Shown piece after piece: positions 1-64,000 of a stretch of DNA of 64,000 nt. The stretch is from Prauserella rugosa. Lineage in GTDB: Bacteria > Actinomycetota > Actinomycetes > Mycobacteriales > Pseudonocardiaceae. Under the pieces are notes generated by a model that was not told where the DNA came from, searched no databases, and was given only the letters and a program-made list of their open reading frames with translations. The translations under genes were made by a program, and so were the position numbers. Numbering within the stretch: the stretch's first letter is position 1; each line of letters begins with the position of its first letter. The stretch spans positions 62,001 to 126,000 of the forward strand of contig NZ_JOIJ01000010.1 of assembly GCF_000719975.1 (NCBI RefSeq). Reading direction: 5' to 3'.

Positions 1-99
1 GGTGCCGGAGGCGAGCATCTTGGTCGCGTGCTTGGTGCCCTCGGACCCGGTGATGCCCTGAACGATGACCTTGCTGCTGGAATCGAGGAAGATCGACAT
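1..99 (-). CDS. sucD: Succinyl-CoA ligase alpha subunit, N-terminal fragment
   Basis: Only the first 33 codons are inside the window; the gene continues past the left edge. The fragment begins MSIFLDSSSKVIVQGITGSE, the start of the CoA-binding domain of the ADP/GTP-forming succinyl-CoA ligase alpha chain. The enzyme makes succinate and a nucleoside triphosphate from succinyl-CoA in the TCA cycle, as an alpha-beta complex in the cytosol. The ATG lies 5 bases after the sucC stop, so the two subunits are co-transcribed and probably translationally coupled. Identity is secure from sequence and neighbour; the catalytic His lies outside the window. Confidence 0.93.
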   Translation of the reverse strand, partial: MSIFLDSSSKVIVQGITGSEGTKHATKMLASGT

Positions 100-104
100 G
101 TCTC

Positions 105-1271
105 TTACGCTCCTGCCGCCAGCTCGGCGGCCTTGTCCGCCGCGTTGTCCATGGTGTCCACCTGTGTGACCAGCGGGTGGTTGGCCTCGTTGAGGATGCG
201 GCGGCCTTCCTCGACGTTGTTGCCGTCCAGGCGCACGACGAGCGGCTTGGTCGCGTCGTCGCCCAGGATCTTCAGCGCCTCGACGATGCCGTTCGCGACG
301 GCGTCGCAGGCGGTAATGCCACCGAAGACGTTGACGAACACGCTCTTGACGTCCGGGTCACCGAGGATGACGTCCAGACCGGCGGCCATGACCTCGGCCG
401 AGGCGCCGCCACCGATGTCGAGGAAGTTCGCCGGCTTGACGCCGCCGTGCTTCTCGCCCGCGTACGCGACGACGTCCAGAGTGGACATCACGAGACCGGC
501 ACCGTTACCGATGATGCCGACCTGGCCGTCGAGCTTGACGTAGTTGAGGTCCTTGGCCTTGGCCTTGGCCTCGAGCGGGTCCTCGGCCTCCTTGTCGACG
601 AGCTCCTCGTGGGCCGGGTGCCGGAAGTCGGCGTTCCCGTCGAGGGTGACCTTGCCGTCGAGGGCGACGATCTTGTCCTGCGGGTCGCGCACCAGCGGGT
701 TGATCTCGACCAGCGTGGCGTCCTCGGCCACGAAGGTCTCCCACAGCTTCACGACGACGTCCGCGGCCTCGTCCTTGATGACCTCGGGGAAGTTGCCCTG
801 GGTCAGGATGTCGAGGGCCTTCGCCTTGTCGACGCCCTCGATCGGGTCGACGGCGACTCGCGCGAGCGCCTCGGGACGCTCGACGGCGAGCTGCTCGATC
901 TCCATGCCGCCTTCGGCGGAGGCCATCGCGAGGAAGGTGCGGTTCGCGCGGTCGAGCAGGAACGAGAAGTAGTACTCCTCGGAGATGTCCGACGCCTCGG
1001 TCACCAACACCCGTCGCGTGATGTGACCCTTGATGTCCAGACCGAGGATCGCCTCGGCCTTCTCCTTCGCCTCGGCGGGGTTCTCGGCCAGCTTGACGCC
1101 GCCCGCCTTGCCACGGCCGCCGGTCTTCACCTGCGACTTGACGACGACCTGGCCGCCGAGCTTCTCAGCCGCGGCCTGTGCTTCTTCCGGGGTGCTCGCC
1201 ACGGCGCCGGGAAGCACCGGCACGCCGTGGGCGGCGAAGAGGTCCTTCGCCTGATATTCGTAGAGGTCCAC
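105..1271 (-). CDS. sucC: Succinyl-CoA ligase beta subunit
   Basis: 388 residues, the usual length for this family. The N-terminus [20 protein letters not shown] is the start of the ATP-grasp domain; [13 protein letters not shown] is the grasp lysine/glycine region, and [11 protein letters not shown] with [17 protein letters not shown] belong to the C-terminal CoA-ligase half. It forms the nucleotide-binding chain of the TCA-cycle enzyme with SucD. I chose the GTG at 1271 because AGGAGA sits 8 bases upstream and family members start at VDLYEYQ; an ATG 21 codons upstream has no such support. Three TTTGYAA-type sites lie just upstream (1304-1347), suggesting control by a carbon-metabolism regulator. 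Confidence 0.95.
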
Positions 1272-1303
1272 TACTTCAGTCTCCTGACGACACACGCCAC
1301 TGT

Positions 1304-1347
1304 GGTTTGTAAAGACGCCTGGTTTGCAAGGCACTGCTTTACAAACC
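1304..1347 (-). promoter_or_regulatory. Three TTTGYAA-type sites upstream of sucCD
   Basis: GGTTTGTAAAG (1304-1314) and CTTTACAAACC (1337-1347) are a perfect 11-base inverted pair, with a third related copy GGTTTGCAAGG (1321-1331) between them. They lie 33-76 bases upstream of the sucC GTG, where a promoter is expected. TTTGCAAA-type motifs are bound by RamB/PrpR-family regulators of acetate and propionate metabolism in corynebacteria and mycobacteria; assigning them here is inference. A hairpin role is also possible. Confidence 0.5.
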
Positions 1348-1572
1348 GTGCTGCCGGACGTGCACGACCCTATCGAGCCGGCCTGCGCGCGACGCGGCCA
1401 CCTCCGGTGAACTCGGTCACCAAAAGCGCCGTGAGCTGGGAGTGTGGCGCAGATCGCGTTCCGCTTGAACCATTCAGCGGCTAGTTACCGAACGGTAGCT
1501 CGGGCCGGCGGAATGCGTTTCCGATTTCCCGCCGGACGTCTTTCCACACCGGACAGGAACTCGTGCGGAGAA

Positions 1573-3522
1573 TCAGCGCCTCGCCGCGCCCTGATCCTTG
1601 GCGCGTGCAGGCGCCCCGAGTGCGGCGATCATGGCCGACACCACGACCGCGATCAGCGCCGCGAACGCCAGCCAGAACCCGCCACCGGCCGCGGCGTCGT
1701 CGAGTTGCCCGCGGGTCAACGGGAACGCCGCGGCGTGCAACGCCAACACGACGCCCACCCCGACGAGCGCCCCGACCGCCGACCTCGGCCTGCTCCACGG
1801 AACCAGTGCGAGCGCGCCGAGCACGACCAGCACCCCGGCCAACAGGCCCCACGACGGCGTCCCGAACCGCGACACCAAACCCGCCGCGGCGTATCCGGAC
1901 GCCGTGAGCACCGGGAGCGCGAACGCGGCGACCGCCAGCACGCCCGCGAGCGCCACCGCACCGAGCAACACCGGCGCAGGGCCAGTGGCCTCGCCATCCG
2001 CTGCGCGGCCGTCGGCGTCCTCGGTGTTCCGGGCGTCGTCCTCGGCGTTTCCGGCGTTCTCTTCGGCGTTCTCCTCGGCGGCGTCCCGCTCGACCGCACC
2101 GGCGACGACGGAACACACGGCCGTCACCGCGGCCAGCAGCATGGCGATCCACGTCCACACGACCCCCGGGCCCGCCGAGGCGAGCCCGCCTGCCGAACCG
2201 GTCGCGGTCACCGCCGTGTCGAGCACAGCCGTACCCGCGACGAGCACGGACACCCATGCCACCGACAGCACCGGCCGGAGCACGGCGGCGGCACGTCGCG
2301 TGCTCACCGCGTCGACCACGACGGCCACCCCGATGGCGCCGACCACCAGTCCAGCAGTCAGCAGCGTCCAGCGGGCCGGGCTTTCCGGCGGGGCGATCGC
2401 GGCCTGCGTCTCCAGCTGGGGCGTCAGCGCGCCGACGACCGCGAGCGCGCCGGTGCCGACGGCCAGCGCGCCGGTCGTGACCAACAACCGCACACCGCCG
2501 GGCAGCTGGACCGCCGCACCACCGTCCCTGTCCTTGTCCGCGCCCGAGCTGGTTGAGACATCCGAGGCATCCGAGGTCGTGGCCGGCAAGGCCCCGACCA
2601 CGACGAGTCCGAGCAGGCCTGCCAACGCCACGAACGGTCCCGTGTCCACCCGCGCCGAGTCGACGACGACGCCCGCGACGACCGCGGGCACGGCGACCGC
2701 CGCTCCGGCCACCGCGAGCCCGTGGAGCACGCCCCGCGGCACGCCCGCCGCGCCACCTGCGCCGTCCCCCTCGCCGGAGGACACGGCGATGGCCGCCGCC
2801 AACGGCAGGGCCGCGGCGATCAACAGGTAACCGGCCATCGCGACGATGGGCCCCTCGAACGCGTTCTGCGCGAGCAGATACACGTTCTCGGAGGCGAACG
2901 GCTGCATCAGCAGTCCGATCGCGGCCACGACGGCCAGTCCCACCACCGCGGCCAACCGGCGGGTCGACCGGTCGTGCTGCACGCCGCTGGTCGCACCGTC
3001 CTCGTCCCCGGCCTCGCCGGCGAACACGGGGTCGCCCGCGGCCGATCCGCCGCGGGCCCGGATCGCGAGCGCCCCCGCGACGAAGGCCACGGCGTGTCCG
3101 GCGAGCAACAGCCACAGACCTGTCGACGGCGAATGTGCCTGCAGGTCCGCCGGGAGGTACAGATCCGGCCGTAGCGCCCGCGACGGGTCGGCAGCGAACT
3201 GCAGGTCCAGTACCGCCCTTCCCGGAGCCAGCGCGGCCACGCCGACGAGCACGCCGACGGCGACACCGGCACGACCCCGCGCCGCGAACACCGCCGCCAC
3301 GACGAGCGGGAGCGCGGCCAGCACCACCGTCATGCCCACGCCGGAGAAGCCGCGTTCGGCGTTCTCGACGACCGGGACCACCGAGCCCAGCACAAGGAGC
3401 ACGGCGGACACGGCCGACAGTGCCAGGGCGGCCATCAGTGCCGAGCGGCCACCGTCCTGGCGGGGATCCGGGCGCAGACCGTCGCCGGACCGGCCGTCAC
3501 GCGTTTCCGACGTCACCGGCAT
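1573..3522 (-). CDS. Large multi-spanning membrane protein of unknown function
   Basis: 649 residues, mostly long runs of Ala, Val, Leu and Gly broken by short charged or acidic loops, giving perhaps 14-16 membrane spans. The first span begins near residue 29 (ALMAALALSAVSAVLLVLGS). Hydrophilic loops near residues 155-180 and 470-500 are rich in Asp, Glu and Gly; the second is a low-complexity AEENAEENAGNAEDDARN stretch. No transporter or enzyme motif is recognisable. The start has GTGGAG five bases upstream. It lies between sucC and the M23 peptidase, an insertion relative to the mycobacterial order. The family is unknown to me; the membrane topology is clear. Confidence 0.75.
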   Translation of the reverse strand: MPVTSETRDGRSGDGLRPDPRQDGGRSALMAALALSAVSAVLLVLGSVVPVVENAERGFSGVGMTVVLAALPLVVAAVFAARGRAGVAVGVLVGVAALAPGRAVLDLQFAADPSRALRPDLYLPADLQAHSPSTGLWLLLAGHAVAFVAGALAIRARGGSAAGDPVFAGEAGDEDGATSGVQHDRSTRRLAAVVGLAVVAAIGLLMQPFASENVYLLAQNAFEGPIVAMAGYLLIAAALPLAAAIAVSSGEGDGAGGAAGVPRGVLHGLAVAGAAVAVPAVVAGVVVDSARVDTGPFVALAGLLGLVVVGALPATTSDASDVSTSSGADKDRDGGAAVQLPGGVRLLVTTGALAVGTGALAVVGALTPQLETQAAIAPPESPARWTLLTAGLVVGAIGVAVVVDAVSTRRAAAVLRPVLSVAWVSVLVAGTAVLDTAVTATGSAGGLASAGPGVVWTWIAMLLAAVTAVCSVVAGAVERDAAEENAEENAGNAEDDARNTEDADGRAADGEATGPAPVLLGAVALAGVLAVAAFALPVLTASGYAAAGLVSRFGTPSWGLLAGVLVVLGALALVPWSRPRSAVGALVGVGVVLALHAAAFPLTRGQLDDAAAGGGFWLAFAALIAVVVSAMIAALGAPARAKDQGAARR

Positions 3523-4143
3523 GACTCCACTAGGGACTGCGGCGGGTGTACGGGGCGGATCATCGACTCACCTCGAAAGCTGCGTGGGCTGTACCAGCAC
3601 GGTATCCACGAACGGTCGCACCGCGTGAGGCGACACCGGCGCGCATCCCCCGACGACGCACGCCCACACTGCACGGCCCACGGCGCGTACCGCACGCATC
3701 CGCGACGTGCGCCACGTTCCGAGTGGTCCCGACCGGCCCGCCCACGGACGGCGCCCCGTCAGCGTGCGCCGCATGCGGTTCCGGCACGGCCGGACAGTGC
3801 GCGACGAAGCGACACGAACCGGATGTTCAGACCACGGGTTGCCCAGGTGTAACCCAACTCACACCAACGGCGCAATCAGGCCTCTACCTTGCGTGATCGC
3901 ATACGGACCGCCGACGCCGAGAGTCCCCGTACGGCCGAAAGACGGCCCGGATCCTTGCCCCTCGTGGCGCCCCTTCGTTACTGTCCCGCAGTCCCCATTA
4001 CGGTCAGATCACGGACGAACGTGGCCGACCACCTCCCCCCGAGGTGCGCACGCCACCGGGCGATCACCCCCGAGGTCGCCCACCGGGTTCCCCCGCCCGG
4101 AGTTCGCGAGCTGACTCCCCCGAGTAACGGAAGGCCCCCTGCC
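3523..4143. other. 620-bp divergent intergenic region
   Basis: This is one of the longest gene-free stretches here, between the start of the membrane protein (minus) and the M23 peptidase (plus). It must hold two divergent promoters. I see a short inverted repeat GGTGT...ACACC near 3848-3866 and TTAC/GTAA elements near 3978-4001, but no convincing promoter, riboswitch or small gene. Reading frames through it lack codon-position bias typical of neighbours. A long 5' leader for the peptidase is possible. Confidence 0.4.
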
Positions 4144-5010
4144 TTGGCTCGACACCGCTCTCCCGGCGGCCAAGCACCCTCGCCTGCGCTCGAAGACGCG
4201 CTGGACGGGGTCGACGATTCGATGGTGCGCCCGCGTGGTGCCCACCGACTGCCCGCGCCGTCGTCCGCCCTTCGCGGACGCGTCATGGTCGCGGCCGTCG
4301 CCGCAGGTGCATTCGCCGCCGCCGCAGCAGGTCAGACCCTTCAAAACACGTCCTCCAACGAAGCCCAGTCCGGCGCCGTCGACACCAGCACCGATGTGAC
4401 GCCGCTGGCCAACACCCATGACGCGAGTGCGGCCATGGGAATGGGCGGGGACGCCCCCGTGAGCGCTCCGCAGCTGCTCCAGGTGCGCGAACCCGCCGAC
4501 GAGAACTCCTCGGCCTCGGCCGAGGCCCAGAAGATCAACCGCAGCGCCGAACTGACCGACGCGCGACTCGCCGCGGAGGCAGAAGCTCGCCGCCAGGCAG
4601 CCATCGAGGCCGCGCGGCCCAAGGTCGTCCAGCCGGCCGAAGGCACCTTCACCTCCGGTTTCGGCGCCCGGTGGGGCACCACCCACTACGGCATCGACCT
4701 CGCGAACAGCATCGGCACCCCGATCGTCTCGGCCGTCGACGGCACGGTCATCGAGGCCGGGCCCGCCAGCGGGTTCGGCCAGTGGGTCAAGGTGCAGCGT
4801 GACGACGGCATCGTCACCGTCTACGGCCACGTCTCCAGCTTCTCGGTGTCCGAGGGCGAGCGGGTCAAGGCGGGCGACGAGATCGCCCTCATGGGCAACG
4901 AGGGTCAGTCGACCGGCCCGCACCTGCACTTCGAGGTCTGGACGTCCGACGGGGGCGAGAAGATCGACCCGCTGCCGTGGCTCGCCGAGCACGGCGTGCA
5001 CATCAGCTGA
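4144..5010 (+). CDS. M23-family peptidoglycan endopeptidase
   Basis: 288 residues from a TTG start at 4144, chosen because GGAAGG lies nine bases upstream; the frame stays open 85 codons further but with poor coding character. An N-terminal basic segment is followed by one hydrophobic segment near residues 45-65 (VMVAAVAAGAFAAAAAG), so it is exported or membrane-anchored. A charged, probably helical region (residues 115-155) precedes the LytM domain. Zinc ligands are visible in HYGID and HLHFEV, with YGHVSSF between. M23 enzymes cut peptide cross-bridges in the wall, though some only activate other hydrolases. The gene matches the Rv0950c position next to sucC and uvrD1. Confidence 0.88.
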   Translation: MARHRSPGGQAPSPALEDALDGVDDSMVRPRGAHRLPAPSSALRGRVMVAAVAAGAFAAAAAGQTLQNTSSNEAQSGAVDTSTDVTPLANTHDASAAMGMGGDAPVSAPQLLQVREPADENSSASAEAQKINRSAELTDARLAAEAEARRQAAIEAARPKVVQPAEGTFTSGFGARWGTTHYGIDLANSIGTPIVSAVDGTVIEAGPASGFGQWVKVQRDDGIVTVYGHVSSFSVSEGERVKAGDEIALMGNEGQSTGPHLHFEVWTSDGGEKIDPLPWLAEHGVHIS

Positions 5011-5030
5011 TTCCCGGCCCAACAGGCCAC

Positions 5031-5075
5031 CGTTCGGACCCACACCGCTCGGATCCACAACGTTCGGATCCACAA
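5031..5075. repeat. Three 15-bp tandem repeats
   Basis: CGTTCGGATCCACAA is repeated three times head to tail (5031-5045, 5046-5060, 5061-5075) with small differences, directly after the peptidase stop codon. It is non-coding. No function is evident. Confidence 0.7.
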
Positions 5076-5098
5076 GGGACTCCGACACCGTTTCGACG

Positions 5099-5126
5099 AC
5101 GGCGCCCCCTGCATGGGTGGCGCCGT
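5099..5126. terminator. Hairpin between convergent M23 and pcrA
   Basis: Arms ACGGCGCC (5099-5106) and GGCGCCGT (5119-5126) pair perfectly, with further CCC/GGG pairing inside. TTCGT follows on the plus strand. It lies 90 bases after the peptidase stop, suited to a terminator; the U-tract is weak, as is common in actinobacteria. Confidence 0.55.
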
Positions 5127-5235
5127 TTCGTCGTTCCCGGGCCCGACCACCGAGGAAAGCCCGGAGACGGCACACGCCCCGCGCCATCCCCGACGCGACA
5201 CTCGTGACCGCGTTCCGCATCCGCCCACCTCGCAC

Positions 5236-5251
5236 TCGAACCTGTGTTCGA
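5236..5251. promoter_or_regulatory. Perfect SOS (LexA) box, isolated
   Basis: TCGAACCTGTGTTCGA matches the actinobacterial LexA consensus TCGAAC-N4-GTTCGA exactly. It lies between two convergent genes, 226 bases past the peptidase stop and 94 bases from the pcrA stop, so it does not sit in the promoter of either. On the minus strand a TAGTCT -10-like element (5257-5262) immediately precedes it, so it could repress a short transcript running toward the hairpin at 5099-5126. Confidence 0.6.
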
Positions 5252-5344
5252 CTACGAGACTAGCGCGCCACCCTGACGGAATCAGCCGTCCGCCGCTGAC
5301 TTCACTCGAACAGACGATCGAACAATTCGGCGCGAGTGCCCTCG

Positions 5345-7792
5345 CTACAGCTTCACCATCGGCACGCTGCCGATGAGCATGAGCCGTACCGTGCCCGACG
5401 CTCCGAAGTCGATCGTCGCCGTGGCGCGCGGGCCGGAACCGTCGGTCGACACGACCGTGCCGAGGCCGTACTTGTCGTGGCTGACCCGGTCGCCCACGTC
5501 GAGTTTGAGCGCGACCGTGTCCTTCCAATCGTTGCGCACCCCGCCGAAACCGGTGGTGCGCATACCGCCCGACGCGATCCGCGCCTGCGCCGAATCACCG
5601 CCGACCCCGGGCCGTCCACCCCAGGTCGTGGCCGCCCGCGGCGAACCGCCACCGCCCGACGACGGGGCCTCCCTGCGCCAGTCGATCAGCTCGGCGGGGA
5701 TCTCGTCGAGGAACCGCGACGCCGGATTCGCCGCCGGCTGTCCCCACTGGGTTCGCATCAGCGCACGGGACAGGTACAGCCGTTCGCGGGCGCGGGTGAT
5801 CGCGACGTACGCGAGCCTGCGCTCCTCGGCCAGTTCCTTCGGTTCGCCGAGGGCACGCAGATGCGGGAAGACGCCGTCCTCCCATCCGGTGCCGAACACG
5901 ACGGGGTACTCCAGCCCCTTCGCCGTGTGCACGGTCATCAGCGTGACGACACCCTGGTCGTCGGCTTCGGACTCCTCGTCGCCACCGTCCGACTCCGGGA
6001 TCGAATCGGCGTCGGCGACCAGCGAGACCCGCTCGAGGAACGCGGGCAGCGATCCCGGCTCGGGCACGCCCGCATCGTCGACGGCCTCGGCGGCGTCGGC
6101 GTTGTCGGCGTTGTCGGCGTTCGTGTCCGGGGCGAGCGCGGCCGCCTCCGCGGCGGACTCGGTGAACTCCCTGGCCACCGTGACCAGCTCGTCGAGGTTC
6201 TCCAGCCGCGAGGCGTCCTGCGGGTCGTCGGAGGAGTCCAGTTCGGCGCGATACCCGGTGCGGTCGAGCACGGCTTCGAGAACGTCGGCGACCTCGGCAC
6301 CGGAATCGACCAGCTCGTACAGCCCGTCCAGCAGTTCCATGAACGCGGTGATCGCGTTACGCGAGCGCGGGTTGAGCATCGGGACCTTGTCGGCGACCGC
6401 GTCGCGCAGCGCCGACGCGAAGGAGATGCGCTCCCGCTCGGCGTGGGTGGCCACACACGCCTCCGCGCGATCACCGATCCCGCGCTTGGGCACGTTCAGG
6501 ATGCGCCGCAGGCTGACCGTGTCCTCCGGGTTGGCCAGCACCCGCAGGTAGGCCAGCGCGTCCCGGACCTCCCTGCGCTCGTAGAACCGCACCCCACCGA
6601 CGACCCGGTACGGCAGTCCGAGACGGATGAAGATCTCCTCGAACACACGGGACTGGTTGTTGGTGCGGTAGAAGACGGCGACGTCCGAGTACTTCACCGA
6701 GCCCTGGTCGACGAGCTCGTCGATCTCGCCCGCGACGAACGCGGCCTCGTCGTGCTCGTTGTCGGCGACGTAGCCGACGATCTTCTCCCCGTCACCCTCC
6801 GAGGTCCACAGCCGCTTGTCCCTGCGGTTGGGGTTCCGCGCGATCACGGCGTTGGCCGCGGACAGGATCGTCTGCGTCGACCGGTAGTTCTGCTCCAGCA
6901 GGATCGTGCGGGCGTTCGGGAAGTCGCGCTCGAACTCCTCGATGTTGCGGATCGTGGCGCCGCGGAACGCGTAGATCGACTGGTCGGCGTCACCCACGAC
7001 GCACAGCTCGGCCGGCTCGATCCCGGACTCCGTCGGCTCGGTGCCCGCCAGTTCCCGCACCAGCGTGTACTGCGCGTGGTTGGTGTCCTGGTACTCGTCG
7101 ACCAGTACGTGGCGGAACCGGCGCCGGTAGTACTCGGCGACGTCGGGGAAGGCCTGGAACAGCTCGACGGTGCGCATGATCAGGTCGTCGAAGTCCATGG
7201 CGTTGGCCTGCGAGAGCCTGCGCTGGTACTCCACGTAGACCTCGGCCGCCCTGCGCTCGAAGTCGTTGGTGGCGTGCGAGCCCGCCGATTCGGCGTCGAT
7301 CAGCTCGTTCTTGAGGTTCGAGATGTGCGCGGCCAGCGCGCGCGGCTGGTAGCGCTTGGCGTCGAGGTCGAGATCGCGGGCGACGAGGGTCAACAGCCTG
7401 CGCGCGTCGTCGGCGTCGTAGATCGAGAAGTTCGACGACATCTCGAGGGTCTTCGCCTCACGCCGCAGCACCCGGACACACATCGAGTGGAACGTCGACA
7501 CCCACATGGCACCGGACCGGCGGCCCACCAGCTCGGCGACGCGCTCGCGCATCTCGGCGGCCGCCTTGTTGGTGAACGTGATCGCCATGATCTGGCCGGG
7601 ATGCGCGCCGCGTGCCGCCAGCAGATACGCGATCCGCCGGGTGAGCACCCGCGTCTTGCCCGAGCCCGCGCCCGCGACGACGAGCAACGGGGCTCCCGCA
7701 TGCTCGACGGCGGCACGCTGCGCCGGGTTGAGGTCGCCGGTCAGATCGGCGTGCTTGCCCTGGTCCGGGGGAAGATCGAAGAGGGTGCTCAT
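5345..7792 (-). CDS. pcrA: ATP-dependent DNA helicase PcrA/UvrD1
   Basis: 815 residues, UvrD/PcrA-type superfamily 1 helicase with 3'-5' polarity, acting in nucleotide excision repair and removal of RecA or stalled complexes. Visible motifs: LNPAQRAAV (Q motif, about residue 22), Walker A GAGSGKTR (about 41-48), DEYQDTN (motif II), VGDADQSIYAFRGA (motif III), LEQNYRST (motif IV), and VTLMTVHTAKGLEYPVVF (motif V). The C-terminus (GDRVSHDKYGLGTVV) is the small Tudor-like RNA-polymerase-binding fold typical of PcrA/UvrD1. An acidic, repeat-rich insertion (NADNADNADAAEAVDD) lies near residues 560-580. The neighbours match Rv0949. Confidence 0.96.
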   Translation of the reverse strand: MSTLFDLPPDQGKHADLTGDLNPAQRAAVEHAGAPLLVVAGAGSGKTRVLTRRIAYLLAARGAHPGQIMAITFTNKAAAEMRERVAELVGRRSGAMWVSTFHSMCVRVLRREAKTLEMSSNFSIYDADDARRLLTLVARDLDLDAKRYQPRALAAHISNLKNELIDAESAGSHATNDFERRAAEVYVEYQRRLSQANAMDFDDLIMRTVELFQAFPDVAEYYRRRFRHVLVDEYQDTNHAQYTLVRELAGTEPTESGIEPAELCVVGDADQSIYAFRGATIRNIEEFERDFPNARTILLEQNYRSTQTILSAANAVIARNPNRRDKRLWTSEGDGEKIVGYVADNEHDEAAFVAGEIDELVDQGSVKYSDVAVFYRTNNQSRVFEEIFIRLGLPYRVVGGVRFYERREVRDALAYLRVLANPEDTVSLRRILNVPKRGIGDRAEACVATHAERERISFASALRDAVADKVPMLNPRSRNAITAFMELLDGLYELVDSGAEVADVLEAVLDRTGYRAELDSSDDPQDASRLENLDELVTVAREFTESAAEAAALAPDTNADNADNADAAEAVDDAGVPEPGSLPAFLERVSLVADADSIPESDGGDEESEADDQGVVTLMTVHTAKGLEYPVVFGTGWEDGVFPHLRALGEPKELAEERRLAYVAITRARERLYLSRALMRTQWGQPAANPASRFLDEIPAELIDWRREAPSSGGGGSPRAATTWGGRPGVGGDSAQARIASGGMRTTGFGGVRNDWKDTVALKLDVGDRVSHDKYGLGTVVSTDGSGPRATATIDFGASGTVRLMLIGSVPMVKL

Positions 7793-7849
7793 TGTGACTT
7801 CACGCTACCTCGCACCCCTGACACGGCAGGAATGTGCCATACTCGCGAC

Positions 7850-7915
7850 GTGCTCAGCGCGACGTGCCGATTTTTCTACGGGAACCGGACTCCGGCTCCC
7901 GTGATCGCGTGCTGA
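7850..7915 (+). CDS. Putative Phe-Phe-Tyr leader peptide of chorismate mutase
   Basis: A 21-codon frame starts GTG at 7850 and ends TGA at 7913-7915. Codons 8-10 are TTT TTC TAC (RFFYGN), a cluster of the end-product amino acids of chorismate mutase. No Shine-Dalgarno is present, but CATACT at 7838-7843 ends six bases before the GTG, fitting a leaderless transcript that begins at the start codon; an ATG in frame at 7832 is the alternative. Alternative RNA structures follow directly (see the attenuator entry). Such trpL/pheL-type peptides sense aminoacyl-tRNA through ribosome stalling. The peptide itself is inferred, not proven. Confidence 0.6.
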   Translation: MLSATCRFFYGNRTPAPVIAC

Positions 7916-7960
7916 CTCACCATCACCTTGAAGCCCCGGAGTCCTCGGACCCGGGGCTTT
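7880..7960 (+). promoter_or_regulatory. Transcription attenuator preceding chorismate mutase
   Basis: Three competing pairings are visible. A hairpin of GGGAACCGG (7880-7888) with CCGGCTCCC (7892-7900) begins right after the Tyr codon of the leader peptide. A terminator pairs AAGCCCCGG (7931-7939) with CCGGGGCTT (7951-7959). An antiterminator pairs GGACTCCGG (7887-7895) perfectly with CCGGAGTCC (7936-7944), which overlaps one arm of each. Stalling at the Phe/Tyr codons would break the first hairpin, allow the antiterminator and let aroQ be transcribed; plentiful Phe/Tyr-tRNA would give termination. The weak U-tract (TTTC) is the main reservation. Confidence 0.62.
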
Positions 7961-8012
7961 CGTCGGCTTCGGGCCGCAGACCGGGACCGGACCGACACGA
8001 CCGGAGGGTCAC

Positions 8013-8321
8013 ATGAACGCCCAGACGCACGACGAGTCCCCCACCGATCACACCGACTCGCCTGCCTCCGACGCACCCGCGGAGTCGATCGACGACCTCC
8101 GCAAGGAGATCGACTGGCTCGACGCCGAGATCCTGCGCCTGGTCAAACGGCGCGCGGAGGTGTCGAAGACCATCGGTGCCGCGCGGATGGCCGCGGGCGG
8201 CACGCGGATCGTCTACAACCGCGAGATGGACGTGCTCGCCCGCTACCGGGAACTCGGCCCGGAGGGACGCCAGCTGGCGCTCGCGCTGCTCAACCTCGGA
8301 CGCGGCCGCCTGGGCCACTGA
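8013..8321 (+). CDS. aroQ: Chorismate mutase, AroQ type
   Basis: 102 residues with a disordered acidic N-terminus and an AroQ helical domain from about residue 28 (IDDLRKEIDWLDAEILRLVKRRAEVSKTIG). Arg, Lys and Glu residues of the active site are seen in LRKEID, KRRAEVSK and RIVYNREMDVLARY. It converts chorismate to prephenate, the branch point to Phe and Tyr. Length and sequence resemble the cytosolic mycobacterial Rv0948c enzyme, which depends on binding DAHP synthase for full activity; that partner is not in the window. GGAGG lies seven bases before the ATG. It is probably regulated by the upstream attenuator. Confidence 0.92.
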   Translation: MNAQTHDESPTDHTDSPASDAPAESIDDLRKEIDWLDAEILRLVKRRAEVSKTIGAARMAAGGTRIVYNREMDVLARYRELGPEGRQLALALLNLGRGRLGH

Positions 8322-8392
8322 CCGGGCGGGCTGATCCCAGGTACCGGTCCGACCACGGATCGGGCGCCGTTCAGTCGGCCCCGGCTCGGTGG

Positions 8393-8472
8393 GGTCGGTC
8401 GTGACGCCGGTCGGTCGTGACGTCGGTCGGTCGTGACGTCGGTCGGTCGTGACGTCGGTCGGTCGTGACGCC
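8393..8472. repeat. Five 16-bp tandem repeats
   Basis: GGTCGGTCGTGACGTC is repeated five times without gaps (8393, 8409, 8425, 8441, 8457). The three central copies are identical and the outer two share one change (GACGCC). Each central unit contains the palindrome GACGTC. The array is non-coding and lies between the chorismate mutase stop and the next small gene. Confidence 0.85.
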
Positions 8473-8523
8473 GGTCCGCTTCCGGCGAACCGGCGCTTCA
8501 CCCCTTTCGGGCACACTGGACAC

Positions 8524-8838
8524 ATGGAAACGATCATCCACCTGATCGCGCTACTGGCCTCGCTCGCCAGCGTGCTCGCCGCCCTCGGCCACACCGGTTA
8601 CCTGGCGTTGCTCAACAGCGCGGCGAACAAGCGGGCGGGCGGCGGCCCGATCGCCGACTACGTGCGGACGCGCTGGCCCGTCGCGGGTGGCACCACTGTC
8701 GCGTCGCTGGTCGCACTGCTGTTCACGGCGGGCAGTTCGGCGATGGACGTCATCGCGATTGTGCTCGCAGTAGGCAGCGGTGCCGTGGCGACCAAGGCGT
8801 TGCAGTCCACTCGGGCGAAGTACCGCTCCGGCTCCTGA
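8524..8838 (+). CDS. Small integral membrane protein
   Basis: 104 residues with three probable membrane spans: residues 4-22 (IIHLIALLASLASVLAALG), about 55-75 (GGTTVASLVALLFTAG) and 77-95 (MDVIAIVLAVGSGAVATK). Short hydrophilic loops and a basic C-terminus (STRAKYRSGS) follow. I cannot assign a function. CACACT lies six bases before the ATG with no Shine-Dalgarno, so translation is probably leaderless. It is a single gene after the chorismate mutase repeat region. The hydrophobic pattern and codon bias support a real gene. Confidence 0.7.
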   Translation: METIIHLIALLASLASVLAALGHTGYLALLNSAANKRAGGGPIADYVRTRWPVAGGTTVASLVALLFTAGSSAMDVIAIVLAVGSGAVATKALQSTRAKYRSGS

Positions 8839-9103
8839 CCTCGCCGAACACGCAGCGCGGCCGGGGTGCGCCCGGTGGAGTGATATCCGTGCACTAAGGG
8901 CTTTGAGTTGGGCCGAAAGCGGCGAGAGCTCCTACCCTTGTCCGGGTGAGCATTTCGAGGGGCATCCCACGCGCTGCATGTTGCAGCGCACGTGCAAGCT
9001 GCCGTGCAGCTGCGCGTGCTCCCCTCGCATCGCCACCTGCTCCATTCGGGCGGAACCGGACAGATCTGTCGTCAGCAGGCGCGCGAGGAGGGGTCACCAC
9101 CGC

Positions 9104-10642
9104 ATGACCGCCAGCTCGCCCGACAGGTTCGACTTCTTCGCACCACCCCGTCAGACCGGCGGCCGTCACGCGCGGCCGGAACCCGGCGCGCGCGGCGGTG
9201 GCAGGCACCGTTCCACCGCTCCGGGAGCTGATCCGACCGCCGGTTCGGTGTCCGGCTCGCTGTCCGGCCCCGTCGCCGGGCCGCCGTCCGCCGCGGGCCC
9301 GGATCCGCGCGTGCCTGCGCAGACGTCTCGCCGCGCCCCTGCCCACGCCCGGACCGGCCCGGCACGGCCCGCGTTCCCCGCGCGGCCGCATGCGCAGCAG
9401 TCGCAGGTCCAGCCGCCGCCTCCCGGTGCCGCCGAAACGACGGCACCGGCCCCGCTCGCCGGCTTTGCCCCCGGCGCGAACACCCACGGCGCGAACAGCG
9501 CGAATACTCCCGGTGCGGACCTTCCCGGCGCGACGGCGCCGGCCCAGGTGCCGACCCAGGCGGGTGCCCGCAGGTCCGAGACACCCAGGGTCCGCAGGCA
9601 GCGCATCTCGCTGGCCACCCCCGGAACGGACGGTGCGGGAGAGGGACGCCGCGCATCCCGTCCCGCGGCGCCGTTGCCCGCCAGCACCGCCGACATACCC
9701 GACGACCTGCCGGACGAGCTGGCTGCCGCCGACGACCCCGCCGAATCGGCCGAGCAGGGTGAGGACTCCCGGATCCTCGTCGCCTCGGGCGCCGAAGGGC
9801 TGGGCAGGTTCGACCTGGGCACGGTCCCGGCCTCGGTGACGCCGCCGCCCACCTGGCGCAAGGCCGCGTGGTTCGCGAGTCTCTCGTCGGGTGCGGTCGT
9901 CGTCGCACTGCTGGTGGCGGGCACGCTGTTCGTCGGGCCGGGGAATCCGACCAACACGGCGGAGGGCTGGCCGGACCGGCACGGTGCCGTGGCACCGCTG
10001 ATCCCCGACGACACCACGGATCGCGGTGGCAGGCAGGCACCGGAGGGTTCCGACGACTCCTCGGACTCCTCGGACTCCTCGCAACCTTCGGACAGCTCGG
10101 AAGCGGCACGGACCTCCGACGAGAGCTCGTCCGCCGGCGGGGACACCCCGAACACGGCCGACCCGTTGCGGAACCCGCCCGGCCAGTCGAGTTCGCCGTC
10201 CGCGTCGGAGACGCCGGACCCGTCCGCACCTTCCGAGTCCGCGCCCGGGTCGTCGGGCCCCTCGTCTCCCTCGTCGTCGACACCGACCAAGCCGCCGTCG
10301 ACGCCTGCGCCCACCGAGACCGCGACTCCGGTGTACTTCTCGAACTCGCACGACCCCGAGGTCATGGCCAAGCGCTCGCAGGCGTTCCTCGACCAGGTCA
10401 CCGAGGACCCGCAGGCCGCCCACGAACTGACCAGCGGCCAGTTGCGCGAACAGGGACCGCAGCGTCTCGAACGTGCCTACGCGGGCATCGCCTACTTCGA
10501 GGTCACGCACATCTACATCGACCAGAACGAGGGCATCACCGAGAACACCGTCCGCGTCACCTACGAGGACGGCAGCACCGAGGAGCAGACCCGGCAGCTG
10601 ACGTTCGACGACGACGAGAAGATCTCCGCCGACGGCACCTGA
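9104..10642 (+). CDS. Pro-rich single-span membrane protein, extracytoplasmic C-terminal domain
   Basis: 512 residues from ATG 9104, chosen because GAGGAGGGG lies upstream; the frame extends further but without coding character. The long N-terminal cytoplasmic part is low-complexity, rich in Pro, Ala, Arg and Gly. One membrane span lies near residues 255-282 (AAWFASLSSGAVVVALLVAG). A Ser/Pro/Asp-rich linker with SSDSSDSSQPSDSSE follows. The C-terminal 105 residues (YFSNSHDPEVMAKRSQAFLD onward) look folded, with alternating beta-like segments (TENTVRVTYEDGSTEEQTRQ). I do not recognise the family. The layout resembles envelope-anchored proteins of actinobacteria; the function is unknown. Confidence 0.72.
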   Translation: MTASSPDRFDFFAPPRQTGGRHARPEPGARGGGRHRSTAPGADPTAGSVSGSLSGPVAGPPSAAGPDPRVPAQTSRRAPAHARTGPARPAFPARPHAQQSQVQPPPPGAAETTAPAPLAGFAPGANTHGANSANTPGADLPGATAPAQVPTQAGARRSETPRVRRQRISLATPGTDGAGEGRRASRPAAPLPASTADIPDDLPDELAAADDPAESAEQGEDSRILVASGAEGLGRFDLGTVPASVTPPPTWRKAAWFASLSSGAVVVALLVAGTLFVGPGNPTNTAEGWPDRHGAVAPLIPDDTTDRGGRQAPEGSDDSSDSSDSSQPSDSSEAARTSDESSSAGGDTPNTADPLRNPPGQSSSPSASETPDPSAPSESAPGSSGPSSPSSSTPTKPPSTPAPTETATPVYFSNSHDPEVMAKRSQAFLDQVTEDPQAAHELTSGQLREQGPQRLERAYAGIAYFEVTHIYIDQNEGITENTVRVTYEDGSTEEQTRQLTFDDDEKISADGT

Positions 10643-10870
10643 CCGCCGCAGGTATTCGCACGTCAGGGCCACATTTCCCGCACATTCCGTTGCACGTGCA
10701 TTCGCCGAACGGTTGCAAATTGCTCTAAGCGAGTGATCACCTCGACCGCTCGTCGTACGTCCGCGACCCTCCACCGACACGGGGTGGTGATCGCCGCCCA
10801 CAGCCGGTTACCTGGTCGGCAGGGGTCCGCACGTAGGTGAACCACGAGACGGAGCAGACAGGGCCGAACC
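10643..10870. other. 228-bp intergenic region
   Basis: Between two plus-strand membrane protein genes. I see no hairpin with a U-tract, repeat or recognised operator here; it probably carries the promoter of the downstream gene. Confidence 0.3.
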
Positions 10871-11332
10871 GTGCACGAGCGCCGCCACGCAAGCGACGAA
10901 TGCGTCGCCGTCGAGGACGCCGTCGACCAGGAGCGCCTGGACGACGACGGGAACGTCGACCGCGACCCGATCGTCGGCCGCGACCTCGCTGACGATCTGG
11001 GTGACGACCTGATCGACGACCTGACGGACGACACCCTTCTGCGCGAGGCCCTCTCCCAACCCGGCCGCTACCTGCCGCCACCCAGCGTGCAGGCGAGCCG
11101 CGACCCCGAACCGGCGGGCCCGGAGCCCGAACCGGAGCACCCGCTGGCACGAAGGGCCAAGCTCGCGGCACTCGTCCTCGCGGCGGCCATGGTGATCGCG
11201 TCGATCATCGTCGCGGCCGTCGTCACCGGCGACGGCGGTGTCACTGGACAGGGCGACACGGACGCCGAATCGCTACGCTCGGCACCCGGAACTCAGTCGG
11301 TATCATTCTTCACGGTGACACAACCTTTCTGA
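10871..11332 (+). CDS. Small single-span membrane protein, acidic N-terminus
   Basis: 153 residues from a GTG start. Residues 1-60 are strikingly acidic (DDLGDDLIDDLTDDTLLREAL), followed by a Pro/Glu-rich stretch and one clear membrane span near residues 97-118 (KLAALVLAAAMVIASIIVAA). About 35 residues should lie outside. No family is recognised. The Shine-Dalgarno is weak (GGAG about 18 bases upstream), so the start may lie downstream. The arrangement (acidic cytoplasmic segment, one span, short outer tail) resembles small regulators such as anti-sigma factors, but that is speculation. It sits upstream of a Ser/Thr kinase gene. Confidence 0.55.
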   Translation: MHERRHASDECVAVEDAVDQERLDDDGNVDRDPIVGRDLADDLGDDLIDDLTDDTLLREALSQPGRYLPPPSVQASRDPEPAGPEPEPEHPLARRAKLAALVLAAAMVIASIIVAAVVTGDGGVTGQGDTDAESLRSAPGTQSVSFFTVTQPF

Positions 11333-11526
11333 CGGCCGCGCGTCTTTGTGTGCGGAAGCGACATACCGTGCGCGAGAGTGCCGCCTTCGTGTGCGCAGCG
11401 TGAGCGGCCTAACCTGTGTGGGACGGTTGTGACTGCCTCGTGGCAGCGCACGGCCGCACCAGCCAGCTCGTCGGATCGGTGTGCCTACGCTCCACCACCG
11501 GAGACACCAGCCCCGAAGGAGGTCGC

Positions 11527-13296
11527 GTGCGCGACGAAGGTCGCCTGATCGCGGGCCGCTACCGTGTCGTGAGCCGGATCGGTTCCGGTGCCATGGGCGC
11601 CGTGTGGATGGCGCAGGACGAGCTGCTGCACCGCACGGTCGCCATCAAACAGCTCCTGCTGCAATCCGGTCTCGAGGACCACGAGATCGACGACGCGCGC
11701 GCCCGCACCATGCGCGAGGCGCGGATCGCGGCGCGACTCCACCACCCGAACGCCATCAGCGTGTTCGACGTCGTCACCGACGACAGCGGGCAGCCGTGCC
11801 TGGTCATGGAGTACCTCGAGTCGACCAGCCTGGCCCAGGAACTCCAGGGCGGCCGGACGCTCGACCCGATCGACGTCGCCAAGATCGGCTCGCAGGTGGC
11901 GGCCGGACTCAAGGCGGCGCACGCCGTCGGCATCGTCCACCGGGACATCAAGCCGGGCAACATCCTGCTCGCGCCGAACGGCATGGTGAAGCTGACCGAC
12001 TTCGGCATCTCGCGGGCCAAGGACGACGTGACGGTCACCAAGACCGGCATGATCGCGGGCACGCCCGCCTACCTGGCGCCCGAGGTGGCCATCGGCGGCG
12101 ACCCCGGCCCCGAGTCGGACGTGTTCTCGCTCGGTTCCACCCTGTACGCCGCCACGGAGGGGCAGCCGCCGTTCGGCCTGTCGGAGAACACGCTGAGCCT
12201 GCTGCACGCGGTCGCTGCCGGGCAGATCAACCCGCCCCGCCAGTCCGGTCCGCTGACCAGCGTGCTCGCGGTGATGCTGCACCCCGACACCCAGCACCGC
12301 CCCACCGCCGAGGAGTGCGAGGAACTGCTCGCTGCCGTCGCGCGCGGGGAGACACCGCTGGGCGGACCGGCCGAGGACCCGCAGGACGACCGGACCTCCG
12401 TGCTCGGCGCGGCCGGAGCCGCGGCCGCAGGCGGCGCCGCTGGTGCGGCCCTCGGTGCGGCCGCCGCGAGCGGTGAGGAGCCGCCCGCCGGGCACTCCGG
12501 CACGCTCGGTGGCGGCGACGCGGGCGGCTACTACGACGACGACGGTTACGGCAACGGTTACGGCGACGGTTACGGCGACCAGTACGAGAACGGCTACGAC
12601 GACCCGTACGCCGCCACGGCCGCCTACCCCAGCCGCGACTACGACGCGCCGTACGACGGGTACGACGACTACGGCTCCCACGGCTCTGGTTACGAGGACG
12701 ACGGGTACGGCTACGACGACAGCGACCGCACCCGCGTCGCCGCAGCTCCGGGCGCCGGCTACGGCGCCTACCCCGACGACCCGTACGACGACCCCTACGA
12801 CGACGGTCAGGGCACCAAGGTCGCGGCTGCGGCCGGCGGCGGTGCCGCGGGTGGTGCGGCGGCCGACGAGGACGAGAAGCCGAAGTGGAAGCTGCCCGCG
12901 CTGGTCGGCGGACTCGTCGTGCTCGGCCTGGCCGCGTTTGCCGTGTGGATCTTCAGCGGACCGAGCGGCGGTGACGACCCCGAGCCCGCGGGCAACCCGG
13001 TCCCGGCCACGACGTCGCAGTCGCCGACGAGCTCCGAGGCACCGTCGACGACCAGCTCGCCCGAGCCGACGACCGAGGAGTCGTCGTACGTCGAGGTTCC
13101 CGAACCGACCTACGAGCCCGAGCCGACCTACGAGCCGGAACCGGAACCGACCAGCGAACCGGCACCCGAGCCGACGAGCGAACCGGCACCGGAACCGACG
13201 AGCGAGCCGGAACCGACCACCGCGCCGGAACCGACGGATTCGTCCTCTCCACCGCCCTCAAGCCCGGCGGACGGCTCGATCGACCCCGTTCCCTGA
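11527..13296 (+). CDS. Ser/Thr protein kinase, Hanks type, membrane-anchored
   Basis: 589 residues. The kinase domain spans about residues 10-275: Gly loop GSGAMG (19-24), VAIK lysine (41), HRDIKPGN (138-145), DFGIS, GTPAYLAPE and DVFSLG are all intact, so it should be active. A TVTKTG activation segment offers Thr for autophosphorylation. A linker with Tyr/Gly/Asp repeats (GYGNGYGDGYGD) leads to one membrane span (PALVGGLVVLGLAAFAVWIF), then an outer tail of PEPTSEPAPEPTSEP repeats with no PASTA or other sensor domain. AAGGAGG lies before the GTG at 11527. A pseudokinase gene follows 16 bases later, probably in one operon. Confidence 0.92.
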   Translation: MRDEGRLIAGRYRVVSRIGSGAMGAVWMAQDELLHRTVAIKQLLLQSGLEDHEIDDARARTMREARIAARLHHPNAISVFDVVTDDSGQPCLVMEYLESTSLAQELQGGRTLDPIDVAKIGSQVAAGLKAAHAVGIVHRDIKPGNILLAPNGMVKLTDFGISRAKDDVTVTKTGMIAGTPAYLAPEVAIGGDPGPESDVFSLGSTLYAATEGQPPFGLSENTLSLLHAVAAGQINPPRQSGPLTSVLAVMLHPDTQHRPTAEECEELLAAVARGETPLGGPAEDPQDDRTSVLGAAGAAAAGGAAGAALGAAAASGEEPPAGHSGTLGGGDAGGYYDDDGYGNGYGDGYGDQYENGYDDPYAATAAYPSRDYDAPYDGYDDYGSHGSGYEDDGYGYDDSDRTRVAAAPGAGYGAYPDDPYDDPYDDGQGTKVAAAAGGGAAGGAAADEDEKPKWKLPALVGGLVVLGLAAFAVWIFSGPSGGDDPEPAGNPVPATTSQSPTSSEAPSTTSSPEPTTEESSYVEVPEPTYEPEPTYEPEPEPTSEPAPEPTSEPAPEPTSEPEPTTAPEPTDSSSPPPSSPADGSIDPVP

Positions 13297-13312
13297 TCGT
13301 TCGAGGGATCGT

Positions 13313-14284
13313 GTGAACTACGCGGAAGGCACCGTCGTCGGCGCCCGATACCGGCTCGACCAGCCCATCGGGCGTGGACGCGCAGGCATCGTGTGGATGG
13401 CGTTCGACACGATGCTGCACCGCACGGTCGCGGCGAAACGGGTGTACGTCGATCCGGACCTGACGGGCGAGGCTGCGGAGAAGGCCAGGCAGACCGCGCT
13501 GTACGAGGCGCGCCAGGCCACACGCGTGCTGCACGCGGCCGCCGTCACCGTGTACGACGCGGTGCGGCACGAGGGCGACGTGTGGGTCGTGATGGAGTAC
13601 GTGCCGTGCCGCAACATGGCCGACTTCCTCGCCGAGCACGGTGAGCTGACCCCGCCGCAGGCCGCCTACCTGGGCAGGCGGCTCGGGGCGGCGCTGGCGA
13701 CGGCGCACGCCATCGGCATCACGCACCGGTCCGTCGAGCCGGGCAACGTCCTGCTGTGCGACGACGGCGGCGTGAAGCTCACCGACATCGGCCTGTCGGA
13801 ACCTCCCCCCGACCCGGCGTTCCGCGCCCCCGAGGTGGCGAAGGGCGCCGAGCCGGCGCCGTCGTCGGACGCGTTCTCGCTCGGCGCGACGCTGTTCGCG
13901 GCGGTCGAGGGGGTCCCGCCGTTCGGTGAGGACGGCACGGGTACGCCGGTCGTCCCGCAGCGCAGCGGCGCGTTGACCGGCGCGCTGCTGAAGATGTTGC
14001 GCGACGACCCCGAGCTGCGCCCGACGATGCAGGACTCCGTGCAGGCGCTCAAGGCGATCACGAAGGGCCAGGAGGTCGGTGTCGTGCCGCCGACCGCGCC
14101 CGCCATGCCGACCGTGCCGGTGCTACCGCAGATGGTGAACATTCCGGCCGCACCCGCATCGCAGCCGGCTCCGCGCTCGTCCACTCGGGCGACGCCGTGG
14201 GCGGGAGTCCCGCGGACGTGGCTCCTCGGCGGGGCGGCCGCGGTCGTCGTGCTCGTGGTGGTCCTGCTCCTCCTGCTGCTCTGA
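13313..14284 (+). CDS. Pseudokinase, tail-anchored, partner of the upstream kinase
   Basis: 323 residues. The kinase fold is recognisable: Gly loop GRGRAG (20-25), VAAK lysine (42), MEYVP hinge and FRAPEV are retained. The catalytic loop reads HRSVEPGN instead of HRDxKPxN, so the catalytic Asp (position 140) and the Lys are lost, and DFG is DIG with almost no activation segment. It should not phosphorylate substrates. It ends in one hydrophobic span of Ala, Val and Leu with no outer domain, so it is tail-anchored facing the cytosol. The GTG start has GAGGGA upstream. By analogy with the MviN pseudokinase domain it may bind or be phosphorylated by the neighbouring kinase. Confidence 0.88.
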   Translation: MNYAEGTVVGARYRLDQPIGRGRAGIVWMAFDTMLHRTVAAKRVYVDPDLTGEAAEKARQTALYEARQATRVLHAAAVTVYDAVRHEGDVWVVMEYVPCRNMADFLAEHGELTPPQAAYLGRRLGAALATAHAIGITHRSVEPGNVLLCDDGGVKLTDIGLSEPPPDPAFRAPEVAKGAEPAPSSDAFSLGATLFAAVEGVPPFGEDGTGTPVVPQRSGALTGALLKMLRDDPELRPTMQDSVQALKAITKGQEVGVVPPTAPAMPTVPVLPQMVNIPAAPASQPAPRSSTRATPWAGVPRTWLLGGAAAVVVLVVVLLLLLL

Positions 14285-14306
14285 ACACAGGCTGCTCTGA
14301 ACACAG
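14275..14306. repeat. Two 16-bp direct repeats over the pseudokinase stop codon
   Basis: GCTGCTCTGAACACAG occurs at 14275-14290 and 14291-14306, followed by a degenerate third copy. The stop codon of the pseudokinase is inside the first copy. It looks like a local duplication and does not change the protein. Confidence 0.7.
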
Positions 14307-14330
14307 GCTGCTCCGAGCACGCACGGCGGC

Positions 14331-14786
14331 TCAGGTCGTTTCGCGCAGGACCTTGTCGAGTTCGCGTAGCGCGGTTCGGGCGTTGGCGATCGCCTCGACC
14401 TGTTCCGGTTCCAGGTGTGCCATCGCGTCGCGCACCGTTCCCGACCACACCGAGCGGATCAGCTCGCGCGCCTCGAGGCACTTCGACGTCGGCATGAGGC
14501 GAGTGACGCGGCGGTCGGTGTCGCACCGTTCGCGCGTGACGAGTCCCCTGCGCACGAGCGCCCGCACGGCCGCACTCGTGTTGCTCTGCAACATGCCGAC
14601 GCGCCTGCCGAGTTCGGTGACCGCGATGCCCGGTTCGGCGAGCACCTCCTTGACCACGGCGAGCTCACTGTTGGGCAGCGGCTCGAGGCCGGCGACGTCG
14701 GGGACGAGCCGGTGCACCGTCCACGCCAGATCGCGTAGCACCGTCGCCAGGTCACCGTCGCCTGACACCTCGGAGGCAGCCGTCAT
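14331..14786 (-). CDS. MarR-family transcriptional regulator
   Basis: 151 residues with a winged helix-turn-helix: NSELAVVKEVLAEPGIAVTELGRRVGMLQSNTSAAVRALVRRG (about 39-80), wing CDTDRRVTRLMPT, then C-terminal dimerisation helices (LEPEQVEAIANARTALRELD). MarR dimers usually repress their own gene or an adjacent exporter and are released by small aromatic ligands. It lies 63 bases downstream of an EamA exporter gene in the same direction. A TACGAT -10 element ends six bases before the ATG, so a separate leaderless transcript is likely, and an 18-bp palindrome overlaps that promoter. Confidence 0.88.
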   Translation of the reverse strand: MTAASEVSGDGDLATVLRDLAWTVHRLVPDVAGLEPLPNSELAVVKEVLAEPGIAVTELGRRVGMLQSNTSAAVRALVRRGLVTRERCDTDRRVTRLMPTSKCLEARELIRSVWSGTVRDAMAHLEPEQVEAIANARTALRELDKVLRETT

Positions 14787-14795
14787 GGGCTCATC

Positions 14796-14813
14796 GTAGG
14801 GACTGGTGCCTAC
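14796..14813. promoter_or_regulatory. Palindromic operator overlapping the marR promoter
   Basis: Read on the minus strand, GTAGGCACCAGTCCCTAC is an inverted repeat matching its complement at 14 of 18 positions. Its last three bases are the start of the TACGAT -10 element, ten bases from the marR start codon. Size and position fit a MarR dimer site for autorepression; binding is inferred. Confidence 0.5.
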
Positions 14814-14849
14814 TTATGTGTCCACAACCTTTTCGGCGCGAGAGAACCG

Positions 14850-15797
14850 TCAGACGGTCGCCTCCGACGGAGTCTCCTCCGCCGCGGCTGGCTGTTTCGG
14901 CGTGCGCAGCGCGGCCCGGACGTGCGGCACGATCGAGAACGCCGCACCGGTCAGGCACAGCACCCCGCCGAGCACGGCCAGCAGCGGCGGCACCTCGCCC
15001 AGCGTCAGCCACGACAACAGCACCACCAGCGCGGGCACAACCAGCGACGACGAACTGAGCACGCCCGCCGGGATGTGCTTGAGCGCGTAGCCCCAGAAGT
15101 TGAACGCCAGCGCGGTCGGGAACAGGCCCAGGTACACCACGGCCCACACCGAGGCGGCGGGCGCGGCCGACAGTTCGGTGGCGAGTTCGCCCGCGAACGG
15201 CAGGCAGGCCACCGTGGCGCCCGCGATACCGACGAGCGTCACGGCGTAGGAGTCGCCGCCGGTGAGCTGCCATTTCTGCAGCAGGACACTGCCTGCGTAC
15301 AGCAGCGCCGCGACGAGTGAGAGCACCACGCCCAGCACCGTCAGGTGACCGGTCGTGGTGGCGACGGTGATGACCACGATCCCGGCCATCGACACCCCCA
15401 TGCCGACGAACAACCGCACGGGCAGCCCTTCACCGAGCAGCAGACCGGAGCACAGCGCCACGACCAGCGGGGCGACGTTGACGAGCATCGCGGCGGTACC
15501 CGCGTCGACGTGCTGCTCTGCAAGGTTGAGCACCACGGTGTAGACGCCGAACCAGGCGACGCCCCACAGCAGCGTCCAGCCCCACGCCGCCGCCGTACGG
15601 GGCCAGCGTGGGCGCAGCAGCAACGCGCCGATCGACAGTGCCACGGTAGCGACGACCAGCCGCAGCAACGCCATCGAACCGGGCGAGAAATGCACCCCGA
15701 CACCGCGGATGACGACGAACGACGACGCCCACAACGACATCACGGCCAGCGCGGCCACCCACGGCAACGCCGGGGAGTTCCGGAAAGACGACGGCAT
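14850..15797 (-). CDS. EamA/DMT-family transporter
   Basis: 315 residues with about ten membrane spans arranged as two repeated five-span EamA halves: VAALAVMSLWASSFVVIRGV starts the first and GVVLSLVAALLYAGSVLLQK the second. The first loop motif FSPGSMALLRLVVA is typical of the drug/metabolite transporter superfamily. Members export amino acids, metabolites or drugs by proton exchange; the substrate cannot be told from sequence. GAGG lies just before the ATG. The downstream MarR regulator suggests induction by a toxic or aromatic compound. The last 25 residues are cytosolic. Confidence 0.9.
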   Translation of the reverse strand: MPSSFRNSPALPWVAALAVMSLWASSFVVIRGVGVHFSPGSMALLRLVVATVALSIGALLLRPRWPRTAAAWGWTLLWGVAWFGVYTVVLNLAEQHVDAGTAAMLVNVAPLVVALCSGLLLGEGLPVRLFVGMGVSMAGIVVITVATTTGHLTVLGVVLSLVAALLYAGSVLLQKWQLTGGDSYAVTLVGIAGATVACLPFAGELATELSAAPAASVWAVVYLGLFPTALAFNFWGYALKHIPAGVLSSSSLVVPALVVLLSWLTLGEVPPLLAVLGGVLCLTGAAFSIVPHVRAALRTPKQPAAAEETPSEATV

Positions 15798-15903
15798 GCC
15801 TCAAGCTTCGCCCACCGCAACTAATGAGGACAAGCGAACAGTTCTGAACCTGACTTAAGCCCAGCTGTACGTCTTTGGAGCACCGCGCAGCCGCGCACGG
15901 GGA

Positions 15904-16629
15904 TCACACGAGGCGGCGGTCGGTGGCCCAGCGGGACAGTTCGTAGCGGTTCGACAGCTGGGTTTTGCGCAGGACGCTGGAGACATGGGTCTCCACGGTC
16001 TTGACCGAGATGAACAGCTCGGAGGCGATCTCCTTGTAGGCGTATCCGCGGGCCAGCAGCCGCAGCACGTCGCGTTCCCGCGGGGTGAGCTGGTCGAGCT
16101 CGGGGTCGCTGATCGGCTCGGACCCCGGGCGTTCGGCGAAGGCGTCGAGGACGAATCCGGCCAGCCGCGGCGAGAAGACCGCGTCGCCGTCGGCCACGCG
16201 CACGATGGCCCGCACCAGTTCGGCCGACGAGATCGTCTTCGTCACGTACCCGCGGGCGCCCGCGCGGATGACGGCGATGACGTCCTCGGCCGCGTCCGAC
16301 ACCGACAGGGCCAGGAACACGACGTCGGGCAGATCGGTGCGCAGCCTGCGCAGCACCTCGGCACCGCCACCGTCGGGCATGTGCACGTCGAGCAGCACGA
16401 CCTGCGGTCGCACGCGCGTGATGCCCGCGACCGCCTCGGCGACCGACCCCGCCTCGCCGACGACGCGTACCTCGTCGCTGATCGACTCCAGCTCCGCCTT
16501 CGCGCCCGCGCGGAACAGTGCGTGGTCGTCGACGAGGAAGACCGTCACCGGTTCCCTGGCCTCACGGGCGGTCCCGTCACTGTTGGTGTCGGCGCTGCTG
16601 GTGTCGTCACTGTTGGTGTCGGCGCTCAT
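15904..16629 (-). CDS. NarL/LuxR-family response regulator
   Basis: 241 residues. A short Ser/Asp/Thr N-terminus with a duplicated SADTNSD is followed by a receiver domain (VTVFLVDDHALFRAG, phospho-acceptor Asp81 in VVLLDVHMPDGG, later Thr and Lys in LALSVSD and YVTKTI) and a C-terminal LuxR helix-turn-helix (LTPRERDVLRLLARGYAYKE, VKTVETHVSSVLRK). It should bind DNA as a dimer when phosphorylated by the kinase encoded just upstream; the two genes overlap by four bases (ATGA). The pair resembles the envelope-stress EsrSR-type systems of actinobacteria because the kinase carries a PspC domain. Confidence 0.93.
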   Translation of the reverse strand: MSADTNSDDTSSADTNSDGTAREAREPVTVFLVDDHALFRAGAKAELESISDEVRVVGEAGSVAEAVAGITRVRPQVVLLDVHMPDGGGAEVLRRLRTDLPDVVFLALSVSDAAEDVIAVIRAGARGYVTKTISSAELVRAIVRVADGDAVFSPRLAGFVLDAFAERPGSEPISDPELDQLTPRERDVLRLLARGYAYKEIASELFISVKTVETHVSSVLRKTQLSNRYELSRWATDRRLV

Positions 16630-18065
16630 GTGGCTGCCCCCTGTGCTGATCGGTCCGCGGTCTGCTCACCGGCGGACGCCGCGTCCTGCCGCGGCATGGC
16701 GAGTTGGATCTCGGTGCCCTCACCCGGTGCGGTGCGCAGCCGGCACGTACCGCCGGCGCGCTCCATCCTGCCCCGGATCGAGTCGGAGAGCCCGTGCCGG
16801 TCGGCGGGAACGGCGTCGGGATCGAAGCCCGCGCCGCGGTCGCGCACGAACACGGTGACCGAGGTGGGCTCGACCTCGGCGTACACACTGACCTCGTCGA
16901 CGCCTGCGTGTTTGGCGGCGTTGACGATCGCCTCGCGCGCGGCCTGGACCAGCGCGGCGAGCCCGTCGTCGAGTTCGGCGTCGCCGACGACAACCTGTTG
17001 CACGGAGATGCCGAACCGGTCCTCGACCTCGCCGCACGCGGCGGCGACGGCCGTGGCCAGCATGTCCGGTGCCGCCGGCTCCCCCGTGGCCGACGGCTCG
17101 GCGCGGTCGCGCTTCGGGGTGCCGTACCCGCTCGGCCCGTACAGCCAGGTGCGCAGTTCGCGCTCCTGCCCGCGCGCCAACCGCGCCACCTCCCGCGGGT
17201 GCTCCGAGCGCTTCTGGATGAGGGCAAGCGTTTGCAGCACCGAGTCGTGCAGGTGTGCGGCGATCTCGGCGCGTTCCTCGGTGCGGATGCGCGCACGGCG
17301 TTCCTCGCCCAGGTCACGTACGAGCCGCAACCAGAACGGGACGGTGAGCAGGGCGACTCCGACGAGCGTCGCGAGCACGGCGACGAGTGCGACCTGCAGC
17401 TGGTCGAGGTTGCTGCCACGGAGCACGATCACGCCGATGCCGGTCATTACCAGCGCGACGCCGGAGAGGACCCGCACCACCGCCGACACACCGCCGCCAC
17501 CGACGACCGCGCCCGCGACGCCGGTCCTGGCCCCGGTGCGCCACCGCCTGCGCTGCGTCTCGTCGGCCTCGCGCCACACCACGGCGGCGCCGACGAGCAC
17601 CACCGCGAACGGCAACGCCGCCCACCCGGTGAGCACACCGGACAGCACACCGCCGACGACCGCGAAGCCGGTACCGAGCGCGAGCAGTCCGTAGGCCTGC
17701 TGACGCTGCCTGCCGGTGAGCTCCTGCTGCGGTTCGTTCCTGGCCTGCTGGGGCACGAACGCCCACAGCAGGCCGTAGAGCATCAGGCCGAGCCCGCCGA
17801 GCCCGGCCAGCACGGCAAACGCCGCCCGCACCCACAGGACCTTGACGCCGAGATGGTCGGCCAGCCCGCCCGCGACACCGGCCAGCGCCCGTCCACCGCG
17901 CCTGCGATACATCTTCGGCGGCGGCTGCATACCGTCGGGCACCGGAGCGTGGGCCGGGACGGTCACGGACGCGCTCGGCCTGCCGACCGGCGCGTCGGCA
18001 CCGGTCGGTCTCGTCGTCGTGGCCGCTGCGGACTCGCGGGGGCCCTGATCGTGCACGTCATCCAT
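16626..18065 (-). CDS. Sensor histidine kinase with N-terminal PspC domain
   Basis: 479 residues. A PspC domain lies near residues 48-110 (KMYRRRGGRALAGVAGGLAD, ending in LYGLLWAFVPQ), followed by several more membrane spans, a HisKA_3 dimerisation segment with the phospho-accepting His in HLHDSVLQTLALIQKRSEHP (about residue 268) and a HATPase domain (DRGAGFD, GLSDSIRGRMERAGG). It probably senses membrane or wall damage and phosphorylates the downstream response regulator. A gene for another PspC membrane protein is transcribed divergently 160 bases away, as in the corynebacterial EsrI-EsrSR three-component system where the membrane protein inhibits the kinase. Confidence 0.9.
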   Translation of the reverse strand: MDDVHDQGPRESAAATTTRPTGADAPVGRPSASVTVPAHAPVPDGMQPPPKMYRRRGGRALAGVAGGLADHLGVKVLWVRAAFAVLAGLGGLGLMLYGLLWAFVPQQARNEPQQELTGRQRQQAYGLLALGTGFAVVGGVLSGVLTGWAALPFAVVLVGAAVVWREADETQRRRWRTGARTGVAGAVVGGGGVSAVVRVLSGVALVMTGIGVIVLRGSNLDQLQVALVAVLATLVGVALLTVPFWLRLVRDLGEERRARIRTEERAEIAAHLHDSVLQTLALIQKRSEHPREVARLARGQERELRTWLYGPSGYGTPKRDRAEPSATGEPAAPDMLATAVAAACGEVEDRFGISVQQVVVGDAELDDGLAALVQAAREAIVNAAKHAGVDEVSVYAEVEPTSVTVFVRDRGAGFDPDAVPADRHGLSDSIRGRMERAGGTCRLRTAPGEGTEIQLAMPRQDAASAGEQTADRSAQGAAT

Positions 18066-18225
18066 GGTCGCCTTCCATCGTCACAGATGGCGGGCGCGGA
18101 ATCATCAGGGAAACCCCTGATCACGACTCTCCTGGTCGCCGCACCGGGCGGGAGCGCGAGACCCGGGACGGTTTCAGGGTGGTCCCCGATGTGCAGGCGA
18201 GCCGTGCACGCGCATGCTCGATGTC

Positions 18226-19476
18226 ATGAACAGCACGAGTGGTGCGGCCAGGCACCTGGACGGGTTCGAGGCGACCGTCAAGGACTTCTGGGCGAGCAGG
18301 CCGCGGCGCCCCTCCGACGGACGCAAGATCGCGGGCGTCGCCGCCGGCATCGGGACGCGTTACGGCATCGACCCGATCGTCATCCGGGTGGCGCTGGTGG
18401 CCCTGACCTTCTTCGGAGGCGTCGGTCCTGCCGTGTACCTGCTGGGCTGGCTGTTCCTGCCCGGCCAGGACGACGAGGTGTCGGCGTTCGAGGGGCTGCT
18501 GGGGCACGGGCGCAGCGGCACGAGTCGGGCCGGGGCCGTCGTGCTGTGCGCGCTGTGCTTTCCCGCGTTCGGCCTGGCGTTCGGGGGCACGTGGTTCGAT
18601 GGCGGCGGCATCATCGCGCTCGCGCTCGTCGTGACGGCGCTCTACCTGATGCACCGCAGCCGCGGACACCTCAACCGCCCGCCTGCCAGGGGCCCGGTGA
18701 CCGCCGCGATGTCTACGGCGAAGGGCACGCCGGTGGACACCACCTCGGACGACTGGGACGCCCTCGGCGCCGACCCGCTCGGCTGGGACCTCGCCGACCA
18801 CACGGCACCACCCGCCGACCCGTACCGCCCACCGGAGGCTCCCGAGCCGCCGCGACCTCGACGTTCCCGCGGAGGCTCCAAGATCACGCTGGTGACGCTC
18901 GCGCTGGCCGTCGTCACCGCGGGCGTGGGAACGGCGTTCGTCGACGGAGAGAGCTGGCAGCCTGGCCACGTCGCCGCGACGACCCTCGCCGTGCTCGCCG
19001 GTGGCCTGCTGTTCGGGGCGTTCCGCGGTGGGGCGCGGGGACTCATCTGGTTCGCCGCGCCGGTCGCCGTCGCCACGCTGATGTTGAGCCCGTGGCCCGC
19101 GGGCGGCTACCCGGGTGGCGTCGGCGCGATCAAGGAGACGCCGACCAACTTCCGCGAACTGCAGCCCAGTTACGAGCGCACGGCGGGCACGATCGAACTC
19201 GACCTCACCCAGCTTCCCGAACGGGACGAACCGATCTCCGTCGAGGCCAGCGTGGGCACCGGCGACATCACGGTGTTCGTTCCCCTGACCGCCGACGTCA
19301 CGTTCGACTGCACGGCCCGCACCGGCAACGCCGAGTGCCTGAACCGCTCCCAGGGCGGGGTGGGCAACGGCAACCTCGTCGGCAGGGACAACGGCGCGGA
19401 CGGCGAAGACGGGCAACGGTTCCATCTCGTACTCGACGCCGGAATCGGCAACGTGGAGGTGCGGCGCCATGCGTGA
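18226..19476 (+). CDS. PspC-domain membrane protein, possible inhibitor of the adjacent kinase
   Basis: About 416 residues. The N-terminal PspC domain (SDGRKIAGVAAGIGTRYGID, then FFGGVGPAVYLLGWLFLPGQ) is followed by two membrane spans, a Pro/Arg-rich loop, and three further spans. The C-terminal 110 residues (LPERDEPISVEASVGTGDIT) look like an exported beta domain related to the LiaF-type C-terminal region. Divergent transcription from the PspC histidine kinase suggests a three-component envelope-stress circuit. The start is uncertain: ATG 18214 and ATG 18226 are both possible; CATGCT seven bases before 18226 fits a leaderless start. The next gene overlaps its end by eight bases. Confidence 0.82.
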   Translation: MNSTSGAARHLDGFEATVKDFWASRPRRPSDGRKIAGVAAGIGTRYGIDPIVIRVALVALTFFGGVGPAVYLLGWLFLPGQDDEVSAFEGLLGHGRSGTSRAGAVVLCALCFPAFGLAFGGTWFDGGGIIALALVVTALYLMHRSRGHLNRPPARGPVTAAMSTAKGTPVDTTSDDWDALGADPLGWDLADHTAPPADPYRPPEAPEPPRPRRSRGGSKITLVTLALAVVTAGVGTAFVDGESWQPGHVAATTLAVLAGGLLFGAFRGGARGLIWFAAPVAVATLMLSPWPAGGYPGGVGAIKETPTNFRELQPSYERTAGTIELDLTQLPERDEPISVEASVGTGDITVFVPLTADVTFDCTARTGNAECLNRSQGGVGNGNLVGRDNGADGEDGQRFHLVLDAGIGNVEVRRHA

Positions 19477-19693
19477 GGCAACGGAAACCCCCGGCGACGC
19501 CGGGCAGGACACGCGGCGACGCGGATTCGACCCGCTGTCGCTGGTGGCGGGTATCGCGGCGCTGTGCGCGTCGGCCTACGTCTTCCTCGACGGTCCCGCG
19601 TGGATCGGACATCTCGATCCGCGGTGGATCCTCGCCGGGGTCGCGGTCGTGATCGGCGTCGGGATGCTGGCCGCCTCCCTGCGCCGCCAGTAG
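19469..19693 (+). CDS. Small two-span membrane protein
   Basis: 74 residues with two hydrophobic spans (LSLVAGIAALCASAYVFLDG and WILAGVAVVIGVGMLAASL) and a charged N-terminus. It overlaps the end of the PspC gene by eight bases, so it is in the same operon and probably translationally coupled. A companion role with the PspC protein is likely; the family is not recognised. Length and topology are typical of small proteins in such loci. Confidence 0.75.
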   Translation: MREATETPGDAGQDTRRRGFDPLSLVAGIAALCASAYVFLDGPAWIGHLDPRWILAGVAVVIGVGMLAASLRRQ

Positions 19694-19733
19694 ATCCCTG
19701 CGCCGGCCGAACCGGGAAGGCCTGCGTGCCTGC

Positions 19734-20513
19734 CTACGTGACCAGTTGGCCGACGACGAGACCGAGGCCGATCAGCACGCCGGCGATCGAACCGGCGGCG
19801 AGGAACTTGTGCTTGGTCTCGTGCGCCTTGCGCAGTTCGCCTTCCGTGCGCGTGGAGATGATGAAGAAACCACCCTCGGACGGTTTCCCGATGATCAGCG
19901 GGCCCTTCCTGTCGTGCACCTCGCCGTGCACGTACAGCCGCTGCCCTGGACGAACGACCCATTCCTTGTACTTGTAGCCGATCGTCCGGTTCCCACCGCC
20001 GAAGCTGGGCAGGCGCACGCCGAACAGCTCGACGCTGCTGCGGCCGCCCTCGTGCGGTTCGAACCGGTCGACGACCTGTTCCGGCCGGTCGGGACGCTCG
20101 CCGCCGGGATCGACGCCGATGGTGCGACCGGCCTCGTCGATGATCGCGAACCCGTTGTTCGACTGGTGGTCGGTCAGCTTCTCGGTGCGGCGCCGCGTGT
20201 GCCGCTTACCGTCGCGGTACTCGGTGTGCTCGTACTCGCGCTCGACCGTGTAGCGGTACCAGACACATTCCGTTTTGGACAGTTCGGACGTCCGGGCACC
20301 GCTGGGCGGCGGATGCGCCGCACCCACGACCTCGGCGGACTTGCGGAACGAGCCCTTGGCGCCGAGATCGTCCGAGATCTTCCGCTGGTCCTCGAGTTCC
20401 GGGATCGTGAACGTCTCCGTGCCGATCATGGCGTGCAGCTCCCGCTTGGTGTGCTGCATGAAGAAGAACGCGGCGACACCCGCCGCGATCAGAACGAGCC
20501 CTGCGATCCACAC
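19734..20513 (-). CDS. GIDE-domain (MUL1-like) membrane protein without RING
   Basis: 259 residues. An N-terminal span (WIAGLVLIAAGVAAFFFMQH) and a C-terminal span (AAGSIAGVLIGLGLVVGQLV) bracket a domain with the GIDE pattern: ECVWYRYTVEREYEHTEY, GFAIIDEAGRTIGVDPGG, YKEWVVRPGQRLYVHGEVHD and GGFFIISTRTEGELRKAH. This is the membrane-exposed domain of the eukaryotic E3 ligase MUL1/GIDE; bacterial homologues are often annotated as E3 ubiquitin ligases but, as here, have no RING finger, so ligase activity should not be assumed. It lies 32 bases after guaA on the same strand. Function in bacteria is unknown to me. Confidence 0.8.
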   Translation of the reverse strand: MWIAGLVLIAAGVAAFFFMQHTKRELHAMIGTETFTIPELEDQRKISDDLGAKGSFRKSAEVVGAAHPPPSGARTSELSKTECVWYRYTVEREYEHTEYRDGKRHTRRRTEKLTDHQSNNGFAIIDEAGRTIGVDPGGERPDRPEQVVDRFEPHEGGRSSVELFGVRLPSFGGGNRTIGYKYKEWVVRPGQRLYVHGEVHDRKGPLIIGKPSEGGFFIISTRTEGELRKAHETKHKFLAAGSIAGVLIGLGLVVGQLVT

Positions 20514-20545
20514 GTGTCACTGACCCCCGGTCCGTCTCGGCGCCC

Positions 20546-22123
20546 TTACTCCCACTCGATCGTGCCCGGCGGCTTGCTCGTCACGTCGAGCACGACCCTG
20601 TTGACCTCGGCGACCTCGTTGGTGATGCGCGTCGAGATGCGCTCGAGCACGTCGTAGGGTAGCCGAGTCCAGTCGGCTGTCATGGCGTCTTCGCTCGAAA
20701 CCGGCCGCAGCACGACCGGATGCCCGTAGGTACGGCCGTCACCCTGCACCCCGACGCTGCGCACGTCGGCCAGCAGCACGACGGGACACTGCCAGATCTC
20801 CCGGTCCAGACCGGCCGCCGACAGCTCCTCGCGCGCGATGGCGTCGGCCGCGCGCAGCGTCTCGAGCCGGTCGGCGGTCACCTCGCCGATGATGCGGATG
20901 CCGAGGCCGGGGCCGGGGAACGGCTGCCGGTGGACGATCGTCTCCGGCAGGCCCAGTTCGAGCCCCACACGGCGCACCTCGTCCTTGAACAGCAACCGCA
21001 GCGGCTCCACGAGCGAGAACTGCAGGTCGTCCGGAAGTCCGCCGACGTTGTGGTGGCTCTTGATGTTCGACGTTCCCGCGCCGCCGCCGGACTCGACGAC
21101 GTCCGGATACAGCGTGCCCTGCACGAGGAATTCGGCGTCGCCCTTGTCCTTCAGGTCACGCGCGGCGCTTTCGAAGACGCGGATGAACTCGCGTCCGATG
21201 ATCTTGCGCTTCTCCTCGGGGTCGCTGACTCCCGCGAGCGCGTCGAGGAACTGCTCGCGCGCGTCGACGGTCACGAGGTTGACGCCCGTCGCGGCGACGA
21301 AGTCACGTTCGACCTGGGTGCGCTCGCCGGCACGCAACAACCCGTGGTCGACGAACACGCAGGTGAGCCGGTCGCCGATCGCCCGCTGCACGAGCGCGGC
21401 CGCGACCGCCGAGTCCACACCGCCGGACAGGCCGCAGATCGCGTGCCCGTCCCCGATCTCCGCGCGGATCCTCGCGACCTGGTCGTCCACAATGGACGAC
21501 GTAGTCCACTGCGGACGGATCCCGGCGACGTCCTGGAGGAAACGGCGCAGCACCTCCTGGCCGTGCGGGGAGTGTGCGACCTCGGGGTGGTACTGCACCC
21601 CGGCGAACCCGGCCGCGACGTTCTCGAACCCGGCCACCGGAGCGCCCTCGCTGCGCGCGGTGACGTCGAACCCCTCGGGAGCCTTCGTCACGCAGTCCCC
21701 GTGGCTCATCCACACCGGGTGCCGCGCGGGCAGCTCCTCGTGCAGGTGGCCACCGGAGACGTCGAGCTCGGTGCGGCCGAACTCGCGCGTGCCCGTGTGC
21801 TCGACGGTCCCGCCCAGCGCCTGCGCCATCACCTGGAACCCGTAGCAGATACCGAACACCGGCACACCCGCCTCGAACAACGCCGGATCGACACTCGGCG
21901 CCTGGTCGGCGTACACGCTCGACGGACCGCCGGACAGGATGATCGCCGACGGGTTGCGGTCGAGCATCTCGGAGACCGACGCGGTGTGCGGCACCACCTC
22001 GGAGTACACCTGCGCCTCACGCACCCGCCGCGCGATGAGCTGGGCGTACTGCGCGCCGTAGTCCACGACGAGGACGGGGCCCTCGGTGCTGTCCCCCGGA
22101 TTCCCGGGCGCGTTCTCGGGCAC
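20546..22123 (-). CDS. guaA: GMP synthase (glutamine-hydrolysing)
   Basis: 525 residues, normal length. The class I glutaminase domain has [14 protein letters not shown], the nucleophile Cys in FGICYGFQV (about residue 90), and His/Glu in QYHPEV. The ATP-pyrophosphatase domain has the P-loop LSGGVDSAV (about 240) and the C-terminal dimerisation domain ends KPPGTIEWE. It converts XMP to GMP using glutamine ammonia and ATP. I chose GTG 22123 because AGGAGG lies seven bases upstream; an ATG 16 codons further up has no Shine-Dalgarno. It shares the guanine pathway with guaB2 and guaB3 a few kilobases away. Confidence 0.96.
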
Positions 22124-22285
22124 GAGCAGGACCTCCTGGCTTGCGGGATCGACGACGTTCGGTACCTCCATCGTCGCAGGTGAATCGCAGGGCGCTGCCG
22201 CCAGGTGGGCCGGACTCACGCGAGCTCCACCGCCGGCGCCCCGGCAGGTGAGCGGGCCCACACGCGAGGCCAATAGGGTGCGCCC

Positions 22286-23620
22286 ATGAGCACAGCAGGC
22301 CCGGCCGATCCCGCATTCGACCCCGACGACACCGGCGGCTCCGACGACACCGGCGAGGAGGCGTACGCGCCGCGCCCCCACGAGGCCTGGATCGCCGGAC
22401 GTGCCGAGACCAACGAGGACACCGCGGTCATCACGCATCCCGCGGACGACACGGAGGTCGCGACCGTCGTGCTTCCGTCGGCCGAGCAGGCGGCAGGCGC
22501 TCTCGAGGCCGCGGTCGGACTCGGCAGGCTCGACGACGTCGACCTGCGCACCGGTGCACTGCAGATCGCCGCGGGTGAACTCGAGGGCCGCCGTGAGGAA
22601 CTCGCGGAACTGATCACCGCCGAGAGCGGCATCCCGCTGCGCTGGGCGAACCGGGAGGTCGACGACGCTGTGGCCGTGCTGCGGTACGCCGCCCGGCATC
22701 CGCTCACCTCCGAAGGCCGCGTGACCACCGGTGGCGGAGCGGGGGCCGCCACGCTGATCCATGCCGTGCCGCGCGGGCCGGTACTGGCCGTCGTGTCACC
22801 GCAGGCTCCGCTGCGCAGTGCCGCGCACGCGGTGGCGGCGGCGTTCGCGGCCGGCGCGCCGGTGGTCGTGGCGGCGGGGACGGACACGCCCTTGTCGGCG
22901 TTGGCCCTCGGCGAGGCGCTGGGCGAGGTGGGACTGCCCGAAGGTGCCTTCTCCGTGCTGCCCGGCCCCGAACCGGACGCCCGCGACCTGGTCCGCGTGG
23001 ACCCGCCAGCACCGGCGAAGGGCGCCGCGGTGGTCGTGACCGACCTGCCGAACGCCGCCGACCGCGACGACGTCGCCCAGCGCATCGCCGTCGCCGCCAC
23101 CCGCCAGGGCGGGATGCGGCAGGAGGCCGTGCGCAGGGCGGTCGTGTGCTCGGCGATCGCCGACGAGTTCCTGCCCGCGCTGACGGCCGCTGTCTCCGCC
23201 CAGCCCACGGGAAACGCCTACGACACGGCCGTCTCGGTGGGCACGCTGCCGGCCGAGGTGACCGAGCCTGCGGCCGCGTGGCTCGACGACGTCGTCGCCG
23301 CGGGCGCCACCGTGCTGGCCGGCGGAACCGCCGAGGAGCCGACGCTCGTCACCGGCACCGAGGAGGAACCGGTGGCAGGCCCGATTCTCGCGGTGACGGT
23401 CGCGGACGAACCCGAGGAGGCACTCGCCGCCGTCGCCGCGCCGGGTGCGGCCGCGTCGGCGGTGGGACTGTTCACGGGAGACACCGCGCTGGCGATGCGC
23501 GCGCGGGCGCAGCTCGAGTCGGCCCGCGTCGTCGTGGGCGACGTCCCCGACTACGACCCGACCACGATCCACATCACCATCCACACCATCACCACCCCCC
23601 AACTGACAACCCTGACCTGA
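22286..23620 (+). CDS. Aldehyde dehydrogenase-like protein lacking the catalytic Cys
   Basis: 444 residues with an ALDH-type layout: [69 protein letters not shown], then [15 protein letters not shown]. In active enzymes the nucleophile lies in a GQxCxxxxR context; here the equivalent stretch is [15 protein letters not shown] (about residue 275) with no Cys, and the ELGG glutamate motif is also missing. It is therefore probably catalytically dead or repurposed. The end is odd, a Thr/His/Ile-rich tail ([19 protein letters not shown]). TAGGGT six bases before the ATG suggests a leaderless transcript. It is divergent from guaA. Confidence 0.82.
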
Positions 23621-23626
23621 CCACCC

Positions 23627-23782
23627 GTGTTGCGCTTTGGGGGCCGCGTGTTGCGGATCCAGGGGCGCGTGTTGCGGATCTAGGGTGCCGTGTTGCGGAT
23701 CTGGGGCCGCGTGTTGTGGGGCCGGGGTGCCGTGTTGCGGATCTAGGGGTGCCGTGTTGCGGGCCCGGGGTGCCGTGTTGCG
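23627..23782. repeat. Array of eight 21-bp direct repeats (GTGTTGCG core)
   Basis: GTGTTGCG recurs at 23627, 23648, 23669, 23690, 23711 (one variant), 23732, 23754 and 23775, exactly 21 bases apart except one step of 22. The 13 bases between cores are G/C-rich and vary (GGATCTAGGG types). The array begins seven bases after the ALDH stop codon and reads GTGTTGCG in the sense of that gene. Stop codons in the frame show it is not an extension of the protein. The same family appears at 24443 and 62362. Confidence 0.9.
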
Positions 23783-23789
23783 CGAGTCG

Positions 23790-24301
23790 TCACTGCGCTG
23801 GGCCGGACGCCGAAGCAAGCCGTGCCGTGGCACGTTCCCCCACCGCACGGCGCACGTCCTCGAGGGCCGCGCGAATGGTGTCGCCGTACGCACCGTCGGG
23901 CAGCGCCGACGTGTGCCGCTCGGCCTCTTCGACGTACCCGGCCGCCGCGCGGAAAGCGCCCAGCCGCCGCAAGTTGTCGGCCAGGTTGAGGTACAGGCTC
24001 GGATAGAAGCCGGCGACGCGCAGGCTCGCGTGGTGTTGACTGGCACGCTGATCGGTCAGTGCGTCGGCGGCATCGAGCGCACGCACATCCCACATGAGCG
24101 ACTCGGCGGGGTCGTCACAAAGGTCGGCCAGGTATGCGCCAGCGTGCAGCGGTGGAACGGATCCCCCGTCACGCCGATCCGCGCCCAGAGCCGCAGCAGT
24201 TCTCGGCGGGCAAGATCGACGTGACCGTCCTGCCCGGCGGATACGGCAGACACGATGGCGTTCATCGTCGGATCGGGTGTGTCGGTCGGAGTGGCGGTCA
24301 T
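23790..24301 (-). pseudogene. Tetratricopeptide-like protein, interrupted by a one-base frameshift
   Basis: The ATG at 24301 (GAGGAG upstream) opens a protein whose first part contains MNAIVSAVSAGQDGHVDLAR and DPFHRCTLAH, then shifts out of phase. The continuation YLADLCDDPAESLMWDVRAL to the stop at 23790 is in another frame. Known actinobacterial relatives read ...HRCTLAHYLADLQDD... without a break, so one base (a T in the sense strand, near 24134) is missing. The span is 512 bases, one short of 171 codons. The family is a small TPR-like cytosolic protein with LNLADNLRRLG repeats, function unknown. This may be a real recent inactivation or a sequencing error. Confidence 0.8.
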
Positions 24302-24442
24302 GGGCGAGTCTCCTCGGTCGGCTCGGACCGGTGGGAGATGCGGCCACCGGCTCCCCGGCATCGTCAGGCTTCAACCGACTCGAAGGTCAACCGCTTCATA
24401 CGGCCCCGTTGTGTCTCCTCGTCCTCTCCGACGTCCGGAACC

Positions 24443-24555
24443 CGCAACACAGGCTCCCGAAAGCGCAACACGCGCTCCCAGGGCCGCAACACGGGCCCCT
24501 GGAGCCGCAACACGCGACCCCGGGAACGCAACACGCGGCCCCCGAAGCGCAACAC
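24443..24555. repeat. Array of six 21-bp direct repeats (CGCAACAC core)
   Basis: CGCAACAC recurs at 24443, 24464, 24485, 24506, 24527 and 24548, always 21 bases apart. It is the complement of the GTGTTGCG core, so on the minus strand it reads in the sense of choD, whose stop codon lies nine bases away at 24565. Inter-core bases are variants of GGGCCCCTGGAGC. It is non-coding by codon pattern. It belongs to the same family as the arrays at 23627 and 62362. Confidence 0.9.
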
Positions 24556-24564
24556 GGGCCGGCG

Positions 24565-26331
24565 TTATACCGGGGTGATGGGGAGACGGAGGGCGCCCGG
24601 GGCCTCGGCGGGGACCGCGGGGCGGCGCGGGGCGACCGGGTCGATGCGGCGGTACGGCTCGTCCTGCGACGGGCGCGGGTCCGGCTCCCCCGCGTTCGGC
24701 CAGAACGAGAACGCCCGCTCCGCCTGCGCCGTGATCGTCAGCGACGGGTTCACGCCGAGGTTCGCCGTGATCGCGGTGCCGTCCACGATGTGCAGGTTCG
24801 GATAGCCGAACACGCGATGGTACGGGTCGATGACGCCCTCGTCCGGGTTCGTGCCGATCGGTGCGCCGCCGATGAAGTGTGCGGTCAGCGGGATGTCGAA
24901 GATCTCGCCCCACGTACCGCCCGCGACGCCGTCGATGTGTTCCGCGGTGCGCTCCGTGGCCTCGTGACCGGCCGGGATGAACGTGGGGTTCGGCTCGCCG
25001 TGGCCCTGCTTCGAGGTGAACCTGCGCCGTCCGAACGGGCCGCGCTTGGTGAACGTCGTGATGGAGTTGTCGAGGCTCTGCATGACGAGCAGGATCACGG
25101 TCCGCTCGCTCCACCTGTAGCCGTTGAGCATCTTCAAGCACTTCACCGGGTGCTTGATCATGTACTTGGCCAGCTGCTTCCACCGCGGCTCCGCGAGGCT
25201 GCCGTCGGTGGCGATCGTCTGCAGCAGGCTCATCGCGTTGCTGCCCTTGCCGTAGCGCACGGGCTCGATGTGCGTGTTCTCGTCGGGGTGGATCGACGAG
25301 GTGATCGCCACGCCCCTGCTGTAGTCGTTCTCGGGGTCGACCGACGTGCGCGCGGCGCCGAGGATCGCCTCGGAGTTGGTGCGCGTCAGCTCGCCGAGCC
25401 GCGTGGACAGCCGCGGCAACGTGCCGTTGTCGCGCATCGCGTGCAACAGCTTCTGCGTGCCCCACGTGCCGGCCGCCATGACGACGTGACCCGCCGTGAC
25501 GGTCGTGGTGAAGCGCTTCGACGTCGTGCCCGTCTTGCGCAGGTCGACCTCGAAACCCCCTCCTCCGCCGGCTACACCGTCGTCGGCGCGGGTGCCCCCA
25601 TTTCCTCGCGGCCGCACGGCCGTCACCGTCGTCATCGGCACGACGTGTGCCCCGCCCTGTTCGGCCAGGTAGAGGTAGTTCTTGACCAGCGTGTTCTTCG
25701 CTCCGACGCGGCATCCGGTCATACAGGAGCCGCATTCGGTGCAGCCCGTGCGGTCCGGCCCCGCTCCCCCGAAGAACGGGTCGGCGACCTGCTTGCCCGG
25801 CTCGCCGAAGTACACGCCCACCGGCGTGGCGTGATAGCTGTCGGCGACGCCCATGTCGGCGGCGACCTTGCGCATCACCTCGTCCGACGGCGTGACCGTC
25901 GGGTTGAGGTTCACCCCGAGCATGCGGCTGGCCTGGTCGTAGTACGGCGCGAGCTCGCTCTCCCAGTCGGTGATGTGCGCCCACTGCGGATCGCGGTAGA
26001 ACGGCGACAACGGCCGGTACAGGGTGTTCGCGTACACCAGCGATCCGCCGCCGACGCCCGAGCCGGCGAGGATCATGCAGTCCCGCAGCAGGTGCACCCG
26101 CTGGATGCCGTAGCACCCCAGCTGCGGCGCCCACAGGTACTTGCGCAGATCCCACGACGTCTGGGCGAACTCCTCGTCGGTGAACCGCCTGCCCGCCTCG
26201 ACGACGCCGACGCGGTAGCCCTTCTCCGTCAGCCGCAACGCCGCAACGCTGCCACCGAAGCCGGAGCCGACGACGAGGACGTCGTAGTCGAAGTTCGTGC
26301 CATCCCCACTGATGGTGTTACGCGAAGTCAC
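24565..26331 (-). CDS. choD: GMC-family FAD oxidoreductase, cholesterol oxidase-like
   Basis: 588 residues. FAD Rossmann motif VVGSGFGGSVAALRL lies near residues 20-34, and AGSGVGGGSLVYANTLYRP is the flavin-contact segment. A cysteine cluster CTECGSCMTGCRVGAKNTL (about 195-215) is typical of the ChoD-type GMC branch, and FIGGAPIGTNPDEGVIDP with VVDGTAITANLGVNPSLT is the C-terminal FAD region. It is annotated as cholesterol oxidase in mycobacteria (Rv3409c), where sterol oxidation is debated. It lies downstream of guaB3-guaB2 in the same order as in Mycobacterium. TACAGT ends six bases before the GTG, so the start is probably leaderless. Confidence 0.88.
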   Translation of the reverse strand: MTSRNTISGDGTNFDYDVLVVGSGFGGSVAALRLTEKGYRVGVVEAGRRFTDEEFAQTSWDLRKYLWAPQLGCYGIQRVHLLRDCMILAGSGVGGGSLVYANTLYRPLSPFYRDPQWAHITDWESELAPYYDQASRMLGVNLNPTVTPSDEVMRKVAADMGVADSYHATPVGVYFGEPGKQVADPFFGGAGPDRTGCTECGSCMTGCRVGAKNTLVKNYLYLAEQGGAHVVPMTTVTAVRPRGNGGTRADDGVAGGGGGFEVDLRKTGTTSKRFTTTVTAGHVVMAAGTWGTQKLLHAMRDNGTLPRLSTRLGELTRTNSEAILGAARTSVDPENDYSRGVAITSSIHPDENTHIEPVRYGKGSNAMSLLQTIATDGSLAEPRWKQLAKYMIKHPVKCLKMLNGYRWSERTVILLVMQSLDNSITTFTKRGPFGRRRFTSKQGHGEPNPTFIPAGHEATERTAEHIDGVAGGTWGEIFDIPLTAHFIGGAPIGTNPDEGVIDPYHRVFGYPNLHIVDGTAITANLGVNPSLTITAQAERAFSFWPNAGEPDPRPSQDEPYRRIDPVAPRRPAVPAEAPGALRLPITPV

Positions 26332-26415
26332 ACCAAAACTGTAACCAGCGGGACGGTTTCTGACCAGAGGTAAGTTACCGACGGGTCAATCACGCAGCGT
26401 GCCGGAACGCGACGA

Positions 26416-27597
26416 TCAGTGGCGCACCGTGAGGCCGACGCGCTGGAACTCCTTGAGGTCGGAGTAGCCCGTCTTCGCCAGCGCGCGCCGCAGCGCACCG
26501 AACAGGTTGACCGTGCCGCTCGGGTCCTGGGCGGGACCGTGCAGGAGCGTGCGCAGGTCCACCGAGTCGACCGGACCGCCGTCCCCGGCCACCCGCGCCA
26601 CGCGCGAACGCGGCAGCGACGGGTGCGCAGCAGCCGACGTCCAGTACAGCCCGCGACCCGGCGCCTCGGCAGCGGCCGCCAGCGGAGCACCGAGCATCAC
26701 GGCGTCGGCACCGCACGCCACGGCCTTCGCGATGTCACCGGAGTGCCGCACCCCACCGTCGGCCAGCACGTGGACGTAGCGGCCGCCCGTCTCGTCGAGG
26801 TAGTCCCGGCGCGCGGCCGCGGCGTCGATCAACGCGGTCGCCATCGGAACCCCGATGCCCAGCACCTGGTCGGTGGTCGTCACGCCGGGGCTGTAGCCGT
26901 GCCCGACGATCACGCCCGCCGCACCGGTGCGCATGAGATGCATGGCGGTGCGGTAGTCGCTCACGCCACCGGCGATGACCGGGACGTCGAGGTCGGCGAT
27001 GAAGTCCTTGAGGTTCAGCGGCTCGGTGTCGCTGTCCGCGCCGTCGCCGCCGTCCGCGTCACCGGTGCCCACGTGCTCCGCGGACACGATCGTGCCCTGC
27101 ACGATGAGGATCTCCACGCCCGCGGACAGCAGGTGCGGGGTCAGCTCGGCGGCGTGCTGCGGGCTCACGCGCGCGGCCACGGTGGTCCCCGAGTCACGGA
27201 CCGTCCGCACCGCCTCGGTGAGCAGGTCGGGACGCACCGGCGCCGAGTGCAGCTCCTGGAGCCTGCGCACCACCTCGGACGGCGCGGCACCCTCCTTTGC
27301 CGCCTCGGCGACCTTGGCGAGCGCGCTCTCGGCGTCGGCGTGCCTGGCCCACAGGCCCTCGGCGTTCAGCGCGCCGAGGCCGCCGAGCTTGCCGATCTCG
27401 ACGGCGGTGTGCGGCGAGACGACGGCGTCCGAAGGGTGCGTCACCAGCGGCAGGTCGAACCGGTAGGCGTCGATCTGCCAGGCCGTGGACACCACCTTCG
27501 ACGACCGCGTCCTGCGCGACGGCACGATGTCGATGTCGTCGAAGTCGTACGACCGCCGCGCGGTCCGTCCCATGCCGATCTCGACCAGATCCCGCAC
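26416..27597 (-). CDS. guaB3: IMP dehydrogenase-family protein GuaB3
   Basis: 393 residues with a TIM-barrel IMPDH core but no CBS domains: YDFDDIDIVPSRRTRSSKVV, VPVIAGGVSDYRTAMHLMRTGAAGVIVG, then VHVLADGGVRHSGDIAKAVACGADAVMLG. The active-site loop of true IMPDH (GPGSICTTR) is replaced by GHGYSPGVTTTDQVLG, so the catalytic Cys is missing. The GuaB3 branch is conserved in actinobacteria next to guaB2; related proteins have been described both as inactive and as active CBS-less IMPDH or GMP-reductase-like enzymes. GTG 27597 follows GGAGAGG. It lies 80 bases downstream of guaB2. Confidence 0.92.
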   Translation of the reverse strand: MRDLVEIGMGRTARRSYDFDDIDIVPSRRTRSSKVVSTAWQIDAYRFDLPLVTHPSDAVVSPHTAVEIGKLGGLGALNAEGLWARHADAESALAKVAEAAKEGAAPSEVVRRLQELHSAPVRPDLLTEAVRTVRDSGTTVAARVSPQHAAELTPHLLSAGVEILIVQGTIVSAEHVGTGDADGGDGADSDTEPLNLKDFIADLDVPVIAGGVSDYRTAMHLMRTGAAGVIVGHGYSPGVTTTDQVLGIGVPMATALIDAAAARRDYLDETGGRYVHVLADGGVRHSGDIAKAVACGADAVMLGAPLAAAAEAPGRGLYWTSAAAHPSLPRSRVARVAGDGGPVDSVDLRTLLHGPAQDPSGTVNLFGALRRALAKTGYSDLKEFQRVGLTVRH

Positions 27598-27677
27598 GTG
27601 TCAGTCCTCTCCAGCGCCCGCTGCTCGAGCGCCTCGTTCCCCGTGGCTTCACGTCCCGCCGCGACCGCGGCGGCGTG

Positions 27678-29249
<1,572 letters not shown>

Positions 29250-29335
29250 TCACGCGGGGAGTGCGACACGGCTGAATGCCTCGTAACCGATGGTATCTGG
29301 ACGCACCCGGGTCCCTTCCCGGTACCGTGCAGCCC

Positions 29336-29722
29336 GTGCCGCACGACGTGTTGCCCCCAGACCCATTCGCCGACGACCCCGACGACCCGGCCAAGGAGAT
29401 CGCCGACCGCGAGGAACCCGCAGGTGAGCCGATCTCCGACGAGGAGCGTTCCGAGCTGCTCGCCGACCTCGCGGATCTGGCCGTCTACCAGGCGCTCCTC
29501 GAACCTCGCGGGGTGCGCGGGATCGTCGTGGACTGCGGCGAGTGCGACCTTCCCCACTACCACGACTGGCACCTGCTGCGGGCAAGTCTCGAGCAGCTGC
29601 TGGCCGATGGTCGGATGCGCCCGCACGAGCCCGCGTTCGATCCGGACCCGGCCGACTACGTGACGTGGGACTACTGCCGCGGCTTCGCCGACGGCATCAC
29701 AGCCACGGAAAACGCCTACTGA
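29336..29722 (+). CDS. DUF5319-family protein
   Basis: 128 residues, acidic, cytosolic. The conserved block GVRGIVVDCGECDLPHYHDWHLLRASLEQLL contains two Cys and several His in a CGEC...HYHDWH pattern that could bind a metal; a second Cys/Tyr block is YVTWDYCRGFADGI. It matches the actinobacterial family found next to guaB2 (Rv3412). GTG 29336 is favoured because TACCGT ends seven bases upstream, giving a leaderless start; an ATG 20 codons upstream lacks support. Function is unknown; the constant linkage to guaB2 suggests a link with purine or redox metabolism. Confidence 0.87.
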   Translation: MPHDVLPPDPFADDPDDPAKEIADREEPAGEPISDEERSELLADLADLAVYQALLEPRGVRGIVVDCGECDLPHYHDWHLLRASLEQLLADGRMRPHEPAFDPDPADYVTWDYCRGFADGITATENAY

Positions 29723-29768
29723 CCTGCTGACGGGCAGTCCGGTCCGGCAGCGCCCGAGTTGTCTGCCC

Positions 29769-29795
29769 GCGCCTGTTCGCGTGTAGCGAACAGGC
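29769..29795. other. Perfect 11-bp hairpin
   Basis: CGCCTGTTCGC (29769-29779) and GCGAACAGGCG (29785-29795) pair perfectly around a five-base loop, 46 bases after the DUF5319 stop. There is no U-tract. It may be a first terminator or an RNA-processing element. Downstream to 29900 are short imprecise repeats of ACCGGCTCTCA and AGCTCAGTGCG. Confidence 0.5.
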
Positions 29796-29900
29796 GATGC
29801 GCTGCGCACCGGCTCTCAGTGCGTACCGGCTCTCACCGCGCGGACGAGCTCAGTGCGTCAACGAACCCAGCGCGCCAACCAGCTCAGTGCGCCAATGACG

Positions 29901-29943
29901 AAAGCCCCACGGCGACCTGTAAACCAGGCCTCCGTGGGGCTTT
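29901..29943. terminator. Bidirectional terminator between DUF5319 gene and rsdA
   Basis: AAAGCCCCACGG (29901-29912) and CCGTGGGGCTTT (29932-29943) form a perfect 12-bp stem, with a smaller CCTGTAAACCAGG hairpin in the loop. T residues follow on the plus strand and on the minus strand the A-run gives UUU, so it can end both convergent transcripts. Confidence 0.85.
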
Positions 29944-29968
29944 TCGCGTGTTCGTCGTGGACCGGCGG

Positions 29969-31093
29969 TCAGTTGCTGCTGCCCGACAGGGCGGGCGACT
30001 CACCCGAACCGCTGCTGCCGGAGGAGCTGCCGCTCTCGCCGGTGGGATGCGTCGACGGGTCCGGCTCCTCGGGCCACGTCGGGGTGTCCGTCGGAGTGTC
30101 GTCCGGCTCGGTCGTCGTCGGGTCCGACGGGTCCGTGGTCGTCGGGTCGGACGGGTCGGGCCCGGGCTGCGGCCGCGAGTCGGTCGGCGACGACGAGTCC
30201 GGCGAGGACGAGTCCGGCGACGTGGGCTTCGACGTGGAGCTGTCGCTCTCCGACGACGTCGCGGGGGGCGGGTTGTTCTCGGGACGGTCCTCGAGCTGTG
30301 CCATGAGCTGCATGTGCCTGGCCTTCAGCTGCGCGGCCTCCTCCGAGCTCACGTTCTTCAGGTCGTGCTCGGCCTTCGACAGCGCCGACCGGGCCTCCTC
30401 GTACCGGTCGGAGGCCATCGCGAGCCGCGCCTCGTCCATGGACGAACGCACCGACGCCGCGGCCTCGACGGACCGCGCGTGGTCGGCGTAGAGCACCTTG
30501 CTCAGGCCCCAGAGCGTGTCGCCGGGCTGGGCGTCCCTCGCGGCGAGGGAGGTTCCGGTGAAGCCGATCGCCAGCACCGCGGCGGCCGCGGCGACGGGCA
30601 CCATGAACCGGCGCTTGTGCCCACGGCCCGCGTGCTTCCTGGCCAGCGAGGCGGTCTTGATCTCGGTGACCGCCGTGTCGAGGTCGACCAGCTCGGGAAT
30701 CCGCTCGGTGTCGATGTCGCGGCGCCACGCCAGCAGCACCGCGTTGAGCTCGTCGTCACCCAGCTCGTCGGCGGTCCGCGGGTCGGGCCCGCCGAGCGCG
30801 TCGAGCAGCGCGTCGTCGGCCTGCACCACCGTCAGGTCGACCGCGTCCGCGTCCTGCTCGGCACCGTCGACTCCGGCTGCACCGTCGGCGTCCTGCGACG
30901 TCGCGTCCGTGCCCTCGGAGCCGTGCGCGGTGTGATCCGACGAGTGCGAGCCGTTGCGCGCGGCCTCGATCGCCGCGGTCAGGTCGGTGACCTCCGCGCC
31001 GCCCGTGTTGTCGGTGCTGTCCTGGCCCTCGACCGCGTCGACGTCCCGTTCCGGCTCGTCGGCCGGACCGTGGGGACCGGTGTGTTCCGTCAC
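29969..31093 (-). CDS. rsdA: Anti-sigma-D factor RsdA-like
   Basis: 374 residues. The N-terminal 145 residues are cytosolic and acidic with DDALLDALGGPDPRTADELG and ELNAVLLAWRRDIDTE, the sigma-binding signature of RsdA. One membrane span (FMVPVAAAAAVLAIGFTG) lies near residues 163-180. Outside are a helical segment (ASVRSSMDEARLAMASDRYE) and a long Ser/Pro/Thr/Asp-rich tail. RsdA holds sigma D inactive until proteolysis releases it. The GTG start directly abuts the sigD stop (TGA-GTG), so the two are translationally coupled, which fits a 1:1 sigma/anti-sigma pair. It matches Rv3413c. Confidence 0.88.
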   Translation of the reverse strand: MTEHTGPHGPADEPERDVDAVEGQDSTDNTGGAEVTDLTAAIEAARNGSHSSDHTAHGSEGTDATSQDADGAAGVDGAEQDADAVDLTVVQADDALLDALGGPDPRTADELGDDELNAVLLAWRRDIDTERIPELVDLDTAVTEIKTASLARKHAGRGHKRRFMVPVAAAAAVLAIGFTGTSLAARDAQPGDTLWGLSKVLYADHARSVEAAASVRSSMDEARLAMASDRYEEARSALSKAEHDLKNVSSEEAAQLKARHMQLMAQLEDRPENNPPPATSSESDSSTSKPTSPDSSSPDSSSPTDSRPQPGPDPSDPTTTDPSDPTTTEPDDTPTDTPTWPEEPDPSTHPTGESGSSSGSSGSGESPALSGSSN

Positions 31094-31666
31094 TCAGACC
31101 ACCTCCTCTGCGGCCAGCACCTTGCGCAGCCGCGCGAGAGCACGGTGCTGAGCGACCCGGACCGCGCCGGGGGTCGACCCCACGGCCTCTGCGGTCTCCT
31201 CCGCGGAGAGTCCGACGACCACACGCAACACCACGATCTCGCGTTGTTTCTCCGGCAGGACCTGCAGCAGCTTCGTCATGCGCTCGTTCAGCTCGCCCTG
31301 GATGGCGAACTGTTCGGGCCCGACGTCGCGCTCCATCTCGTCCGGCACCTCGGCGACCGGCTCCGCCCTGTTCCTGGCGGCCGCGCGGTGTGCGTCGGCC
31401 ACCTTGTGGGCGGCGATGCCGTAGACGAACGCCAGGAACGGTCGTCCCTGGTCGCGGTAGGAGGGCAATGCGGTCAGCACCGCGAGACACACCTCCTGAG
31501 CCACGTCGTCTGCCGAAGCGTACGAACGCTCCTGCCTGCCAACTCGGGCGCGGCAGTACCGCACCACAAGGGGACGGATCGAAGCGAGCAGCCGCTCGAC
31601 CGCTTGCTGATCTCCCTCAACAGCGGCGGCGACCGACTCGTCCAGTCCATCCCCCACAGTGGCCAT
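31094..31666 (-). CDS. sigD: ECF-type RNA polymerase sigma factor SigD
   Basis: 190 residues. Region 2 includes YCRARVGRQERSYASADDVAQEVCLAVLTALPSYR and FLAFVYGIAAHKVADAHR; region 4 is LNERMTKLLQVLPEKQREIVVLRVVVGLSAEETAEAVGSTPGAVRVAQHRALARLR. The ECF architecture (no region 1 or 3) is clear. In mycobacteria SigD directs resuscitation-promoting factor and envelope genes and is tied to the stringent response. ATG 31666 gives a normal length; the Shine-Dalgarno is weak (GGGA). It is followed without a gap by rsdA. The Streptomyces neighbour of bldM is the same type of sigma factor. Confidence 0.92.
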   Translation of the reverse strand: MATVGDGLDESVAAAVEGDQQAVERLLASIRPLVVRYCRARVGRQERSYASADDVAQEVCLAVLTALPSYRDQGRPFLAFVYGIAAHKVADAHRAAARNRAEPVAEVPDEMERDVGPEQFAIQGELNERMTKLLQVLPEKQREIVVLRVVVGLSAEETAEAVGSTPGAVRVAQHRALARLRKVLAAEEVV

Positions 31667-31880
31667 CGCAGACAACGATCCCGGTGTTACGTCTCGGTGT
31701 GCATGAAAAGCGGCGTGCGGGCCTGAGCGTCCCTCACGCCGGTGATGCGACCACAGTACCTGGCCGCTCCCTGTGTTCCGCGTGAGTTCCGAGCGCTCGC
31801 AGTGCGCGCGTGACGCGCCCCACGCCGTTCGCGGTGACCTTCCGATCGGCACCGCGGCGTGGGCGCAGTTCACAGTACAA

Positions 31881-31912
31881 CGGGGCGCGGCATGCAGGCA
31901 TGCCGCGCCCCG
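31881..31912. terminator. Strong hairpin downstream of bldM
   Basis: CGGGGCGCGGCATGC (31881-31895) and GCATGCCGCGCCCCG (31898-31912) are perfectly complementary over 15 bp with almost no loop, so the inner pairs will open. CTTTG follows on the plus strand and TTGTA on the minus strand. It is well placed to end the minus-strand bldM transcript. Confidence 0.7.
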
Positions 31913-31916
31913 CTTT

Positions 31917-31952
31917 GAGTGCAGTTGTGAGTGCAGTTGTGAGTGCAGTTGT
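31917..31952. repeat. Three perfect 12-bp tandem repeats
   Basis: GAGTGCAGTTGT is repeated three times (31917, 31929, 31941) directly after the hairpin, then decays into a related GCGCGGTTGT. It is intergenic and non-coding. Confidence 0.85.
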
Positions 31953-32122
31953 CCGCGCGGTTGTCGGTGCACGTGTCGGCCTGCCGCGCCGGCGGCCGAC
32001 GGATTCGCGAACGTCCCGGACTGCGGGTGTTGCTGTGAGCTGTCCTACTCGTCGGCGTGGGCCGCGGGGACCCAGCGGGCCCCGAGCGGCTCAAGCTACG
32101 AGCGAGTCAGGCCACAAGCGGC

Positions 32123-32719
32123 TCAGGCGACAAGACCGCGGCGGAAACCGTGGGCCACGGCCTGCGCGCGGTCGCGCACACCGAGCTTGCGGAACAGCCG
32201 GCGCGCGTGGGTCTTCACCGTGTCCTCGGACAGGTACAGCTCGCGGCCGATCTGCCCGTTGCTCTTGCCCTGCGCCATGCCGCGCAGCACCTGCAGTTCG
32301 CGCTCGGTGAGCTGCACGCCGGGGTCGGCGGGCTGCCGCTGCGCGGGCACGGAGGTGCTGGCCAGGGTGTGGGCGAGCGCGGCGACCAGCTCGGGGCGCG
32401 AGGCGTCCCAGCGCAGGTAGCCGCGAGCACCGCCGGCGATCGCCGCGGCGATGCTGCCCGCGTCGTCGGGCGCACCGAAGACGATCACGTTCGCCTGGGG
32501 GTTCGCGGAGACGAGACGACGGGTCGCCTCGACACCGGTGGGCACCGCGCGCTGCGTACCGACGAGCACGACGTCGACCGGCTGCCGCGAGTAGCGAGCC
32601 AGCAACTCGTCACCGTGCGCTACACAGTCGATGCGACTGACGCCGGGCACAGCGGACATCACACGGGTGAGCCCTTCGCGGACACTGCGTCGATCGTCGC
32701 AGATCAAGACCGTTGTCAC
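32123..32719 (-). CDS. bldM: BldM-like orphan response regulator
   Basis: 198 residues: a receiver-like domain (1-120) and a LuxR helix-turn-helix (LTERELQVLRGMAQGKSNGQ, SEDTVKTHARRLFRKLGVRD). The acidic pair Asp8-Asp9 is present, but the phospho-acceptor position 54 is Gly (VDVVLVGTQRAVPTG) and the conserved Lys region reads YLRWDA, so ordinary phosphorylation is unlikely. Neighbours sigD, whiB3/whiD and groES-groEL match the Streptomyces bldM locus. In Streptomyces BldM drives sporulation genes as a homodimer or with WhiI. No kinase gene is near. Orthology is inferred from context plus domain layout. Confidence 0.82.
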   Translation of the reverse strand: MTTVLICDDRRSVREGLTRVMSAVPGVSRIDCVAHGDELLARYSRQPVDVVLVGTQRAVPTGVEATRRLVSANPQANVIVFGAPDDAGSIAAAIAGGARGYLRWDASRPELVAALAHTLASTSVPAQRQPADPGVQLTERELQVLRGMAQGKSNGQIGRELYLSEDTVKTHARRLFRKLGVRDRAQAVAHGFRRGLVA

Positions 32720-32848
32720 GGGGGTTCCTTCCTGCAGCCGGGTGACGTACTACCCCCACTATCGGACGCTTTAGGCCGGACCTTGACACGATCTGGTGGC
32801 TTTTTTGAAATTTCTCTGACCCGTCTGCCGGAGCGGCCGGTTCACGAC

Positions 32849-33988
32849 TCAGATCGGCATCCACGGCGAGGACACCGCGAGTCTGCGTGCCTCGGGATCA
32901 GCGCTCCGTAACAGAGCGTGTACCTCACGCGTGGCGCGCGCACGGTGCTGCGCGCCACGGCCTCCCTGGGCGAGGTCGGCCGCGAGCAGCAGGGCCGGCC
33001 ACGACAGCGAGCGCAATCCCCTCGTCTCGATCACCTCGAGGGCCGAGTCGACGAGCTCACCCGCCCGCACCCGATCCTGGCCGCCTCCTCGCGCGGCGAG
33101 TGCGGCGGCCAGGACCAGTTCGGACTTCGCACGATGCCGGGGCACACGCGGCCCGAGAGCCCCGGGATCCGCGGGCCCGTTGAGATCCGCGGTGCCGGCG
33201 GGAGCTGCGGGATCTGTGGGATCTGCGGCAGCTGCGGGAGCTGCCGCATGGGCAGGAACGGCGGGGTCGGCAGGCTCGGCGAGTACCGCCAGTGCGGCCT
33301 CGGCCCGCCCGACGGCGGTCTGCGGGTCGCCGCCTGCCAACGCGGCCTCCGCGCCCACCCAGCCCGCGCGCACGCGCGATCGCCACGACAGCACGGCCGG
33401 CTCCACACCGGCAGCGCACTCAGTGCCGGCCCGGTCGCCACTCCTGTCACTGGCCCCGGTATCGCCACTTCCGCCGCGGCTGCCGGTGCCGCTCAGGACT
33501 CGGGCGACGAGACCGCCGGCCAGATCGGGACGTCCGGTGCCGAGCCGGTCGGCGGCGAGACCGAGAAGGGCGTCCGCCCACGCGCCTGCCGCGTCGACCC
33601 CGTCGGCGTCCTGCGCCATCGGCCCCGCCGGCCCGGGCTCGGGCCGATCCGGCGACGCGGTGATGCGCGCCAGCGCGAGGCCGTCGAGGCGCAGGGCCGC
33701 GGCGTGCCCTCCGAGCTGCCTGCGGTGCGAGGCGAGCGTGCTCGCGGCCAGCGACGACAACACGGCCCCACCAGAACCGGCACCAGCACCGGCCCCGTGG
33801 ATCAACGGCTGCAGCAACGTGGCCGCCGCCGCGTAGTGCCCCCGAGCTCCCAGAGCGACCGCCGCAAGCCAACACTCACGGTCCGTACGGGCCGCCGCGA
33901 CGATCCGGTGACGCGATCGGGTCTCCGGATGGGGGACGTCACCGAACGCCAACTGGCGCAAACGGTTCTCCACTGTCACGGTCACCAC
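32849..33988 (-). CDS. Rv3415c-like conserved hypothetical protein
   Basis: 379 residues, Ala-rich and mostly helical, with TPR-like segments: ECWLAAVALGARGHYAAAATLLQPLI, LASLAASTLASHRRQLGGHAAALRLDGLALARI and VLAAALAARGGGQDRVRAGELVDSALEV. Low-complexity Ala/Pro/Asp insertions (AVPAHAAAPAAAADPTDPAA) near residues 245-275 look expanded. There is no signal or membrane span. It is divergent from whiB and upstream of bldM, the place of Rv3415c next to whiB3 in Mycobacterium. Function is unknown; an adaptor role for developmental regulators is possible. The start is uncertain because several GTG codons lie in frame. Confidence 0.72.
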   Translation of the reverse strand: MVTVTVENRLRQLAFGDVPHPETRSRHRIVAAARTDRECWLAAVALGARGHYAAAATLLQPLIHGAGAGAGSGGAVLSSLAASTLASHRRQLGGHAAALRLDGLALARITASPDRPEPGPAGPMAQDADGVDAAGAWADALLGLAADRLGTGRPDLAGGLVARVLSGTGSRGGSGDTGASDRSGDRAGTECAAGVEPAVLSWRSRVRAGWVGAEAALAGGDPQTAVGRAEAALAVLAEPADPAVPAHAAAPAAAADPTDPAAPAGTADLNGPADPGALGPRVPRHRAKSELVLAAALAARGGGQDRVRAGELVDSALEVIETRGLRSLSWPALLLAADLAQGGRGAQHRARATREVHALLRSADPEARRLAVSSPWMPI

Positions 33989-34102
33989 GGGAGCATCCTG
34001 CCCTTCGGGCGAGGCGTCGCCGTATCCGGCGACACGAAGGCCACTCTGTGTCGCCTATCACACCGCCGGGGGATGCCTAAAGAATGAATCGGGGCAGATC
34101 CC

Positions 34103-34131
34103 TTGAACAACTTTTCCCACACTCCTAACGT
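34103..34131 (+). promoter_or_regulatory. Promoter of whiB3/whiD with palindrome at the start site
   Basis: TTGAAC (34103-34108), a 17-base spacer and TAACGT (34126-34131) form a good housekeeping-type promoter, predicting transcription from about 34138. The inverted repeat GTGCA (34130-34134)/TGCAC (34141-34145) overlaps the start site and may be an operator. The leader would be about 70 bases. Confidence 0.55.
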
Positions 34132-34209
34132 GCACCTCGTTGCACCAAATGGAGTAGCAGTAGCACCTCCGGTTCGCGTGGGACCGGAATGTGAACAAGG
34201 GGGCACCCG

Positions 34210-34509
34210 ATGGCCGATATTCGCCGGCTTCCCGGTCCGAATGCCGATATCTGGGATTGGCAGCTCGAGGGGTCCTGCAGAGGGATGGACAGTGCCTCGT
34301 TCTTCCATCCCGACGGCGAGCGGGGCCCCGCCAGGGCTCGCAGGGAGGCCAGGGCAAAGGCGGTATGCCGGTCCTGCCCGGTGCTGGAGCTGTGCCGCGA
34401 GCACGCCCTGGCGGTCCACGAGCCCTACGGAGTCTGGGGCGGACTGTCGGAAAGCGAGCGGGAACAGCTCATCCACAACGAGCGAAGGTCTCTCACGTTG
34501 ACAATGTGA
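34210..34509 (+). CDS. whiB3: WhiB-family iron-sulfur regulator (WhiB3/WhiD type)
   Basis: 99 residues. The four cluster-binding Cys are in the pattern C-x(29)-CRSCPVLELC, with the first in LEGSCRGMD, and GVWGG follows as the conserved turn; the basic C-terminus (ESEREQLIHNERR) is the DNA-contact part. WhiB proteins bind a 4Fe-4S cluster and region 4 of the main sigma factor. Position next to groES-groEL1 and the Rv3415c-like gene identifies the WhiB3/WhiD branch, which acts in redox response (mycobacteria) and spore maturation (Streptomyces). AAGGGGG lies eight bases before the ATG. A strong terminator follows at 34533. Confidence 0.93.
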   Translation: MADIRRLPGPNADIWDWQLEGSCRGMDSASFFHPDGERGPARARREARAKAVCRSCPVLELCREHALAVHEPYGVWGGLSESEREQLIHNERRSLTLTM

Positions 34510-34532
34510 AACCATTTCCGAGGGGGAAGAAG

Positions 34533-34559
34533 AAAGGGGCGCCGGGGAGGCGCCCCTTT
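34533..34559 (+). terminator. Intrinsic terminator of whiB3
   Basis: AAAGGGGCGCC (34533-34543) and GGCGCCCCTTT (34549-34559) make a perfect 11-bp stem with a GGGGA loop, followed by CTTTTC. It lies 24 bases after the stop codon. Confidence 0.92.
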
Positions 34560-34678
34560 CTTTTCGCTCAAGCATCTTCCCCGCGAAACGCTTCCACGGG
34601 AACCGTCCGCGCTCCGACGTTTTCCGACTGCACGGAAAGCGCCTTTCGGTAACCGGCCGCGGCGGCGCCGACAGCAAC

Positions 34679-34709
34679 GGGGCGGCACTCCGGTGTGGAG
34701 TGCCGCCCC
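34679..34709 (-). terminator. Hairpin downstream of groEL
   Basis: GGGGCGGCACTCC (34679-34691) and GGAGTGCCGCCCC (34697-34709) pair perfectly over 13 bp with a five-base loop, 23 bases beyond the groEL stop. U residues are lacking. It ends or protects the groES-groEL mRNA. Confidence 0.72.
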
Positions 34710-34732
34710 GTGTGCGGTGTCGACGAGAGACG

Positions 34733-36394
<1,662 letters not shown>

Positions 36395-36433
36395 TCATGC
36401 GGGGCCCGGGGCGTTGCGCATACGCGGGTCGTC

Positions 36434-36727
36434 TCAGTTGACGACGGCCAGCACGTCGCGGGCGGACAGGATCAGGTACTCCTCGCCGTTGTACGTGACC
36501 TCGGTGCCGCCGTACTTGGAGTAGATGACGACGTCGCCCTCGTTCACGTCCACGGGGACGCGGTTGCCCTTGTCGTCGACACGGCCCGGGCCGACGGCCA
36601 GAACCTTGCCCTCCTGGGGCTTTTCCTTAGCGGTGTCGGGGATGACGAGACCGGAAGCCGTCGTCTCCTCGGCCTCGCTCCTCTGGACAACGATCTTGTC
36701 CTCGAGCGGTTTGATGTTCACGCTCAC
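36434..36727 (-). CDS. groES: Co-chaperonin GroES
   Basis: 97 residues, standard length. [20 protein letters not shown] begins the fold, the mobile loop is around [21 protein letters not shown], and the roof and C-terminal strands are [20 protein letters not shown]. It caps GroEL during protein folding. GTG 36727 is preferred since GGAGG lies eight bases upstream; a further upstream start would hide that site inside the gene. A CIRCE operator (36834-36860) lies about 110 bases upstream, so HrcA repression under non-stress conditions is expected. Confidence 0.95.
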
Positions 36728-36833
36728 CGGGTTGACCTCCACGGGTCGAGAGAAAGCGTTGGCAGGTACCTATTGGGTACGGCGCCTACCACCCCGCCGT
36801 CGCGGGTGCCGGGGCGTGTTGGGTGCCGTGTGA

Positions 36834-36860
36834 TTAGCACTCTAGCTATGGGAGTGCTAG
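36834..36860 (-). promoter_or_regulatory. CIRCE operator for HrcA
   Basis: TTAGCACTC (36834-36842), nine bases, and GAGTGCTAG (36852-36860) match the CIRCE consensus TTAGCACTC-N9-GAGTGCTAA except for the final base. It lies upstream of groES and overlaps the promoter described next. Confidence 0.93.
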
Positions 36861-36868
36861 CCGCGCAA
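36839..36868 (-). promoter_or_regulatory. Putative groES-groEL promoter overlapping CIRCE
   Basis: On the minus strand TTGCGC (complement of 36863-36868), an 18-base spacer and TAGAGT (complement of 36839-36844) give a plausible promoter in which CIRCE covers the spacer and -10 element, the usual geometry for HrcA repression. Confidence 0.55.
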
Positions 36869-36936
36869 GGAGGGGTATCGGGCCTGGTCATCGCACTGCG
36901 CACGGAACCAGCCGCGCGGGCCGTGCGTTGGCGGGC

Positions 36937-38175
36937 ATGAGGACCGAGCGAGCCTGGAAGGCCGCCGAACGGTACGACTTCCGTATCGCCGAGGCGGGCG
37001 ACGGCGCCCGGATCGCCTACGTGCGTCCCGCGCCGTCGAACGACACCCCGGTCGTGCTGTTGCCGGGAGGGCCGGGACTGGCGTCGGTGTTCGTCTACGA
37101 CCGGTTGCGGAAGCTCGCGGTCTCGCGTGGGCTCGACGTGCTGATGATGGAGCACCGCGGCATCGGACTGTCGCGTATGCACCGCGACGACCGGGAGCTC
37201 ACGGTGCCGGAGGTGACGGTCGAGGCGGCGGCCGACGACCTCGCCGTGGTGCTCGACCGAGAGGGCATCGATCGGGCCGTCGTCTACGGCACGTCCTACG
37301 GCTCGTACCTGGCGCAGCTGTTCGGGGTGCGGCATCCCGGCCGGGTCGCGGGGATGGTGCTCGACTCGCCGGTGCTGTCGGCGGCCGACCGGTTCACGGT
37401 CCGCGACCACCGGCGAGAACTGCTGCTGCACGGCCGAGGCCGCCTGCCCACGCTGGTCCGCGCGGTCCTGGCGGCCGGGCCCGGGACCGACGGGGCGGAC
37501 AGGGCCGAGGGGGCGGACGAGCCCGGCCGGGCCGATGACGTCGACAGCGTCGATGACGTGGGAAACGTCGTGCAGGTCGTGCACGAGTTCGCCGGACCCG
37601 AGACGCTCGAACGCCTCCTCGAGGCCCACCTTCACCGGCGGGCACGGCGCACATGGCGGTGGCTGGCCTCGCTCGGCGCAGGCGAACGCGAGGGCAGGAA
37701 CCGACCGTTCGTCGCCGAATTCGACCTGGTGGCAGGCATCACGCACGGCACACTCGGCTTCGGTGCCGCCCCGGACGGGCTTCCGCTCGATCCGCAGAAG
37801 GCGTTCGCCGCGGCCGCCGCGCACCCGGACGCTCCGCCGTTCCGCGGCGATCCGGTCGACCTGCCCGCAGCGTTGCCGACGTTCGGGTGGCCCACGGCGG
37901 TCGTGTCGGGTGGCCGCGATCTGCGCACTCCCCGGCCGATCGCCGACCGCGCGGTGTCACTGCTGCCCCACGCCACACTCGTCGACCTACCCGGCGTTGG
38001 GCACAGCGCGATGGACACCCACCAGCTCGCCGCGCTCCACGTCGCCCACCACGTCCGGCTCGGCGATCTCGACGGCCTGGCCCGGCGTTCGCGGCGCATC
38101 GAGGCCCTGCCCCGCAGGGGCCCGTCGGGCATACTCGGCCCGGCGATTCGCACCGCCGTCCGCCTCGCCCACTGA
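36937..38175 (+). CDS. Alpha/beta hydrolase, proline iminopeptidase-like
   Basis: About 412 residues. VVLLPGGPGLASVFVYDRL is the oxyanion/HGGPG-like segment, nucleophile Ser lies in VYGTSYGSYLAQLFG (about residue 116), the acid and His in VVSGGRDLRTPRPIADR and LPGVGHSAMDTHQLAA. The HGGPG/GxSYG combination is typical of the S33 (proline iminopeptidase) branch, although GGPG without the leading His weakens a peptidase claim. An acidic low-complexity insertion (GADRAEGADEPGRADDVDSVDD) lies in the lid region. ATG 36937 is chosen over TTG three codons upstream. It is divergent from groES and probably a single gene. Confidence 0.82.
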   Translation: MRTERAWKAAERYDFRIAEAGDGARIAYVRPAPSNDTPVVLLPGGPGLASVFVYDRLRKLAVSRGLDVLMMEHRGIGLSRMHRDDRELTVPEVTVEAAADDLAVVLDREGIDRAVVYGTSYGSYLAQLFGVRHPGRVAGMVLDSPVLSAADRFTVRDHRRELLLHGRGRLPTLVRAVLAAGPGTDGADRAEGADEPGRADDVDSVDDVGNVVQVVHEFAGPETLERLLEAHLHRRARRTWRWLASLGAGEREGRNRPFVAEFDLVAGITHGTLGFGAAPDGLPLDPQKAFAAAAAHPDAPPFRGDPVDLPAALPTFGWPTAVVSGGRDLRTPRPIADRAVSLLPHATLVDLPGVGHSAMDTHQLAALHVAHHVRLGDLDGLARRSRRIEALPRRGPSGILGPAIRTAVRLAH

Positions 38176-38272
38176 CCGCGGCCATCCCCCGCCTGTGCTC
38201 GCCTTCGCCAGGTGTCGGGGCCGGCGGTGTCGGTGAGGATCGTGTCGCAGGCCGCGCTGATGCGGCCCTGCA

Positions 38273-38316
38273 GGTCGGGCGGCGCAGGTCGGGGCGGCGC
38301 AGGTCGGGGCGGCGCA
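38273..38316. repeat. Three 14/15-bp tandem repeats
   Basis: GGTCGGGGCGGCGCA is repeated at 38287 and 38302, preceded by a copy lacking one G at 38273. It lies between convergent genes and is non-coding. Confidence 0.75.
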
Positions 38317-38372
38317 CCACCCGTACCTCGTTCGTGGGCACCGGAGCGAAGGGAACATTCGTCGCGTTCAAT

Positions 38373-38425
38373 GCGCCCGAGGGCCCCATGGGTGCGTTGA
38401 ACGCGACTATGGGGCCCTCGGGAGC
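38373..38425. repeat. Palindromic interspersed element, copy 1
   Basis: Arms GCGCCCGAGGGCCCCATG (from 38373) and CTATGGGGCCCTCGGGAGC (to 38425) fold into a long imperfect hairpin with the GCGTTGAACGC core at the tip. It ends three bases before the tsaD stop codon, between convergent genes. A second copy is at 51910-51963. CGCGTTCAATGCG just upstream is related to the tip. Confidence 0.85.
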
Positions 38426-38427
38426 CC

Positions 38428-39474
38428 TCAGACGAGGACGGTGTCGACGGGCAGACCCGGGTTGGCGGACAGGTCGAGCGCGCTCGGCTTGTGGCCGGCC
38501 GCCACGACGTGCGCACCAAGCGCGGCGATCATCGCACCGTTGTCCGTGCACAGCCGGGGTCGCGGGATGCGCAGCTCGATGCCCGCCTCGGCGCACCGCT
38601 CCTGCGCCAACGCCGACAGCCGCGAGTTCGCCGCCACCCCGCCGGACACGACGAGGGTGCCGATGCCTGCCTCGGTCGCGGCCCGCACGGCCTTGGCGGT
38701 CAGCACGTCGGCGACGGCCTCCTGGAACGACGCGGCCACATCGGCGACCGGCACCTGTTCGCCACGTGCCTGCGCGCCTTCGACCCAGCGGGCGACGGCG
38801 GTCTTCAACCCGGAGAACGAGAAGTCGAACTTGGCATCGCGCGGACCGGTCATGCCGCGGGGGAAGGCGATGGCGGCGGGATCGCCCTCCCGTGCCGCCT
38901 TGTCGATGGGCGGTCCGCCGGGGTACGGCAGGTCCAGCAGCCGGGCGACCTTGTCGTAGGCCTCCCCCGCCGCGTCGTCCACAGTGGAACCGATCTCGGT
39001 GATGGCGCCCGCGATGTCGTCGACCCGCAACAGCTGCGTGTGCCCGCCGGACACGAGCAGCGCCAGACACGGCGTCGGCAACGGCCCGTGCTGCAGCGTG
39101 TCGACCGCGATGTGGCCCGCCAGGTGATTGACGCCGTACAACGGGACGTCCAGCGCAGCGGCGTAGGCCTTCGCCGCCGACACCCCGACCAGCAGCGCGC
39201 CCGCGAGGCCAGGACCCGCCGTCACGGCGACGGCGTCCACATCGGACATCGACAGTCCCGCCGCGTCGAACGCGCGCCGGGTCGTCGGCACCATCGCCTC
39301 GAGGTGCGCGCGGCTGGCGATCTCGGGCACCACGCCGCCGAAGCGCGCGTGCTGGTCGACGCTGGAGGCGACCTCGTCGGCCAGCAGCTCCACCGTTCCG
39401 TCCTCGTGGGAGGCGACCAGGCCGACGCCGGTCTCGTCGCACGAGCTCTCGATGCCCATGATGATCTTCGGCAT
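38428..39474 (-). CDS. tsaD: tRNA t6A37 threonylcarbamoyltransferase TsaD
   Basis: 348 residues, normal length. It opens [18 protein letters not shown]; the metal-binding HLAGH motif ([11 protein letters not shown], about 110-118) and the ATP-binding segments [13 protein letters not shown] and [13 protein letters not shown] are intact. TsaD transfers the threonylcarbamoyl group to A37 of ANN-decoding tRNAs, working with TsaB and TsaE, which are also encoded in this window. It overlaps rimI by one base (TGATG), so it is in the tsaB-rimI-tsaD operon, as in mycobacteria (Rv3419c-Rv3421c). Confidence 0.95.
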
Positions 39475-39980
39475 CAGTGGATGTCCTCCTGTGACCGGGT
39501 GGCCGCCGCGGGGCGGCTCATCGTGTAGGCGTCGGCGCCGGAGGGCTGGTAGTAGCCCCTGCGGACACCGAGACGTTCGAAACCGTGGGCCGCGTACATG
39601 GCCAGCGCGGGCTCGTTGTCGACCCGCACCTCGAGGAACACCGGAGCGGCGAGCTCGTCGGCCTTGGCCAGTACGGCACGCAGCAGCGCCTTGCCGATCC
39701 CGCGCCCCTGGTGCTGCGGCAGCACGCCGATGGTGTGCAGGCTCGTCTCGTGGTCGCCACGCTTGCCCATGATCGCCAGACCCGCGTAGCCGAGCACCTC
39801 CTCACCCTCGACGGCCACGAGGTAGTAGCCGCCGAGGTCGAGTTCGCTGTGGAAGGCGGCGGGCGGCCACGGGCTCTCGTCGGCGAACAGGACCTGCTCG
39901 ATCGCCGCGCACGCGCGCACGTGCCGCCGCCGCATCGGCTCAAGACGGACGGTCTCGGGCAGGCCGTCGACGGACGTCAC
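39474..39980 (-). CDS. rimI: Ribosomal protein alanine N-acetyltransferase RimI
   Basis: 168 residues, single GNAT domain: [40 protein letters not shown], the acetyl-CoA loop [21 protein letters not shown], then [31 protein letters not shown]. RimI acetylates the N-terminus of ribosomal protein S18, and others in actinobacteria. The GTG at 39980 overlaps the tsaB stop by four bases (GTGA), and its own stop overlaps tsaD by one, so the three are translated as a coupled set. Confidence 0.93.
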
Positions 39981-40618
39981 GTGGTCACCCGTTTCCTCGC
40001 CGACGGCTCGGCCGCGTCGGGCCTGCGCAGGTAGAGCGGTGTGAGCGGGCCCGGTTCCGCGTCGGCGCGGATCGCCTCCGCCGCGACGGTGACGAGCCCC
40101 AGCGGGGTGGGTTGTTCGTGGTCGAGGAGCGTGGCTCCGGGCGACTCGGGCACGTCGGCGCGCGGGCCGACGTGCGGACCGTCGAGCCGCCGACCCCACT
40201 CGGAGTCCGCGGTCCCCGCGTCGTAGGTCGCCCAGTACACCTCGCGGCGGCGGGCGTCGGTGACGACGACGAGCGGTCCCGCGGCGGACGAGCCCGCCGC
40301 GATCGCGTCGAGCGTGCAGACGGGAAAGGCGGGCACGCCGAGGCTGTGTGCCAGCGCGGCGCCGGTGACGAGGCCCGCGCGCAGCCCGGTGTACGGGCCG
40401 GGGCCCGTGCCGACGACGACGGCCGCGACGTCGGCCAGGCTCGCCCCCGCCTCGCCGACGGCGTCGAGGACGTGCGGGGTCAGCAGCTCTCCGTGAGCCC
40501 GCGCGTCGACGGTCACGCGCGCGGCCACCTGCTCGGGCGCCTCCGCCGCGGACTCCGGCAACCGGACGAGCCCGGCGGTGACCGCGGGGGTGGCGGTGTC
40601 AAGGGCGAGAATCAACAC
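39977..40618 (-). CDS. tsaB: t6A biosynthesis protein TsaB
   Basis: 213 residues. LILALDTATPAVTAGLVRL and VVVGTGPGPYTGLRAGLVTGAALAHSLGVP are the TsaB/YeaZ signatures; the ASKHA fold is shared with TsaD but lacks the metal site. It is the scaffold that joins TsaD and TsaE for t6A37 synthesis. GTG 40618 has no good Shine-Dalgarno; TAGGCT ends six bases upstream, which fits leaderless initiation. It heads the operon tsaB-rimI-tsaD. Confidence 0.93.
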   Translation of the reverse strand: MLILALDTATPAVTAGLVRLPESAAEAPEQVAARVTVDARAHGELLTPHVLDAVGEAGASLADVAAVVVGTGPGPYTGLRAGLVTGAALAHSLGVPAFPVCTLDAIAAGSSAAGPLVVVTDARRREVYWATYDAGTADSEWGRRLDGPHVGPRADVPESPGATLLDHEQPTPLGLVTVAAEAIRADAEPGPLTPLYLRRPDAAEPSARKRVTT

Positions 40619-40650
40619 CCTTCGAGCCTACGACGGCCCGCAGGCGCAAC

Positions 40651-41382
40651 TCACCAGCCCGCTTCGGAGTCGCCGTCGGTCTCGTCCTCCGGGTTCCAGC
40701 TGAGCAACCGCACCTTGGCGACCGTGCGCAGATGCCTGCGCATCGCGGCGGCGGCGCGCTTGCCGTCGCGGAGGCTGATCGCGTCGAAGATGGCGATGTG
40801 CTGCGTGAGCGACCGGGCGGGGCGGCCCGGCTGGCGGAGCGATTCGTTGCGGCTCTCGGTGATCTGGTCGGCGATCGAGGACATGAACTCGGCGAGCAAC
40901 ACGCTGTGGGCGGCCTCGGTGACGGCGGCGTGGAACCGCCGGTCGCCCTCGACGCCGTGTTCCCCCTCCGCGACCTCCTGCCGCATGTGGTCGAGCGCGG
41001 CCTCGATGGCGTCGAGGTCGCTGGTGGTCCTGCGTTCGGCGGCGAGCTCGGCGAGCTTCGTCTCGATCGCCTCGCGGGCGTCGAGCACGTCCGGCAGACG
41101 CTTGCGCCGTTCGACGAGGTTCTCGACGGGTTCGGCGTCGAGCGTGTCGGCGACGAGGTACGTGCCGCCTCCGTGGCGCGCCTCGACGAGGCCCTGCACC
41201 TGCAGGACGACGATCGCCTGTTTGATCGACGTCCTGCTCACGCCGAGCCGCTGGGCCAGTTCCCGTTCGGCGGGGAGTTTGTCGCCGGCACCGAGGCCGG
41301 CGTCCGCGACGTACTCCCGCAGCCGGTCGATCACCTGCTCGTACAGCCGAGGACGGGCCATCGGCCGCAAAGCGTCACCCAC
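40651..41382 (-). CDS. matR: FadR-family GntR regulator (MatR-like)
   Basis: 243 residues. GntR winged helix: YEQVIDRLREYVADAGLGAGDKLPAERELAQRLGVSRTSIKQAIVVLQVQGLVEARHGGGTYL (about 13-75). The C-terminal FCD domain (LDAREAIETKLAELAAERRT, RRFHAAVTEAAHSVLLAEFM, HIAIFDAISLRDGKRAAAAM) carries His residues likely to bind a metal and an organic acid. It is divergent from the malonate carrier/ligase operon, and inverted repeats lie between them, so it probably controls those genes in response to malonate or a related dicarboxylate. MatR in rhizobia plays this role; the ligand is inferred. Confidence 0.85.
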   Translation of the reverse strand: MGDALRPMARPRLYEQVIDRLREYVADAGLGAGDKLPAERELAQRLGVSRTSIKQAIVVLQVQGLVEARHGGGTYLVADTLDAEPVENLVERRKRLPDVLDAREAIETKLAELAAERRTTSDLDAIEAALDHMRQEVAEGEHGVEGDRRFHAAVTEAAHSVLLAEFMSSIADQITESRNESLRQPGRPARSLTQHIAIFDAISLRDGKRAAAAMRRHLRTVAKVRLLSWNPEDETDGDSEAGW

Positions 41383-41450
41383 GGTCGACCCTTCCCCTCA
41401 CGCTGACCTGCACTCCTGCCGAAAGGCTAACAGCAGCCGCCGCAGCCAAA

Positions 41451-41536
41451 GTGGCTGAGCCACTCAGCCAATTCGTGCTTGACACCGCTGACCCGAGCCC
41501 CGCAAAGTGGTCCAGCCACTGGTCCTGTGGACCACT
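41451..41536. promoter_or_regulatory. Promoter and operator sites of the mat operon
   Basis: TTGACA (41479-41484), an 18-base spacer and CAAAGT (41503-41508) form a promoter reading toward matC. GTGGCTGAGCCAC (41451-41463) is a perfect palindrome just upstream. AGTGGTCCA (41506-41514) and TGGACCACT (41528-41536) form a perfect 9-base inverted pair overlapping the -10 and start region, with a third TGGTCC between. TGGTCCA/TGGACCA fits the TGGTnnnACCA sites of FCD-type GntR regulators. Confidence 0.68.
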
Positions 41537-41615
41537 GGGCGGCAGCAGTGCACTTTCGCCGGGGCACTTCGCCGGAAAAGTGCCACGACAGGGAGCCCAA
41601 CGACGGGAGATCCGC

Positions 41616-42965
41616 ATGTCCGCCGAACTCGTCTCGATCCTCGTACTGGCCGTGGTGTTCGTGATCGCCACGACGAGATCCATCAACATGGGGGCACTCG
41701 CCTTCGCGGCCGCGTTCGGCGTGGGAACACTCGCCGCGGACATGGACGCCGACGCGATCTTCGCGGGCTTTCCCGGCGACCTGTTCGTCGTGCTGGTCGG
41801 TGTCACCTATCTGTTCGCCATCGCCCGCGCCAACGGCACGACCGACTGGCTGGTGCACGCCGCGATCCGGCTCGTCGGCGGACGCCTGGCACTCATCCCG
41901 TGGGTGATGTTCGCCGTCACCGGCGTGCTCACGTCGATCGGCGCCGTCAGCCCTGCGGCCGTCGCGATCGTCGCGCCCATCGCGCTGAACTTCGCCAGGC
42001 AGTACGGCATCAGCCCGCTGCTGATGGGCGCGATGGTGGTCCACGGAGGACAGGCGGGCGGATTCTCGCCGATCAGCATCTACGGCACGATCGTCAACGG
42101 CATCGTGGCCCGCGAGGGCCTGCCCGGCAACGAACTCGTGCTCTTCCTGGCCAGCGTGGTCGTGAACCTCGTCGTGGCCGCGATCGTGTTCGTCGTCTGC
42201 GGCGGGCTCAAGCTCTCGCGTACCGCGGACCGTGTGCTGGCCATGGCGGGCACCGGCAGCTCCGCCGGCACGGACTCCGTGAACTCCACGGCCTCCACGG
42301 ACTCCACGGACTCCACGGACGCCGCCGCCACGGACTCCACGGCCTCGACCAACGCCGCCGCGCTACGGCTGACTCCGGCGCGCATCACCACGCTCGTCGG
42401 ACTCGTCGCCCTGGTCGTGGGCGCTCTCGTGCTGGAGCTCGACGTCGGGCTGTCGGCGATCACCCTGGCCGTGGTGCTCTCGGTCGTCTGGCCGGACACC
42501 AGCAAGAAGGCGATCGAGCACATCACGTGGCCGACCGTGCTGCTGATCTGCGGCATGCTCACCTACGTCGGCGTGCTCGAGGAGATGGGCACGATCGCCT
42601 ACGCGGGCAACGCCGTCTCGAGCGTCGGCGTTCCTCTACTGGCGGCCCTGCTGATCTGCTACATCGGTGCGATCGTGTCGGCGTTCGCCTCGTCGGTCGG
42701 CATCATGGGCGCGCTGATCCCGCTGGCCGTGCCATTCCTGGCCGAAGGCACGATCGGCCCGATCGGGATGATCGCCGCGCTCGCGGTGGCCTCGACCGTC
42801 GTCGACGTCAGCCCGTTCTCCACCAACGGCGCCCTCGTGCTCGCCAACGCCGAGGGCGCCGACCGGGACCGTTTCTTCCGGCAGCTCATGATCTACGGCG
42901 GCATCGTCGTCGCCGTGGCACCGCTGGCCTGCTGGCTGATACTCGTCGTACCGGGATTCGGTTGA
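41616..42965 (+). CDS. matC: Malonate/dicarboxylate carrier MatC
   Basis: 449 residues with about 11-12 membrane spans. It starts SAELVSILVLAVVFVIATTR, and has MGALAFAAAFGVGTLAADMD and GAVSPAAVAIVAPIALNFAR, typical of the MatC/SLC13-like family; repeated Ser/Pro-Ala-rich re-entrant segments (GGFSPISIYGTI and VVDVSPFSTNGALVL) resemble substrate-site hairpins of that fold. The central cytosolic loop (residues about 205-245) is a Ser/Thr/Asp low-complexity insertion. GGGAGA lies five bases before ATG 41616. It precedes matB in an operon controlled by the divergent GntR regulator, so malonate import is the likely role. Confidence 0.85.
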   Translation: MSAELVSILVLAVVFVIATTRSINMGALAFAAAFGVGTLAADMDADAIFAGFPGDLFVVLVGVTYLFAIARANGTTDWLVHAAIRLVGGRLALIPWVMFAVTGVLTSIGAVSPAAVAIVAPIALNFARQYGISPLLMGAMVVHGGQAGGFSPISIYGTIVNGIVAREGLPGNELVLFLASVVVNLVVAAIVFVVCGGLKLSRTADRVLAMAGTGSSAGTDSVNSTASTDSTDSTDAAATDSTASTNAAALRLTPARITTLVGLVALVVGALVLELDVGLSAITLAVVLSVVWPDTSKKAIEHITWPTVLLICGMLTYVGVLEEMGTIAYAGNAVSSVGVPLLAALLICYIGAIVSAFASSVGIMGALIPLAVPFLAEGTIGPIGMIAALAVASTVVDVSPFSTNGALVLANAEGADRDRFFRQLMIYGGIVVAVAPLACWLILVVPGFG

Positions 42966-43015
42966 TGCCCCCGGTACGCCGAGCCAGTGCACCACCGTCG
43001 TTCGAAGGAGTTCGC

Positions 43016-44467
43016 GTGACCGCACCGTTGTTCCCGTCCCTGGCAGCACCGACCGACGACACCGCGGTGCGATTCGGCGACCGGACGCTGACCTACCGCG
43101 AGCTCGCCCACATCGCCGGCGGCATCGCCGCGCGGCTCCGCGACTGCCGCAGGGTCGCGGTGTGGGCGACCCCGACCCTCGAGACGGCGCTCGGTGCCGT
43201 CGGCGCGCTGCTGGCCGGCGTCCCCGCGGTGCCGATCAACCCGAAGATCGGGGAACGCGAGCTCGCCCACATCGTCTCCGACAGCACCCCCGACGCCGTG
43301 CTGGCCGCTCCCGGCGACGACCTGCCGGGCGAGCTCGCGAACCTGCCGCGTATCGACCTTCCCGGCGAGTCGTCCACATCGGACCGTCCGGCCGAGCCGG
43401 ACGCCGAAGCACCGGCACTGATCGTCTACACCTCCGGAACCACGGGCGCCCCGAAAGGGGTGGTCCTGCCTCGCCGCGCGATCGCGTCCACACTGGACGC
43501 ATTGGAGGACGCGTGGCAGTGGACGTCGGCCGACACCGTCGTGCACGGCCTGCCGCTGTTCCACGTGCACGGGCTGATCCTGGGCATCCTCGGGCCGTTG
43601 CGGCGCGGCGGAACGGCCTGGCACCTCGGGAAGTTCTCCCTCGACGCGCTGACCGACGCCCTGGCAGGCGGCGGCACGATGATGTTCGGCGTTCCGACGA
43701 TGTACCACCGGATCGCCGAGGAGGTCGGCAGCCGACCCGCTCTGGCCGAGGCGCTGCGGGCCGCCCGGCTGCTCGTCTCCGGATCGGCCGCGCTGCCGGT
43801 GCACGACCAGGAACGGATCTTCTCCGCGACCGGGCAGCGGGTCGTCGAACGCTACGGCATGACCGAGACGCTCATGAACACCAGCGTGCGCGCCGACGGT
43901 GAGCGCAAACCGGGCACGGTCGGCCTGCCACTGGGTGGGGTGGAACTGCGGATCGTCGACGAGTCGGGTACGCCGATCGAGACGTGGGACGGCGAGACCG
44001 TCGGCGAGGTCCAGGTGCGCGGAACCAATCTGTTCACCGAGTACCTCAACCGGCCCGACGCGACCGCCGAGGCCTTCGCCGCCGACGACGCGGGCGGTGA
44101 CCGCTGGTTCCGCACGGGCGACATGGCCGTCCGCGACGGCGACGGCTACGTGAAGATCGTGGGGCGCAAGGGAACCGACATCATCAAGTCCGGCGGATAC
44201 AAGATCGGCGCGGGCGAGATCGAGAACGCGCTCCTGGAGCATCCGGGTGTGGCGGAGGCCGCGGTGACCGGTGAACCCGACGACGACCTCGGTGAGCGGA
44301 TCGTCGCGTGGGTCGTGCCTGCGGGCGAGCGGCCCGGCGACGCCGAACTCGTCGACCACGTCGCCCGGCTGCTCACGCCGCACAAGCGACCGCGTGTGGT
44401 CCGGTTCCTGGATGCGTTGCCGCGCAACGACATGGGCAAGATCATGAAACGGTCGCTCCATGCCTGA
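43016..44467 (+). CDS. matB: Malonyl-CoA synthetase MatB
   Basis: 483 residues, normal for MatB. AMP-binding motifs: YTSGTTGAPKGVVLPRRAI (A3), YGMTETLMNTSVRADGERKPGTVG (A5-A6), WFRTGDMAVRDGDGYVKIVGRKGTDIIKSGGYKIGAGEIE (A7-A8), and the C-terminal Lys in PRNDMGKIMKRSLHA. It ligates malonate (and often methylmalonate) to CoA, giving extender units or a decarboxylation substrate. GTG 43016 has AAGGAG five bases upstream; an ATG overlapping the matC stop is the less likely alternative. The next gene overlaps its end by eight bases. Confidence 0.92.
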   Translation: MTAPLFPSLAAPTDDTAVRFGDRTLTYRELAHIAGGIAARLRDCRRVAVWATPTLETALGAVGALLAGVPAVPINPKIGERELAHIVSDSTPDAVLAAPGDDLPGELANLPRIDLPGESSTSDRPAEPDAEAPALIVYTSGTTGAPKGVVLPRRAIASTLDALEDAWQWTSADTVVHGLPLFHVHGLILGILGPLRRGGTAWHLGKFSLDALTDALAGGGTMMFGVPTMYHRIAEEVGSRPALAEALRAARLLVSGSAALPVHDQERIFSATGQRVVERYGMTETLMNTSVRADGERKPGTVGLPLGGVELRIVDESGTPIETWDGETVGEVQVRGTNLFTEYLNRPDATAEAFAADDAGGDRWFRTGDMAVRDGDGYVKIVGRKGTDIIKSGGYKIGAGEIENALLEHPGVAEAAVTGEPDDDLGERIVAWVVPAGERPGDAELVDHVARLLTPHKRPRVVRFLDALPRNDMGKIMKRSLHA

Positions 44468-45788
44468 GACCGCCAGGCAGCTGCTCGGCTCGTTGACGCC
44501 GGCGTTCGCGGAGCTGGCCTACGACGACGCGGCCGATTCCGGTGTGGATGGTCCGATCGGCTGGGACGGCTACGACGCGGCGCGGGACCGTGCGGCCGGC
44601 CGCACGGGCGAGTCGGAGTCGGTGCTGTGCGGGGTCGGAGCGGTCGACGGCGTCGAGACGATGCTGATCGCGTTCGAGTTCGGTTTCCTCGGCGGATCGA
44701 TCGGCGAGCGCACCGGCCTGCGGATCGAACGCGCCTTCGCCAGGGCACGCGAACTCCGCCTGCCCGTGGTGTCGCTCATCGCGACCGGCGGCAGCCGGAT
44801 GCAGGAGGGCATGCGTGCGCTCACGCAGTTGCAACGCATCGCGCGGGCGTCCGGACAGGCCCGCGAGGCCGGACTGCCCCGCATCGCGGTTCTGCGGGAC
44901 CCCGCCACGGGCGGCGGCTGGGCCACGCTCGGCGCGGGGGCCGACGTCACGCTCGCCGTCACCGGCGCCCAGGTCGGGTTCGCGGGCTCCCGCGTGCGCC
45001 CGGAGGGACATCCCGACGGGTACGCGGCGTACACGGCGGAAGGCCAGCACCGCGCGGGGCACGTCGACCTGGTCGTGGATCCGGCCGACCTGCCACGGCG
45101 ACTCGGCCGGTGGCTCCGGCTGCTCACCGCGCCGTCCGCCGACCCGGCACCGCCGCCCGCACCGCTCGGGGCCACCGCGCCGCCGGCCTCGGGGTGGGAC
45201 GCCGTACAGGCGGCACGGTCGCCCCACCGGCCACGAGCAGAGTCCTATCTGGACTCCTACTTCGAGTGGCGGGAGGACATCAGCGGCGACCGGTGCGGCG
45301 GCGTCGATTCCGGGGTGTCGTGCGGTTTCGGACGGCGCGACGGGGTGACGATCGCCTACGCCGCACAGTGCGGCACGCCCACCACGCCCGCGGGCTTCCG
45401 CACCGCCGCACGGTTGGTGCGGCTCGCGTCGCGGCTGGGTGTCCCCGTGCTGACCCTCGTCGACACGCCGGGCGCCGCCAACGACGCCGATGCCGAACGC
45501 GCAGGCGTCGGCCCGGCGATCGCCGAGATGTTCGACGCCGTGGCCTCCGCGGCCGTGCCCGTGACGACACTGGTGATCGGCGAGGGCGGTTCGGGCGGGG
45601 CCTTGGCGTTCGCCGCGGCGGGGCGTACCTGGATCACCCCGGACGCCTACTTCTCGGTGACCTCGCCCGAGGCCGCCGCCCGCATTCTGAAACGCAACCC
45701 CGGCGACGTTCCCGCCACGGCCGGTCAGCTCCGGCTGAGTCCCCAGGACCTGGTCGACCTCGGCATCGCCGAGGGCATCACGGGGTGA
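44460..45788 (+). CDS. Fused carboxyltransferase beta-alpha protein
   Basis: 442 residues made of two crotonase-like carboxyltransferase halves. The beta-like half (1-230) has EFGFLGGSIGERTGLRIERA, ATGGSRMQEGM and DPATGGGWATLGAGADVT; the alpha-like half (255-442) has PAGFRTAARLVRLASRLGVP, LVDTPGAANDADAERAG and GEGGSGGALAFAAAGRTWITP. The zinc ribbon of AccD is absent and there is no biotin carrier or carboxylase gene nearby. In this malonate operon it could decarboxylate malonyl-CoA (replacing MatA) or move carboxyl groups; similar gene sets occur in Streptomyces. Annotation as acetyl-CoA carboxylase would rest on homology only. Confidence 0.83.
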   Translation: MPETARQLLGSLTPAFAELAYDDAADSGVDGPIGWDGYDAARDRAAGRTGESESVLCGVGAVDGVETMLIAFEFGFLGGSIGERTGLRIERAFARARELRLPVVSLIATGGSRMQEGMRALTQLQRIARASGQAREAGLPRIAVLRDPATGGGWATLGAGADVTLAVTGAQVGFAGSRVRPEGHPDGYAAYTAEGQHRAGHVDLVVDPADLPRRLGRWLRLLTAPSADPAPPPAPLGATAPPASGWDAVQAARSPHRPRAESYLDSYFEWREDISGDRCGGVDSGVSCGFGRRDGVTIAYAAQCGTPTTPAGFRTAARLVRLASRLGVPVLTLVDTPGAANDADAERAGVGPAIAEMFDAVASAAVPVTTLVIGEGGSGGALAFAAAGRTWITPDAYFSVTSPEAAARILKRNPGDVPATAGQLRLSPQDLVDLGIAEGITG

Positions 45789-45830
45789 ATCACCCGCTCA
45801 ATCACCCACGGAACCGCTGCGGGCCCGGGC

Positions 45831-46301
45831 TCAGGTGAGGCTGTCGACGCGGCCGGTCCAGGTGCCGTGGGGTTCGAACGTGACCGTGCGGGTGTCGTCG
45901 GCGTGGCGCTCGATACGGACGACCAGGCGGTCCTCGGAAAGCGGTTCGGCCAGACCCTCACCCCACTCGACGACCACCGCGGACGACTCGAGTTCGGCGT
46001 CCAGGTCCAGATCGTCCAGTTCGGATAGATCGCCGCCGAGGCGGTAGGCGTCGACGTGCACGAGCGGCGTGCCACCGTCCGCACCAGCCGGGTGGACGCG
46101 CGCGAGAACGAACGTCGGCGAACTCACGCGCCCCGAGACGCCCATGCCCTCGGCGATACCGCGCGTCATGGTCGTCTTGCCCGCGCCGAGCGGACCGGCC
46201 AGCAGGACGAGATCGCCGGGACGCAGCGCGCCGCCGAGGGTCCGTCCGAATCGGATCGCGTCGTCGGCCGTCGTCAGCTCGATGCTCACCGGCGCCACCA
46301 C
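45831..46301 (-). CDS. tsaE: t6A biosynthesis ATPase TsaE
   Basis: 156 residues. Walker A is LAGPLGAGKTTMTRGIAEGM (about 33-52), followed by VSSPTFVLARVHPAG, and the Walker B-like VHVDAYRLGG with Asp. TsaE hydrolyses ATP to drive turnover of the TsaB-TsaD t6A complex. The gene overlaps the end of the alpha/beta hydrolase gene by 16 bases, so alr, hydrolase and tsaE form one operon, as in mycobacteria (Rv3422c-Rv3423c region). GTG 46301 follows GGAGGT. Confidence 0.92.
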   Translation of the reverse strand: MVAPVSIELTTADDAIRFGRTLGGALRPGDLVLLAGPLGAGKTTMTRGIAEGMGVSGRVSSPTFVLARVHPAGADGGTPLVHVDAYRLGGDLSELDDLDLDAELESSAVVVEWGEGLAEPLSEDRLVVRIERHADDTRTVTFEPHGTWTGRVDSLT

Positions 46302-47284
46302 CGGGACCTCCGTTTCCTCGTACGCTCACGGGTGCCGCCCGCGCAGGCGCGCACCAGGTCGAGCACGTGTTCGTTGACCTCGTCGGGACGTTCGAGCTGC
46401 AGCATGTGCCCCGCACCGGGCAGCCGCAACAGCGAGGCGTCGGGCAGTTCGGCCGCGATGCGTTCGGTGTGCGAGTACGGCGTGATGCGGTCGGCATCGC
46501 CGCCGACGACGAGGGTGTGGACGTGTTTGAGCCCGGCGAGCGCCGCGTAGCGGTTGTGGGTGCCGAACGTGTCGGCGAAGCTCGCCAGCTGCTTCATCGA
46601 CGAGACCCCGAGCATCTCCTGCATGAAGGTGACGACCTCGGAGGGCACGTCGTGTTTGCCGAATGCCAGGTGGCGCACGGCGGTGCGGGTGAGTTGGCCA
46701 CCCGCAGCGCGGACGAACTCGACGAGCCCCGGCTGCCACCCGGCGAGCTCACCGACGCCACGCGTGATCGGATTCCTGCGCGACAGCAACGATTTCGGCA
46801 GTCCCTGACTGCCGACCTCCCCGGCTGCGGTGGCGAGCAGACCGACACCGCACACCTGACCGGCGAACAGCTCGGGCGCCTGCTGGGCGAGTTCCATCAG
46901 CACCATCCCGCCCATCGAATGTCCCATCAGGACGAGCGGTTCGTCGAGTGCGACGGTGCGAATCACCGAGTGCAGGTCCGCGGCCAGCTGTTCGATGGTG
47001 CAGGCCGACTCCTCAGCGGGCGCCGACTCGCCGTGTCCGCGGTGGTCGTAGTACACCTGACGCACGGCCGGGTCGGTGAGCCCGGTGAGTGCCTGCCGTT
47101 GGAAATGCCAGCTGCGGCGCGACAACGCGAATCCGTGCACGCCGACGACCGTCAGGGCGGGTTTCCCCGCCGCCGGCACCTCTTCGACCGCGAGCGGGGT
47201 GCCGTCGTCCACGGCGACCCGCGACACCCTGCCGTCGTCGAACACCCCGAGGCGCGCCGCGGCGTGGTCCGAGCCGGTCGTCAC
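46286..47284 (-). CDS. Alpha/beta hydrolase
   Basis: 332 residues. VVGVHGFALSRRSWHFQRQAL carries the oxyanion HG motif, YYDHRGHGES the next strand, nucleophile Ser is in LMGHSMGGMVLMEL (about residue 126), and the acid and His in VVGGDADRITPYSHT and LPGAGHMLQLERPDEVNEHV. This is the classic fold-alpha/beta esterase or lipase pattern; the substrate is unknown. GTG 47284 overlaps the alr stop by four bases (GTGA). Lying between alr and tsaE, it is a conserved member of that operon in actinobacteria. Confidence 0.88.
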   Translation of the reverse strand: MTTGSDHAAARLGVFDDGRVSRVAVDDGTPLAVEEVPAAGKPALTVVGVHGFALSRRSWHFQRQALTGLTDPAVRQVYYDHRGHGESAPAEESACTIEQLAADLHSVIRTVALDEPLVLMGHSMGGMVLMELAQQAPELFAGQVCGVGLLATAAGEVGSQGLPKSLLSRRNPITRGVGELAGWQPGLVEFVRAAGGQLTRTAVRHLAFGKHDVPSEVVTFMQEMLGVSSMKQLASFADTFGTHNRYAALAGLKHVHTLVVGGDADRITPYSHTERIAAELPDASLLRLPGAGHMLQLERPDEVNEHVLDLVRACAGGTRERTRKRRSRWWRR

Positions 47285-48411
47285 GACTCGCCGCCCGTGT
47301 ACACCCGGCGCACCCGCGGGCGGTACATGCCGGTGACGATCTCGTAGTCGATCGTGCCGATCCGGTCGGCCCATTCGCGCGCGGTCGGCCCACCCTCGGA
47401 GCCGGTGCCGAACAGCACGACCTCCGTACCGAGCGCCGGTTCGTCGTCACCGCAGTCGACCACGAGCTGGTCCATGCACACGCGGCCGCGCACGGGCCGC
47501 CTGCGCCCGTCGAGCCACACGTCCAGTCGACCGGACAGCGTGCGCGGCACGCCGTCGGCGTAACCGACCGGCACGAGCGCGAGTGTGGTGTCCTCACTCG
47601 CCGTCCACGTCAGACCGTAGGACACCGATTCGCCCGCGGCGACGCGTTTGGTGAGCACGACCTGTGACGAGAACGTCATGGCAGGCGTGAGTTCCTCGTG
47701 CTGCGGCACCGGATTCAGCCCGTAGACGGCGATGCCCGGACGCACGAGATCGAAGTGCAGGTCGGAGCGGGTCAGCGTCGCGGCCGAGTTGGCCAGGTGG
47801 CGCAACGGATTCAGTCCGGCCTCGCGCGCGAGGGCGTAGGCGTCGGCGAACCGCTCGGCCTGGCGGTCGATCGACGGATCGCCGGGCTCGTCGGCGGCGG
47901 CCAGGTGCGACCACATCGCGATCACGTCGACGTCCGGTTCGGCGGCGGCCGCCTTGACGAGGGCGGGCCACAGGTCGGCGGGACAGCCGTTCCGCGACAG
48001 TCCCGTGTCGATCTTCAGGTGCACGCGGGCCCGCCTGCCGGTGCGGGCGGCGGCGTCGGCGACCCTGGCCAGCTCGGCGGCCGAGCTGACCGAGACGTCG
48101 ATGCCGGCCTCCAGCGCGGGCGCGAAGTCGGTGTCGGGTGTCTCGAGCCAGCTGAACAGCGGGACGTCGATCCCCGCGGCACGCAGGTCGAGGGCCTCGT
48201 TCAGCGAGCACGCGCCGAGCCAGGTCGCGCCGCCGCGCAGCGCGGCCCTGGCGACCTCTGCGGCGCCGTGGCCGTAGCCATCGGCCTTGACGATCGCCAT
48301 CGTCTCCGCCCCCGAGGCCGCGGCGCGGGCCGACAGCAGCGCGACGTTGCGGCGGATCGCGTCGAGGTCCACCGTCACCAGGGCCCGGTTCGTGTGCTGC
48401 TGTTCGGTCAT
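47281..48411 (-). CDS. alr: Alanine racemase
   Basis: 376 residues. The PLP lysine is in MAIVKADGYGHGAAEVARAAL (about 38-44), followed by RARVHLKIDTGLSRNG and, in the C-terminal domain, the second catalytic Tyr in SVSYGLTWTASEDT. It interconverts L- and D-alanine as a dimer, supplying D-Ala for peptidoglycan. The ATG at 48411 has AGGAAG upstream. It lies between nnrD/E and the alpha/beta hydrolase, with a 28-base gap to the former, so it is probably part of a larger operon from glmS onward. Confidence 0.95.
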   Translation of the reverse strand: MTEQQHTNRALVTVDLDAIRRNVALLSARAAASGAETMAIVKADGYGHGAAEVARAALRGGATWLGACSLNEALDLRAAGIDVPLFSWLETPDTDFAPALEAGIDVSVSSAAELARVADAAARTGRRARVHLKIDTGLSRNGCPADLWPALVKAAAAEPDVDVIAMWSHLAAADEPGDPSIDRQAERFADAYALAREAGLNPLRHLANSAATLTRSDLHFDLVRPGIAVYGLNPVPQHEELTPAMTFSSQVVLTKRVAAGESVSYGLTWTASEDTTLALVPVGYADGVPRTLSGRLDVWLDGRRRPVRGRVCMDQLVVDCGDDEPALGTEVVLFGTGSEGGPTAREWADRIGTIDYEIVTGMYRPRVRRVYTGGES

Positions 48412-48439
48412 GGACTTCCTGCGCTCTCGTCGCACGCGC

Positions 48440-49909
48440 TCACCTGCGCGCGTCATCTTCCCACAGCGCACGGACGCGCCGGACCGCCTCCGGAACGGCC
48501 TCGAGCACCTGCGCGGCCGACGTCGGCACCCCGTCCGCGGCGAGTTCGCCCGCGCGGGCGTGCACGTCGGCGGCGACCCCGGCCGCGAGCCACGGGTCGA
48601 GGCCTGCGGCCAGCAGTGCGCCCAGGATGCCGGACAGCACGTCACCCGAGCCGGCCGTGGCCAGCCACGCGCCACGGGGCCGGTTGACCAGCACCCGCCC
48701 GTCGGGTGCGGCGACGAGCGTGCAGTGCCCCTTCAGCAGGACGACGGCGTCGAACCGGCGAGCCGCGTCCCGCGCCGCGGCGACCCGGTCGTGTCCCGGC
48801 CGGTCGCCGGTGAGCCGGGCGAACTCGCCGTCGTGCGGGGTGAGCACGAGCGGGGTGTCGGGGTCGCGCGCGTCCAACACCTCGGGGCGGTTCGCGAGGA
48901 GGGTGATGGCGTCGGCGTCCGCGCACACGGGCACGCCCTGGCAGAGCACGTGCGCGAGGACCTCGAAGCCGGTGTTGCCGGTACCGAGTCCCGGTCCCGC
49001 CGACCACGCCTGCACCCGGCCCGCGTCGGCGACCGATCCGGTGGCGACGACCTCGGGCCACCACGCCCGCACCTCGTCGGCTGCCGAGCCCGCGTAGCGC
49101 ACCATGCCCGACGTCGCGCGCACCGCGGCGCCCGTGGCGAGCACCGCAGCACCGGGATAGGTCTCCGACCCCGCGGCGATCCCGACCACGCCCTGGGTGT
49201 ACTTGTCGTCGCCCGGTCCGGGAATCGGCCACGCCGCGGCGACGTCGGCCGTGTCGAGCTGGTGCAGGTGGGGCGGCCTGCCGTGGTCGTCGCCCAGCGG
49301 CAGGCCCAGGTCGACGAGGGTCACCTCGCCGCAGCGGCCGGGGTTGAGGACGTGCACGGGCTTGCGGGCACCGAAGGTCACCGTGGCGCTCGCCTGCACG
49401 GCCGGTCCGTCGACGGCCCCGGTGTCCGGGTCGACACCGCTCGGCAGGTCGACGGCCAGCACGGGCACGGTGACCCGATCGAACACCTCGGCCGCCTCCT
49501 GCCGCAACGGACCGCGGGCCGAGATCCCCACCACGCCGTCGACGACCAGGTCCGCCTCGTCGATCCACTGTGGAACGTCCGCATCGGACAACACGCGCCC
49601 ACCGCGGCGGCGCAGTGCGGCCAGGCCGGCGGGGTGCGCGTTGTCCGGCGCGAGCAGCACCGCGCCGACGCCGACACCCCGACGGCGCAGGAACGCACCC
49701 GCCCACAGCGCATCACCGCCGTTGTTGCCCGCACCGACCACGAGGACGACCCGCCGTCCCGCGACGCCACCGGTGTGGTCGGCCAGCAACGCGGCGGCGC
49801 GCGCGGCGACGGCGTGGGCGGCCCTGCGCATCAGCGCGCCCTCGGGCGTGCGTGCGAGAACCTCGTCCTCGGCCGCACGCACCAGGGCGGTCGTCCACAC
49901 GCCGCGCAC
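48440..49909 (-). CDS. nnr: Bifunctional NAD(P)H-hydrate epimerase/dehydratase
   Basis: 489 residues joining two repair enzymes. The N-terminal epimerase domain has VVLVVGAGNNGGDALWAGAF and VLAVDLPSGVDPDTGAVDG; the C-terminal ADP-dependent dehydratase (ribokinase-like) has LVLTPHDGEFARLTGDRP and ATAGSGDVLSGILGALLAAG. Together they restore damaged hydrated NADH and NADPH. The gene lies four bases after the glmS stop and just before alr, in the same order as in Mycobacterium and Streptomyces. The family is often mis-annotated as a YjeF-type kinase. Confidence 0.94.
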   Translation of the reverse strand: MRGVWTTALVRAAEDEVLARTPEGALMRRAAHAVAARAAALLADHTGGVAGRRVVLVVGAGNNGGDALWAGAFLRRRGVGVGAVLLAPDNAHPAGLAALRRRGGRVLSDADVPQWIDEADLVVDGVVGISARGPLRQEAAEVFDRVTVPVLAVDLPSGVDPDTGAVDGPAVQASATVTFGARKPVHVLNPGRCGEVTLVDLGLPLGDDHGRPPHLHQLDTADVAAAWPIPGPGDDKYTQGVVGIAAGSETYPGAAVLATGAAVRATSGMVRYAGSAADEVRAWWPEVVATGSVADAGRVQAWSAGPGLGTGNTGFEVLAHVLCQGVPVCADADAITLLANRPEVLDARDPDTPLVLTPHDGEFARLTGDRPGHDRVAAARDAARRFDAVVLLKGHCTLVAAPDGRVLVNRPRGAWLATAGSGDVLSGILGALLAAGLDPWLAAGVAADVHARAGELAADGVPTSAAQVLEAVPEAVRRVRALWEDDARR

Positions 49910-49912
49910 GGC

Positions 49913-51778
49913 TCACTCCACCGTGACGGACTTGGCGAGGTTGCGGGGCTTGTCGACGTCGTAACCGCGGGTGCGCGCGATCTCCGCGGCCAGCACCTGC
50001 AGCGGCACCGTGGACACCAGCGGCTGCAACAGGGTCGGCACCGCGGGCACCTCGATGAGCTCGTCGGCGAAGGGCCGCACCGTCTCGTCGCCCTCCTCGG
50101 CGATGACGATCGTGCGCGCGCCGCGGGCCTGGATCTCGCTGATGTTCGACACGAGCTTGGCGTGCAGCACCGCCCTGCCCCGCGGGGACGGCATGACCAC
50201 GACGACCGGCAAGTCCTTCTCGATCAGCGCGATCGGGCCGTGCTTGAGCTCGCCCGCGGCGAAACCCTCGGCGTGCATGTAGGCCAGTTCCTTAAGCTTG
50301 AGCGCGCCTTCGAGCGCCACCGGGTAGCCCACGTGCCTGCCGAGGAACAGCACCGCCTTCGAGTCGGCCAGCCGCGCACCGAGGTCGCGCACCTGGTCGA
50401 CGGTGGTGAGCACCTGCTCGACGGCCTTCGGCATCGCCTCCAGGTCGGCGAACTCGCGGCCGACCTCGTCGGGATACTTCGTGCCGCGGGCCTGCGCCAG
50501 CGCCAGTCCGACGAGGTAGTTGGCCGCGATCTGGGCGAGGAACGCCTTCGTCGAGGCGACGCCGATCTCCGGGCCCGCGTGCGTGTAGAGCACGGCGTCG
50601 GACTCACGTGGGATCTGCGCGCCGTTGGTGTTGCAGACCGCGAGGACCCGGGCGCGCTGCTCGCGGGCGTGGCGGACGGCCTCGAGCGTGTCCATCGTCT
50701 CGCCGGACTGGGAGACGGCCACGACGAGCGTGTCCCGGTCGAGCACCGGGTCGCGGTACCGGAACTCGCTGGCCAGCTCGACCTCCACCGGCAGGCGGCA
50801 CCAGTGCTCGATGGCGTACTTGGCGACCAGGCCGGAGTGGTAGGCCGACCCGCAGGCCACGACGAAGACCTTGTCGATGTCGCGCAGATCCTGGTCGGAG
50901 ATGCGCTGCTCGTCGAGGACGATGCGGCCGCCCGCGAAGTGCCCGCGCAGCGAGTTTGCCAGCGCGTCGGGCTGCTCCTCGATCTCCTTGAGCATGAAGT
51001 ACTCGTGGCCGCCCTTCTCGGCGGCCGACAGGTCCCAGTCGACCGTGAACGGCTTGCCCTGCGCGAGCTCGCCGTGGAAATCGCTGACCTCGTAGCCCTC
51101 GCGCGTGATCGTGACGAGCTGGTCCTGACCCAGCTCGACCGCCTCACGGGTGTGCTCGATGAACGCGGCGACGTCGGAAGCCACGAACGTCTCCCCCTCG
51201 CCGACGCCCACGACGAGCGGCGAGGACCGGCGAGCGGCGACGATCATGTCGGGGTGGTCGGCGTGCGTGACGACCAGCGTGAACGCGCCCTGCAACCTGC
51301 GGCAGACCGCGCGGACGCTCGCGGGCAGGTCGCCCGCCGCATCCGGGTCCTTCTCGTAGGCGCGGGCGATCAGGTGCGCCGCGGTCTCGGTGTCGGTGTC
51401 ACTGGCCAGGTCGATCCCGTCGGCCTCGAGCTCGGCCCGCAACTCGGCGAAGTTCTCGATGATGCCGTTGTGCACCACGGCGACGCGCTGCGAAGCGTCC
51501 CGGTGCGGATGCGAGTTGCGGTCGACCGGCGGACCGTGGGTGGCCCACCGGGTGTGCCCCATCCCGGCCGTGCCCTCGAACCGCGACCTCCCGGCCTCGT
51601 CGAGCGCCGCCTCCAGGTTGGCGAGCCTGCCCGCCTTCCGTTCGACGGTCAGCGAGCCCGCTCCGTCGAGCACGGCGACACCCGCCGAGTCGTAGCCGCG
51701 GTATTCCATGCGTCGCAGGCCACCGAGCACCACGTCCAGTGCTTTCCGGTGCCCGACGTATCCGACGATTCCACACAC
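49913..51778 (-). CDS. glmS: Glutamine-fructose-6-phosphate aminotransferase
   Basis: 621 residues. The N-terminal nucleophile is Cys2 in MCGIVGYVGHRKALD, RRMEYRGYDSAGVAVLD follows in the glutaminase domain, and the isomerase domain has two SIS folds: VVACGSAYHSGLVAKYAIEH and VLFLGRHVGYPVALEGALKLKE. It makes glucosamine-6-phosphate for peptidoglycan, with GlmM in this window doing the next step. No glmS ribozyme is seen upstream. It is the first gene of the run glmS-nnr-alr-hydrolase-tsaE, and a palindromic element lies in its upstream region. Confidence 0.96.
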   Translation of the reverse strand: MCGIVGYVGHRKALDVVLGGLRRMEYRGYDSAGVAVLDGAGSLTVERKAGRLANLEAALDEAGRSRFEGTAGMGHTRWATHGPPVDRNSHPHRDASQRVAVVHNGIIENFAELRAELEADGIDLASDTDTETAAHLIARAYEKDPDAAGDLPASVRAVCRRLQGAFTLVVTHADHPDMIVAARRSSPLVVGVGEGETFVASDVAAFIEHTREAVELGQDQLVTITREGYEVSDFHGELAQGKPFTVDWDLSAAEKGGHEYFMLKEIEEQPDALANSLRGHFAGGRIVLDEQRISDQDLRDIDKVFVVACGSAYHSGLVAKYAIEHWCRLPVEVELASEFRYRDPVLDRDTLVVAVSQSGETMDTLEAVRHAREQRARVLAVCNTNGAQIPRESDAVLYTHAGPEIGVASTKAFLAQIAANYLVGLALAQARGTKYPDEVGREFADLEAMPKAVEQVLTTVDQVRDLGARLADSKAVLFLGRHVGYPVALEGALKLKELAYMHAEGFAAGELKHGPIALIEKDLPVVVVMPSPRGRAVLHAKLVSNISEIQARGARTIVIAEEGDETVRPFADELIEVPAVPTLLQPLVSTVPLQVLAAEIARTRGYDVDKPRNLAKSVTVE

Positions 51779-51909
51779 GTCCCCCAGCGTATCGACACCG
51801 CGCGCCTCGCCCCTCCCGGCCGCACCCAGCGCGTGTTAGCCCAGCCGCGCGGCGAGTGGGGCTGCGCCGCGGGGTAGGGCTGCGCCGCGGGGGTAGGGCT
51901 GTGTCGGGG

Positions 51910-51963
51910 AGCTCCCGAGGGCCCCATAGTCGCGTTGAACGCAACTATGGGGCCCTTGGGAGC
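51910..51963. repeat. Palindromic interspersed element, copy 2
   Basis: Arms AGCTCCCGAGGGCCCCATAG (from 51910) and CTATGGGGCCCTTGGGAGC (to 51963) form a long near-perfect hairpin with tip CGCGTTGAACGCA. It is in the 250-bp divergent region between glmS and the next hydrolase gene. A second copy, with the same arms and tip, lies at 38373-38425, so this is a dispersed element rather than a chance terminator. Confidence 0.9.
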
Positions 51964-52029
51964 TTCATCGAGGTGGTGGGGCTGTGTCGGGGGGAACAGC
52001 GGCGGGGTGGGTCGAGTAATCTGCGCGCC

Positions 52030-52842
52030 ATGGCCAAGGCGAAGCAGTTGCTCGAGGACCTCACCTTCGCGGGACCGCACGAGGTGCTGCGCGGCGACCT
52101 GGCGCTGGTGGGCCAGCCCGGCGTGGTCTACACGCCGAAGGAGGGCCGCGCGCTGCCCGCCGTCGCGTTCGGGCACGGCTGGCTGCAGCCCGCAGGCCGC
52201 TACCGTGAGCTGCTGCGACACCTCGCGAGCTGGGGCATCGTCGCGGCCGCCCCCTCGACGCAGCGTGGACCGCTGCCGTCGCATCGGCTGTTCGCCGACG
52301 ATCTGCTCTCCACTCTCGAGATGGTGACGAACGTCCGCCTCGGTCCGGGCGCCATCAGCGTCGATCCCCTCAAGCTGGGCCTGGCCGGGCACTCGACCGG
52401 TGGCGGCGCCGCCGTGTTGGCCGCCGCGAAGGCCCCGGCGGTGCGCGCGGTGGCCACGTTCGCCCCCGCCCAGACGATCCCGTCGGCGTCCAGGGCCGCC
52501 GAGCAGGTGGAATGCCCCGGCATGCACCTCGCGGCCGACGACGACCTGGTCGCGCCCGCGCAGGGCAACGCCGAGGTCATCACGCGTGCCTGGGCGGGAC
52601 CGGCCCAGTTGCGCACCCTGCCGAAGGCCTCGCACCTCGCGGTGGCCGAGGGATCGCACTGGAGCCAGCTGCTCGTGCACGGCAAGCCGCACCGGGCGAC
52701 GCAGCGCACCGTGCGCGCCCTGTTCACCGCGTTCTTCCTCACGCACCTGACGGGCACCGACAAGTATCGGCCGCTGCTCGACGAGAGCGTGAAGGCCGCG
52801 AAGATCGTCGACCTCGACGAGAAGGAGAAGGCCGCCCACTGA
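52030..52842 (+). CDS. Alpha/beta hydrolase, dienelactone hydrolase-like
   Basis: 270 residues. PAVAFGHGWLQPAGRYREL holds the oxyanion HG motif, the nucleophile Ser is in LGLAGHSTGGGAAVLAA (about residue 124), Asp in HLAADDDLVAPAQGNAE and His in LPKASHLAVAEGSHW. The family is like plasma-membrane-associated dienelactone hydrolase/lipase proteins; substrate unknown. TAATCT ends seven bases before the ATG at 52030 and there is no Shine-Dalgarno, so translation is probably leaderless. It is divergent from glmS and convergent with the acyl carrier protein gene. Confidence 0.84.
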   Translation: MAKAKQLLEDLTFAGPHEVLRGDLALVGQPGVVYTPKEGRALPAVAFGHGWLQPAGRYRELLRHLASWGIVAAAPSTQRGPLPSHRLFADDLLSTLEMVTNVRLGPGAISVDPLKLGLAGHSTGGGAAVLAAAKAPAVRAVATFAPAQTIPSASRAAEQVECPGMHLAADDDLVAPAQGNAEVITRAWAGPAQLRTLPKASHLAVAEGSHWSQLLVHGKPHRATQRTVRALFTAFFLTHLTGTDKYRPLLDESVKAAKIVDLDEKEKAAH

Positions 52843-52863
52843 CCGGGCGCTCTGAGCGGGCGC

Positions 52864-53127
52864 TCAGGCCTCCAGCACCTCACCCAGCACGTCGTGGACA
52901 CCCCGCAGGTGGACCAGCCGCGCGAGGTGGTCCTCGTCGATCCGGACGTCGAACTCGACCTCCAGGTGTGAGAGCAGTTCGAGCAGGTCCATCGAGTCGG
53001 CGCCCAGGTCGTCGACGAACCGCGACTCGAGGCCGACCTCCGACGGCGGGACGTCGAGCACACGGCACACGATCGCCTTGATCTCGTCGGCCCTCCCGCT
53101 GATCGCCGCGTTGCCGTCGGAGGTCAT
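52864..53127 (-). CDS. Acyl carrier protein of the type VII-like module
   Basis: 87 residues with an acyl-carrier fold: IKAIVCRVLDVPPSEVGLESRFVDDLGADSMDLLELLSHLEVEFDVRI. The phosphopantetheine Ser is in GADSMDLLEL (about residue 46). Its start overlaps the preceding gene by four bases (ATGA), and it ends module B. No ketosynthase, acyltransferase or other lipid or polyketide gene is near, so it is not part of an obvious biosynthetic operon. It may carry an acyl group in modifying the module proteins. The housekeeping fatty-acid ACP normally sits with fabD/fabF, so this is probably a dedicated copy. Confidence 0.85.
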   Translation of the reverse strand: MTSDGNAAISGRADEIKAIVCRVLDVPPSEVGLESRFVDDLGADSMDLLELLSHLEVEFDVRIDEDHLARLVHLRGVHDVLGEVLEA

Positions 53128-53561
53128 GTCAGATACGTCTCGTTGCTGAAGTCGTCGTCCTCGTCGCGCGGGGTCACCGTGCGCGCGGTCTGGGGAGGCG
53201 GCACCTCCTCGGTGACGTCGGCGCCGGTGTCGTCCTCGACGCCGAAGGTGAGCACGTTCTCCTCGCCGGCGCGGGAACGTTCGATGGCCCAGCCGCTCTG
53301 CGCCCGCGCACGCCTGCCCAGTTCGGCCAGGTGCTGCGCGGCGCGCTCGGCCACCAGGCCCCGCTTCGTCAGGCTCTCCGAGGCCTGCCGTTTCGCCTCG
53401 GCCGCCCTGCGTTCGCGCAGCGCACGACGGTCGGCCAGTTCGCGGTTGATCTGGTCGAACCGGGCCAGCGCGGCCGCAGCCCTGTTCCCGCCCGCGGTGT
53501 TCCCACCTGCTGTGCCGTGTCCTGCCGTGCCCTGTCCTGTCGTGCCTGTCGAGTCAGCCAC
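53124..53561 (-). CDS. Charged coiled-coil protein, module B
   Basis: 145 residues. After a Gly/Thr low-complexity start is a helical, Arg/Glu-rich segment (ALARFDQINRELADRRALRE, then EAKRQASESLTKRGLVAE), and a highly acidic tail ending DEDDDFSNETYLT. It is the counterpart of the module A gene at 56630, which has the same helix-then-acidic-tail layout and ends DEDFANRDWFV. It lies between the large Gly-rich protein and the acyl carrier gene, with the start after GAGGAG. A chaperone or adaptor for the large protein is the simplest guess; no family is recognised. Confidence 0.7.
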   Translation of the reverse strand: MADSTGTTGQGTAGHGTAGGNTAGGNRAAAALARFDQINRELADRRALRERRAAEAKRQASESLTKRGLVAERAAQHLAELGRRARAQSGWAIERSRAGEENVLTFGVEDDTGADVTEEVPPPQTARTVTPRDEDDDFSNETYLT

Positions 53562-53576
53562 CGTGTCTCCTCGGCA

Positions 53577-56072
53577 TCACTTGTCGTACTTCACGGGCGG
53601 CTGGCGCTCCTCGCCGATGGTGCCGCTGATCGCCTTCGGGGTCTCGGAACCGTCGAACAGCTGGCCGTCGATGCGGTAGCTGGCGCTGCGGTTCTGCTCG
53701 CCGCCCTGGCCTGCGCCCGCGCCGGCTGCACCCATCGGGGCGCCCATCATGCCGCCGCCCATCATTCCGCCACCGCCGCCGGACGCCCCGGCTGCCGCGG
53801 GCGCGCCGCCCGGGGCCGGAGCCGCCGGTGCGGCACCACCGCCGCCGGGCGTGCCGGTCGTGGCGCTGGTGCGCGAGCCCTCGTCGAGCGGCTGGGCGTC
53901 CGCGCCGGGAGCCGCCGCGGCGATACCGCCTCCTGCACCGCCGACGTCTCCGCCTCCTCCGAGGGAGCCGGTGAGGCTTCCGGACGTCGAAGGCGCGGAC
54001 GGGGTCTGCACGTCGGCGCTACTTCCGGCACCACTGTCGGCACCGCTGTCGGACGTGCCGCCGCCGAACGGGTCGGGTAGCTCGATGCCGTCCTCGGTGG
54101 CCGGCGGCTGCGCTGGCAGCGGGCGGAGACCGTCGATGTCGCTGCCGGTGTCGCCGTCGCCGAAGCCGTCGAGCGTGTAGGTGGTGGGTTCGCCCGTGCC
54201 GTCGTCGACCGTCACGAGCGTCGGGCCATCGGGGCCTTCGGGCTGCTCGGCCACGATCGTCAGGTTGCCGTCCTCGATGCGGATCTTGCCGTCCGGTCCC
54301 GGCCGGTACACCTTCTCGGCCGGGTCACCGCCCTGCGGGCCGAACTCACCACCCTCGGCATCGCCGTCGTCTGCGGTGCGGGCGTCCCGGTCGCCGGTGC
54401 CGAAGTCGAGCTCGTACTGGGCGGGCTCGCCGGAGCCGTCGTCGACGGTGATGCCCATCCGGCCTTCGGCGTCGGGTTCACCGATCTCGAGCTTCTTGTC
54501 GCCCTGCTCGACCGTGAGCGTGCCCTGCTCGTCGTCGCCGCGCAGGAAACCCGGATCGGCGGTGCCGTCGGTACCGTCGTCCCTGGAGCCCTCGCCGAGG
54601 ATGTCGCCGACGTCGGGGGTGCCGGCGCCCGGCTTGCCGTCGTCGCGGCCGTCGGGACGCCTGCCCGGGGTGAGCCCGTCGAGGTCGGGCTGCGGGGTGT
54701 CGATCTTCGGCATCGACGGTGCCGACGGGCTCGTGCCTGCGCCGGAACCTCCACCGGGCCCGCCGGTACCCGCTCCCGAGCCGCCCACACCGGACGTGCC
54801 GGTACCCCAACCGGTACCTGAGCCGTTGCCCGTTCCGGGACCGGCACCCGCGTCGATGCCGGGATCGTGGCTTCCGCCGGGCACTCCCGGGTTCTGCGGG
54901 TCGCCCTGACCAGCGCCGTCGCTGGGGAAGTCGTTGCTGTACTCGCCGAGATACTTGTTGAGCGTGGTGTAGGCCTCGTCGACGGCTTCCTTCGTCGAGT
55001 CGCACAGTGACGTGAACGCCGAGTAGAGGTTGTCGTAGAGGTCGACGTTCCACGACTCGCGGATCCACGCCTTGCACTCGCGGATGACGAGCTGTTTGTT
55101 CTCGTCGTTGAGGTCGCAGTTGTCGTGGCGCATGGTGGATTCGATGTTGGTGCCGCACTGGGCGTCGATCCACGCGGCCACCTCGAGCACCTGGTCCTGG
55201 CTGTCGAACTCGCCGCGGGCCAGCGTGACGACCTTCTGCGCGATCTCCGGGGTCGCGGCGCCAACGGTCGGCGAGTACAGCCGAGTGACCTCCTCGGCCT
55301 TGCTGCGCACAGCGTTGAACACGGACTCCACCGCCCGCTCGATGACCGCGGCGGCTCCCTCCACATGGGACACGAGGTCCTTGGCCGGCGGATCGATGTC
55401 CTCGCTGTACTTCTGGTACGAGGCGTTCGCGGCGTCGCCGGTCCAGTCGCGGTAGAGCGCGTTGAGGTCGTCCTCGGTGCTGGAGCGGAGCTCGCTGAGC
55501 GTGCCGTGGGCCTTGCGCAGTGCGTCGGCGTCGTCGAGAAACTTCTGGAAGTCGATGCCCGCCTGTTCCCAGTAGCGCTCGCGGATGTCGGAGGCGTAGT
55601 CCAATGGGCCGTCGATGTGCTGCGAGTCGGCTGGCACCTGCGCGTCGATGGGCAGGAACTTGTGGAACGTGTCGAGCCCGTCCTTGGCGAGTTCGAGCAG
55701 CTCGTCGGACGTGGTGTAGCCCGTGCTGCCCGTTCCGAGGGTCGCCTCGTCGAGTTTGCCGCGGTTCTCGTCGAGTTCGGACTCGATCTGGCTCGACCGG
55801 TAGCCCTTCTCCTCGGCTTCGGCCCGCGCGTCCTCGTACGGGTCGGCCGACCGGTCGTAGGGTCGACGGCGATCGTCCCAGATGGGATCCGCCCAACCCG
55901 GCCTGACGTTGTACTTCTCGTAGTAGGCGTCGGCGGCGGAGTCGTTGTCGCCGCGCAATGAGTAGTGTTTCAGGACGGCCTGTTTGGTCTCGGCGGAGAC
56001 GTGCGGATCGTCGAGGAGCTCCTTGGTCTCGGCCCAGGTGTACTCGGGCTCCCTGCTGAAGATGCCGGTCAC
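53577..56072 (-). CDS. Large type VII-like protein with Gly-rich C-terminus, module B
   Basis: 831 residues. An N-terminal helical, acidic domain (YTWAETKELLDDPHVSAETK, GYTTSDELLELAKDGLDTFH) is followed by an ESX-type helix-turn-helix region with a WTG motif (NALYRDWTGDAANASYQKYS, about 230-250). A Gly/Ser/Pro-rich linker precedes two beta-type repeats (TLTVEQGDKKLEIGEPDAEG and KIRIEDGNLTIVAEQPEGPD, each ending in a VDDGxGEP segment) and a Gly/Met-rich end, GGGGMMGGGMMGAPMG, then SASYRIDGQLFDGSETPKAI. No toxin domain. GTG 56072 overlaps the previous gene by four bases. It is paralogous to the module A protein at 57114. Confidence 0.78.
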   Translation of the reverse strand: MTGIFSREPEYTWAETKELLDDPHVSAETKQAVLKHYSLRGDNDSAADAYYEKYNVRPGWADPIWDDRRRPYDRSADPYEDARAEAEEKGYRSSQIESELDENRGKLDEATLGTGSTGYTTSDELLELAKDGLDTFHKFLPIDAQVPADSQHIDGPLDYASDIRERYWEQAGIDFQKFLDDADALRKAHGTLSELRSSTEDDLNALYRDWTGDAANASYQKYSEDIDPPAKDLVSHVEGAAAVIERAVESVFNAVRSKAEEVTRLYSPTVGAATPEIAQKVVTLARGEFDSQDQVLEVAAWIDAQCGTNIESTMRHDNCDLNDENKQLVIRECKAWIRESWNVDLYDNLYSAFTSLCDSTKEAVDEAYTTLNKYLGEYSNDFPSDGAGQGDPQNPGVPGGSHDPGIDAGAGPGTGNGSGTGWGTGTSGVGGSGAGTGGPGGGSGAGTSPSAPSMPKIDTPQPDLDGLTPGRRPDGRDDGKPGAGTPDVGDILGEGSRDDGTDGTADPGFLRGDDEQGTLTVEQGDKKLEIGEPDAEGRMGITVDDGSGEPAQYELDFGTGDRDARTADDGDAEGGEFGPQGGDPAEKVYRPGPDGKIRIEDGNLTIVAEQPEGPDGPTLVTVDDGTGEPTTYTLDGFGDGDTGSDIDGLRPLPAQPPATEDGIELPDPFGGGTSDSGADSGAGSSADVQTPSAPSTSGSLTGSLGGGGDVGGAGGGIAAAAPGADAQPLDEGSRTSATTGTPGGGGAAPAAPAPGGAPAAAGASGGGGGMMGGGMMGAPMGAAGAGAGQGGEQNRSASYRIDGQLFDGSETPKAISGTIGEERQPPVKYDK

Positions 56073-56398
56073 AGTCCGCTCCCTGAGTTCGTGGCCGCCT
56101 GGGCCTGGGTGTCCTCGGCCGAGCCGTACCGGCTGCCCGCGGCGCCGATGGTCGAGGCGAACGAGGTGAGCGCCGAGCACATGGCCTGTGCGGCCTCGCC
56201 GATGGTCTGGATGCCCGCGGTGTAGTCGCCCGCGAAGCCGGTGTGGGCATTGCCGAACCCCGCTTCGGCGACGTTCGACGTGCCGACGTCCTTGACGTCG
56301 TCGAGTGCGCCGTCGGCGGCGTCGCTGATGTTCGTGGCCCGGCTCGCCATGGAGCTCTCGTCGACGGTGTATCCGTCCGGTGCGTTGACTCCGCTCAC
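56069..56398 (-). CDS. Small EspC/WXG100-like type VII protein, module B
   Basis: 109 residues, helical. Features: VDESSMASRATNISDAADGA, then EAAQAMCSALTSFASTIGAA and RYGSAEDTQAQAA, where YGSAE gives the YxxxD/E export signal of type VII substrates near the C-terminus. It is slightly longer than WXG100 proteins and closer to the EspC family in size. GTG 56398 has GGGAG five bases upstream; an earlier GTG is possible. It overlaps the large gene by four bases. Together with 53577 it should form a co-expressed pair, perhaps exported by the nearby ESX-4 system. Confidence 0.72.
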   Translation of the reverse strand: MSGVNAPDGYTVDESSMASRATNISDAADGALDDVKDVGTSNVAEAGFGNAHTGFAGDYTAGIQTIGEAAQAMCSALTSFASTIGAAGSRYGSAEDTQAQAATNSGSGL

Positions 56399-56520
56399 GG
56401 CTCCCACCCCCTGTGTCTGCTGTCGTCTGTGACTACGACGTCGGCGAGGCCCGGTCGGTGCCGTCGCATATGCACACGAAATGTACCGGCACGGGGTTTT
56501 TCGGGGCGGGTCCCACGACA

Positions 56521-56562
56521 GCAGAGCACCCGCCCGGAGGAACGTCCGGACGGGTGCTCTGC
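56521..56562 (-). terminator. Hairpin between the two modules
   Basis: GCAGAGCACCCG (56521-56532) and CGGGTGCTCTGC (56551-56562) pair perfectly over 12 bp with a further TCCGGA/GGAGG-like pairing inside. It lies 68 bases after the stop of module A and separates it from module B, whose first gene starts at 56398. No U-tract is obvious. Confidence 0.7.
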
Positions 56563-56629
56563 GGTGGTCGAGTCGGGTGCTGCCGGCAGGCGGAGTGCTG
56601 CTCAGCCGGTGGGGCTCAGACGGTGGTGT

Positions 56630-57091
56630 TCAGACGAACCAGTCGCGGTTGGCGAAGTCCTCGTCGTCGTCCTCGTCGCGACGGGGACGACGGTGCTTCG
56701 CCTGCGACGGCTGCGCCGATTCGGACGCCGGCAGCGGGGTCGGCACCGTGGTTTGCTGCGGCGGCGACGACTGCGTGGACTGCTGCGCGTCGGCAGCCTC
56801 GTCGAGCTCGTCGGCCCCCGGCCCGAAGTTCATCGTGCGCTCCCCACCGTCCCGGCGGTTCAGCCACTCGTTCTTCGCGTTGGGGTCTTCGCGGGCAGCA
56901 CGGTTCTCGGCTGTTTTCGCGTCGAGCTCCTTACTCAGCTCCTCGGCCTGCTGCCGCCGCTCCTCGGCCCGCTGAGCCAACGCGCGCTCGTACTGCGTCG
57001 CACGTTCCTGTGTCTCGGCGACGGCGGCCTCGTATCGCGCTCGAATCGAGGCAAGCTTGTCCAGCAGTTTCGGGCTGGCTTCCCCGGTCAT
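56630..57091 (-). CDS. Charged coiled-coil protein, module A
   Basis: 153 residues from ATG 57091 (GGAGG seven bases upstream). The N-terminal half is a continuous charged helix (KLLDKLASIRARYEAAVAET, QRATQYERALAQRAEERRQQ region, EELSKELDAKTAENRAARED), typical of a coiled coil. The C-terminal half is Gln/Ser/Pro-rich and ends HRRPRRDEDDDEDFANRDWFV. The layout matches the module B gene at 53124, with a similar acidic stretch before an aromatic end. It follows the large protein after a 22-base gap. No known family; an adaptor role is speculative. Confidence 0.72.
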   Translation of the reverse strand: MTGEASPKLLDKLASIRARYEAAVAETQERATQYERALAQRAEERRQQAEELSKELDAKTAENRAAREDPNAKNEWLNRRDGGERTMNFGPGADELDEAADAQQSTQSSPPQQTTVPTPLPASESAQPSQAKHRRPRRDEDDDEDFANRDWFV

Positions 57092-57113
57092 CTCGTTTCC
57101 TCCACTCACCCGA

Positions 57114-60100
57114 TCAGCGACTGAACGGCAGCACGACCGGAGTGTCCTCGCCCAGTGCGCCGCTGATGCGTTCGTTGGACGGGGTGGCGTCGAACAGTTC
57201 GCTCACCGCGTCGAGGACGAACTGACTCTGGCGGTCCTGGTCGTCGCCACCACCGCCGCCTCCGCCGGCTGCGCCCATGCCGCCGCCCATCATGCCGCCG
57301 CCACCGCCTGCGGCGGCGGAGCCGACGCCACCCGAGCCACCGTCGTTGCCCTGGCGTTCCTGCTCCTGCTCGATGCCCGGGGTGTCGGCGAGACTGCTCT
57401 CGCCGGTGGGGTCACCGCCACCGCCCAGTGCATCGCTGGGCATGGCCTGAGCTGGGGAGGTCGCGTCGTTGGCCGCTGGGGCGGTCGAGTCGGACGCCTG
57501 TTCCTCGGGTCCGGACGCCTCGAATCCGGACGACTCGGCTTCGGATGCCGCGGAGACAGGCGCGTCGGCGCCAGGGCCGTCGGAAACCGGGCCGTCGGAG
57601 ACCGGGCCCGCGTCGGCGGGCAGGTCGCCGCCGGTCGAGGCCATCGGACCACCGCCGAGGTCACCCTGCATAGCGCCGGAATCTCCAGCGCCCGCCGCGC
57701 CGGAGATGTCGCCCTGCAGTGCTCCCGCATCGCCTGCCGCGGCCGCGGCCGGGCCTGCCTGCGCCGCTGCCGATGCCGTGTCGCCACCGAGGTCGCCGGA
57801 CTGGACGCCGCTGGTTCCGGGGTCGGGCGCACCGCCACCCATTGCGGTATCGCCCATGTCCGGCCCGGCCATGCCCGCTGCGCTCATACCCGCAGCCGAG
57901 GCGGGGGCGGCGCCGCCGGTGGCCCGCAGCGGACCGTCGCCGTCCGGGCCACCCGCCATGCCCGCTCCGCTCGCACGCATGCCGTTGCCACCTGCGGCGC
58001 TGGAGCCGGTGGTTTCGCTGTTCTCCTCACCGAGGGTGTAGGTGGTGGGCTCGCCCTTGCCGTCGTCGACGGTCACCGTCGTCGGGCCGTCGGGGCCGTC
58101 CGGCTGTTCCGCGGTGATCTTGAGGCCGTTCTCCTCGATGCGGATCTTGCCATCCTCGTCGGGCGTGTAGACCTGTTCGCCCTTCGAGCCGTCACCGGCG
58201 GAGCCTTCCGGGCCGAAGTCCTGTGCGCCCTCGGCCTGGCCGGGCCCGCCGCCGGCCTGCCCGCTCGGCTGCGCGCCGCCCGAGGCCTCGTCGCCCGCGC
58301 CGGGCCCGTTTCCGTCGCCGGATTCGTTGCCGTCGCCGGAGTCGTTGCCGAAGTCGAGTTTGAAGTCCTTGCCGGGCCCCTCGCCGTCGGCGACGGAGAT
58401 CTCCATCTCGCCCTTCTCGTTGGGCGCGACCAGATCGAGCTTGCGGTCCCCCTGTTCAACGCTCAGGGTCTCGCGCTCGGGGCCGTCCTTGACGGCCTCG
58501 CCGGTCTCCGGGTCGATCGGGTACGGCTCACCGGTTTCGGGGTCAACCTCGGCCTTTTCACCGGTCACAGGGTTCTCGACGTCGCCCTGACCACCGGGCT
58601 TGGGCCCATTCGCCAGATCCGGCCCTGCACCACCCGCACCCGGGCCACCGCCTGCTGCATCTCCACCGCCGGCATCAGCAGGGCTGGTGGCCGCGGTCGG
58701 TGGCGTCGACATGCCACCGCCACCGACGGGCGGGGCACCACCCGCGGGGGGAGCGCCCCCGCCGGGGGGTGCGCCGCCTACGGGCGACCCACCAGCGGAC
58801 TGCGGAGGCGTTGCCGTTTGCTGTTCAGGACCAGGACCAGCGTCCCCACTTTTTCCTTCCTTCTCTCCGAACGCCTCACCGAGGTGCTCGTTCAAGGTCT
58901 CGATCATCGAGGTGTAGTGATCCTGGATCGCGGCAACACCCTCGGAGCCGTAACCGTGGAACTCCTGACACTTGGCGTCGTACGCCGCCATGAATTCCCG
59001 GAGAGCGGTCTCAGCAGCGTTCTTACACTGCTCAGCCTTCTTGAGCTCCTGCTCCATGTTGTCTTCATTGATCTCACCCTCGAAGGTGTACCCGAGGATA
59101 TTGAAGAATGGAGTAGGAAACGTTATTCGAGGGTCGCCTAGACCAAAGAACCCACCATCGAAAGCCGCCACAGCAATATCATCACCCCAGCTCCGGCCCT
59201 CAACCTTTCCTTTAGCCTCCTGGATCTGAGCCTTTCCCGCGGGAAAATCATCGAGGAACCGAATATACTTGTCGACGTCAACTGGGACGATTCCATTGAT
59301 ACGGCCGTTTCCGTACATGTTCAGGACTTGCCTGGCGTAGTAGACGACGCAGTCGCGGACACCGTCTATACCGGCACGGAGGTCGCCCGGAGCCGACCGC
59401 AGGGCTTGTGAGAGCTCCCCCATATTCTGGTTCAGTTCGTCATTGCGCTGAGCCGCAGCCGACTTCGCGTCGCCCAGCCAATCCGACGTACCATCCTGCC
59501 AAGACTTCCTGACAGCCTCGTCGAACTCATCGAGCGATTTTCCGGCCCGCTCCAGCATCGAAGCGTCACCATGAAATGTCCCGAACACGATTCCACGAAA
59601 CTCGTCAAGGCCATTCCGGATGTCGTCCGGGGTGTTTCCACTGGCCGAGTACTGGGCACCACCCGCACCCTCGCCCTCACCGGATGACTGTTTACCGGCA
59701 GGCTCGGGATACCCCTCGTCCGGCTGCTGCTGCTGCTGCGATCCGCCGGCCTGGCCGACCTTGTCCTGCGCTCTCAGATACTTGGGATAGAATTCGTCGA
59801 ACAGCTGCACCCCGGGCTCAGCTTCGTCGATAATCTCGTCCGAGGTACTGAACCCCTGGGAGTCGTCGAGGTTCTTCTGAGCCTTGTCGATCTTTCCCTT
59901 GTGGGAGTCGCGCTGTGCTACACGGTAGGCGCGCTTGGCGTTGTCGAGGTTGGTGTCGACATCGTCGCCGCCTTCCTTCAGGCGGTCAGCGTCGTAGCCG
60001 TACTTGTTGGCGTACTTGTCGATCTCGGCATCGCTGACCATCCCGGCGTTCGACAACGCCATGAGCATCTGACCACGATCGGTGTCGTTGATGTTGGGAT

Positions 60101-60329
60101 CGTCCAGCAGATCTCGCATACCGTTCAGATCGCGATCGCTGAACTTGTCCGTCGCAGCTTCGACTTGATCGTCGTCGATCTCGCCCTTGGTCCCGGGCGT
60201 GACCCAGTCATCGCCCTGGTTCCGCCGATGGGCTGTAGGTGTATCCGCGAAAGAGGATCCCCCCTGGCCAAGTGGCGTAGGACCATCAGAATCCCGGTTG
60301 TCACGGTCCCGAATACGACTGTTGGCCAT
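57114..60329 (-). CDS. Very large type VII-like protein, module A
   Basis: 1071 residues, the largest gene here. An N-terminal acidic helical domain has DLNGMRDLLDDPNINDTDRGQML and GFSTSDEIIDEAEPGVQLFDEFYP, matching module B. A helical region follows with RKSWQDGTSDWLGDAKSAAAQ (about residue 290), the WXG-like turn. Then a Pro/Gly linker (GGAPPGGGAPPAGGAP), two beta-type repeats (LSVEQGDRKLDLVAPNEKGE, KIRIEENGLKITAEQPDGPD), and a long Gly/Ala/Met end with GGGGMMGGGMGAAGG and a final ELFDATPSNERISGALGEDT. The DNA for about the N-terminal half is visibly less G+C-rich than its surroundings. It overlaps the 60329 gene by one base (TGATG). It sits where Rv3439c lies in Mycobacterium. Confidence 0.78.
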   Translation of the reverse strand: MANSRIRDRDNRDSDGPTPLGQGGSSFADTPTAHRRNQGDDWVTPGTKGEIDDDQVEAATDKFSDRDLNGMRDLLDDPNINDTDRGQMLMALSNAGMVSDAEIDKYANKYGYDADRLKEGGDDVDTNLDNAKRAYRVAQRDSHKGKIDKAQKNLDDSQGFSTSDEIIDEAEPGVQLFDEFYPKYLRAQDKVGQAGGSQQQQQPDEGYPEPAGKQSSGEGEGAGGAQYSASGNTPDDIRNGLDEFRGIVFGTFHGDASMLERAGKSLDEFDEAVRKSWQDGTSDWLGDAKSAAAQRNDELNQNMGELSQALRSAPGDLRAGIDGVRDCVVYYARQVLNMYGNGRINGIVPVDVDKYIRFLDDFPAGKAQIQEAKGKVEGRSWGDDIAVAAFDGGFFGLGDPRITFPTPFFNILGYTFEGEINEDNMEQELKKAEQCKNAAETALREFMAAYDAKCQEFHGYGSEGVAAIQDHYTSMIETLNEHLGEAFGEKEGKSGDAGPGPEQQTATPPQSAGGSPVGGAPPGGGAPPAGGAPPVGGGGMSTPPTAATSPADAGGGDAAGGGPGAGGAGPDLANGPKPGGQGDVENPVTGEKAEVDPETGEPYPIDPETGEAVKDGPERETLSVEQGDRKLDLVAPNEKGEMEISVADGEGPGKDFKLDFGNDSGDGNESGDGNGPGAGDEASGGAQPSGQAGGGPGQAEGAQDFGPEGSAGDGSKGEQVYTPDEDGKIRIEENGLKITAEQPDGPDGPTTVTVDDGKGEPTTYTLGEENSETTGSSAAGGNGMRASGAGMAGGPDGDGPLRATGGAAPASAAGMSAAGMAGPDMGDTAMGGGAPDPGTSGVQSGDLGGDTASAAAQAGPAAAAAGDAGALQGDISGAAGAGDSGAMQGDLGGGPMASTGGDLPADAGPVSDGPVSDGPGADAPVSAASEAESSGFEASGPEEQASDSTAPAANDATSPAQAMPSDALGGGGDPTGESSLADTPGIEQEQERQGNDGGSGGVGSAAAGGGGGMMGGGMGAAGGGGGGGDDQDRQSQFVLDAVSELFDATPSNERISGALGEDTPVVLPFSR

Positions 60330-60640
60330 CAGAGCTCCGCCCCCTTCGACGCGATGGTCTCGGTGCTGACCGTCTCGCCGTCCTTGTAGGCCTTACCCGC
60401 CTGCGCCATCTTGTCGCCGAGCCCGGAAGCCTCCGCACCACATTTGTTCACTGCGTCCCGATACTTGCTGATGGCGTCCACGTACGACTTGGCCACATCG
60501 GCCCACGCTTTACCGACCTTCTCGGAACTGACGTTCGTCTCGATCTTGCTGCCGGCGGTTTTCAGTTCCTCGCCTTCGTGCGCATAGGCCTCGCCCGCCG
60601 CACGCAGACCGTCCGCGTTTACTTGCTGTCCACCAGACAT
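60329..60640 (-). CDS. Small WXG100-like protein, module A (Rv3440c-like)
   Basis: 103 residues, two-helix layout. Helix 1 is VNADGLRAAGEAYAHEGEEL, the turn region has SSEKVGKAWADVAKSYVDAI with a WxD instead of WxG, and helix 2 ends GDKMAQAGKAYKDGETVSTE. YKDGE gives a YxxxE export-like signal. Size and position beside glmM match Rv3440c, placed between glmM and glmS in Mycobacterium, close to the ESX-4 genes. GGGAGG precedes the ATG. Probably first gene of the module A operon, with a promoter near 60744-60773. Confidence 0.75.
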   Translation of the reverse strand: MSGGQQVNADGLRAAGEAYAHEGEELKTAGSKIETNVSSEKVGKAWADVAKSYVDAISKYRDAVNKCGAEASGLGDKMAQAGKAYKDGETVSTETIASKGAEL

Positions 60641-60743
60641 CGGTTCCTCCCCCTTGTCGGTGCGTGGTCGTGCTCGTCATGCGTGTACGCGGTGGGTTGG
60701 ACGCACGGCAGCGACGTCCGGTGCCATCACAAACGCACAGAGA

Positions 60744-60773
60744 AACATACCCAGCTCACCCGGGCGTTGTCGC
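60744..60773 (-). promoter_or_regulatory. Putative promoter of module A
   Basis: On the minus strand GCGACA (complement of 60768-60773), an 18-base spacer and TATGTT (complement of 60744-60749) are separated as in sigma-70 promoters and lie about 100 bases before the 60640 start. The -35 match is partial. The rest of the 225-base gap to glmM shows nothing else. Confidence 0.35.
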
Positions 60774-60865
60774 GCAAACCAGGCACACCTGACACGAACG
60801 GCCCGTTCGCGCCGATCCGTCCGTCGCGACCTGGACGTTTCGCGCCGCACTGCAGGTCGGCGACC

Positions 60866-62212
60866 TCACGCCACCGCCGCGACGACCCCCGCCAGCCTGT
60901 CCGCCGCCGCCTGCGCCGTGGCCTCCGCCTTCGCCTCGACCATCACCCGGACGAGTTGCTCCGTGCCCGACGGCCGCAGCAGCACCCGGCCCTCCTCGCC
61001 CAGCTCACTGGTCACCGCGTCCACGGCCTCGCGCACCGCCTCCGACGCAGCCACCGCCGCCTTGTCGGCCACCCGCACGTTCACCAGCACCTGCGGCAAC
61101 CGTTCCATCACCGCGGCCAGCTCGGCCACCGGCTTGCCCGTCGCCGCCGCCCTGCTCATCAGGCGCAACGCCGTCAACAACCCGTCGCCCGTCGTCGCGT
61201 GCGCGGGCAACACGACGTGGCCGGACTGCTCGCCACCCAGCGCGAACCCGCCCGCGCGCAACTCCTCCAACACGTACCGGTCACCGACCGCGGCCGTCCG
61301 CAACGCGATGTCGTGCTCCTTCATCGCCAGGTGCAGGCCCAGGTTGCTCATCACCGTGGCCACGAGCGTCGTGTGCGTCAGTTCGCCCCGCTCGGCCATG
61401 TCCAGGGCCAGCACGGCCATGATCTGATCGCCGTCCACCAGGTTGCCCTCGCCGTCGACGGCCAGACACCGGTCGGCATCACCGTCGTGCGCAATCCCCA
61501 GGTCGGCGCCGTGTTCGACGACCGCGGCCTGCAACTGTTCCGGATGGGTCGACCCGCACCCGTCGTTGATGTTGAGCCCGTCCGGTTCGGCATGGATCGC
61601 GACGACCTCCGCGCCCGCCTTCCGGTAGGCCTCGGGCGCAGCCACCGACGCCGCACCGTTCGCGCAGTCCACGACCACCTTCAGCCCCGCCAGGGAGTGC
61701 GGCGTCGCGGCGACCAGATGCGCCACGTAGCGGTCGAGCGCGTCCGCGGCGTCGCGCACCCTGCCGATCTCCGACCCCGTGGGACGCGGCGGCACCTGCG
61801 TCACGTCCGCGCCGAGCAGCGCCTCGATCTCGTCCTCGATGCTGTCGGGCAGCTTGTGCCCACCCTCGCCGAACAGCTTCAGACCGTTGTCCGGCATCGG
61901 ATTGTGCGACGCCGAGATGACCACGCCGAAATCGGCGTCCAGGTCACCGACGAGGAACGCCACCGCGGGGGTGGGCAGCACGCCGACGCGCACCACGTCG
62001 GCGCCCGCCGAGGTCAGCCCGGCGACCACCGCCGCCTCCAGCATCTCGCCGCTGGCCCGCGGGTCGCGGCCCACCACAGCCACCGGACGGTGCGATCGGT
62101 CGTGGGCAGCGAGCACGCGAGCCGCCGCCGCGGCCACCGACAACGCCAGTTCCGGCGTCAGCTCACTGTTCGCGAGACCGCGCACGCCATCGGTGCCGAA
62201 CAGGCGGGCCAT
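60866..62212 (-). CDS. glmM: Phosphoglucosamine mutase
   Basis: 448 residues, normal length. [20 protein letters not shown] is the family N-terminus, the phosphoserine loop is [14 protein letters not shown] (about residue 102), the metal site [14 protein letters not shown], and the sugar and phosphate loops EQSGHVVLP and [15 protein letters not shown]. It converts glucosamine-6-P to glucosamine-1-P after GlmS. GGAGG lies four bases before the ATG. It follows the ribosomal genes rplM-rpsI on the same strand, as in other actinobacteria, separated by a repeat array and a terminator. Confidence 0.96.
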
Positions 62213-62361
62213 ACATCCTCCAGCTACAACACATCGCCTCGAGACGCCATGGAGCCCACCGTGCGGACTCCGCGTCGCGCGGACAACTTAGCGACACGCA
62301 CGTGGGCGATACCGGCGGGTCACCGTTTGCGCTACGGCAGGCGACACCCGGCCCGGATACC

Positions 62362-62453
62362 CACAACACGCGCTCCCAGGACCGCAACACGCCCTCCGGA
62401 ACCCGCAACACGGGCCCCTGGGACTGCAACACGGGCCCCGGAGAACGCAACAC
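62362..62453. repeat. Array of five 21-bp direct repeats (CGCAACAC core)
   Basis: CGCAACAC, or one-base variants, recurs at 62362, 62383, 62404, 62425 and 62446, always 21 bases apart. On the minus strand it reads GTGTTGCG in the sense of rpsI, and lies downstream of the rpsI terminator. Inter-core bases resemble GGGCCCCTGGGACT. It is part of the same family as the arrays at 23627 and 24443, more than 38 kb away. Non-coding. Confidence 0.9.
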
Positions 62454-62478
62454 GGCGGGCGCCTTCCCCGGAAACGCG

Positions 62479-62510
62479 AAAAGCGCCCACCCGTGTATCG
62501 GATGGGCGCT
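62479..62510 (-). terminator. Intrinsic terminator of rplM-rpsI
   Basis: Read on the minus strand, AGCGCCCA and TGGGCGCT (62503-62510 and 62482-62489) form an 8-bp stem followed by TTTTCG. It lies about 55 bases after the rpsI stop, upstream of the 21-bp repeats. Confidence 0.85.
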
Positions 62511-62565
62511 CTCGCGTGTTGCCCCACACCGCAGTCGATGCGAGACAGAACACTGACGTCGAAGG

Positions 62566-63050
<485 letters not shown>

Positions 63051-63054
<4 letters not shown>

Positions 63055-63503
63055 TTGGTCACCTGAGCGATCTTGGTGATCTCGTGGGGCTGCGGGTTCT
63101 GCGCGGCGTGCGGGTGGTCCGGGCCGGCGTAGACCTTCAGCTTCTTCCCCATGGCACGGCCGAGCTTGTTCTTCGGCAGCATGCCCTTGATGGTCTTCTC
63201 GAGCAGGCGCTCCGGCTTGGTGTCGAGCAGCTCGCCGAACGACTGCTTGCGCATGCCGCCCGGGTAGCCGCTGTGACGGTACGCGAACTTCTGCTCGCGC
63301 TTGTTGCCGGTGAGGGCGACCTTCTCGGCGTTCACGATGATGACGAAGTCACCCGTGTCCACGTGCGGAGCATAGGTCGGCTTGTGCTTGCCGCGCAGCA
63401 GCGTGGCAACCTCGGTCGCGAGCCGGCCGAGCACGACGTCCTGGGCGTCGATCACGTGCCAGGCACGGGTGACATCGCCGGGCTTAGGGCTGTACGTGGG
63501 CAA
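63051..63503 (-). CDS. rplM: 50S ribosomal protein L13
   Basis: 150 residues, normal length. It begins [20 protein letters not shown], and the conserved core is [39 protein letters not shown] and [25 protein letters not shown]13 is an early assembly protein of the large subunit. The start is TTG at 63503, with GAGG seven bases upstream. It is followed by rpsI with a four-base overlap. Its promoter must lie in 63504-63770; TATCTT and TAGTCT elements on the minus strand near 63575-63590 are candidates, with no firm choice. Confidence 0.96.
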
Positions 63504-63771
63504 GGGTCTACCTCGTCGTCAAGATTGCTTGTGGGTACGTGCGGGCCGGCCGCAAACACTCGGCGCGCGCACAGACTACGAAGATACCCGGTCGCTTCGG
63601 AGCGCATGGAGGCGGGGTCCGATGGGCGGCTCATCCTAATGCCGGCCACCGCATCCTCCCGACAGGCCGCCTCGGCGCGTCGAGGAACCGCTACCCGCAG
63701 TCTACGACCCTGGTCGGCGGTCGATTCGGGGCGCCCTCGGACGTCGCCGCGCCCTCTGCCGCACACACGAG
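63504..63771. other. Promoter region of rplM-rpsI, no gene
   Basis: About 268 bases on the minus strand upstream of rplM. Several AT-richer words (TAGGAT near 63634-63641, TAGTCT and TATCTT near 63575-63590) could be -10 elements. I see no convincing L13 leader structure or small gene. Confidence 0.35.
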
Positions 63772-63803
63772 AACGGGCCCGGCCGTGAGAGGCCGGACCC
63801 GTT
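63772..63803 (-). terminator. Hairpin downstream of the esx gene
   Basis: AACGGGCCCGGCC (63772-63784) and GGCCGGACCCGTT (63791-63803) pair over 13 positions with one C-A mismatch and a six-base loop. It lies 83 bases beyond the esx stop and suits a terminator between that gene and rplM. Confidence 0.7.
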
Positions 63804-63885
63804 CCATGTATCCGTCAGCCGGTGGCCGTGCCACCAGGACTGCCCCCAGAGCTGCCCCCAGAGGCTGCGGTGAAGCAGGCTGATG

Positions 63886-64000
63886 TCAGCCGAACATCCC
63901 CTGGATGCCCTTCTCCGTGCCCTGGTAGCCGTCGGCGATCTGCGGCAGAGCGGTGGCGATCTGCGCGAGAACCTGCTTGAGCTCCTCGAGCGACTGGTTC
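63886..64000 (-). CDS. WXG100-type ESX protein, C-terminal fragment
   Basis: 37 C-terminal residues are inside the window, NQSLEELKQVLAQIATALPQ followed by IADGYQGTEKGIQGMFG, and the gene continues past the right edge. This is a WXG100 helix 2 with the small ESX C-terminus. Position immediately upstream of rplM-rpsI identifies the ESX-4-type esxT/esxU pair (Rv3444c-Rv3445c). It shows that the type VII system lies next to the unusual modules at 52.9-60.6 kb. Confidence 0.85.
   Translation of the reverse strand, partial: NQSLEELKQVLAQIATALPQIADGYQGTEKGIQGMFG

What the first reader, a model, noticed from the sequence alone, without database searches (positions are those of the whole stretch)
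52864..60640. Two paralogous type VII-like modules with giant Gly-rich proteins between glmS and glmM
Seen: module A (60329 small WXG-like, 57114 giant, 56630 coiled coil) and module B (56069 small EspC-like, 53577 giant, 53124 coiled coil, plus an acyl carrier protein at 52864) repeat the same order and each protein type shares motifs with its counterpart. Both small proteins have a YxxxE near the end. The giant proteins have a WXG-type helical region and Gly/Met-rich ends but no toxin domain. Known: ESX proteins are small, and the Rv3439c-Rv3440c pair sits here in Mycobacterium. Inference: a duplicated, undescribed secretion-related or surface system, co-located with ESX-4.
Basis: partly seen in the sequence, partly recalled or inferred. 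Interest (0 to 1): 0.85.

Follow-up and report, generated by a model that had tools for sequence, protein, structure and literature searches.

The report
PE/PPE-like ESX-4 cargo with lipid genes
Beside a type VII secretion machine of actinobacteria lies a conserved gene set for a pair of probably exported proteins resembling the PE/PPE pairs of mycobacteria, and one version of the set is linked to genes that prepare fatty chains, which offers a testable answer to what this machine exports.

Summary
Two old paralogous sets (small, giant, coiled coil) lie between glmM and glmS; ESX-4 starts at the window's end. The small protein carries YxxxD/E and the giant WxG in 98 of 101 gene pairs (80 loci plus window): the split signal of PE-PPE. 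The giant's head folds like PPE41, the small protein like PE25 or Esx hairpins, with weak Foldseek E-values. The window's genome has one EccB, that of ESX-4. Of 41 genomes looked at, 19 of 19 with EccB within 40 kb of glmM keep the pair. A shorter version, probably Rv3440c-Rv3439c, sits there in mycobacteria. B-side sets are mostly coupled to acyl-carrier genes (FAAL-ACP upstream, or ACP-KS-CLF downstream): 68 of 76 rows, against 0 of 26 A-type. The window keeps only the ACP. In some A-type sets small gene and giant head seem exchanged together, while beta domain and tail stay. Best reading: PE/PPE-like cargo of ESX-4, the B-type probably acylated. Export and acylation are inferred, not shown.

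The parts
60329..60640 (-). small protein A (103 aa), WXG100/EsxB/PE-like, with YxxxE
   Evidence: (sub-threshold WXG100, EspC, PPE)
57114..60329 (-). giant protein A (1071 aa): helical head with WxG, linker, beta region, Gly/Met-rich tail
   Evidence: head differs strongly between relatives that share the tail
58032..58478 (-). beta region of giant A (residues 618-766)
   Evidence: 47% identity to giant B
56630..57109 (-). coiled-coil protein A (159 aa) with acidic/aromatic C-terminal tail
56069..56407 (-). small protein B (112 aa), YxxxE; predicted helices 17-38 and 53-109
53577..56072 (-). giant protein B (831 aa); GTG start overlaps small B stop
54921..55595 (-). PPE-like domain of giant B (residues 160-384), WxG at 210-212 in the turn of the long hairpin
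54165..54527 (-). beta domain of giant B (about residues 516-636), two runs of four strands
53124..53561 (-). coiled-coil protein B (145 aa)
52864..53127 (-). acyl carrier protein (87 aa), DSM motif kept, ATGA overlap with coil B
   Evidence: coil-ACP overlap of 4 nt in 11 of 11 relatives
63886..64000 (-). 3' end of the first ESX-4 gene (esxT); the rest of ESX-4 lies beyond the window

Best explanation
Each set encodes a PE/PPE-like heterodimer. The small protein gives YxxxD/E and the giant's head gives WxG, and together they form the composite signal that ESX-4, the only type VII machine found in this genome, reads to export the folded pair. The giant's disordered linker, beta domain and tail are then displayed at the cell surface. 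The coiled-coil protein, with its fixed acidic-aromatic tail, acts as dedicated chaperone or docking factor. The B-type pair is also served by its own acyl carrier protein, in relatives loaded by a fatty acyl-AMP ligase or by a ketosynthase/chain-length-factor pair. The acyl chain most likely modifies the pair and anchors it to the envelope, since it has no membrane helix. Shown here: gene sets, conservation, complementary motifs, predicted folds, ESX-4 linkage and lipid-gene linkage. Inferred: dimer, export, display, chaperone role, acylation. In the window strain no close ketosynthase of this kind is found and only the ACP remains.
Confidence: 0.5

Rival explanations
1. The acyl genes make a free lipid or lipopeptide building block, and the PE/PPE-like protein transports or stores it, as speculated for PPE1 in the mycobacterial diisonitrile chalkophore cluster (PPE1, FadD10, Nrp).
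For: PPE1, FadD10 and Nrp are each needed under copper starvation, and PPE1's role is speculated to be chalkophore transport (PMC9600254, passages). The two arrangements here differ in how the chain would be made, FAAL or ketosynthase/CLF, but both centre on an ACP.
Against: The eight largest neighbour-gene families listed for loci away from the glm site are each confined to one syntenic group, so no further enzyme travels with the module there; I did not annotate the neighbours one by one. The giants lack membrane helices (101 of 103), unlike PPE1, which that paper predicts to be multipass.
Confidence: 0.25
2. Export as described, but the acyl genes are operon neighbours without a shared function.
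For: 31 of 97 complete triads lack them; the window shows no close ketosynthase (best 44 and 36% identity elsewhere) and L089 lacks the whole B set.
Against: Two arrangements, at the glm site and in 7 of 10 other neighbourhoods, with 4-nt overlaps of coil and ACP in 11 of 11, and confined to B-side giants.
Confidence: 0.2
3. The proteins stay in the cytoplasm as a scaffold near the cell-wall precursor genes glmM and glmS; the WXG-like fold is not an export signal here.
For: Constant position between glmM and glmS in the surveyed family (13 of 13). A review passage ties Ppr2 (Rv3439c) to the Rip1 PDZ domain by yeast two-hybrid (PMC6963305), which gives no proof of export.
Against: Complementary split signal, ESX-4 linkage, and 29 of 80 loci without a glm-site gene, three of them beside WXG toxin-like proteins.
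Confidence: 0.15
4. A polymorphic toxin with the coil as immunity protein.
For: Large WXG-domain proteins of type VII systems are often toxins (recalled); three modules lie beside such proteins.
Against: Where close relatives differ sharply it is in the head, not the C-terminus, and no toxin domain was matched.
Confidence: 0.05

Closest known systems
PE-PPE pairs of mycobacteria (PE25-PPE41)
   Same: Adjacent small and large genes; YxxxD/E on the small, WxG on the large; PPE41-like head and PE25-like hairpin by prediction; long C-terminal extension
   Different: No Pfam PPE hit in 50 giants, no EspG gene at this locus, an extra helical N-terminus, a beta domain, a third coiled-coil gene, and ESX-4 as the neighbouring machine
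WXG100 proteins EsxU-EsxT (ESX-4 substrates of M. abscessus)
   Same: WXG100-type hairpins, same chromosomal island
   Different: EsxT is said to lack YxxxD/E (PMC10117145 passage); both are about 100 aa
Rv3440c-Rv3439c type pair (Rv3439c = Ppr2)
   Same: Same site between glmM and glmS; small protein and WxG head
   Different: Giants of 426-564 aa in the f7 loci read, no coil gene and no ACP labelled there; matched to the Rv numbers by position, annotation and recall
PPE1-FadD10-Rv0100-Nrp chalkophore cluster
   Same: A PPE protein with an adenylate-forming fatty-acid enzyme and an ACP (Rv0100 placed there by recall)
   Different: Has an NRPS; PPE1 is predicted to be a multipass membrane protein (PMC9600254 passages)
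Ketosynthase pair of PDB 6kxd (recalled as Iga11-Iga12, ishigamide)
   Same: KSalpha E 7.5e-155 to chain A, KSbeta E 2.1e-57 to chain B
   Different: No ketoreductase or dehydratase genes labelled in the module

Membership tests
WXG100 superfamily (PF06013) | Match over the curated cut-off | tested here: not met
   The four window proteins score 12.9 to 21.8 against 27.3 bits; other members reach E 1.8e-7 and 7.3e-8
WXG100 superfamily (PF06013) | Helical hairpin with WxG at the turn | tested here: met
   Giant B helices 175-209 and 213-265 with WTG at 210-212; WxG in 100 of 103 giants, but in only 4 of 101 small proteins
PE/PPE | YxxxD/E on the small partner, WxG and no YxxxD/E on the large | tested here: met
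   98 of 101 pairs have both motifs; YxxxD/E occurs in 18 of 103 giant heads, below the shuffled 56
PE/PPE | PPE-domain fold | tested here: inconclusive
PE/PPE | Pfam PPE match in the large protein | tested here: not met
   0 of 50 giants at E 0.01; 6 of 45 small proteins match PPE weakly
PE/PPE | Secreted as heterodimer with EspG chaperone | not testable with these tools
   EspG family genes exist elsewhere in G000 (9), none on its glm contig C10
ESX-4 substrate | Export lost without ESX-4 | not testable with these tools
   Only linkage and single-EccB evidence
Fatty acyl-AMP ligase (FAAL), in relatives | Nearest to FAALs rather than CoA ligases | tested here: met
   One member (L033): PDB rows include FadD32, FadD23, FadD28 at the top; best NCBIfam rows are fatty acyl-AMP ligases, below curated cut-offs. 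The FAAL-specific insertion was not checked
Ketosynthase/chain length factor, in relatives | KSalpha Cys and His motifs; KSbeta without Cys at that place | tested here: met
   TACA[AS]GN and both His motifs in 12 of 12 KSalpha; a Cys-free motif, placed by reading, in 11 of 12 KSbeta rows, L010 not matched
Acyl carrier protein | Phosphopantetheine attachment site | tested here: met
   PF00550 4.7e-13 over its cut-off, serine in the DSM motif

The most novel reading that the evidence does not exclude
The glmM-glmS pair is the old PE/PPE-type cargo of ESX-4, kept from Pseudonocardiaceae to mycobacteria. Its B-type is a lipid-modified secreted protein, a type VII substrate with its own acyl carrier protein and chain-making enzymes. 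Its A-type swaps recognition heads together with the matching small partner between close strains.
Probability: 0.28. Interest if true: 0.88.

Novelty: new variant of a known kind. Interest (0 to 1): 0.74.

Why it matters
ESX-4 is described as the ancestral ESX cluster (PMC4791881, passages), yet which proteins it exports is little known, and EsxT is said to lack the canonical signal (PMC10117145, passage). A conserved neighbour pair with the full signal, in strains where ESX-4 is the only machine found, makes the question directly testable without a pathogen. A link of type VII cargo to acyl-carrier chemistry would add a new way for bacteria to hold giant proteins at the surface.

Tried and rejected
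Toxin reading: no toxin domain matched, and close relatives differ in the head, not the end. Giant A against PDB by single sequence: no hit. Giant profile A2 against PDB: the best rows are linker artefacts; ESAT-6 and EsxB appear at 0.021 to 0.046 at the right place. Small profile A3: the top row is a cytochrome trimer (3.7e-8), taken as a helix artefact. Coil family: each of five Pfam families matched 1 of 33 members, taken as chance. I expected from memory that the coils might be YbaB-like; no result supports it. Whether the two ACP arrangements are separate recruitments: the ACP tree is too short to decide (FAAL-type to KS-type 35% mean identity; one housekeeping ACP to them 21 and 27%). 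In the labels, ESX-4 proteins and three WXG toxin-like proteins were swept into 'small' or 'giant'; cleaned sets (101, 103, 99) were used. The tree is a quick one with long branches flagged (L015_1, L065_4, L081_12 and others). One search stopped on an error and was replaced, in which the L089 small-protein values (18 to 20%) come from a wrongly picked protein and are not used. In one search the whole A set of the window is more distant from its relatives (small 45-62, head 42-46, beta 67-73, tail 53-59, coil 52-66%) than its B set, so the exchange reading rests on the P. salsuginis comparison and on P0040 and P0041. The beta domain's fold was not tested on its own.

Full report
WHAT IS THERE. 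On the - strand between glmM (60866-62212) and glmS (49913-51778) lie small A, giant A, coil A, small B, giant B, coil B and an acyl carrier protein. An alpha/beta hydrolase (52030-52842, +) separates them from glmS. Upstream of glmM come rpsI, rplM and then ESX-4, of which only the last 115 bases of the window show the end of esxT; the rest was read from the same contig (L006).

PARALOGY. Giants A and B share the N-half (22%, E 5e-13) and a beta region (47%, E 1e-28). In a tree of 102 giant N-halves (quick method, long branches flagged) window A falls in a clade of 26 rows (support 98) and window B outside it, in a clade of 13 rows (99). Prauserella and Amycolatopsis loci hold both kinds, so the split is older than this strain.

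DISTRIBUTION. A scan of named genomes with 21 aligned giants gave 136 relatives, of which the best 80 loci were kept: Prauserella, Amycolatopsis, Saccharomonospora, Actinophytocola, Qaidamihabitans, Solihabitans, Saccharopolyspora and MAGs. With a simple gene caller of my own, 97 of 107 giant-labelled rows (window included) sit in a complete small-giant-coil set. Of the ten others, three are WXG toxin-like proteins swept in (L027, L041, L063), four are cut by contig ends or have an uncalled neighbour (L013, L077, L078, L086), and three lack a partner (L015, L032, L085). These rates are for loci chosen by the giant, not for genomes at random. Of the 80 loci, 51 show a glm-site gene and 29 do not; two of the 29 are short contigs, and the other 27 fall into 10 neighbourhoods by shared genes.

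SURVEY OF THE SITE. GlmM was found in 101 of 101 genomes of the order. I fetched the site in 40 of the other 100, chosen across families and not at random, plus the window's own. The pair is clear in 13 of 13 genomes of the window's family and in 8 of 12 of a second family (f7). Of the other four in f7, three are ambiguous (G006, G019, G070) and one has none (G077). No pair was labelled in 16 of 16 genomes of other families. Three of the f7 calls rest partly on my eye: in G039 and G084 only the giant was labelled, and in G091 the giant was recognised by sequence, not by the profile. The f7 giants read are 426 to 564 aa. The giant-head profile matches them with E 8.5e-33 (L105) and 3.5e-24 (L104), but only 9.9e-9 (L103), 4.4e-6 (L101) and about 1e-4 (L102, L123). 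Six of the seven printed end in a TPC[EQ]IAAD motif (not L105), and no coil is labelled there. A search with the L103 giant gave 985 proteins, 120 listed: the named ones are Mycobacterium, among them an M. tuberculosis hypothetical protein at 74% identity (P0149), and records of M. haemophilum, M. nebraskense and M. kansasii are called alanine and proline rich. That this is Rv3439c, and its small neighbour Rv3440c, follows from position, annotation and recall. The held library has six papers naming these genes (listing); none is about secretion by title, and one passage calls Rv3439c Ppr2, a Rip1 PDZ interactor from a two-hybrid screen.

LINK TO ESX-4. EccB (PF05108) occurs once in G000 and in each of three congeners; the G000 copy is the ESX-4 one, about 12.7 kb from glmM. 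In the 41 genomes, 19 of 19 with EccB within 40 kb of glmM have the pair; of 22 without, 2 have a clear pair and 3 an ambiguous one (Fisher p 9e-10, or 3e-7 counting the ambiguous). The two families are not independent samples, so the p-values overstate. In G056 the EccB is 30 kb away and may not be ESX-4.

LIPID GENES. In Amycolatopsis a ligase and an ACP precede the set: 53 complete sets, one more with both in one ORF, one more cut by the contig end. The one ligase tested is nearest to FAALs. In Prauserella, Qaidamihabitans, Actinophytocola and A. arida, ACP, KSalpha and KSbeta follow (11 complete sets; L013 is a partial case). The pair tested (L012) is nearest to chains A and B of 6kxd. ACP-linked rows are 68 of 76 outside the A clade (window included) and 0 of 26 inside it. 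Of 68 ACPs, 57 contain DS; the other 11 have TS or SS at the motif by reading. The window genome shows no close KSalpha (best 44 and 36% identity elsewhere) and one congener lacks the whole B set (L089), which fits a unit in decay in this lineage.

HEAD EXCHANGE. Giant A and protein P0040 are 40% identical over the head, 98% over the beta region and 91% over the tail; P0036 and P0041 give 45, 87 and 90%. Between P. salsuginis (L009) and P. alba (L011), small A is 59% and head A 44% identical, while beta, C-terminal 75, coil A and glmM are 88, 93, 85 and 97%; the B set gives 87, 91, 83 and 97 for small, head, beta and C-terminal 75. The simplest reading is that small gene and head are replaced together, which argues that they form a matched pair. 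B-type comparisons show no such step. The sample is six loci and a few database proteins; it needs a proper test.

VERDICT. A PE/PPE-like cargo family of ESX-4 with an acyl-chain branch. Not filed as PE/PPE because the Pfam PPE test failed; on motif, and by predicted fold, it looks as if it works like one. Export is likelier (about 0.65) than acylation of the protein (about 0.4).

Noticed in passing
G000, several contigs: The window genome carries nine EspG-family matches (PF14011) but a single EccB, so scattered EspG-served substrates may share the one ESX-4 machine.
   Followed up: no
L027, L041, L063: Three modules away from the glm site lie in loci that also hold large WXG-domain, toxin-like proteins.
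   Followed up: partly
L015, just after position 9010: Actinophytocola oryzae has a further giant of this family between KSbeta and glmS without a small partner, where the hydrolase usually lies.
   Followed up: partly
window 52030-52842: Alpha/beta hydrolase, convergent with the module, labelled at the site also where no pair is (L111).
   Followed up: no
L006:2788-4950: Hsp70-like protein of 720 aa inside ESX-4 between EsxU and EccC, labelled in many of the related loci.
   Followed up: no
L089: A congener keeps only the A set; B, ACP and ketosynthases are missing together.
   Followed up: partly
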